DNA from: an uncultured bacterium
GTDB lineage: Bacteria; Bacteroidota; Bacteroidia; Bacteroidales; CAIXTV01
NCBI GenBank assembly: GCA_903922465.1
Contig: CAIXTV010000135.1
Location: 1 to 33,420 of the forward strand
Length of the DNA stretch: 33,420 nucleotides
Direction: 5' to 3'
The notes beneath the pieces are model-generated. The model worked only from the letters and a program-made list of their open reading frames with translations, ran no database searches and was not told the origin of the DNA. Position numbers and translations under genes: made by a program. Positions 1 through 33,420 of this stretch are shown one piece after another. Position 1 is the first letter of the stretch; each line of letters starts with the position of its first letter.

Positions 1-240
1 ATTTGAAATTTGGGTCTTGGGTCTTCTTTTGGGGGTCTTGGGTCTTTGTATGAAACTCTGAATTTAGAGTGTTAAGTTTTAAGTGTTAAGTTTTAAGTTC
101 CGAGCGGGGTGCAACAACTCGCCTTCGTTTCTTCCTTGGGGCTTGGAATTTGAAATTTGGGTCTTGGGGCTTCTTTTGAGGGTCTTGGGTCTTCTTTTGG
201 GGGTCTTGGGTCTTCTTTTGAGGGTCTTGGGTCTTTGTGT
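1..240. repeat. 21-bp minisatellite in two clusters
   Basis: The core unit reads gggtcttgggtcttctttt plus two variable bases. Units begin at 12 and 33 in the first cluster and at 159, 180, 201 and 222 in the second, so the period is exactly 21 bp. Both clusters are preceded by the same flank (atttgaaattt), so the whole block looks duplicated with about 95 bp of other sequence between. Open frames through it encode only low-complexity Leu/Gly or Pro/Arg/Lys repeats and are not credible genes. The rest of the 361-base stretch before padR holds only the promoter element. Confidence 0.85.
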
Positions 241-349
241 GAGGTTTTCTGAATTATTTCCCGAAAATTATTCTCACAGACAATCAGTGACTTAAGCATT
301 ATTTTCAAACAACATGCTACTTTGTTATACATAGTACCAAATAAAGTAT

Positions 350-358
350 TATTTTTGC
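350..358 (+). promoter_or_regulatory. -7 element (TATTTTTGC) of padR
   Basis: A full match to the Bacteroidota -7 consensus TAnnTTTG, ending only 3 bases before the padR start codon. A TTTG at 321-324 could be the -33 element, but its 25-base spacing is longer than the usual 17-23. If used, transcription would start at or just inside the start codon and the message would be leaderless or nearly so. Confidence 0.45.
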
Positions 359-361
359 GGC

Positions 362-694
362 ATGAAAGAAGAAAATATAAATGTACAAATGCGGAAGGGC
401 GTACTTGAATTTTGCATACTCACCATAGTGTATGAAAAAGACGCCTATACTTCCGATCTTATCGAACGCCTGAAATCGGCCCATCTGATAGTGGTTGAGG
501 GGACTTTATATCCTTTACTCACCCGCTTGAAAAATCAGGGCTATCTGTCTTATTACTGGGAGGAATCCAAATCTGGCCCCCCACGTAAATATTTTAAAAT
601 TACCGAAGCAGGAAGCCAATTTTTGAAGGAACTCCGTGAAAATTGGATAGATTTCGTCAATTCAGTAAATTCAATAATTAAAAACAACAATTAA
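362..694 (+). CDS. PadR-family transcriptional regulator
   Basis: A small DNA-binding repressor, 110 residues, usual for the short PadR subfamily. The N-terminal winged helix is recognisable: a first helix at about residues 10-25 (MRKGVLEFCILTIV), then a segment (DAYTSDLIERL) leading to the recognition helix region (VVEGTLYPLLTRLKNQGYL, about 45-63), and a wing (GPPRKYFKITEAG). The PspC-domain gene starts 12 bases downstream. In Bacteroidota this pairing is common and the regulator probably controls its neighbour in response to envelope stress, which is inference. The first Met is chosen because homologues start about ten residues before MRKGVLE. The ligand or signal is unknown. Confidence 0.93.
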   Translation: MKEENINVQMRKGVLEFCILTIVYEKDAYTSDLIERLKSAHLIVVEGTLYPLLTRLKNQGYLSYYWEESKSGPPRKYFKITEAGSQFLKELRENWIDFVNSVNSIIKNNN

Positions 695-706
695 CACCAT
701 ATAAGC

Positions 707-2347
707 ATGAAAAAAAATTTTACGGTAAACATTTGCGGAACCATTTTCAATATAGATGAAGATGCTTACGAACAACTAAATCAGTATTTACTCAGTCTCA
801 AAGAACATTATAATAATGAGGAAGGTCGCGATGAAATTTTGGGCGACATCGAATCGCGTATTGCAGAAATGTTAATTGAGAAAACAGAATCGAATGTCAA
901 AGTTGTCACCCTTGCCGACATCCAATCGGTTATTGCTATCATGGGCCAACCCGACGAATTCGAGGGACAAACTGCTCCAAAAGCAGAAACAAAAGCGGCT
1001 CGCCGTCTTTTTCGCGATCCTGATAATAAAGTAGTCGGTGGAGTGTGTAGCGGAATTGCAGCCTATTTTAATATGGATAAAACCATCATCCGCATACTCT
1101 TTATAGTGGCAATTTTACTTGGATTTTCAGGCGTACTGGTTTATTTAGTGCTTTGGATGAGCATTCCCGAAGCTAAAACAACAGTCGAAAGATTGGAAAT
1201 GAAAGGCGAAAAAATTAATCTTAATAATATTGAGAAGAATATAAAAGAAGAATTCAGCCAAATAAAAGATAAATTCAAAGAAATGGGTCAGGAGGCCAAA
1301 GCAGCCTTTGCCGAACAGCGTAATGCATCTCAACCAACGCGTTTCGAACGTTTCTTTAACTTTCTTTTCACCCTTTTAAAATATTTCGTAAGAGCTGTTG
1401 GCATATTCATAGGCCTTATTTTTATCATAGTAGGCCTATTTGTCTTGGTCGGACTGATTGCAGCCTTTTTCGGAGCCAAAACCATCACTCTGGGAGGTGG
1501 TTCAGTCATAAGTAGTTATTCTTTTGGCGATTTCCTGGCCCTTTTCATGGATGCACCTTATCAAATTACCCTTACCTATATTGGATTATCCTTATTCATA
1601 GGTGTTCCTCTCATCATGCTGATATATAATGGCATAAAAATAGTGCTTGGAAGCAAAAGCCGAAAAAGAATTATCGGAATATCAGCTTTTTCTTTTTGGT
1701 TTGCAGGTCTTATCATCTGTATAATACTCGCTTTTCAGATAACAAAAGATTATTCAAACAAGAGTTTTGCCTCGAAAAAAATAGCCATAAGTCAACCTAT
1801 GGGCAACACACTTTCGCTTGAGATAAATCAGGCCACCGATTTCGATTTGAGCATGCTGCAAGAAAGAAAACTACATGGCGAAGGCCCTTTTAGCCTCATC
1901 GAAATGAAAGGTAAAGATGCTTTTCTGGGAATTCCAAAACTCGAAGTGCTTAATAGCGAAAACGACAGCTTTCAACTAATTGTTTTTTCAACTTCCAGGG
2001 GAGCGTCTTTAACAGAAGCAGAACGGAATATCGAAAACATAAAATATAATTTGAAACAAGTAGGCGAAAAAATCATCCTCGACCCAGTTTATCAGTTTGA
2101 TATTGCCAATAAATGGAGAGCACAAGAAGTGAAAATCATAGTTAAAGTTCCTGAAGGCAAAATTTTGGATATTAGTTCAAATGCAAAACTACTCTTAAAG
2201 GATTTTGAAAATGAGGATGATAAAGATTTTAAAGAATTATATGGTAAGAAATGGATAATGTCGCATTCAGTACTTAAAGAATTCATTGAACAAAAACCAC
2301 TATCCATTGTTATAGATAGTGTGAAAACTACTAAAGTTAAAAAATAG
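707..2347 (+). CDS. PspC domain-containing membrane protein
   Basis: Integral membrane protein of 546 residues, likely an envelope-stress sensor or effector. Residues 1-90 form a cytoplasmic region rich in acidic helices (EILGDIESRIAEML) that is typical of Bacteroidota PspC proteins. The PspC domain follows at about 99-157, with the marker GGVCSGIAAYF and a hydrophobic helix ending VLWMSIPEA. A charged helical stretch lies at about 160-205, then predicted membrane segments near 230-256, 288-310 and 323-346. The last 200 residues look extracytoplasmic and beta-rich, and I do not recognise a domain there. It is cotranscribed with the padR gene just upstream and followed by a strong hairpin terminator. 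Target proteins are unknown. Confidence 0.88.
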   Translation: MKKNFTVNICGTIFNIDEDAYEQLNQYLLSLKEHYNNEEGRDEILGDIESRIAEMLIEKTESNVKVVTLADIQSVIAIMGQPDEFEGQTAPKAETKAARRLFRDPDNKVVGGVCSGIAAYFNMDKTIIRILFIVAILLGFSGVLVYLVLWMSIPEAKTTVERLEMKGEKINLNNIEKNIKEEFSQIKDKFKEMGQEAKAAFAEQRNASQPTRFERFFNFLFTLLKYFVRAVGIFIGLIFIIVGLFVLVGLIAAFFGAKTITLGGGSVISSYSFGDFLALFMDAPYQITLTYIGLSLFIGVPLIMLIYNGIKIVLGSKSRKRIIGISAFSFWFAGLIICIILAFQITKDYSNKSFASKKIAISQPMGNTLSLEINQATDFDLSMLQERKLHGEGPFSLIEMKGKDAFLGIPKLEVLNSENDSFQLIVFSTSRGASLTEAERNIENIKYNLKQVGEKIILDPVYQFDIANKWRAQEVKIIVKVPEGKILDISSNAKLLLKDFENEDDKDFKELYGKKWIMSHSVLKEFIEQKPLSIVIDSVKTTKVKK

Positions 2348-2375
2348 TATGTTGATTTAATCGATTTTGTTTTTT

Positions 2376-2412
2376 TAAAAGATCTCTTGTCAATTTGATG
2401 AGAGATCTTTTA
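2376..2412 (+). terminator. Hairpin terminator after the PspC gene
   Basis: A 12-bp perfect stem (taaaagatctct pairs with agagatctttta, 2376-2387 with 2401-2412) around a 13-base loop. The stem opens with A and closes with T residues, as in intrinsic terminators. It lies 28 bases after the PspC stop codon. Confidence 0.75.
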
Positions 2413-2483
2413 TTTATAATCTATTGGTTTCACTCGATTAGGTGTTTAAAAGCAAGGTCGAAATGCATAAAAAAAACATTTAT

Positions 2484-2516
2484 GTTGTCAAATTAAAATC
2501 ATTGTAGTAATCTTGC
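2484..2516 (+). promoter_or_regulatory. Promoter of the UpxY-like gene
   Basis: GTTG at 2484-2487, 20 bases, then TAATCTTGC at 2508-2516, one mismatch from TAnnTTTGC. It predicts a 5' leader of about 70 bases before the start at 2591. Confidence 0.4.
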
Positions 2517-2590
2517 AGTCCGTTTCAAAAGCATAAAAAAGACTGACAATTTTTTTAAATGAATTATCTTTTCCTTAATAGCAATCACAT

Positions 2591-3109
2591 ATGAATACCA
2601 CTGATGCTCAAAATGCATCTGAATATCATTGGCATGCAATTTATACTTGCCCCCGTTCAGAGAAGAAAGTCCATAAAATTCTTGAAGAAAATGGCATAGA
2701 AGTATATTTGCCATTACAAAAAAGGCTTCGTCAATGGAAAGACAGGAAAAAATGGGTCGAAGAACCCCTGTTTCGATCCTATTTATTTGTAAAAGTAAGC
2801 GAAAAAGAATATTACAGTGCCATTAATGTGCAAGGCGCAGTTCGATATATTACCTTTGCAGGTAAAGCGGTAAAAATCCCCGAACGTCAGATATTATCCA
2901 TACGTCAATTGATGGAATCGCAATATAATATCACCGTAACGACATCTCAATTTAAGAAAGGAGATATTATTCTGATTAAAAATGGAGTATTGGTAGGCTT
3001 AGAAGGTGAAATGATATCCTATTTAGGGAAAAAGAGAATCCTTATGCGAATTCAACAACTCTCTTGCTCCCTTATTGTTGAAGTCCCCCTAACTGATTTG
3101 GCAGAATAG
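2591..3109 (+). CDS. UpxY/NusG-like transcription antiterminator
   Basis: A 172-residue NusG paralogue. The NGN domain fills residues 13-105 (WHAIYTCPRSEKKVHKIL, then ...FRSYLFVKV, then GAVRYITFAGKAVKIP). A short KOW domain follows at about 120-172 (FKKGD, GVLVGLEGEM, then GKKRILMRIQQLSCSLIVEV). Such proteins bind RNA polymerase and suppress termination or pausing. In Bacteroidota most of them sit first in capsule or exopolysaccharide operons. Here no such operon follows: the next gene is convergent and begins 80 bases away. It therefore acts in trans, is left over from a moved locus, or is a housekeeping-type paralogue. Family assignment is firm and the target is unknown. Confidence 0.9.
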   Translation: MNTTDAQNASEYHWHAIYTCPRSEKKVHKILEENGIEVYLPLQKRLRQWKDRKKWVEEPLFRSYLFVKVSEKEYYSAINVQGAVRYITFAGKAVKIPERQILSIRQLMESQYNITVTTSQFKKGDIILIKNGVLVGLEGEMISYLGKKRILMRIQQLSCSLIVEVPLTDLAE

Positions 3110-3189
3110 TCAGCAAATCCTTTCCAAGTCGTGTATAGTGGAAACAAATCCGGGAGGGAGTTGGTCAAATTGTGGGATGAATAAATGAC

Positions 3190-3972
3190 TTATTTCTTGC
3201 GTTTCTTAATAATGATAGCATTGGTAAGATTTCGGTACATCTCCCGCAAATCTTTATCATAACTAAGCATTTCTAAATGGCTTTCAACTACGGGACGATC
3301 TTCTCTTATTGCCGGTCCCCGCTGATTGTCTTTTGGGGAAGTTTTAAGAGCATTCTTGGCAGTTTCCTTAATAAGGGGGAAGAGTAAACTAAAATCCAAG
3401 TTTTTACTTTGCAAAATTTCTTCTGCAGCCATATACATGAAATTACTGAAATTGCAGGCAAACACCGCAGACATATGATACCATCGCCTTTGTTCCGAAT
3501 CCAATTCTCTGACATTTTCGCTGAGGAGTTCGGCCAATTGCCTTAAGCGCTTTACGTTGTCAGGAATATTGGCTTCAACAAAAATGGGGATATTACTAAA
3601 ATTGGCTCTTCCTTTCTTTGAAAATGTTTGAAAAGGATAAAACACTCCGAAATGTGGAAATTTATCTTTAAAAACATCCATCCCTATACTTCCCGAAGTA
3701 TGAACAATAAGCTTATGATTAAATGAAAGTGTGTTTAATAAGGGTTCAATTACGCTGTCAAGAACACAAACAATATATAAATCGGCAAATTTATAGAGTT
3801 TACGAATATCGCTTGTGTGGGCCGCTTCCAGTTTCCCGCCCAACACTCGTGCATGATTGATGTTAGGGCTATAAACCTGCAAAATATTTTTGCCTTTATG
3901 CTTAAGCGCCAATCCCAATTGGGTTGCCACATTCCCCGAACCAATTAAAATAATATTATAGATGGCTTTCAT
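3190..3972 (-). CDS. DUF2520 Rossmann-fold protein
   Basis: 260 residues. The N-terminus is a dinucleotide-binding Rossmann fold with the glycine motif GSGNVATQLG at residues 11-20, related to F420-dependent NADP oxidoreductases and pyrroline-5-carboxylate reductase. The C-terminal half (from about 150) is an all-helical DUF2520 domain, including a segment RRWYHMSAVFACNFSNFM that is typical of the family. The substrate is not known. Its start codon overlaps the stop of the upstream PlsY-like gene by four bases (ATGA), so the two are translationally coupled. It is the last gene of a three-gene minus-strand unit led by the lamin-tail protein. Confidence 0.85.
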   Translation of the reverse strand: MKAIYNIILIGSGNVATQLGLALKHKGKNILQVYSPNINHARVLGGKLEAAHTSDIRKLYKFADLYIVCVLDSVIEPLLNTLSFNHKLIVHTSGSIGMDVFKDKFPHFGVFYPFQTFSKKGRANFSNIPIFVEANIPDNVKRLRQLAELLSENVRELDSEQRRWYHMSAVFACNFSNFMYMAAEEILQSKNLDFSLLFPLIKETAKNALKTSPKDNQRGPAIREDRPVVESHLEMLSYDKDLREMYRNLTNAIIIKKRKK

Positions 3973-4544
3973 CGTTTCTTCCCAAAATTATAACGGACTT
4001 CTTTTCTGTTAATGAGCTTGATGATATTACTTTCATACAGAAAAAGTGTAAAAATAACCAAGCCTATTGCAAACAAAAGTAGGGAGATGGTACGCTCGTT
4101 AAAAATGAATGCCATGATGAGGGGATAGGAAAGAGAAGCCACTAAAAATGCTAAAGATAGATAGCGCCAAATGATAAAGACGATGCAAAAGACTAACAAA
4201 TAACATAGGGTTATCCAAGGCGAGAGTATGATCATAATGCCCAAAAGCAAAGCCAAAGGTCTTTCTTTGGGTTTCTTTCTGAACATCGAAAAAAGGACTC
4301 CCAGCAATGCGCCTATGCCTAATAATATTTGAAATGAAACAAAATTATCGGTCGAAAAATACATTTTCCCGGCAATGAAGGCTAAAAATGTGGCACCTGC
4401 CCCTTTCAGTAAGGTGATGAACCATCCTAAAATTTCCAGGGGATATGAATCGGGGTTTCGTTTAGGTAAAATCCAGTGATAAATAGGTAAACTTCCAAGC
4501 AAATAGGCAAGTACAAAACAAAGTATGATGTAAATTATTAGCAT
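3969..4544 (-). CDS. Degenerate PlsY-like membrane protein
   Basis: 191 residues, nearly all hydrophobic. The order of segments follows glycerol-3-phosphate acyltransferase PlsY: an N-terminal helix ending LAYLLGSLP, a helix starting LLKGAGATF, a loop FRKKPKERP followed by ALLLGIMIILSPW, and WRYLSLAFLVASLSYP near residues 125-140. In PlsY these match GSIP, the LKG helix, FKGGKGVAT and the RYVSLASI segment. The catalytic parts are missing: the GSGNPGATN phosphate loop is deleted, HxFP reads LFSM and GGKG reads KKPKE. Acyl transfer is therefore unlikely. It may be a lipid-binding or regulatory relative, or a decaying copy. It overlaps the DUF2520 gene and starts 13 bases after the lamin-tail gene. 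The homology is my own visual alignment. Confidence 0.6.
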   Translation of the reverse strand: MLIIYIILCFVLAYLLGSLPIYHWILPKRNPDSYPLEILGWFITLLKGAGATFLAFIAGKMYFSTDNFVSFQILLGIGALLGVLFSMFRKKPKERPLALLLGIMIILSPWITLCYLLVFCIVFIIWRYLSLAFLVASLSYPLIMAFIFNERTISLLLFAIGLVIFTLFLYESNIIKLINRKEVRYNFGKKR

Positions 4545-4557
4545 AATGGTTTATTAT

Positions 4558-7140
4558 TTAAAGTTTTCCGGCTAAGACAGCAGTTTTCTTGTAATGTTTC
4601 AGGTTTCCTTTTAAATCGAAAACTTCAACATAAACAATATAAATACCAATGCCAGCTTTCTGATTATCATTGTCAAGGCCATCCCAAGCAAAAGCTCCCT
4701 GAGTGCCTAGGAGTTGATTCTTTTCAAGGTATCGAACAATCCCTCCTTTTGAATTAAAAATTCTTATGTTGGCAACATTACCCGGTTCGGCAAATGTATA
4801 GTTTATATTTAAAACATCATTATTCCCATCATTGTCTGGTGAAAATATTTCGGGACTTAATGTTATTGGGTCGTCGGAAGTGGTATTTTCGTTGAACTGT
4901 GAATTTTTGTAAGCCGGAGTTGCATATCCCACATCTGCAGCTGCCGAATGCCAGTTAGAACGCTCTTGAGTTGGGCGATCATAATTAATACGCTCCAATG
5001 AAACCCCATTTGTGGTTGTTAAAAGCGGATATTGCATATCTACATTATAATTAAACTGATCAATAGCATTCAGGGAGCGGTCAACTAAAACGACAGTTCC
5101 GCTGCTGATATAATAAGTTGGCATGTCGGCAATCTTAATAAATCCATCGGGATTAGTTGTAAAATATTCCTGTTTTACTTTTAAAGGATCAGTGCTAATG
5201 GCAATATATTTAGCCGGGAAAAGTAAAAATCCTTCTGAGCAAATCTCTTTTACAGAACTTAAACTCCCATTATCAATATTTGCAAGCTCCAATTGTTTTA
5301 GATCAATCACCTTATTAGAACGATTGTAGAGTTCGATAAATTGTGCTCCATTTATAGTTGGGTCAATTAAAACTTCATTTATCACAATATCGTAAGCTTG
5401 AGCTGCCTGAGGAATTGCAAATTGTTTTGTAATGAAGACATCAATTGAATTTCCGACACAATCTTTCAACGTATCGCTAAGAGTGAGAGTGTAAATAATG
5501 CTCGCCGATAGGGAATTACTCAATTGAAGTAAAACAGATGAATAGTCAGGAAATATTAATGAAATCTGATTAGGATTTCCAATACCATTATCAATAGAAA
5601 AACTATTGGGTTGAAGCAAAGTCGTACTATCCATAGGTTCAGAAAAGAAAACTTGAAGATTCATAGAATCAATAACCGCAACACGGCTTAGACTGGGTTT
5701 GTTTATATCTGGCGCAAATTGTTGTATGCTGTTTTTTCTGCCTGGCGTCCCTCCCGAAGGATCGTTTGAGGCCTGCCAATTAGCCTCCCCTTCACAAGGA
5801 GTAAACGGATTGACTAATTCAAGTGACCAACCCCCATCTTTTTTATTGGGATCTTTATACCAATTCTCGCCATAACTTACAAAGGATATTGCTTGTGAGT
5901 TTTCATTTAAAAGTAGCACCATGGAACCGGTATTTGTCAAAGCAAGGCTCGAAAGTCCAAGCACAGGACCATAGGATTGCAGTAATGCCTGACTGCTTGT
6001 TGAGGTAATAATTAGAAAACTATCGGGCAGAATGCTGACATCGGGTAATACTTTTGCGCTGCTTCCCAATATTAATTTCCAGCCATTTAAAGAAACCGGG
6101 AAATGGGTTCGGTTATAAAGTTCGACCCATTCGGCATCGGGTAAGCCAACTACAGGACTTGGGTCTATCATCAATTCATTTATTAAAACATCAAAAGAGT
6201 TGGGCTTATAAAATCCAAAGGCAAGAGTTTGGCTTAGCATGGTATTTCCCGACAAATCCTGAACATTATTAATGCTAATATGATTAAGCACCCCCGGCGC
6301 AAATGCTGTGCTAAAAACCAAATGAACAAGCGAAGGGTCGGAAATATCCTTGGTGGCTGAGTTTGGAGATGCAATTGCATTGTCGGCAATATAATTAGAA
6401 ACTGTTTGTGCACTCGCATCAGAAACCGCTTCTGAAAATTTCAAATCGAGTTGATTTTGCGAAATAACACTTAGCGTATTTACGTACGGTTTAATGGTGT
6501 CGGCAACTATAGGGCCAATAGAAAAGTCATCAAAATAAAACTGATTATATCGCGATACTGTGGAATATTGGCAATAAACACCAAAATAAGATGTGGCAAG
6601 ATGGGTGTTGTCATTAAATGGAGCCCCTTCCGGAACAAAAACATTTCCACCTGTTGCATCAGCATAAATATTCCAATTGGCTGCATTATCTCTGGTGATT
6701 TTGAGCCTGAGTTTTATGCTAGAGGCAAAAGAAGTTGTCCCTGTGAAAAGTAAAGTAGAAACACCAGCAGTTTTCTTGTAAAATTTGATGTAATCGGCAT
6801 TGGTTTGACCAATTTCCACATAATAAGCATTTGGTGCATTGCTAAGATTTGCTCCGTCGGAAACCAAAAACACCCTCACAAAATTTGAAGTTGTTGGATT
6901 AAACTTCAAATCGATTAGAAAATTCCATTCAGTATTGCTTACTAAATTATTGGGTGTGCTTAAATAAAGCATGGCGGCCGACTGTGGGCCATTGCTACGT
7001 AATTCGTAATTTTCAACCAAAAAACTGCTGTCATTTCCTGCCCAAACAGGATTGTTGCTAAAGTTTCCATCAGAAAAATTATCATTCATCTGAGCATTGC
7101 AAAGCAAAGGAAACAACAATAGGATTAATATCTTTTTCAT
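4558..7140 (-). CDS. Secreted lamin-tail-domain protein with C-terminal sorting domain
   Basis: 860 residues. A signal peptide occupies residues 1-16 (cut near CNAQ). Residues 20-210 form a beta-rich lectin-like domain (ends FYFDDFSIG). A bacterial Ig-like (SbsA type) domain lies at about 213-310, a first lamin-tail domain at 316-470 (DVLINELMIDPSP, WVELYNRT), a second Ig-like domain at 479-575, and a second lamin-tail domain at 583-745 (IVINEVLIDPTINGAQFIEL). The C-terminus, 763-860, is a FlgD-like fold with SPDNDGNNDVLNINY and FAWDGLDNDNQKAGIGIYI, typical of type IX secretion cargo. It is probably a cell-surface adhesin or nucleic-acid or glycan-associated protein; the ligand is unknown. 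It is the first gene of the unit with the PlsY-like and DUF2520 genes. Confidence 0.88.
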   Translation of the reverse strand: MKKILILLLFPLLCNAQMNDNFSDGNFSNNPVWAGNDSSFLVENYELRSNGPQSAAMLYLSTPNNLVSNTEWNFLIDLKFNPTTSNFVRVFLVSDGANLSNAPNAYYVEIGQTNADYIKFYKKTAGVSTLLFTGTTSFASSIKLRLKITRDNAANWNIYADATGGNVFVPEGAPFNDNTHLATSYFGVYCQYSTVSRYNQFYFDDFSIGPIVADTIKPYVNTLSVISQNQLDLKFSEAVSDASAQTVSNYIADNAIASPNSATKDISDPSLVHLVFSTAFAPGVLNHISINNVQDLSGNTMLSQTLAFGFYKPNSFDVLINELMIDPSPVVGLPDAEWVELYNRTHFPVSLNGWKLILGSSAKVLPDVSILPDSFLIITSTSSQALLQSYGPVLGLSSLALTNTGSMVLLLNENSQAISFVSYGENWYKDPNKKDGGWSLELVNPFTPCEGEANWQASNDPSGGTPGRKNSIQQFAPDINKPSLSRVAVIDSMNLQVFFSEPMDSTTLLQPNSFSIDNGIGNPNQISLIFPDYSSVLLQLSNSLSASIIYTLTLSDTLKDCVGNSIDVFITKQFAIPQAAQAYDIVINEVLIDPTINGAQFIELYNRSNKVIDLKQLELANIDNGSLSSVKEICSEGFLLFPAKYIAISTDPLKVKQEYFTTNPDGFIKIADMPTYYISSGTVVLVDRSLNAIDQFNYNVDMQYPLLTTTNGVSLERINYDRPTQERSNWHSAAADVGYATPAYKNSQFNENTTSDDPITLSPEIFSPDNDGNNDVLNINYTFAEPGNVANIRIFNSKGGIVRYLEKNQLLGTQGAFAWDGLDNDNQKAGIGIYIVYVEVFDLKGNLKHYKKTAVLAGKL

Positions 7141-7169
7141 GATTCGGCCAAATAATAGTGTAAATGTAG

Positions 7170-7177
7170 TAATTTTG
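7170..7177 (+). promoter_or_regulatory. Possible -7 element of asd
   Basis: TAATTTTG fits TAnnTTTG about 60 bases before the asd start. No clear TTTG lies at the right distance upstream, so support is weak. Confidence 0.25.
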
Positions 7178-7237
7178 TTTTTAGAAAATCGTTTTTAAGG
7201 CAAAATAATTTAATTTAAAACCATAAATATTATTAGA

Positions 7238-8236
7238 ATGAAAATTGCAATCGTTGGTGCCACAGGACTTGTAGGGGGTGTAATGATAAAAGTATTGGAA
7301 GAAAGAGGCTTTGGAAATAGCGAAATGCTGATGGTGGCATCTGAGAAATCGATAGGCAAAGAAATAATGTTTGGGGGTAAAACGATGAAAATTATTTCGA
7401 TGGAGGAAGCCATAAAGGCAAGACCTGATATTGCTCTGTTTTCGGCAGGAGGTGCGGCTTCAAAACAATGGGCTCCTGAGTTTGCAAAAATCGGAACCTT
7501 TGTGATTGATAATTCATCGGCTTGGCGAATGTTTGCCCACATTCCTCTAATTGTTCCTGAAGTGAATGCCGAAATTCTGACCCCTGATGATAAAATCATA
7601 GCCAATCCGAATTGTTCTACCATTCAACTTGTTATGGCCCTTGCCCCTTTGCATAAACTCTATGGCATAAAACGAATTGTTATTTCAACCTATCAGTCGG
7701 TCACGGGAACGGGCGTGAAAGCCGTTGCCCAGCTTCATGGCGAAAGAGAAAATAAGGCATGCGAAAAAGCCTACCCTCATCCAATTGATTTAAATGTAAT
7801 TCCACATGGCGGCACTTTTCTGCCCGACGGTTATACTACTGAAGAAGAGAAACTTATTTCGGAAACCCGCAAGATTTTGAACGATCAAAGCATTTTGGTT
7901 TCACCTACGGTGGTAAGGGTGCCTGTTTTGGGCGGACATTCAGAGTCGGTGAACATCGAATTTCATAATAAATTTGATTTGGAGGTGATAAGAAACCTAT
8001 TCGAAACTAGCAAGGGCATAGTTCTGCAAGACCAAGCCGACGAAAATCACTATCCAATGCCCCTATATGTTCAGGGCAAAGATGAGGTGTTTGTTGGAAG
8101 GCTTAGGCTTGACCCTTCGTGCCCAAATGCATTGAATATGTGGATAGTTTCCGATAATCTCCGCAAAGGAGCCGCCACCAACGCGGTACAAATTGCAGAA
8201 TTTATTATTGAAAAAGGCTGGGTCGAAAATCGCTAA
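7238..8236 (+). CDS. asd: Aspartate-semialdehyde dehydrogenase
   Basis: Converts aspartyl phosphate to aspartate semialdehyde with NADPH. This is the branch point to diaminopimelate and lysine, and to threonine and methionine; the enzyme is cytosolic. The 332-residue length is normal. Seen: the NADP-binding GATGLVG at residues 7-13, the substrate-binding motif DNSSAWRM at 91-98, the catalytic Cys126 in NPNCSTIQ, and the catalytic His234 in GGHSESVN. It is a single-gene unit between a divergent secreted-protein gene and a repeat region. It provides the precursor used by dapF, encoded about 17 kb away in the same window. Confidence 0.97.
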   Translation: MKIAIVGATGLVGGVMIKVLEERGFGNSEMLMVASEKSIGKEIMFGGKTMKIISMEEAIKARPDIALFSAGGAASKQWAPEFAKIGTFVIDNSSAWRMFAHIPLIVPEVNAEILTPDDKIIANPNCSTIQLVMALAPLHKLYGIKRIVISTYQSVTGTGVKAVAQLHGERENKACEKAYPHPIDLNVIPHGGTFLPDGYTTEEEKLISETRKILNDQSILVSPTVVRVPVLGGHSESVNIEFHNKFDLEVIRNLFETSKGIVLQDQADENHYPMPLYVQGKDEVFVGRLRLDPSCPNALNMWIVSDNLRKGAATNAVQIAEFIIEKGWVENR

Positions 8237-8261
8237 TCGGAATATTTTGGTTTTGGCGTTT

Positions 8262-8275
8262 AAGCATTTCTGCTT
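8262..8275 (+). terminator. Weak hairpin after asd
   Basis: A 5-bp stem (aagca with tgctt) around tttc, followed by tt. It sits 26 bases after the asd stop. It is short and may be chance. Confidence 0.25.
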
Positions 8276-8385
8276 TTAGAGGAGGGTGCTATCCTTTTGC
8301 CGGGGAAATAGACTCTGGAATTCCTTCATTTTTGTTATATGTTTGAATTATAAGATTTTACATTTTTATGTCTATTCAAAATAGG

Positions 8386-8619
8386 GGTATAAATTTTTTT
8401 TATGCCGGTATAAAAAATCGAAATGGCCGTATAAAAAATATTTATGCTGGTATAAAAAATCGAATTAGGGCTGTGACGAATTAAAACAGACGTAAAAAAA
8501 ATCGAAATAGCCCTATAAAAAATTATTAGGTCGGTATAAAAAATCGAGATAGCCTTGTGACAATTTATAGGGTCACCGTCACGAATCGAAATACTGCTAT
8601 ATAAAAAATTGCGGTGCCC
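8386..8619. repeat. Degenerate 21-bp array with phased A6 tracts
   Basis: Consensus ggtataaaaaatcgaaatggcc. Recognisable units begin near 8386, 8407, 8429, 8449, 8491, 8513, 8533 and 8598. Steps are 21, 22, 20, 42, 22, 20 and 65 bases, all close to multiples of 21. The gaps hold a second unit type containing tgtgacgaatt or tgtgacaattt (8472, 8556). The A6 tract recurs once per two helical turns, which predicts intrinsic curvature. It lies in the 527-base gap between the convergent asd and TonB-receptor genes. No credible open frame is present. The remainder of the gap (8237-8385, 8620-8763) is AT-rich with nothing recognisable beyond the weak hairpin. Confidence 0.8.
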
Positions 8620-8763
8620 ATAATTTAAGTTTTAGCCATAGCCGAAGATAGCGAAATAGGCTGTAAAATAAAAATCACACTTCACTTAGGCCAAAGTCAA
8701 TGCAAACAAAAAGGCCAAATAAAAAGAAAAGCAAGCGAAAACTGCCAGAGTTTTCTTTTTAGG

Positions 8764-11070
8764 CTACATCTTAAAGTTATATTGTAACACAAAGCTGCGA
8801 GGGGCCTGAACATCGCCTGGACGTATCATATATTCGCGGTTTAAGATGTTTTTCACCACAATAGTAAACCTCGAATTGGGATTGATTTGCCAAGCTATTC
8901 TTCCATCTAAAACATATTCGCCATCGTTATGCGAATGACGGTAATCTTTTAAACCCGGAAGAAAATATATGCCAGTATGATATTCGCCACCAGAGTTATT
9001 GCGAATGGTTACATCATCTTCAAAAGCCTTATCAATATTGATGATATTACTAAAATAGATAAGCCCCATGCCAATCGAAAGTTTTTTGTAACTCACTTCA
9101 ACATCGGCTTTCAACGAACCATAGTTTCTGTATTTCAATATCGTTGAATGAGTAGACGCAGTTGAATCAGCCTTAAGAGTGATGGGGTTTGTATAAGTAT
9201 AACCAGCCAAAAAGTTAACTCCTAAATTATAAATTGACCCTCTGCCGGCAATAGAAATATCAAGCCCCGAAATTTGCACATGACCTACGTTAAATGCTTT
9301 GAAACCGGTATAATAAATTGCTGTATTTAAATCGGTGCTGTTGGCCAGCGAATCGGGGAAATGTTGCCCAAACGAGAACTCTATCATATTGCTATATTCG
9401 GTCCAGAAACCTGCAATATCTATATAACCACTCCAGTTCAAGATTTTAAAACCTTGCTTAATACCCAGCTCAGCATTCCAACCCTGCTCAGGTTCTAGCA
9501 CTGGATTAGGGAATATTTTTATAGTACCAGCCGAGGTAGTTGTGTAGCGCTCAGCAATGGTTGGATAGCGAAATCCCAACCCAAACGAACCCCTTAAAAA
9601 TGAATGCTCAAACAATTGATAATTTAAACCTGTGCGAAAAACAGGCATTGAATGAAATGCATCCTGATCTAATTTATACCCTTCCCAACGGCCCCCGACG
9701 GAAACATTGAAACGGCCTAATTTGATGTCACCCTGAGTATACAAACCAAGACTTGCACTATAATGATGTGCGCTGCCATATAACTGAGCACTCGATTCGG
9801 AGTAGGAGCCTGTTGCTCCAATAGTCCAGGTGAATGATTTGCTGAAATGTCTTTGATATTGATATTCCCCAAACCAAAGGTCATCTTTATTATTTTGATT
9901 GGTGTTGTTCATATTGTTTACCCCAAAGTAACGAACTCTAAGGCTATGGCGCGATCTTTCTCCTTTGAAATACACCATATAAGGGTCAAGAGTTAAATAA
10001 GTGTTTTCATTCTTCTGAACAAATAGGGGAGAAGATCTGTACACCGAATCGGTTCCGTTTCCCCAAAGCAAATAGGAATTTCCACTTCTCGTCATATAAT
10101 TGCCGTTAATTCCAATAGACAAACCAGGGACATTCTTGAACCGATAACGAAGTTTTGTATTTAAACCAACCCTTTGCTCTGCATCAAATTCCCGATACCC
10201 AGGATCGGAGAAAACATTAGCGCCTACCACAATATCGAAATTTTTCACTTTATGCGAATGCAATAAACTTGCTCCGGTGAAAACTCTTTGAGTGTTTCCC
10301 CACCATTTAATTTCTGAACGTTCGGGATTATCATAATAACCACTATACATAGAAAATTTGGTAAGAGGAGTAGCAGATGGGAAGCCAGTTCTAACGTTAA
10401 CCACTCCGTTCAAAGCAGAGGAGCCAAATAAAGCAGAGGAAGCACCTTTAATTACTTCCACTTGTTCAATATTTTCGAGGGGTAAAAACCACCACTTAGC
10501 AGCGCCGTCAGCACCGGTAAGCATTGGCATTTCATCAACAGTTAACAATACTCTGCTACCTGCACCATACGAATACCCACTGCCTCCACGAATACTCGCC
10601 TGATCATCTTGTATCATAACCCCTGGCACTTGTTGTATAGCCGTTTCCAACGAACGGGTGTTTGTGTTTTCCAACATCTGTGGCTTTATCACTTCCATCG
10701 AAACAGTGATATCAGATAGTTTTTGCTCAAATCGCCCGGCACTCACAACAACTTCATCCAATACTTTTGACTCTTCTTCCAATGCAATATTTAAAGTCTT
10801 CATATCTCCTGCTTTAACATCCACATTTCGTTTAGCAGAGGCATATCCAACAAATTTATAGGTAATGGTATACTTTCCTGGAGCAAGTTCTAACACATAG
10901 TTGCCAAAAATATCAGTAGTTACGCCTTGTTTTTCAGTAACAAAAACATTCACCCCCACCATGGTTTCTTTAGTCTTAGAATCGGTTACACCTCCTTTAA
11001 TGCTAGCTTTTTGAGCATATCCAACAAAACCCCAAAAACATATTAACACAATAAGTAAAGCTTTTTTCAT
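8764..11070 (-). CDS. TonB-dependent outer-membrane receptor
   Basis: Energised transport of a bound ligand across the outer membrane. I take the start at 11070 (768 residues). From there a clean signal peptide ends in GYAQ, and a promoter lies just upstream, inside what would otherwise be a 32-residue N-terminal extension from 11166. Domains: carboxypeptidase-regulatory-like beta-sandwich at about 22-100 (ITYKFVGYASAKRNVDV), plug at about 110-230 with the TonB-box-like start VLDEVVVSAGR and the plug markers SIRGGSGYSYGAGSRVL and VEVIKGASSALFGSSALNGVV, then a beta barrel ending in FVLQYNFKM. No SusD partner is adjacent, so it is not a SusCD pair. Ligand (siderophore, vitamin, metal or peptide) cannot be told from the sequence. 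Confidence 0.93.
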   Translation of the reverse strand: MKKALLIVLICFWGFVGYAQKASIKGGVTDSKTKETMVGVNVFVTEKQGVTTDIFGNYVLELAPGKYTITYKFVGYASAKRNVDVKAGDMKTLNIALEEESKVLDEVVVSAGRFEQKLSDITVSMEVIKPQMLENTNTRSLETAIQQVPGVMIQDDQASIRGGSGYSYGAGSRVLLTVDEMPMLTGADGAAKWWFLPLENIEQVEVIKGASSALFGSSALNGVVNVRTGFPSATPLTKFSMYSGYYDNPERSEIKWWGNTQRVFTGASLLHSHKVKNFDIVVGANVFSDPGYREFDAEQRVGLNTKLRYRFKNVPGLSIGINGNYMTRSGNSYLLWGNGTDSVYRSSPLFVQKNENTYLTLDPYMVYFKGERSRHSLRVRYFGVNNMNNTNQNNKDDLWFGEYQYQRHFSKSFTWTIGATGSYSESSAQLYGSAHHYSASLGLYTQGDIKLGRFNVSVGGRWEGYKLDQDAFHSMPVFRTGLNYQLFEHSFLRGSFGLGFRYPTIAERYTTTSAGTIKIFPNPVLEPEQGWNAELGIKQGFKILNWSGYIDIAGFWTEYSNMIEFSFGQHFPDSLANSTDLNTAIYYTGFKAFNVGHVQISGLDISIAGRGSIYNLGVNFLAGYTYTNPITLKADSTASTHSTILKYRNYGSLKADVEVSYKKLSIGMGLIYFSNIINIDKAFEDDVTIRNNSGGEYHTGIYFLPGLKDYRHSHNDGEYVLDGRIAWQINPNSRFTIVVKNILNREYMIRPGDVQAPRSFVLQYNFKM

Positions 11071-11099
11071 ATTACATTTTATTAGTTTATGATAATCGA

Positions 11100-11128
11100 C
11101 AAAGATAATTTTTTTGATAACATAGCAA
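11100..11128 (-). promoter_or_regulatory. Promoter of the TonB-dependent receptor
   Basis: On the minus strand: TTG at 11128-11126, 18 bases, then TATCTTTG at 11107-11100, a full -7 match. It predicts a leader of about 25 bases to the ATG at 11070 and argues against translation from 11166. Confidence 0.65.
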
Positions 11129-11288
11129 TACTTGATAAAGGTCAATTTCAAGTTAACAAATATCATAACCTATAATATTGCTATTATACTGAATGTTATT
11201 GGCCTCAAGATTTAGCACGAGAAAAGTAATTAATTCTATTTTGATTTTTTCTTTCCGTGTGTCACTTTTTGTAACGCTTTCCCAACTT

Positions 11289-11342
11289 TTTTAGGGTCAA
11301 TTATTTTATAATTTTGTTTCAAGGAACAGCTTTTAGGGTCAA
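11289..11342 (+). repeat. Paired 12-bp direct repeat, 42-bp spacing
   Basis: ttttagggtcaa occurs at 11289-11300 and 11331-11342. The centre-to-centre distance is 42 bp, four helical turns, so both copies face the same side of the DNA. The position between two divergent outer-membrane genes suits a regulator site. That role is inference. Confidence 0.5.
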
Positions 11343-11413
11343 ACAAAGCATCTGAAGTTCATATGCAAAAGAACAATTTATTGCTTTTGGTTTAAGCAAT
11401 GAATATTATTCTG

Positions 11414-11422
11414 TATTTTTGC
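11414..11422 (+). promoter_or_regulatory. -7 element (TATTTTTGC) of the beta-barrel gene
   Basis: Full match to TAnnTTTGC, about 68 bases before the start at 11490. A TTTG at 11386-11389 is 24 bases upstream, slightly beyond the usual spacing. Confidence 0.45.
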
Positions 11423-11489
11423 TTGTAAATAAATCTACCCAGTATATTGATACGCTAAAACAAAAGAGAAAATACTTAAAAAATCTACC

Positions 11490-12191
11490 ATGCTTAATAA
11501 CTCTGGACTCTTTAAGAAACTATTCTTATCAATCTTTTTATTGATAATACTTCCACAATATCTATTTGGCCAGCTTGCTCAGGGGAATATCTTTATTGGT
11601 AGTGATTTGAGTTTTTATTCAGAAAGCAGCAGTTCTGAATTTAATATTTTAACTCCAGGCACAAATCAATTGACTGGGTTTTCAATTGCTCCTGAAGTTG
11701 GAGGGTTTGCTTCTAAAAATGTTTCATTAGGTTTAGGTTTTGGATATGAATATCAAAGCGATAAGTTTGCAGCGAAAGTAGGACAGGAGTATAGTAAGAA
11801 GACTACTAATATTTATGATGTAAATGTTTTTATCAGACCCTACTTATCCATTAATGAGAACATGGCGCTATTCTTAAACACAAGTGTTTATTTTTCGGGA
11901 GGCACTTATAAAGAAGTAGGAAAAGCTGAAGACCCCAACCTTTATGTGTTTTATGATTATATTATTGATGGAGATCTCACCCTAATTAAAATTGGAATAT
12001 CACCCGGCTTTTCTTTTTTCTTAGGAAAAAGGTTTGCTCTTGAGGCTAAATTTGGGTTCATTGGCTATCAATATAAAAAAGAATTATATCAAACAAGTCA
12101 CGAGGAGGTTGTGAACTTGAATAAAGGATTTATAGCAAATTTTAGCTTTTCAAGCTTAAGTTTTGGGCTTAATTATTTTATCAAGAGATGA
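11490..12191 (+). CDS. Outer-membrane beta-barrel protein
   Basis: 233 residues. A signal peptide (about 1-28, cut near YLFGQ) is followed by a porin-type small barrel: GNIFIGSDLSFYS, then FSIAPEVGGFASKNVSLGLG, FGYEY, the inner strand YLSINENMALFLNTSVYFSGG, LTLIKIGISPGFSFFLGKR, FALEAKFGFIGY, and a last strand SLSFGLNYFIKR. Alternating aromatic and polar residues and Gly turns match the outer-membrane beta-barrel family (OmpA/OmpX size) common in Bacteroidota. No OmpA peptidoglycan-binding domain is attached. Its function is unknown. It is divergent from the TonB-dependent receptor and shares with it the intergenic region that carries a paired 12-bp repeat, so the two may be co-regulated. Confidence 0.82.
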   Translation: MLNNSGLFKKLFLSIFLLIILPQYLFGQLAQGNIFIGSDLSFYSESSSSEFNILTPGTNQLTGFSIAPEVGGFASKNVSLGLGFGYEYQSDKFAAKVGQEYSKKTTNIYDVNVFIRPYLSINENMALFLNTSVYFSGGTYKEVGKAEDPNLYVFYDYIIDGDLTLIKIGISPGFSFFLGKRFALEAKFGFIGYQYKKELYQTSHEEVVNLNKGFIANFSFSSLSFGLNYFIKR

Positions 12192-12306
12192 ATTTGAGTA
12201 TATTTCTTAAATGCTATTTTAATATAAAATCCCTTATTCCTGTAAGAGAAAATTTAATTTCACAAACGAATTCCCCTAAATAAAGAAATATATTTTACTG
12301 AAATAT

Positions 12307-12338
12307 TTTGGCAGGTTCATTGAAATTTATTATTTTTG
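12307..12338 (+). promoter_or_regulatory. Promoter of the small TPR gene
   Basis: TTTG at 12307-12310, 20 bases, then TATTTTTG at 12331-12338: both elements and the spacing fit the Bacteroidota consensus exactly. Leader of about 24 bases to 12368. Confidence 0.65.
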
Positions 12339-12367
12339 ATGAGGTTTTTTAATTAAAGAATTGAATT

Positions 12368-12640
12368 ATGGTACACATTTCAAATGAAAACTTAAGTAAA
12401 GAAGAAATTACTTTCAATGAGATGATAAACAGGGGTGATGATTTAATGAAAATTCAGATTTTTCGCAGCGCTAAGGAGTGTTACACAAAGGCGCTAGAAT
12501 TGAATTTTAATAATAATCTTGCTCAGGAAAAACTTGCTGATTGTAATCTTAAAATTAAAAGTGAAAGCAAAATCATTATTAACACTCTTATTATTCTAGG
12601 GTTAATGGCTGCAGCAACAGTATTTTACTTTTGCTGGTAA
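12368..12640 (+). CDS. Small tail-anchored TPR-like protein
   Basis: 90 residues. Residues 14-50 look like one tetratricopeptide unit: MINRGDDLMKIQIFRSAKECYTKALELNFNNNLAQEKL has the A-x-x-x-Y-x-x-A-L pattern of TPR helix B. Residues 66-88 (IINTLIILGLMAAATVFYF) form a single membrane helix at the extreme C-terminus, so the TPR would face the cytoplasm as a tail-anchored protein, or be periplasmic if inverted. It has its own consensus promoter and no operon partner, and the flanking genes are about 180 bases away. One TPR unit alone rarely folds stably, so it may oligomerise. The real-gene call rests on the promoter and the coherent composition. Confidence 0.72.
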   Translation: MVHISNENLSKEEITFNEMINRGDDLMKIQIFRSAKECYTKALELNFNNNLAQEKLADCNLKIKSESKIIINTLIILGLMAAATVFYFCW

Positions 12641-12797
12641 TACATTAAGACTGATAGTGTTTAAAGTGATAATTTGGCTAAGGTTTTACCTTGGTTGGAT
12701 ATTATATTGACCGAACCTATCTTATGGGCAAAGCATATTCTTTCCTTAAACAGAATTATTTCTGCTTGTTAGTTCATCAACCTTTTCTTATTTTTCA

Positions 12798-12806
12798 TAC
12801 CTTTAC
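12798..12806 (+). promoter_or_regulatory. Possible -7 element (TACCTTTAC)
   Basis: One mismatch from TAnnTTTGC, 24 bases before the metallo-hydrolase start at 12830. Weak on its own. Confidence 0.25.
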
Positions 12807-12829
12807 AACATAAAACTCAATCATAACCC

Positions 12830-13579
12830 ATGAAAAAAATATTCAAAAGAATCGCCATCTTATTGGGCATCGTAATAATATTAGCAGGCCTCATTTTTGG
12901 AGGTTTTTATCTTAAAATTAAATCAGAAATAAAAGACATGAAAGTTACAGAAACAAAAGAAGCTGTGGATAATATCTTTGTTATAAAAGATGGCTTTGTA
13001 AATATGTTTATTGTTAGAGACAGCAATCAATATATTGCAATTGATGCAGGGAATGATGCAGAAGTTATTGCAACTGAGCTTAAAAAACTAAGCATCGACC
13101 CCGATAAAGTTTCTGCGGTCTTACTAACCCATAGTGACAAAGACCATGTGTCTGCGCTGAAACTTTTTAAAAATGCAAAAATATTTTTGTCGAAAGAAGA
13201 AGTGCATATGATTAATGGTGACAAATCGAAGTTTCTATGGTTTGGCAACAACATTCATACTAAAGATTACACAACTCTTGACGACCAGCAAATAATCACT
13301 GTCAATAATACTAAAATACAGGGAATTCTTACTCCCGGTCATACTAGCGGTTCGATGTGCTTTTTAATAAACGACAAGTATTTATTTATTGGTGATGCGA
13401 TGAGTTTGCAAGATGGGGAAATTGGAATACCCAACGAGTTTTTTACTGTTGACAATGAAACTGCAAGCAAATCAATTTCAAAAATTAGCTCTTTGCCTTT
13501 TGCCGAATATATTTTTACAGCTCATTATGGCTTTACAAGTGATTATAAAACAGCTGTAAAAGACTGGGTGAAGAAATAA
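12830..13579 (+). CDS. Membrane-anchored metallo-beta-lactamase-fold hydrolase
   Basis: 249 residues. Residues 8-29 are a hydrophobic helix that would anchor the enzyme on the outside of the inner membrane. The catalytic fold follows: metal ligands His101, Asp103, Asp105 and His106 (THSDKDHV), His171 (TPGHTSG), Asp189 (IGDAMS) and His232 (AHYG). The canonical HxHxDH therefore reads HxDxDH, an exchange of the second His for Asp that also occurs in other members of the superfamily. Substrate is unknown; an extracytoplasmic hydrolase of lactones, thioesters or phosphoesters would fit. It stands alone on the plus strand with a weak -7 element in front and an inverted repeat right after its stop codon. 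Confidence 0.88.
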   Translation: MKKIFKRIAILLGIVIILAGLIFGGFYLKIKSEIKDMKVTETKEAVDNIFVIKDGFVNMFIVRDSNQYIAIDAGNDAEVIATELKKLSIDPDKVSAVLLTHSDKDHVSALKLFKNAKIFLSKEEVHMINGDKSKFLWFGNNIHTKDYTTLDDQQIITVNNTKIQGILTPGHTSGSMCFLINDKYLFIGDAMSLQDGEIGIPNEFFTVDNETASKSISKISSLPFAEYIFTAHYGFTSDYKTAVKDWVKK

Positions 13580-13641
13580 GAATGAATTTGCTTCGATGAT
13601 TTTCAAATTGAATTATTATCATTCATAAAAGAAATTCATTC
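13580..13641 (+). terminator. Long-range inverted repeat after the metallo-hydrolase
   Basis: gaatgaattt at 13580-13589 is matched perfectly by aaattcattc at 13632-13641, starting one base after the stop codon. The 42-base loop is long for an intrinsic terminator, so the role is uncertain. Confidence 0.3.
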
Positions 13642-13726
13642 AACATTCTTAGCACCCCAATTAATTTCCCCTTTTGAAACCCAACTGACTAATTCATATT
13701 ATTAACGATTGATTTTTTTATTTTCA

Positions 13727-13735
13727 TATCTTTGC
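13727..13735 (+). promoter_or_regulatory. -7 element (TATCTTTGC) of the LutA-like gene
   Basis: Perfect match to TAnnTTTGC, 15 bases before the start at 13751. No TTTG at the expected distance upstream; a TTG lies 15 bases away. Confidence 0.5.
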
Positions 13736-13750
13736 CAAAAGAAATAATGT

Positions 13751-14473
13751 ATGATTGTTGATATTTTTGTTCCATGCTTCGTCGACCAAGTTTATGCTGA
13801 AACAGCAAAAAATATGGTTAAAATACTTGAGAAACTTGATGTTGGGGTTAATTACAACCCTAATCAGACTTGTTGTGGGCAAATGGCTTTTAATAGTGGT
13901 TTTTGGGATGAAGCGAGGGCTATGGGCGAAAAATTCATCAAAGATTTCCCTAACGACAGATATATTGTAGGTCCTTCTGCTTCTTGCATTGGTTATGTTA
14001 GAAATTACTTTCCTAAACTATTTCATAATACCTCTTTGCATAATGACTTCAAGCAAATGAGAAAAAACATTTATGAATTTACCGATTTCCTTGTTAACAT
14101 TCTTCACGTAAAAGATATTGGTGCACGCTTCGACACTACTATAACTTATCATGATGCTTGTGCGGCCCTGCGCGAATATGGAATTAAAGATGAGCCTCGA
14201 ACCTTGCTGCAAAATGTTAAGGGGCTTAGTATTCTTGAAATGAAAGAAAACGATGTTTGTTGTGGTTTTGGCGGAACATTTTCGGTGAAAAACGAATCTA
14301 TTTCTACATCTATGGCGCAACAGAAAGTTAATAATGCTCTTACAACAGGGGCCGAATATATTGTTTCAACAGAAGCTTCCTGTCTTTTGAATTTGAATGG
14401 ATATATTCAGAAACATCAATTACCAATAAAGACCATGCATATAATTGATGTATTGGCTCAGGGTTGGGAATAA
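13751..14473 (+). CDS. LutA/YkgE-like (Fe-S)-binding protein
   Basis: 240 residues, the usual length for LutA. Two CCG (DUF224) cysteine-rich domains are present: Cys9, Cys41-Cys42 and Cys79 in the first half (FVPCF, TCCGQMAFNSG, SASCIGY), and Cys137, Cys170-Cys171 and Cys211 in the second (YHDACAALREYG, CCGFGGTFSVK, STEASCLLNL). These ligate an Fe-S cluster as in heterodisulfide reductase and glycolate oxidase subunits. In other bacteria LutA works with LutB and LutC to oxidise L-lactate; neither is next to it here, so the partner lies elsewhere or the role differs. It is convergent with yidC and ends in a region with a long inverted repeat. Confidence 0.9.
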   Translation: MIVDIFVPCFVDQVYAETAKNMVKILEKLDVGVNYNPNQTCCGQMAFNSGFWDEARAMGEKFIKDFPNDRYIVGPSASCIGYVRNYFPKLFHNTSLHNDFKQMRKNIYEFTDFLVNILHVKDIGARFDTTITYHDACAALREYGIKDEPRTLLQNVKGLSILEMKENDVCCGFGGTFSVKNESISTSMAQQKVNNALTTGAEYIVSTEASCLLNLNGYIQKHQLPIKTMHIIDVLAQGWE

Positions 14474-14492
14474 AGATTAGTATTAAAAAACA

Positions 14493-14561
14493 AATAACGA
14501 TTAAAGGTTTTTGTTTTCAGAACTCTGATAAATCATTATTCTAAAACCCCTAATCGTTATT
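14493..14561. terminator. Long inverted repeat between convergent lutA-like and yidC genes
   Basis: aataacgatta (14493-14503) is matched perfectly by taatcgttatt (14551-14561). Inside, after two mismatches, ggtttt pairs with aaaacc. The total is 17 paired positions around a loop of about 31 bases. It fills the gap between two convergent genes and could stop transcription from both sides, or be the remains of a small element. Confidence 0.5.
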
Positions 14562-14592
14562 CTTAAATCTCTTTAAGCAAATAATCTTTTCG

Positions 14593-16524
14593 CTATTTTC
14601 TCTTAACTAAATTAGGATTCACACCTCTTTTCTTTGCCATTTCTTCGAGCCGTTGTTGAAAGCCTGACTTTTTCACCGGTTTAATTTTATTTTCTTGAAT
14701 TTTGCGATGAATAGCATCTTCATCAACAAATTTGCGCATTATCCACATTTGGAAGAAAGTAAAAATATTGGCAAGGAAATAATAATAGCTTAGCCCCGAA
14801 GCAAAGTTATTAAACATCCCAAGGAACATAATGGGCATGAGATACATCATAACCTTCATGCCTGGCATTTGATTTCCCGTCGACATCATGTCGTTGTTTA
14901 TTTTTGTATAGAATATCGTTGTGATGGTCATTAATAAAGTAAACAAACTCACGTGGTCGCCATAGAAAGGGATGGTGAAGGGCAGGTTAAAAATTGAGTC
15001 GTACGACGATAAATCGTGGGCCCAAAGGAATGATTGTTGACGCAGTTCGATTGATGAAGGGAAGAAGCGGAACATCGCAATGAGAATTGGCATTTGCAAC
15101 AACATCGGAATGCAGCCCGCCATGGGGTTAACTCCAGCTTTTTTATATAAAGCCATATTAGCCTGTTGTTTCTTCATCGAGTCTTCCTTTTTGGGGAATT
15201 TCTTATTGATTTCTTCAATCTCAGGTTTTAGAACCCTCATTTTGGCTGAAGAAATATAAGTTTTGTAGGCAATTGGGAATAAGAAAAGCTTTAATAGAAT
15301 GGTAAGAATTAAAATGATGATCCCATAATTCATGTCGAAGCTACTTAGAAAATCGAACACTGGAATTACCGCAAAGCGATTAATCCAAGCAATAATGAAA
15401 AAGCTCCAGCCTAAAGGAATCTGGCGTTCGAGGTTTAAGTTGAATTTCTTTAATATTTTATATTTATTAGGTCCGAAATAAAACCACATCGATTGGCTTT
15501 CGCTTTGGGTATTTCCGAATTGCAAGCCAACATTTGCCTGCATAGTTTTTAAATAACCATCGTGATCGGGTTCGGTAATTGTTTTTATATCGGCATTAGC
15601 AAAGTTATTGTCGGCTACTAAAATGCTGGTAAAAAATTGTTGTTTGAACGATAACCATTTTACTTTGGTCTTCAACGATTTTTCTTCGTCTTTTGATTCG
15701 GAAAGATAATCAACCTCTTCGTCTAAGAATTTAAAATACACCGTAGAAGTAATTCTTTCATTTTTCAGGCTTCTTTCTTGCTGTTGTAGTTTTACGAACC
15801 AATCGAGGGCGAAATTGCCAGCATTTGAAGCCGATATATCTTGCATCCCAATCAGATTAATTTTTAATCCTAATTGAAAATCATTTCCTTTTAAGGTGTA
15901 AAGATATTCGATATAGCGCGATTCGTCGATAATACTATCGTTTTTTGCGGCATATAAACGCATCCCAAAATGAATAGAATCGTTGCCTGCAATTGAAATT
16001 GAATCTTTTCCGGTGGTAGAGGTTTCGTACCAGAAAGGCTTATAAACAAGATCGTTGGTAGAAATGTTGCGATTGTTCAGGAAAAAGTTCAAACCAAAAC
16101 GGCATGAATCGTTCTTAAATAAAAATAATGGAAGCGAATCGTAAGTCTTATATTTTTTCAATTGAACCGAAAAAACCTTACCCCCTTTTGATGATAAAGC
16201 GATTTTCATGTTTTCGTTTTCAAGAATGAAGCGCTTATTTTCGCCTTCAGCGGCATTCGAAAACAATGAATATTTATCTTTATTAATTTGAGTTTTGGTT
16301 ACTGTGTCAGTATTTGCAACAGCTACAGTGTTTTCGGGATTTGCAGTATCTTTTTTAACTGAAGCAAACTTAGCAGCCGAGTCGATTTTCCATTGCAAGG
16401 CGATGAGGGAGTCCTGTGTATGTTTCTTTCTTTGAACCTCCTCTTTCGATGGGGCGGTGATAATACCATACCCTATAAATAGAGTAAAAATGATGATTAA
16501 TCCTATTATTGTGTTTTTGTTCAT
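14593..16524 (-). CDS. yidC: Membrane protein insertase YidC
   Basis: Inserts and folds inner-membrane proteins, alone or with SecYEG. 643 residues, normal for Bacteroidota. TM1 lies at residues 5-23, then a Lys/Asp-rich linker, a large periplasmic beta-sandwich domain at about 95-355, and the conserved Oxa1 core. The core has a helix at 372-392, TM2 at 399-420 (GIIILILTILLKLFLFPIA), the cytoplasmic hairpin KMRVLKPEI, TM3 after NPMAGCIPMLLQMPILIAMF (466-485), and two more helices to about 605. A basic tail (IKPVKKSGFQQRLEEMAKKRG) suits ribosome contact. It has its own -7 element. In many Bacteroidota yidC directly follows pyrG; here about 3.1 kb of accessory sequence lies between them. Confidence 0.97.
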   Translation of the reverse strand: MNKNTIIGLIIIFTLFIGYGIITAPSKEEVQRKKHTQDSLIALQWKIDSAAKFASVKKDTANPENTVAVANTDTVTKTQINKDKYSLFSNAAEGENKRFILENENMKIALSSKGGKVFSVQLKKYKTYDSLPLFLFKNDSCRFGLNFFLNNRNISTNDLVYKPFWYETSTTGKDSISIAGNDSIHFGMRLYAAKNDSIIDESRYIEYLYTLKGNDFQLGLKINLIGMQDISASNAGNFALDWFVKLQQQERSLKNERITSTVYFKFLDEEVDYLSESKDEEKSLKTKVKWLSFKQQFFTSILVADNNFANADIKTITEPDHDGYLKTMQANVGLQFGNTQSESQSMWFYFGPNKYKILKKFNLNLERQIPLGWSFFIIAWINRFAVIPVFDFLSSFDMNYGIIILILTILLKLFLFPIAYKTYISSAKMRVLKPEIEEINKKFPKKEDSMKKQQANMALYKKAGVNPMAGCIPMLLQMPILIAMFRFFPSSIELRQQSFLWAHDLSSYDSIFNLPFTIPFYGDHVSLFTLLMTITTIFYTKINNDMMSTGNQMPGMKVMMYLMPIMFLGMFNNFASGLSYYYFLANIFTFFQMWIMRKFVDEDAIHRKIQENKIKPVKKSGFQQRLEEMAKKRGVNPNLVKRK

Positions 16525-16549
16525 TTAAAAGTGTTGATTATTTAAGGCG

Positions 16550-16558
16550 GCAAAGATA
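16550..16558 (-). promoter_or_regulatory. -7 element (TATCTTTGC) of yidC
   Basis: Perfect -7 match on the minus strand, 25 bases before the yidC start. No good -33 at the usual spacing. It would allow transcription independent of pyrG. Confidence 0.5.
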
Positions 16559-16847
16559 ATTGAATTCGCCCAATTATAGGATGTAATAATCAAGCTTGTT
16601 AAATAAAGTGTTCTAGACCTTTAGGATGAAGACTTTTAGAGGAACGAAAACCACCCAAAGCAGAGTTTAATTATTGTGTTTTTGCCTTTATTCCCGGGCT
16701 GTATTTTGTGTTTTGTTTAATGATTATTCAGAAATCATCTTATATCCTTATGGTTTTATTATTCAATTTTAAATCGTCACCGAAATATAATTCCTTTACT
16801 TATTCTGTCAAAGTCTACAATTTATAATTTTCTTCTCTATCAAAAAA

Positions 16848-16887
16848 TAAAAACAGCACAACATATTTACAATGTGTGCTGTTTTTA
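16848..16887. terminator. Bidirectional hairpin terminator
   Basis: A 13-bp perfect stem (16848-16860 with 16875-16887, core aaaacagcaca/tgtgctgtttt) around a 14-base loop. A tracts on one side and T tracts on the other suit both directions. It sits between the 20-bp repeat array and yidC, so on the minus strand it would end any transcript crossing the array. Confidence 0.65.
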
Positions 16888-16900
16888 ATATCATTCAGAA

Positions 16901-17220
16901 ATTGGGCTTCCTTTTGACAAATTGGGCTTCCTTTTGACAAATTGGGCTTCCTTTTGACAAATCGGGCTTCTTTTTGACAAATCGGGCTTCCTTTTGACAA
17001 ATCGGGCTTCCTTTTGACAAATTGGGCTTCTTTTTGACAAATCGGGCTTCCTTTTGACAAATCGGGCTTCTTTTTGACAAATTGGGCTTCTTTTTGACAA
17101 ATTGGGCTTCTTTTTGACAAATCGGGCTTCTTTTTGACAAATTGGGCTTCCTTTTGACAAATTGGGCTTCCTTTTGACAAATCGAGCTTTTTTTTCTGAA
17201 ATCGAAATTCCTCTTTTGAA
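16901..17220. repeat. Tandem array of 20-bp units
   Basis: Fourteen units with exact 20-bp period (16901-17180), then two decayed units (17181-17220). The consensus is atYgggcttcYttttgacaa. The 14 units differ only at position 3 (T/C) and position 11 (C/T). In order the pairs are TC TC TC CT CC CC TT CC CT TT TT CT TC TC, so all four combinations occur. There are no unique spacers, so it is not CRISPR. The minus strand is open in all three frames because the unit contains no stop, giving Lys-rich 20-residue repeats, but the longest such frame runs through the terminator hairpin and is not a convincing gene. The rest of 16525-17286 is AT-rich and holds only the yidC promoter element and the hairpin. 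Confidence 0.95.
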
Positions 17221-17275
17221 ATCCTAGAATAGCTGCATTTTTCTATTAAAATCATTCAAAAATCAAACAAATTAA

Positions 17276-17300
17276 TTTATGCTAAACTATTCAGCATAAA
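17276..17300 (-). terminator. Small hairpin over the FN3-gene stop codon
   Basis: tttatgct (17276-17283) pairs perfectly with agcataaa (17293-17300) around nine bases that include the stop codon. It is AT-rich and lacks a T run, so a terminator role is possible but weak. Confidence 0.3.
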
Positions 17301-17853
17301 CATCAAGGACATAAGTCCAAGCACTCTTCCCTTCAGCTGAAGAGGTTTGTGCTTTGAAATAATATTTTTGCCCAATGGTGCAACCACCAATAAAGCCAGT
17401 AGAATTGTGGCTAAAGTCGGCAACATCCCAATGGATATTATCACTACTTATCATAAATAAAACAGCAAAGCGACAAGCAAGAGGTTTGCAGTACAAATCA
17501 AAAGTGCCCGGAAGCACACCATGCTCGACTTCAAGCAATTCTCTTTCGCTTGTTTTGCGAGTTATAACGTATGCATCTGTGCCTTCAATAATCGTCACCG
17601 CATTCGCTAAATCGGCATCAGCCGCTTCCTGAATGGAGGCAAGGATTTTATCCTTAGCAATATCAACATTTAACTCGGCCGCATCGCGAGCAGCAATAGT
17701 ATTCCCTCCGCCTGATATGGCGGCTTGAATGGCTGCACGAAAAGTTGCAATATATCCCAAAGCTGTGGTTAAATAAGCTACCAAAGAGATAAACAAAGAA
17801 TTGTTTTTCATTTTGGTCCACGAACCTTCGAGATAGTCCGCTTTTTCTGACAC
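17287..17853 (-). CDS. Fibronectin type III-like protein, GTG start
   Basis: 188 residues. The first 90 are helical and Ala-rich (AAIQAAISGGGNTIAARDAAE, IAKDKILASIQEAADADLANAV). A linker follows, then a single FN3-like domain at about 125-188 with SSDNIHWDVADF, GFIGGCTIGQKYYFKAQTSS and SAWTYVLDVYAE. The same layout (helical spacer plus one FN3) recurs in short hypothetical proteins of Bacteroidota and phages. No signal peptide is visible. The start is GTG. In-frame sequence upstream (to a TAA TAG at about 17910-17905) still reads like protein but has no ATG, while an ATG at 17921 opens a different, Lys-rich frame. The 5' end may be damaged, or GTG may be genuine. Function unknown. It lies just upstream of the 20-bp array. 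Confidence 0.7.
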   Translation of the reverse strand: MSEKADYLEGSWTKMKNNSLFISLVAYLTTALGYIATFRAAIQAAISGGGNTIAARDAAELNVDIAKDKILASIQEAADADLANAVTIIEGTDAYVITRKTSERELLEVEHGVLPGTFDLYCKPLACRFAVLFMISSDNIHWDVADFSHNSTGFIGGCTIGQKYYFKAQTSSAEGKSAWTYVLDVYAE

Positions 17854-17972
17854 ATTGCTTTTTTCGTGATAAGCTGCTTTTGGCGCTTTATCTTCGAAGT
17901 CTGACTATTATTTTTTGTCATTACAATAAATGTTTGGGTTAATAATTCGGGTTTAGGACACAATTCGGCGCT

Positions 17973-18002
17973 GACCTCCGAGGTCCGACAATCGCATGTC
18001 GG
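17973..18002. other. Twin GC-rich hairpins
   Basis: gacct-ccg-aggtc (17973-17985) is followed, sharing one base, by ccgaca-atcgca-tgtcgg (17985-18002). Both stems are perfect. Neither is followed by a T run, so neither is a typical terminator. They resemble the ends or core of a small palindromic element. Confidence 0.5.
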
Positions 18003-18206
18003 TCGTTACCTTATGCTTATAACTCAGCCACTAAATGGTGGTGGCTTGTTTTTGTGCGATTTCGCTTCAATGTTGTGGCGATGCTGCACTATAAAGCTTG
18101 CAGATGATATTTTGAGCCTCGAAGGCTTGCTGTAAATGATTTTTTTCATCTTAGTTCAATTAAAATTTAGGAGGTAAAAATACTGCCAATAATTGTTATA
18201 TAGATG

Positions 18207-18246
18207 AATAATTCCACTATAAATCTAAATAATTCCAGAATAAATC
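18207..18246. repeat. Imperfect direct repeat, 21-bp period
   Basis: aataattccactataaatc and aataattccagaataaatc begin 21 bases apart and match at 17 of 19 positions. Too few copies to call an array, but it has the same period as the larger arrays. Confidence 0.5.
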
Positions 18247-18383
18247 AAAATCACGAAAGTGAAGCTCTGAAACCTTTATTTATAAGGCAATATAGAAGGT
18301 CGGAAAAATCTCTGATGAAAGAGTATATCAAAATAAAAATAAGAAATAGGCTGCGTTGTTTCGATCGAAAAGAGTAAGGCTGA

Positions 18384-19235
18384 CTAATTTTTAATTTTTC
18401 CGATGTCTGAAATGATGCTTTTTACTTTGCTGATGATTAATTCAAATTTTTCGGGGTTAGCTAAATTATCGGTGCATAATTTGTTGAGTTGAGCAGCAGA
18501 AACTGCTTTCCCATCACAACGAATATGTCGTGCGGCCATTTTCATATATCCCTTTCCATGATCAGCAGAAATATAATGCCCGTCTTTAAGGAAGCGTAAA
18601 AGCAAGGCCAGGTGCCCAAGATATTCTTCTTTGCAATAGAAAACAGCAATTTCCTTCTTGTTATTGAAGAATTTCATCAGAACAAAATCCCGGGAAAACC
18701 AAGGTAAAGCTAACATTATTCTTTCAAGTTCATCACTTTGATTTCGACCCCTCAACCATTTCACGCAACTTCCCTTTAATTTTTTAATGAGAACCTTCTT
18801 TTTGAGAACATTAAAATCATACGATTGAAGTTTCGCGAAAATCAGCGTTACCAATTCGTCTTCTCCTGGTTTCATAATGCTGCAATAGTTAATTATCATC
18901 TCAATTAAAATGCCTTCTAGAACTTTTCCGTTTTTCGGATGCTTATTAATTACTTCTTGGTGAATTTCAAATAATAATTCACAAGTGATGAGAGTTAAAT
19001 TTTCTTTCTTATGTGTAGCAATATCCAACGAAAGATGGTGAAATGTGTTGTAAACAAGTTTGTGAACTTTCTTTTGATTCATCTCCAATTGCGGATTTCT
19101 GCTACATAAAAACTGAAGTTCAGAAGTATATTTTTCCAATAAAGAGTGAATTTTATGGAAACCCTTGACATGCTGCTTAATAACAGTAACAATTGCGGGT
19201 GTTAGTTTTTCTTTTTTATATTTATTTTTAGTCAT
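18384..19235 (-). CDS. Unknown helical protein, 283 residues
   Basis: I do not recognise this protein. It is basic (many Lys), without a signal peptide or membrane segment, and looks all-helical. Residues 1-50 are Lys-rich. The middle is Leu/Ile/Lys helices (ELLFEIHQEVINKHPKNGK, LIFAKLQSYDFNVLKKKVL). The C-terminal 90 residues (about 195-283) contain YLGHLALLLRFLKDGHYIS, then KGYMKMAARHIRCDGKAVSAAQLNKLC. That faintly resembles the C-terminal segment of RteC-like and other mobile-element regulatory proteins of Bacteroides (a helix, a G-x-I turn, then DGK), but this is a weak visual match. It has its own good promoter and sits between pyrG and yidC, which are usually adjacent, so it is probably accessory DNA. 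Confidence 0.65.
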   Translation of the reverse strand: MTKNKYKKEKLTPAIVTVIKQHVKGFHKIHSLLEKYTSELQFLCSRNPQLEMNQKKVHKLVYNTFHHLSLDIATHKKENLTLITCELLFEIHQEVINKHPKNGKVLEGILIEMIINYCSIMKPGEDELVTLIFAKLQSYDFNVLKKKVLIKKLKGSCVKWLRGRNQSDELERIMLALPWFSRDFVLMKFFNNKKEIAVFYCKEEYLGHLALLLRFLKDGHYISADHGKGYMKMAARHIRCDGKAVSAAQLNKLCTDNLANPEKFELIISKVKSIISDIGKIKN

Positions 19236-19664
19236 ACAACATTCGATGTAATTTAGTGGGAAAAGCGGAAAGAATATTTCAAAAATACGATTATATTTCT
19301 AAACCAACATCGATGTGAAAACAAAACAAAGAAAAAGAAGGAAACTTCTAAAATGGGGTTATGGTCTTTTTAATCGAGAAAACAGCATCAATATACTAGT
19401 TCAGACTTCAAATTATTAAAGAAAAAAAACTTATCAAAAACGAACGAATCTGATTGATTAACAAACCATATTGAGAATTAGCCTTATTGTTTTAGTAAAA
19501 TAAAATTGATAAAATGCAAAGAAGATTTTTATCCAGAAACATCAATATTTTTTGGTGAAATTCCTTCTAATTTTCATAATTATTAAAACTAGTCCGTCTT
19601 AAAACAAGAATCTTTTTTTGTTTAAAACAAATGAATTGAATGGATTTAAATTTAGGATTCGAAT
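19236..19664. other. Gene-free AT-rich region downstream of pyrG
   Basis: 429 bases. It holds the promoter of the unknown 283-residue gene (19280-19307) and otherwise only AT-rich sequence with no clear hairpin, RNA gene or repeat. Confidence 0.5.
19280..19307 (-). promoter_or_regulatory. Promoter of the unknown 283-residue gene
   Basis: Minus strand: TTG at 19307-19305, 17 bases, then TATTTTTG at 19287-19280. Predicts a 40-base leader to 19235. Confidence 0.55.
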
Positions 19665-21281
<1,617 letters not shown>

Positions 21282-21359
21282 TTATAATGCAAAGTAAAAA
21301 AAAGTGAAAGAAGAATAAGCCAGCAAAAGTAATTATATTTCAATATTTTATAAACAAAA

Positions 21360-21385
21360 AAACAGGAATCTTTCGATTCCTGTTT
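21360..21385 (-). terminator. Intrinsic terminator of the sigma factor gene
   Basis: Read on the minus strand: aaacaggaat, loop cgaaag, attcctgttt, then a run of T. The 10-bp stem is perfect and the T tract is continuous with it. It lies 22 bases after the sigma-factor stop codon. Confidence 0.85.
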
Positions 21386-21407
21386 AAAAGAATGCAATAT
21401 TAATAGG

Positions 21408-22274
21408 CTATTGGCCTAAGTATGCTTTTAATAATTTACTTCTTGAAGTATGTTTTAGTCGACGAATTGCTTTTTCTTTAATTTGACGAACACGTTCTCT
21501 GGTCAAATCAAATTTAGCACCAATTTCTTCGAGCGTTAAACCATGAGTCATTCCAATTCCATAATAAAGATTTATAACATCTCTTTCTTTTTCGGTAAGA
21601 GTTGCAAGCGAACGTTGAATTTCTCTGGCTAAAGATTCTTTTATTAACCATGAATCAGTAACAGGACTGTCATTATTAATAAAAACATCCAAAAACTTAG
21701 TATCTTCATCAGGGGCAATAGGAGCGTCAACAGAAACAGTATAAGTAGAAATCTTTAAAGCTTCCTCTATTTTATGTTCAGGAATATCTAATGCATAAGC
21801 AATTTCTTCATTTGAAGGAGGCCTTTCATATTTCTGTTCAAGTCTTGACGCTTCTTTCTTAATTTTATTAAGAGAGCCTACCTGATTTAAAGGCAAACGA
21901 ACAATACGTGATTGTTCAGCCAAAGCTTGTAAAATCGATTGGCGAATCCACCACACAGCATAGGAAATGAATTTAAACCCACGAGTTTCATCAAACCGTT
22001 GAGCAGCTTTAATTAAGCCTAAATTCCCCTCATTAATTAAATCGGGAAGGCTTAAGCCTTGATTTTGATATTGCTTTGCAACGGATACCACAAAGCGCAA
22101 ATTCGCTTTTGTGAGTTTTTCCAATGCAACTTGATCACCTTGCTTTATTTTTTGAGCTAGAAGAACTTCTTCTTCAGCTGTTATTAAGCCCTCTTTTCCA
22201 ATATCCTGAAGATATTTATCAAGAGAAGCTGTTTCGCGATTGGTAATCGATTTGGTTATTTTTAATTGCCTCAT
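21408..22274 (-). CDS. rpoD: Primary sigma-70 factor, Bacteroidota type
   Basis: Directs RNA polymerase to housekeeping promoters. 288 residues: this is the short Bacteroidota form that lacks region 1.1 and the non-conserved insert. Region 1.2 is at about 16-50 ([20 protein letters not shown]), region 2 at about 60-130 ([51 protein letters not shown]), region 3 at about 135-205 and region 4 at about 215-285. The region 4 helix-turn-helix is [23 protein letters not shown]. It has a near-ideal promoter of the same type it is expected to read, and a strong terminator, so it is a single-gene unit. Confidence 0.96.
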
Positions 22275-22333
22275 TCAACATTTTTTTATTACAAGACACT
22301 GGAAACCAGATATGTATAATTATAAAAGGTCTA

Positions 22334-22364
22334 CAAAATTATACTATTGGTCCCAGTAATCAAA
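22334..22364 (-). promoter_or_regulatory. Promoter of the sigma factor gene
   Basis: Minus strand: TTTG at 22364-22361, 19 bases, then TAATTTTG at 22341-22334. All elements fit the Bacteroidota consensus. Leader of about 55 bases. Confidence 0.65.
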
Positions 22365-22387
22365 ATTAATTAACATTTTTAACACAC

Positions 22388-23803
22388 TCATAGCCCAAAA
22401 CCATAGTATGCAATCATTCCATTAGGATAAACACCTTCAATTAGAATTCCACCTTTTTTCTGAAGAAGAACATTATTTAGTTCGTCTAAAGTATTGATTG
22501 TATGGTTATCTATTGAAAGGATGATAAACCCTTCCTTCATTCCTGCATCCTTAAATTTACCATTTTGTAAAGAAGAAATTTTAATCCCATTTTTAATATT
22601 CAGTTTTGCTTTTTCTTCACTGCTTACTGTTTCAAAAAAAGCTCCCATTAAATTAATTGATGTTACATCCTCTTTTTTTAATAAGGTGTTTTTTCCAACA
22701 TTATTTTTCAAAGTTAGAGGAAGTGTAACTTCTTTTCCTTTTGATAAAAGCAGTATAGAAATAACATCTCCAGGGCTATGCTGCCAAAGCATTTCTTTTA
22801 ATTCAGAAAAACTATTAATAGGTAAATTATTTATTTTAAGTATGATATCTCCATTCTGTATACCTGCTTCTTGAGCAGCGCCATTTTCTTCTGTGGAATT
22901 AACATATAAACCGCTTACTTTTTCAATATTATTTGTTTTAGCAAATTTACTATCTATTTCATTAAAAGTAGCCCCAAAATATGCTTTCTGAACCATTCCA
23001 AGTTGAATAATATCATTCACGATTTTTTTTACAATGTTAACAGGAATTGCAAAAGAATATCCAGTATAGGAGCCTGTATTTGATGCAATAGCAGCATTTA
23101 TACCAATTAAATCTCCACTTACGTTAACCAACGCACCTCCACTATTACCTCTGTTAACAGCAGCGTCTGTTTGAATGAAGGATTCAATGGAAGTGGCATC
23201 CCCTAAAATATTCAAATTACGCGCTTTTGCACTTACAATACCAGCAGTAACAGTGGAATTTAAATTATAAGGGTTTCCTACAGCTAACACCCATTCTCCC
23301 ACTTTAACTAAGTCGGAATTTCCATAACCAATGAAAGGTAAAGAATTTTCTTCTATTTTAATTACAGCAATGTCTGCTGTTGCATCTGTTCCTATAATTT
23401 TCGCAGTATAGGTCCTTCTGTCATTTAGCGTTACTTCAATTTTATCTGCTTCAGAAACAACATGATTATTTGTTACAATATATCCATCTCCACTAATGAT
23501 AACTCCTGATCCGGTTGCAATTATCGGAGCATATCTACTACCATAAGTGCCATTATTATAAAAATCAAAAAAAGGATCTGGAAACCCGAAAAAATTATTA
23601 TAAGTACTTGATTTTTGTTGATACTCTGTTCTTATATGCACAACAGCATGAACGGTTTTCTCAGCAGCAACAGTAAAGTCAGGGCCAACTATATAAGTTT
23701 TCCTTTCCTGAGAGGATTTGTAAGGATCAGCTAAATCCTGAGCTTTTAAAGGGATATAAAACAACCCTAAGATTAATACAACTAAAACTTGTTTTCTTTT
23801 CAT
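22388..23803 (-). CDS. Periplasmic serine protease, Do/HtrA family
   Basis: Degrades or refolds damaged envelope proteins. 471 residues. A signal peptide lies at 1-21 (cut near LKAQ). The trypsin-like domain spans about 40-260 with the full triad: His114 (TNNHVV), Asp144 (TADIAVIK) and Ser221 (NRGNSGGAL). A first PDZ domain lies at about 270-360 (AAQEAGIQNGDIILKINN). A second, divergent PDZ domain at about 380-471 (FKDAGMKEGFIILSIDN) ends in YYGFGL. An aromatic, Asn/Tyr-rich loop (NNFFGFPDPFFDFYNN, 69-84) corresponds to the LA loop region. A possible promoter on the minus strand is TTTG at 23862-23859, 22 bases, and TATAATTG at 23836-23829, with one mismatch. It is divergent from the seven-gene envelope operon. 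Confidence 0.94.
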   Translation of the reverse strand: MKRKQVLVVLILGLFYIPLKAQDLADPYKSSQERKTYIVGPDFTVAAEKTVHAVVHIRTEYQQKSSTYNNFFGFPDPFFDFYNNGTYGSRYAPIIATGSGVIISGDGYIVTNNHVVSEADKIEVTLNDRRTYTAKIIGTDATADIAVIKIEENSLPFIGYGNSDLVKVGEWVLAVGNPYNLNSTVTAGIVSAKARNLNILGDATSIESFIQTDAAVNRGNSGGALVNVSGDLIGINAAIASNTGSYTGYSFAIPVNIVKKIVNDIIQLGMVQKAYFGATFNEIDSKFAKTNNIEKVSGLYVNSTEENGAAQEAGIQNGDIILKINNLPINSFSELKEMLWQHSPGDVISILLLSKGKEVTLPLTLKNNVGKNTLLKKEDVTSINLMGAFFETVSSEEKAKLNIKNGIKISSLQNGKFKDAGMKEGFIILSIDNHTINTLDELNNVLLQKKGGILIEGVYPNGMIAYYGFGL

Positions 23804-23986
23804 AGCTTAAATTATTATGTTAAACACTCAATTATATTTTTTTGTTTCATTTTACTATCAAATTTTATACAATTATGAATACTTCAGGCCATAAAACGCT
23901 CAAAACGCCAACTCTATTTTTCTTTTGAAGTTAAAAAATGTTAAGCCATATCGAATATAAAATTACCCTGCATCAAATATTTATAC

Positions 23987-23995
23987 TATTTTTGC
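23987..23995 (+). promoter_or_regulatory. -7 element (TATTTTTGC) of the envelope operon
   Basis: Full TAnnTTTGC match, 25 bases before the first gene at 24021. It is the only good promoter element seen for the seven-gene run to 30106. No clear -33 element. Confidence 0.5.
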
Positions 23996-24020
23996 ACACT
24001 AAGAAAGAGACTATATTTCA

Positions 24021-24764
24021 ATGAAAAAAGGATTAAAAAACAGAGTTTTGCTGGTTATTTTCGGAATCACTATTGGGATTTTCATTGGTGGAAGCGTGGT
24101 TTGGTGGAATCAGAATTTCAATCTTAGTAATTGGTTTGTAGCGCAAAAAACAAAACAGCTTTTTTCTGATTTCTTTGGCTCAAAGAGTAAGGAAGGAGAA
24201 AATAATTCCATAAGCTTCGAAAAATATAATAACAAAAAGTCCAACACACGTCAGTCCTCCTCAAATCTCAATGATTCTTTACAAATTAATGACAGCCTCG
24301 ATTATAATCAAGAGTATTATGATGATTTATACTTAGCTGACAAACTTAATGACAGTTTGTCAGTTTCCGACTCACTGCGGCACAATAAAATTATCTCTCC
24401 TGAAGTTGACGTTATTAAGAAAGATGAACTGATTGCAACTAAAATCATTCTGATTAAAGGCAAGAGTCAAAACGATAATCTTTTAGATTCATTGTTATTT
24501 CTAAAGTCAGGTTCAAAACCAAATACAGGCATGAGAGTTGAATTCTGGAGGTCTCCTGTTAATTTCAAGGGTTACAAAATGGATAACAATAAACTCATAG
24601 TTTTCGGAATAAATAATTTCGATTTTGCAACTTTTGAAAACGAAGACAAGATTTTATATATGATTTATATGGGGGATTATTATGCAATTGAACAAACTAG
24701 TTCCTTTAAGCCATTAATCCCTTTAAATTCAAATATCCATCAAAACAAGAAGAAAAAACAATAA
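24021..24764 (+). CDS. Unknown membrane-anchored protein leading the dapF-mltG operon
   Basis: 247 residues, function not recognised. A single N-terminal membrane helix (about 8-28, VLLVIFGITIGIFIGGSVVWW) is followed by a long low-complexity linker (50-125), rich in Asn, Asp and Ser with repeated NDSL/SDSL motifs. A folded C-terminal domain (about 130-236) contains KIILIKGKSQ, GMRVEFWRSPVNFKGYKM, KLIVFGINNFDFATFE and KILYMIYMGDYYAIEQ. A Lys-rich tail ends it. The topology suggests a bitopic protein whose C-terminal domain reaches into the periplasm across a flexible tether. It is the first gene of the operon, 16 bases before dapF, so a cell-wall role is a fair guess from context alone. Confidence 0.8.
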   Translation: MKKGLKNRVLLVIFGITIGIFIGGSVVWWNQNFNLSNWFVAQKTKQLFSDFFGSKSKEGENNSISFEKYNNKKSNTRQSSSNLNDSLQINDSLDYNQEYYDDLYLADKLNDSLSVSDSLRHNKIISPEVDVIKKDELIATKIILIKGKSQNDNLLDSLLFLKSGSKPNTGMRVEFWRSPVNFKGYKMDNNKLIVFGINNFDFATFENEDKILYMIYMGDYYAIEQTSSFKPLIPLNSNIHQNKKKKQ

Positions 24765-24780
24765 TTTCAAACTTACCTAA

Positions 24781-25575
24781 ATGAAGTTACATTTTCATAA
24801 ATATCAAGGCTCAGGGAATGATTTTATTATTATTGATAACCGTGCTAATATCATTTCTCTGACTGAAGACAATATTAATTTTTTATGTAATCGCCACATG
24901 GGAATTGGTGCAGATGGATTAATAATGATTAAAGATGTTGAAGGTTATGACTTCGCGATGGATTATTATAATGCTGACGGTAAGAAAAGTACCATGTGTG
25001 GAAATGGTGGTCGTTGTATTGTTGCATTTGCTCATTCTTTGTGTTATATTAAATCGGAAACTAAGTTTTTAGCAATTGATGGCCCTCATTCAGCAATTGT
25101 GCTTTCCGGAAATCATGATGTCTATCAAATAGCTTTGCAAATGACAAATGTCGACAAGGTGACTTTGTCAAACGACAATTATATACTTGATACAGGTTCT
25201 CCTCATTTTGTTATGTTTGTCCAAGATGTCAATTCAATTGACGTAAGAAATGAAGGTAGAGAAATTCGTAATAGTACTGAATTTGCTGAGCAAGGAATTA
25301 ATGTTAATTTCGTTCAAATAGAAAAGAATGAAAACTTAATACTTGTTAGAACTTATGAAAGAGGAGTGGAAGATGAAACATTATCTTGTGGAACTGGAGT
25401 AACTGCCTCTGCTATTGCTTCATCAAATTTTTTCGATGAAAATTTAAAAAAGCTTAATGTTTCTACTCTTGGGGGTGATCTAAGTGTTAGTTTTGAGCAT
25501 TCTGAAAACTCTTTTTACAACATCTGGCTTGAAGGCCCAGTTAAGCTTGTTTTCACCGGAATTATTGATATTTAA
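24781..25575 (+). CDS. dapF: Diaminopimelate epimerase
   Basis: Converts LL- to meso-diaminopimelate, the peptidoglycan cross-linking residue and lysine precursor; cytosolic and PLP-independent. 264 residues. Seen: the N-terminal FHKYQGSGNDFIIIDN (5-20), the first catalytic Cys73 in MCGNGGRC, and the second catalytic Cys203 in LSCGTGVTA, each in its half of the pseudo-symmetric fold. ERGVEDETLSCGTG (193-206) is the family signature. The GNAT gene starts 4 bases after its stop, so the two are probably translationally linked. Confidence 0.97.
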   Translation: MKLHFHKYQGSGNDFIIIDNRANIISLTEDNINFLCNRHMGIGADGLIMIKDVEGYDFAMDYYNADGKKSTMCGNGGRCIVAFAHSLCYIKSETKFLAIDGPHSAIVLSGNHDVYQIALQMTNVDKVTLSNDNYILDTGSPHFVMFVQDVNSIDVRNEGREIRNSTEFAEQGINVNFVQIEKNENLILVRTYERGVEDETLSCGTGVTASAIASSNFFDENLKKLNVSTLGGDLSVSFEHSENSFYNIWLEGPVKLVFTGIIDI

Positions 25576-25579
25576 CATT

Positions 25580-26089
25580 ATGGAACAAATCATTTTACGT
25601 GCTCCAGAACCTACTGATATAGATCAACTATATGTTTGGGAAAACGACTCTTCCCTCTGGCATCATGGCAACACCATTGCCCCTTTATCACGGTATGACT
25701 TAGAACAATTCGTCCTCAATTCGCAATCTGACATTTATCAAAACCATCAACTGCGCTTAATGGTTGTTCTAAAAGCAACCAACAAAGCTATTGGAACCAT
25801 TGATCTTTTTGAATTCGACCCTATCCATCAAAGAGCAGGAGTTGGAATCTTAATAGACAAACCTAATCAGTTAAGAGGATTTGCTTCTGAAGCACTTCAA
25901 TTACTTATTGAATACGCCTTTTCAAAATTGCATCTACATCAATTATATTGTAGTATCATTTCTCACCACTCAGCTAGTATGAAATTATTCATAAAAAATG
26001 GATTTGAAGTTACTGCCACTTTTAAACAGTGGCTTTTAGTTAATCAAACGTGGGAAGATGTTTGCTTCCTTCAATTAATACAAAAATAA
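25580..26089 (+). CDS. GNAT-family N-acetyltransferase (RimJ/SpeG-like)
   Basis: 169 residues from the ATG at 25580. A longer frame from 25484 would overlap dapF by 92 bases and only adds non-homologous sequence, so I reject it. The fold begins ILRAPEPTDIDQLYVWEND and continues with the strand LMVVLKATNKAIGTIDLFEFD. The acetyl-CoA loop is degenerate (GVGILIDKPNQLRGFASEALQLLIEYAF instead of a strict Q/R-x-x-G-x-G/A), followed by LHQLYCSIISHHSASMKLFIKNGFEV, the usual C-terminal half. This layout is that of the RimJ/RimL and SpeG acetyltransferases. The substrate (a protein N-terminus, polyamine or amino sugar) is not evident. It lies between dapF and mltG with 4- and 6-base gaps. Confidence 0.9.
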   Translation: MEQIILRAPEPTDIDQLYVWENDSSLWHHGNTIAPLSRYDLEQFVLNSQSDIYQNHQLRLMVVLKATNKAIGTIDLFEFDPIHQRAGVGILIDKPNQLRGFASEALQLLIEYAFSKLHLHQLYCSIISHHSASMKLFIKNGFEVTATFKQWLLVNQTWEDVCFLQLIQK

Positions 26090-26095
26090 TATTTC

Positions 26096-27154
26096 ATGAA
26101 AGCATCAAAAAAAAAGAAAAATGTAATTCGGATATTTTTGATTTTTATACTTATCGCATTTTGTTTTATTGGTATTTTCGGTTGGGATTATTATCAAAAA
26201 ATCTATGCCCCAAACTTTCTGAAACAAAATAATAAAAGTGCGTTTTTATTCATTCCAACAGGCTCTACATTTGAAGATGTCATTAGAATCATCGACAGTA
26301 ATAAATTTGCTGAGAATTTAAACTCTTTCAAATGGTTGGCAGAGAAAAAATTATATACACAAAGTGTTAAGCCTGGTAAATACCAAATTATACCAGGAAT
26401 GAACAACAACCAACTTATCAATATTTTGCGTTCAGGTCAGCAGGTTAATATTAAGCTTACATTTAACAGCATTAGAACAAAACAGCAATTTGCCAAACGA
26501 ATTTCCGAACAAGTCGAAGCCAATGAATTGTCGATTTTAAATGCTTTAAATAGCGATAGTCTTTTAGCCAAATACGGATGTGATACCAATACCATAATGG
26601 CAATTTTCATTCCTAATACATATAACTTTTATTGGAATACATCAGCTGCTTCATTTATCGACAGAATGTTTCGCGAATACCAAACTTTTTGGAACGACGA
26701 TAGAAAGGAGAAAGCTTCTCTTATCGGCTTAACCCCCGAGCAAGTTATAAGCCTTGCTTCGATTGTAGAACAGGAAACATCCATGAATAAAGAAAAGTCC
26801 ACAATAGCAGGAGTGTATATCAATCGGCTTCAAAAAAAGATATTGTTACAGGCTGATCCAACTTTAATATTTGCATGGAATGATTTTAGCATTAGGCGAG
26901 TACTAAATTATCATAAGCTTATTGACTCACCCTTTAACACTTATAAATATCCTGGTTTACCCCCCGGTCCTATATGCATACCATCAGTTTCTTCAACAGA
27001 TGCAGTACTTAACTATAAAAAGCATAGTTACTTGTATTTTTGTGCTAAGGAAGATTTTTCGGGTTACCATAATTTCGCAAAAGATTTAACAGGGCATATG
27101 CAAAACGCAAGGCGTTATCAAGCGGCTCTCAATAACAAAAACATTAAGAAATAA
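26096..27154 (+). CDS. mltG: Endolytic murein transglycosylase MltG
   Basis: Cleaves nascent peptidoglycan strands and sets their length, from the outer face of the inner membrane. 352 residues. A basic N-terminus and one membrane helix (10-29) are followed by a LysM-like subdomain (about 47-115, IPTGSTFEDVIRII, KPGKYQIIPGMNNNQLINIL) and the YceG catalytic domain. The catalytic glutamate is Glu225 in LASIVEQET, with the family markers IFIPNTYNFYWN (170-181), IAGVYINRLQKKILLQADPT and PGLPPGPICIPS. Its place in an operon with dapF fits peptidoglycan synthesis. Confidence 0.95.
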   Translation: MKASKKKKNVIRIFLIFILIAFCFIGIFGWDYYQKIYAPNFLKQNNKSAFLFIPTGSTFEDVIRIIDSNKFAENLNSFKWLAEKKLYTQSVKPGKYQIIPGMNNNQLINILRSGQQVNIKLTFNSIRTKQQFAKRISEQVEANELSILNALNSDSLLAKYGCDTNTIMAIFIPNTYNFYWNTSAASFIDRMFREYQTFWNDDRKEKASLIGLTPEQVISLASIVEQETSMNKEKSTIAGVYINRLQKKILLQADPTLIFAWNDFSIRRVLNYHKLIDSPFNTYKYPGLPPGPICIPSVSSTDAVLNYKKHSYLYFCAKEDFSGYHNFAKDLTGHMQNARRYQAALNNKNIKK

Positions 27155-27156
27155 TC

Positions 27157-28500
27157 ATGAACGCATTTAAGGCTTACGATATTAGGGGTATTTATAATAA
27201 AGACTTCAACAAAGATGATGTTTATAAAATAGGATTTTTCTTACCTGAAATTCTCAAGACTAATAAAATTCTGGTAGGAAGAGATGTAAGGCTTTCGTCA
27301 CCTGAAATATTTGAATATTTATGCAAGGGCATTAATGCTTCTGGAGCTGATGTGTACAATATTGGTATAGCTACGACCCCAATGGTATATTTTGGAACTG
27401 GGAAACATGATTTTAAGGGTTCAGTTCAAATAACGGCTTCTCATAATCCTAAAGAATATAATGGGTTGAAAGTTTCGCGCGAGAACGCAATGCCGGTTGG
27501 TTTCGACAGTGGGCTGAATGAATTGGAGGAAAAAGTAAAGAATGAACAGCCCATAGTAAATAAGAAATTGGGGAAAGTAATAGATTTTGATATTCGCACA
27601 GAGTATTTAAAATTTCTCTCTACCTACACCCCTGATATCTCTGATTTAAGGATTTCTATCGACTGTTCAAATGGCATGGCTGCTTTGCTAATTAAGGAGG
27701 TTTTAGGCAACACACCTGAATATATATTCGATATTTTGGATGGAACTTTCCCAAATCATGAGCCTAATCCTTTAGAGATAGAAAACGTTCATAGCCTTAT
27801 GGAATCAGTTAAAGTACATAAAAGTGATATTGGAATTATTTTTGATGGAGATGCCGATAGAGTAATGTTTGTTGACAATTTGGGTAAATTCATTTCACCT
27901 GATTTAATTATAGCTGTGCTTGGTCATTACTTTTTAGAAAACAAAGGAATCAAAGGGAATGTGCTACAGGACATACGATCGTCAAAAGCGGTTGGAGAGT
28001 ATCTTGTTAAAATGGGTGGGGAAATACATACTTGGAAAGTTGGACGTGCTCATGCCGCTCCTAAGCTTAAAGCAATTGATGGAGTTTATGGAGGAGAACT
28101 TGCAGGTCATTATTATTTCAGAGATTTCTTTTATTCCGACTCAGGAATACTGGCTAGTTTATTGGTTTTACAGGTTGTGAAGCGTTTTAAAGAAAAGGGA
28201 ATTTCACTATCTCAGCTTATTGGAAATATTTCTTCATATGCTAATTCAGGAGAAATCAATTTTACTATCAAAAACAAAGAACTTGCCATGAAAACCGTAT
28301 GCGATTATTTCATGAGTGAGGAAAAGCATACTGCTTTTTTCAACTTTGATGGATATAGAATTGAGTTCCCCAATTGGTGGTTTAATATTCGCCCATCAAA
28401 TACTGAACCCTATCTGCGTTTCATTGCAGAAGCAAACTCTCAGGGAAAACTTGATGAAATTATCAAAACCCTCCGTAAATTATTGGCTCCTTTTCAATAG
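27157..28500 (+). CDS. manB: Phosphomannomutase/phosphoglucomutase
   Basis: Interconverts hexose 6- and 1-phosphates, feeding sugar nucleotides for surface polysaccharide or lipopolysaccharide. 447 residues, in the usual range for the four-domain alpha-D-phosphohexomutases. The phosphoserine loop is TASHNP with Ser95, the metal loop is DGDADR at 230-235, the sugar-binding loop is GGELAGHYYF near 315 and the phosphate loop is RPSNTEPYLR near 412. GELAGH rather than GEESGH fits the mannose/glucose mutase type; glucosamine specificity is less likely. It starts two bases after mltG and ends seven bases before the DUF2279 gene. Confidence 0.93.
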   Translation: MNAFKAYDIRGIYNKDFNKDDVYKIGFFLPEILKTNKILVGRDVRLSSPEIFEYLCKGINASGADVYNIGIATTPMVYFGTGKHDFKGSVQITASHNPKEYNGLKVSRENAMPVGFDSGLNELEEKVKNEQPIVNKKLGKVIDFDIRTEYLKFLSTYTPDISDLRISIDCSNGMAALLIKEVLGNTPEYIFDILDGTFPNHEPNPLEIENVHSLMESVKVHKSDIGIIFDGDADRVMFVDNLGKFISPDLIIAVLGHYFLENKGIKGNVLQDIRSSKAVGEYLVKMGGEIHTWKVGRAHAAPKLKAIDGVYGGELAGHYYFRDFFYSDSGILASLLVLQVVKRFKEKGISLSQLIGNISSYANSGEINFTIKNKELAMKTVCDYFMSEEKHTAFFNFDGYRIEFPNWWFNIRPSNTEPYLRFIAEANSQGKLDEIIKTLRKLLAPFQ

Positions 28501-28507
28501 AAATATT

Positions 28508-29407
28508 ATGCGAAAGACTTTCTATTTGTTGCTATTTGGAATTGCGCTTTGCAAAGCTTCCATTGCCCAAACCGATAGTCTTCAGGCTGAAACTATAATC
28601 AATAAAAAACGCCTTACCGGAGTAGTTTCCACAGAAGCAGTTTTATATGCTGGCAGTATTGCTGGTTTGTATACGCTTTGGTATCAGAAATATCCACAAT
28701 CTTCTTTTCATTTTTTCAATGATAACAAGGAATGGCTTTATATGGATAAATTAGGACATTTTGCTACTTCCTATTATATTGGCAAAATAGGCTACGAATC
28801 ACTTATATGGGCAGGAGTCGATAAAACAAAAGCTGCATGGTATGGAGGTGGACTTGGATTTGTTTATCAAACTTCAATTGAAGTATTGGATGGATTTTCC
28901 AGCCAATGGGGCTTTTCTCTGGGCGATATGACAACTAATTTCTTAGGTTCGGCTCTTTTTATCAGTCAACAATTGATATTGAAAGAACAAAAAGTCTTGC
29001 TGAAATGGTCGTATTCGCCAAGTAATTATGCAAAGTTTCGACCCAACTTGCTGGGCAGTAACTGGAAAGAAACCTGGCTAAAAGACTATAATGGGCAAAC
29101 CTATTGGTTATCCTTCAATATTCATTCGTTTTTGAGCAAAAGTTCCTCTTTCCCGAAATGGTTTAATATAGCATTAGGTTATGGAGCCGATGGTATGCTG
29201 GGAGCAAATAGCAATCCTTCTTCATTACCTTATTTTAAACGATATTCGCAACTATATTTGTCAGCCGATATTGACCTTGGACGTATTAAAACCAAATCGA
29301 AATTTTTGAATCTTATTTTTCAAAGTATTGGTTTTATTAAAATACCCATGCCTACGCTTGAGTATAATTCTAAAAATGATTTTATTTTTCATGTCCTTCA
29401 CTTTTAA
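28508..29407 (+). CDS. DUF2279 family putative periplasmic/outer-membrane protein
   Basis: 299 residues from the ATG at 28508. An upstream start at 28316 would lie deep inside the mutase gene and is rejected because the signal peptide begins here (RKTFYLLLFGIALCKASIAQ, cut near residue 20). The DUF2279 core is clear: WLYMDKLGHFATSYYIGKIG, GGGLGFVYQTSIEVLDGFSS and QWGFSLGDMTTNFLGS, which carry the conserved Asp-Lys-x-x-His, Glu-x-x-Asp-Gly and Gly-Asp-x-x-x-Asn positions. Those acidic and His residues could form a metal or catalytic centre in the membrane, but no activity is established for the family that I know of. The second half (about 160-299) looks beta-rich. It is the sixth gene of the operon, followed 12 bases later by a PrsW-like protease. 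Confidence 0.85.
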   Translation: MRKTFYLLLFGIALCKASIAQTDSLQAETIINKKRLTGVVSTEAVLYAGSIAGLYTLWYQKYPQSSFHFFNDNKEWLYMDKLGHFATSYYIGKIGYESLIWAGVDKTKAAWYGGGLGFVYQTSIEVLDGFSSQWGFSLGDMTTNFLGSALFISQQLILKEQKVLLKWSYSPSNYAKFRPNLLGSNWKETWLKDYNGQTYWLSFNIHSFLSKSSSFPKWFNIALGYGADGMLGANSNPSSLPYFKRYSQLYLSADIDLGRIKTKSKFLNLIFQSIGFIKIPMPTLEYNSKNDFIFHVLHF

Positions 29408-29419
29408 CCCTTATAACTC

Positions 29420-30106
29420 ATGAAAATAACCTGGTTAATTCTCCTGGCTGTTGCTCCTTCCATTGCTATTGGCTTATTTGTTTATTTAAAGGATAAATAC
29501 GAAAAAGAACCCGTGCTTTTGATGGTGAAATGTTTTTTCCTTGGGGTTTTTAGTATTATTCCACCCATTTTAATTGAACTTACTTTTCAGTATTGTGGCA
29601 TTTATATTTCAAGAGATATTTTTATAACTTTGATATATGCTTTTGTAGCTGTAGGCTTCTCTGAAGAGCTTTCTAAGTTTTTGATGCTACGTTATGGAGT
29701 ATATAAGAAACAAGCTTTTAACGAACCAATGGATGGGATAGTATATGCTGTTTTTATTTCTTTAGGGTTTGCTACTGCTGAAAACATTATGTATGTGAGC
29801 ACTGGAGGTTTTACTGTGGCAATTTTACGCATGTTTACTGCTGTACCTGCGCATGGAGCATTTGCAATTTTGATGGGTTTTTTTGTTGGCAAGGCTAAAT
29901 TCAGCTTTCATCCAAAAACATATATGTTACTAGGATTAATAGTTGCTACTTTGGTGCATGGATTTTATGATTTCTTTCTATTTCAGCTTAATATAATTTC
30001 ACTTCGTCTAGTTTCGATGGGAGTATTACTTCTGGCCATATTTTTTTCGATACTTGCAATCCGTTCTCATGTGCGAAATTCGCCTTTTCGAAATTCAACG
30101 GATTAG
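29420..30106 (+). CDS. PrsW-like intramembrane metalloprotease
   Basis: 228 residues, seven or eight predicted membrane helices. PrsW family motifs are all visible: Glu82-Glu83-x-x-Lys86 (SEELSKF), the acidic loop FNEPMDGIVYA with Glu102 and Asp105, Glu121-Asn122 (FATAENIMY), His145 (VPAHGAFAILMGFFVG) and His180 with Asp184 (LVHGFYDFF). In Bacillus subtilis PrsW cuts the anti-sigma factor RsiW; no anti-sigma factor gene is nearby here, so the substrate is open. The bitopic first protein of the operon is one candidate, as inference. It is the last gene of the operon and convergent with dprA, 25 bases away. Confidence 0.9.
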   Translation: MKITWLILLAVAPSIAIGLFVYLKDKYEKEPVLLMVKCFFLGVFSIIPPILIELTFQYCGIYISRDIFITLIYAFVAVGFSEELSKFLMLRYGVYKKQAFNEPMDGIVYAVFISLGFATAENIMYVSTGGFTVAILRMFTAVPAHGAFAILMGFFVGKAKFSFHPKTYMLLGLIVATLVHGFYDFFLFQLNIISLRLVSMGVLLLAIFFSILAIRSHVRNSPFRNSTD

Positions 30107-30131
30107 TTGAGTTATAAATTTTCTTTGCTAC

Positions 30132-31235
30132 CTATCGATACAAAGTATATCGTTTCCCAGGTAAACAACGAAGCACATCTTCAAATTCGAGATTTAACAA
30201 AGCCTCAGCAGCCTTGCCAGGAAGTAAACCACTAGAAATACATATCTCATCTATACCCATTTCGGTTTGCTCATTAAGTAAATCGACTATGCTTTGTTCT
30301 TCAGGAGTAAGAACGATAAACATAGAACGTTGTTTTGGGGTTTTACTTTGTTGCACATCCCATCCCATTGAATACATCACATCCTGAGCCGATTCAACTA
30401 ATGCTGCCCGATTGGTTTTAATTAAATAATTGCATCCTATTGAGAAGGTATCGTTCACTTTTCCTGGAAAAGCAAAAACATCTCTATTATATGAATTGGC
30501 AATTTCTGCAGTAATGAGAGCCCCTCCCTTTCTTCCTGCTTCAACAACAATCACAGCATCGGCCATACCCGCAACAATGCGATTTCGTTGTGGGAAATTC
30601 TCTCTGTCGGGTTTCGTTTTACTGAGGAATTCTGTAAGCAAACAGCCATTAGTTAGGATTTTTTCGGCTAAAGGTCGATTCTGAGCTGGATAAATCCTAT
30701 CGAGTCCATGACCCAAAACAGAAACCGTTTCCAAGCTACTATCCAGAGCAGCTTTATGCGCGGCTGAGTCAATGCCATAAGCAAGGCCACTTACAATCAA
30801 AACATCTAAGGGTGCTAAATCGCGAATCAACTCATGACATAGCTGTTTCCCGTATTCAGTGGCACTGCGTGTGCCAACCACACTCAAGACTTTAGAGTTG
30901 TTTATACGAGCATCCCCTTTAGTATATAATAATATGGGGTTATCCATACATTGTTTAAGGCGCAAAGGATATTCTTTATCTAGATAAAACAGAGTTTTGA
31001 GGGCATACTTCTCAATAAACCGCATTTCTTCCTCGGCCCTTCTGAAAACCTCTTTGTTATGCATTACAGCCTCAATAACCACATTGCTAATGCCTGGTAT
31101 TTTGAGCAAATTGACTCTTGTTTCTTTAAAAACAGCATTCACCCCTCCACAATAGGAAATAAGTTTCTTGGCCGTAATGTCACCCACATTAGGCAAGAGG
31201 GTTAGGGCTATCTGTTGTAATAAATGCTCGCTCAT
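30132..31235 (-). CDS. dprA: DNA-processing protein DprA
   Basis: Binds incoming single-stranded DNA during natural transformation and loads RecA. 367 residues. An N-terminal helix-hairpin-helix-like region lies at 5-60 (LLPNVGDITAKKLISYCGG, LLKIPGISNVV). The Rossmann-like DprA/Smf domain covers about 75-290, with SVVGTRSATEYGKQ (118-131), IVSGLAYGIDSAAH (147-160), the NRIVAGMADAVIVVEAGRKGG region and FAFPGKV. A winged-helix domain ends the protein (about 305-367, LTPEEQSIVDLLNEQ). It has a near-ideal promoter of its own and no operon partner. Confidence 0.96.
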   Translation of the reverse strand: MSEHLLQQIALTLLPNVGDITAKKLISYCGGVNAVFKETRVNLLKIPGISNVVIEAVMHNKEVFRRAEEEMRFIEKYALKTLFYLDKEYPLRLKQCMDNPILLYTKGDARINNSKVLSVVGTRSATEYGKQLCHELIRDLAPLDVLIVSGLAYGIDSAAHKAALDSSLETVSVLGHGLDRIYPAQNRPLAEKILTNGCLLTEFLSKTKPDRENFPQRNRIVAGMADAVIVVEAGRKGGALITAEIANSYNRDVFAFPGKVNDTFSIGCNYLIKTNRAALVESAQDVMYSMGWDVQQSKTPKQRSMFIVLTPEEQSIVDLLNEQTEMGIDEICISSGLLPGKAAEALLNLEFEDVLRCLPGKRYTLYR

Positions 31236-31542
31236 TGTGAGAGTAAAAATAATAAATATATTCTTACAAAAATATTTGCACTACTTTTTTAAGCCAAAAA
31301 CTTAAAGTAAGGCAAGCACAATCAAAGTTAAAATGCCCCCTTGCTTCTTAAAGGTTCACAAAAAAGAGCTCACATTGCTCTGTTAACGCTTTAGGGCGAT
31401 TTTCTTTTCTCGATTAAGAAACCCCTAAGAAAAGACTAAAGGTGCTAGAGGTTAAAAGATTTACAACTATTACCTAGGGAGTACTCCACTCAATTCGCTT
31501 TTAGTTGCTTTTTTCCTTTAATAACCTAATTCCCTCATTGAA
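31236..31542. other. Gene-free region upstream of dprA
   Basis: 307 bases. It holds the dprA promoter and otherwise AT-rich sequence with no repeat, RNA gene or strong hairpin that I can see. Confidence 0.5.
31267..31298 (-). promoter_or_regulatory. Promoter of dprA
   Basis: Minus strand: TTTG at 31298-31295, 20 bases, then TATTTTTG at 31274-31267. Full consensus. Leader of about 27 bases to 31235. Confidence 0.65.
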
Positions 31543-32136
31543 TTAATCATTTAAACCCTTCCCATTGAGAATATCCTGCATGCATTTTTCAATCCTCGCC
31601 TCGCGGGTTTTTGATTGTTTTGGAGCAGAAAAATAAAGAAGGTAGGCTCTTTGCCGACCTGGAGTCAATGCATCAAAAGCAGATTTCAGGGCGGGGATTT
31701 CTGCTGTTTTATGTTGAAATTCTTCTGGTATTTCGTAATCTAGTGGCTTTTTCAGTTCCACTTTCAAGCCTGCTTTTTCAATTTCGATGGCTTCATAAAT
31801 ATAGGCTTTCACTGTGGTTTCCATCTCAGTAATTTCCTCAACATGAGTAAACCGAATCTGTCGACCCGCCTGTGTATTAGCCGTTTGTTGGACTAAAATA
31901 CCATTGGCATCATTTAACAAGGCTCCTTTAAAAAACAAAAGCGCACAATATTCTTTAAATACATGAATTAAAACAATATTATTTTTCTCTAGCATATAAC
32001 AAGGAACACCCCACTTCAATTCTTCCGTCAACTGACAGTCGAGAACCAACATTCTCAATTTCTCCAATTCTTTCTGCCACTTTATTGCTTTGCTAAAATA
32101 AAAGTCAACCTTAGGATTCATTATATTCTTTTTCAT
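31543..32136 (-). CDS. YdeI/OmpD-associated family protein (DUF1801 plus OmdA-like)
   Basis: 197 residues. The N-terminal 120 residues are a DUF1801 fold (VDFYFSKAIKWQKELEKLRMLVLDCQL, EELKWGVPCYMLEKNNIVLIHVFKEYCALLFFKG). The C-terminal part is the OmdA/YdeI segment: PEEFQHKTAEIPALKSAFDALTPGRQRAYLLYFS, then KQSKTREARIEKCMQDILNGKG. Members are sometimes labelled bacteriocin-protection proteins, but the biochemical role is not established. The family is widespread as a stand-alone cytosolic protein. It starts 19 bases after the secreted TonB_C-domain gene on the same strand and probably shares its transcript. Confidence 0.88.
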   Translation of the reverse strand: MKKNIMNPKVDFYFSKAIKWQKELEKLRMLVLDCQLTEELKWGVPCYMLEKNNIVLIHVFKEYCALLFFKGALLNDANGILVQQTANTQAGRQIRFTHVEEITEMETTVKAYIYEAIEIEKAGLKVELKKPLDYEIPEEFQHKTAEIPALKSAFDALTPGRQRAYLLYFSAPKQSKTREARIEKCMQDILNGKGLND

Positions 32137-32155
32137 AGTTAGCTGTTTATATTTA

Positions 32156-32974
32156 TCACTTTTGATATTTTATTTTATTTTCCTCACTAAACACTATTGG
32201 CAACCCCCAAGTCATTCTTTCATGCTTTTCGTGTCTATAATAAATGTCCCACTCAGGAATAGTTTTAACTACCCGACATGCTTCCTTATCAAAAATGGCG
32301 TCGTAACCTCTCATTATTTCAACGCTATCAATAAGTCCATTTTCGTTAGCCGAAAACTGAACATACACTTTAATGACTTGGCCGTCAAGTTTAGGTAAGT
32401 TGATCCAGTTGATGTTGGAATAAATAAATTCGTTTAGTTTCTCACTATTTTGACTGTAAATTGATTGTTTAGATTTAGTGTTATTATATGTTTTTGTCCC
32501 AAGGAGTTGACCGTTTTTAAATTGCAACTCTAGTTCTTTTTCATAAAGTGAACCATAACCCATATGAACGTAATATAGTTCTTTGCCTTGCGGGGCAATA
32601 ATATCAGCGGTGAACCAATCAGCCTTGACTTTCCCATCAATTAATGCCACACCAAACAGTTTTTTTAAGTCAGCTTTGATGCTATCCTCCGAATAACAAC
32701 AACTATAAATCCCTGTTAAATACAAATGATTTTCAATGATTTCCCATTCAGCCTGATAGCCTCTCCAACAAGCTGTCGACATACAAGCTTCAGTCTTACC
32801 AAAAAATTCTGGTCGCAATGAGTCATTGTCGTAAAGTTGCTCGAGTGGATTAGCAAATATTGAGAGGGTGTCACCTTTATAAATAAGTCTATCGGGAATT
32901 TGACCAGTAGCAAAGGATTTAGACAATGGTAAAATCAGAAGAAAACTAAATAATATCAGCACATTTCGTTTCAT
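32156..32974 (-). CDS. Secreted protein with a TonB C-terminal-like domain
   Basis: 272 residues. A signal peptide occupies residues 1-22 (MKRNVLILFSFLLILPLSKS, then FA). The middle (about 23-185) is a beta-rich region I do not recognise, with a Cys-containing stretch (EACMSTACWRGY, YSCCYSED). The last 80 residues match the TonB C-terminal fold: GQVIKVYVQFSANENGLIDSVEI, then DKEACRVVKTIPEWDIYY and a final strand MTWGLPIVFSE. Unlike a true TonB it lacks a Pro-rich spanning segment, so it cannot bridge the periplasm in the normal way. It may bind outer-membrane receptors or only reuse the fold. It has a consensus promoter and is cotranscribed with the YdeI-like gene. Confidence 0.75.
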   Translation of the reverse strand: MKRNVLILFSFLLILPLSKSFATGQIPDRLIYKGDTLSIFANPLEQLYDNDSLRPEFFGKTEACMSTACWRGYQAEWEIIENHLYLTGIYSCCYSEDSIKADLKKLFGVALIDGKVKADWFTADIIAPQGKELYYVHMGYGSLYEKELELQFKNGQLLGTKTYNNTKSKQSIYSQNSEKLNEFIYSNINWINLPKLDGQVIKVYVQFSANENGLIDSVEIMRGYDAIFDKEACRVVKTIPEWDIYYRHEKHERMTWGLPIVFSEENKIKYQK

Positions 32975-33087
32975 CCTTCCACTATGGTTTTGCCTTTAAT
33001 TAATATCAGTTATTTTAATTCTTTAAACTTATAGAGACTTGTTTATTACCTGAATTCATGTCCTCAAAATAACACACTTTCATAGCA

Positions 33088-33119
33088 CAAAGATAAATGT
33101 TTTATAAATCCAAATCAAA
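33088..33119 (-). promoter_or_regulatory. Promoter of the TonB_C-domain gene
   Basis: Minus strand: TTTG at 33119-33116, 20 bases, then TATCTTTG at 33095-33088. Full consensus. Predicts a leader of about 110 bases to 32974, the longest in the window. Confidence 0.6.
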
Positions 33120-33216
33120 ATTGTCAATGATAAAAGATTTGGCAACTTTTCGAATTTGACAAATCTCAATCCCTCAACTGGGGTGGGGTTAGTGATATGG
33201 ACGTTTAGGCATTTTG

Positions 33217-33264
33217 CTGTTTAGCTGTTTAGTTGTTTAGTTGTTTAGGTGTTTAGTTGTTTAG
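33217..33264. repeat. 8-bp tandem repeat (ytgtttag)
   Basis: Six perfect-period units of 8 bp: ctgtttag twice, ttgtttag twice, gtgtttag and ttgtttag. Looser copies (cgtttagg, ctttagg) continue on both sides from 33202 to 33320. No open frame. Typical slippage-prone intergenic DNA. Confidence 0.85.
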
Positions 33265-33420
33265 GGGGAAGACCCAAGTCCCAAGAGGGCGTTTAGGCTA
33301 TTAGACTTTTAGGCCTTTAGGGGGCGGGGCTCTAATTCCGAAAAAAAAACCTTACAGAAATATTGATGTAAACTTTTCAATAACCATAAGGGATAGCTGA
33401 ATTTTTTGCGGACGCCATTG

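Follow-up and report, generated by a model that had tools for sequence, protein, structure and literature searches.

The stretch of DNA analysed here, referred to below as the window, comprises 33,420 nucleotides and is the complete contig C135 of a 5.02-Mb, metagenome-type draft genome in 312 contigs. The related entries in genome_contigs are MAGs assigned to Bacteroidales or Bacteroidetes, and the gene content of the contig includes yidC, pyrG and a sigma factor gene. The 3.1 kb from yidC to pyrG (16525..19664) contain a tandem array (16900..17179) and two genes, here called gene X and gene283. In our survey of 58 loci, yidC and pyrG were both seen in 28 relatives, and in all 28 they are same-strand neighbours 26-500 bp apart. 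Gene X (17287..17853, minus strand) is listed with a GTG start and encodes 188 amino acids with an FN3-like C-terminal domain; the array lies on its 3' side, 105 bp from the stop. Just left of the array, and hence with the array between it and the gene X stop, a terminator-like hairpin followed by a T run (16848..16887, minus strand) was recognised as an opposite-strand self-match. The 63-nt stretch at the hairpin folds at -18.7 kcal/mol, and a simple terminator scan did not list 16848..16887 among its calls. Gene283 (18384..19235, minus strand) encodes 283 amino acids; its family, which has no Pfam match, is represented here by five detected members (window, C81, C295, C150 and C79).

Contig C81 of the same genome carries a copy of gene X, 70% identical, with a copy of gene283 upstream in the same order. 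This contig starts with a 20-bp array, the third in the genome sample, located 89 bp from the stop of the gene X copy. Homology of the window and C81 units was suggestive by eye and was dropped as not significant (p 0.12-0.19). At 17850-17910 the N-terminal part of gene X shows a one-base gap in the alignment with the C81 copy; therefore the true start of gene X is uncertain and the window copy may be decaying. Two further arrays with a 21-bp period and no adjoining gene of the gene X family are located in the window at 8408-8565 and 159-235, one with a 42/84-bp higher order and one consisting of heptamers.

Anatomy and turnover of the array

TRF placed the array at 16899-17182 with a period of 20, 14.2 copies and a score of 484. 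Cutting into 20-mers from position 16900 gave exactly 14 head-to-tail units, AATYGGGCTTYCTTTTGACA on the plus strand, the last ending at 17179; the array itself was assigned no strand. Variation among the 14 units is confined to unit positions 4 (8 T, 6 C) and 12 (8 C, 6 T), the remaining 18 of 20 positions being invariant, and the units follow one another as TC TC TC CT CC CC TT CC CT TT TT CT TC TC. Thus the original prediction of 14 units of 20 bp with two variable C/T sites was confirmed, as were all four combinations of the two sites and their counts (5 TC, 3 CT, 3 CC, 3 TT). Both sites are real, and the numbering proposed for them, 3 and 11, is shifted by one base relative to ours. The range assigned to the array, 16901-17220, likewise holds in part, the last two units within it (17180-17199 and 17200-17219) being decayed and different from the rest. 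Decayed units, matching the C135 and C182 units, extend over 17180..17239 without strand at the right edge, and the left edge is sharp. The first of them bears a CGAG allele that is also found in a second array on contig C182. Identical haplotypes adjoin in 5 of 13 neighbouring pairs (p 0.11), and a clustering of like haplotypes was accordingly dropped.

The longest exact repeat within the array is 53 bp, a length that should suit usual short-read assembly, so that the number and order of units are probably correct as assembled. With head-to-tail units of tens of base pairs at high identity, the array taken alone is an ordinary young minisatellite and, as an array, a new member of that class. 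The unit number comes from one assembly; the 393 genomes searched contain no other of the same family. A CRISPR array was rejected since the units abut without unique spacers, and CRISPR-like directional growth since edge polarity was absent over 49 arrays. A protein-coding repeat was also rejected: there is just an array-sized ORF (16815-17255), with one sub-threshold Pfam match. The period of 20 is not divisible by 3, and an Rfam scan of the window returned no match. Predicted DNA curvature exceeded that of unit-permuted copies in the window array (z 3.7) and in the C182 array (z 2.9); as a general array feature it was dropped, the mean z being only 0.48 over 56 arrays adjoining genes of the gene X family.

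Exchange between units, put forward earlier as the source of the four combinations, is the likely one, through slippage or unequal exchange that breaks within units. A chimeric unit would result when a tandem duplication, or a deletion, breaks between the two variable sites. In simulations conditioned on two common variants and run at arbitrarily chosen rates, breakpoints inside units produced all four combinations in 54% of such arrays, and unit-aligned breakpoints in 0%. The four combinations therefore demand no special machinery. The array carries no further substitutions, which suggests recent homogenisation only, and it is because of this homogenisation that the other unit positions appear fixed.

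A search for the 20-mer elsewhere, as had been advised, returned a second array in the same genome and none in the 392 other genomes of the order. The second array (G000:C182:14920-15198, locus L029) has 14 full units and sits between two divergent genes with no gene of the gene X family alongside, and the window flanks are absent there. It varies at unit position 4 and, in place of 12, at position 6, where its units are evenly divided and those of the window all agree; 7 of its 14 units bear the CGAG allele. One unit family is hence found at two sites with one shared and two private transition polymorphisms. Selection on the 20-mer itself, one of the alternatives first raised, is not supported, given the different second site on C182 and the absence of the unit from the other genomes of the order that were searched. 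Exact patterns of the unit gave no match in genome_contigs or in viral contigs, and phage records held no match to the array. The window flanks (16540-16899 and 17160-17290) returned elsewhere in the genome only array matches or short weak ones.

Arrays are abundant in this genome. TRF detected 116 in 80 stretches (1.17 Mb) and none in Markov-resampled copies; this sample of 1.17 of the 5.02 Mb includes contigs chosen from pattern matches, so the array density is not unbiased. Of the 96 arrays of at least 60 bp, 56 had their best lag at exactly 21, three at 20 and four at 22. Their units are mostly unrelated, and some families recur. In the 21-bp arrays, lags of 42, 84 and 126 match at 0.82, 0.79 and 0.81, against 0.68, 0.69 and 0.64 for lags of 21, 63 and 105; even multiples of 21 match better, which points to a 42-bp higher order. 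The sampled stretches of relatives contained fewer arrays, and 21 was again the commonest period (5/16 and 4/15). At locus L168 (3750-4450, G000:C54) a dispersed MITE-like element was observed with a 21/42-bp array in its middle, shared flanks on both sides and matches on C124, C67, C169 and C89.

Linkage of arrays to the gene X family

Profile searches assigned gene X to an uncurated, diverged family of proteins of about 200 amino acids with an FN3-like C-terminal domain. Pfam fn3 was matched by 5 of 26 members, and the family profile matches FN3 chains of the PDB over approximately its last 90 positions. The window protein by itself has no significant match in Pfam, NCBIfam or PADLOC (the last at E 0.1), and its single-sequence structure prediction (mean pLDDT 40) suggested only N-terminal helices. 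At E 1e-10 the family is represented in 21 of the 393 genomes of the order, often by more than one gene; copy numbers are lower bounds, as at most eight candidates were scored per genome.

An array with a period of 20-22 bp lies within 800 bp of 67 of the 84 distinct family entries, or of 66 out of 83 when a stop-split gene counted twice (L294) is merged, and of 50 out of the 59 entries with at least 800 bp of flank on both sides. Arrays are located 5' only in 48 entries, 3' only in 16 and on both sides in three; several of the 17 entries lacking an array adjoin contig ends or another family gene. For comparison by Fisher tests, control ORFs of at least 150 amino acids were scored by identical criteria: arrays were near 14 of 428 and near 11 of 191 in two sets from relatives in the order, both covering the surroundings of yidC and drawn largely from genomes that lack the gene X family, and near 92 of 588 in the genome of the window. 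As a control within the same loci, array cover peaked at 200-400 bp from the gene, reaching 31% 5' and 17.5% 3' of it, and was only 0.4-4% beyond 800 bp. Array and gene are 27-621 bp apart where the array is 3' and 54-707 bp apart where it is 5'; across the family the arrays show no strand bias, and the side of the array changes five times on the family tree. The phase-variable 3' element of the original prediction is right as to the position of the array at gene X, and across the family the array is more often 5'. Sense terminators separate array and gene in 7 of 49 5' arrays; a terminator bias was dropped for small numbers.

In the sample from the genome of the window, all six family genes lie 83-148 bp from an array, and a family gene was detected at just 6 of 53 array clusters, so that arrays live alone as well; the C182 array, with the window's unit, lacks one too. 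Some arrays without a family gene adjoin proteins of 300-330 amino acids, and the rest are orphans like that of C182. Six of eight such proteins scanned weakly matched carboxypeptidase-regulatory-like domains at the C-terminal end. The loci L181 (2-1258) and L182 (13068-14429) encode two homologous proteins of this kind, about 320 amino acids long with a carboxypeptidase-regulatory-like end, each with an array of 22-bp period on the 3' side, and perhaps represent a second array-linked family with its own period. Tandem arrays of 8 bp were also observed 3' of two family genes of genome G002, with the units TAACTGAG (L234, 1359-1420) and TCAATTAC (L240, 2119-2165), the former array resembling the published TAACTGA repeats.

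Period and sequence of the linked arrays

In a protein tree of 64 family members, the clade of the window gene comprises nine rows with support of 100/100 and holds seven of the eight period-20 arrays, which come from three family-level groups. At both exceptions within the clade a contig end truncates the 3' flank, and the one period-20 array outside it belongs to L289. The period label changes four times on the tree compared with a mean of 7.6 after shuffling, and none of 500 shuffles was as low. The number falls to two changes in a recount without the two contig-cut loci (L245 and L229), whose label derives from a minor 5' repeat and which were kept in the main tree. L246 (24-bp repeat) was excluded, L249 (40 bp) was scored as 20 and L295_1983 (22 bp) was not counted. 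The association of period with clade may in part be inertia by descent.

Five locus pairs have homologous DNA on both sides of the array, with flank identities from 94/89 to 77/76%; a sixth pair was removed, as one gene had been counted twice. Unit identity at the best rotation is 0.48-0.62 in these pairs, all at 21 bp, compared with a shuffled-unit baseline with a mean of 0.46 and a 95th percentile of 0.57. The cleanest pair, L274 and L255 (both G002), shares at 94% identity a 434-bp leader without a long ORF that reaches the array edge. Its two arrays are nearly unrelated, with residual short stretches of 75-83% similarity. Thus each copy has units of its own, which change much more rapidly than the flanking DNA, and the period stays at 21 bp or, in the clade of the window gene, at 20. 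The conserved feature looks to be the spacing and not the sequence.

The hairpin potential of single units is weak across the arrays of the window genome; in 58 family-linked arrays it gave a Fisher p of 0.0025, and in the 42-bp consensus of 46 such arrays p was 2e-11, with 37% at p<0.05. Hairpin units as an explanation were dropped since the signal is absent in 46 other arrays of the genome (p 0.83) and in the window unit (p 0.36).

Known systems and competing explanations

In type III toxin-antitoxin loci such as ToxIN, the endoribonuclease gene is preceded by an array that encodes RNA repeats at least about 35 nt long. These loci may be considered nearest in logic by analogy, as in both cases a small protein gene adjoins a tandem array with a unit particular to the locus; they differ from the present one in that the units here are 20-22 bp, the window array is 3', the protein is FN3-like and the arrays lack strand bias. 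Such a locus was rejected, since the window array lies 3', 48 of 84 family entries having theirs on the 5' side alone, and since the profile matches are to FN3 rather than a ToxN-like endoribonuclease, with no PADLOC match of the window protein at E 0.1. Plasmid iterons and parC-type centromere repeats are sequence-specific and occur on replicons with Rep or Par genes. They are likewise direct repeats about two helical turns apart adjoining a gene, whereas here yidC, pyrG and a sigma factor gene are found on the contig and the units are not conserved. Nearest in anatomy are BrickBuilt and MITEPgRS/464 of Porphyromonas gingivalis with 23- and 41-nt units, which, in the part of that report available here, are also intergenic, spacerless arrays of a Bacteroidales species with dispersed copies and variable unit number (PMC4596501). 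According to the same part, one unit family is common to their copies, which have a leader, a tail and IS5-like terminal repeats; it mentions no linked protein family, in contrast to the private unit and linked gene found here (PMC4596501). A MITE of the BrickBuilt type is not supported, as no leader or tail shared by several loci was found and the window flanks recur only weakly. The heptamer TAACTGA forms abundant intergenic short direct repeats in Beggiatoaceae, Cyanobacteria and some Bacteroidetes, with proposed regulatory roles; as far as the available part of that paper describes them, they are a single fixed heptamer near start codons, whereas our units are 20-22 bp and locus-specific (PMC4679880).

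The existence of a gene-plus-minisatellite module and its turnover are well supported by these data. The module would pair a small gene, whose protein has an FN3-like end, with a private array of 20-22-bp units flanking it on one side, in most cases at 50-400 bp. Slippage or unequal exchange that breaks within units would homogenise the array, and the spacing of the units would be kept at about two helical turns, 20 bp in the clade of the window gene and 21 bp in most others. Whether the window array is the non-coding half of such a module, repeated in Bacteroidales and with its spacing read by geometry, we regard as evenly balanced. Under neutral concerted evolution an array is expected to diverge at about the pace of its flanks. 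Faster divergence at a constant period suggests either local hypermutation with a length constraint or diversifying selection with a spacing constraint, and one face per unit would be the simplest such constraint because 21 bp is close to two turns of B-DNA. The array might then serve as a platform in cis, with the product of the neighbouring gene or a partner occupying a single face of the DNA at every unit, so that geometry and not base sequence would be read; this role is a conjecture, held tentatively and at clearly below an even chance. Units of 20 bp, which by the twist values we assume are out of helical phase, count against the platform, as do the small curvature excess over all modules, the acidic window protein (pI 5.1) and a family that is not basic overall (median pI 7.9), the last two also speaking against direct DNA binding. 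The 17 of 84 entries without an array, the lone arrays and the non-significant likeness of the window and C81 units count against the module explanation. More tentative than the module with its geometric reading is the further proposal that each FN3-like family gene is tied to a private satellite whose sequence outpaces the flanks, whose period (20, 21 or perhaps 22 bp) is handed down along with the protein clade, and whose spacing would be read, making it a copy-specific identity tag.

A mobile or dispersing element might instead carry gene X together with a neutral, fast-changing minisatellite. The linkage would then be hitch-hiking, and the period would persist since single-unit indels rarely take over an array. 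We consider this rather unlikely, even though the cassette interrupts the normally adjacent yidC and pyrG and is duplicated on C81, the window unit is present on C182 without gene X, another array of the genome lies inside a dispersed element with shared flanks, and minisatellites within MITEs are known in Porphyromonas from the part of the report considered above (PMC4596501). The window flanks are single-copy in the genome save for short weak matches, no transposase adjoins gene X, and gene X has no match in phage or plasmid records. A search for terminal inverted repeats, confined to L274/L255 and to 9-mers near the homology ends, gave two overlapping matches in one copy and none in the other, hence no repeat common to both. 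Moreover, a neutral array should presumably not outpace its flanks while holding a period of 21.

That gain and loss of units act as a copy-number switch on gene X expression, through promoter spacing when 5' or transcript end and stability when 3', is improbable. The distances of 27-621 bp 3' or 54-707 bp 5' and the position of the window array between the gene X stop and the terminator-like hairpin would suit such a switch, but there is no Bacteroidota-type promoter match in 16401-17300, the array side changes five times over the family, sense terminators intervene in only 7 of 49 5' arrays, and a switch does not require private sequence at a fixed 20 or 21 bp. The protein-binding ladder originally suggested is, in its sequence-specific form, very improbable: the 18 fixed positions over 14 units, which together with the recurrence on C182 speak for it, are accounted for by recent homogenisation, position 6 is invariant in the window array and equally divided on C182, arrays adjoining homologous genes carry other units, and the window unit is absent from every other genome examined. 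We find it just as hard to believe that there is no special link, the window array being a chance minisatellite in an array-rich genome or a misrepresentation in the assembly. The 116 arrays per 1.17 Mb, the lack of a recognised family gene at 47 of 53 array clusters and the draft metagenome-type assembly in 312 contigs point in that direction, but the linkage holds across 21 genomes and against the controls, and the longest internal exact repeat is 53 bp.

To our knowledge, no other protein family has its genes beside arrays of one period and unrelated sequence, and in open-licence papers we found no description of a gene-linked array of fixed period. We know of no kind to which the gene-array module could be assigned. 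The linkage provides a handle on why some Bacteroidales genomes abound in arrays of about 21 bp, and it allows selection on spacing to be told apart from selection on sequence in a way open to experimental test. If the proposed explanation is true, the module would be a new kind in bacteria, in which the spacing of DNA is read in the cell instead of its sequence.
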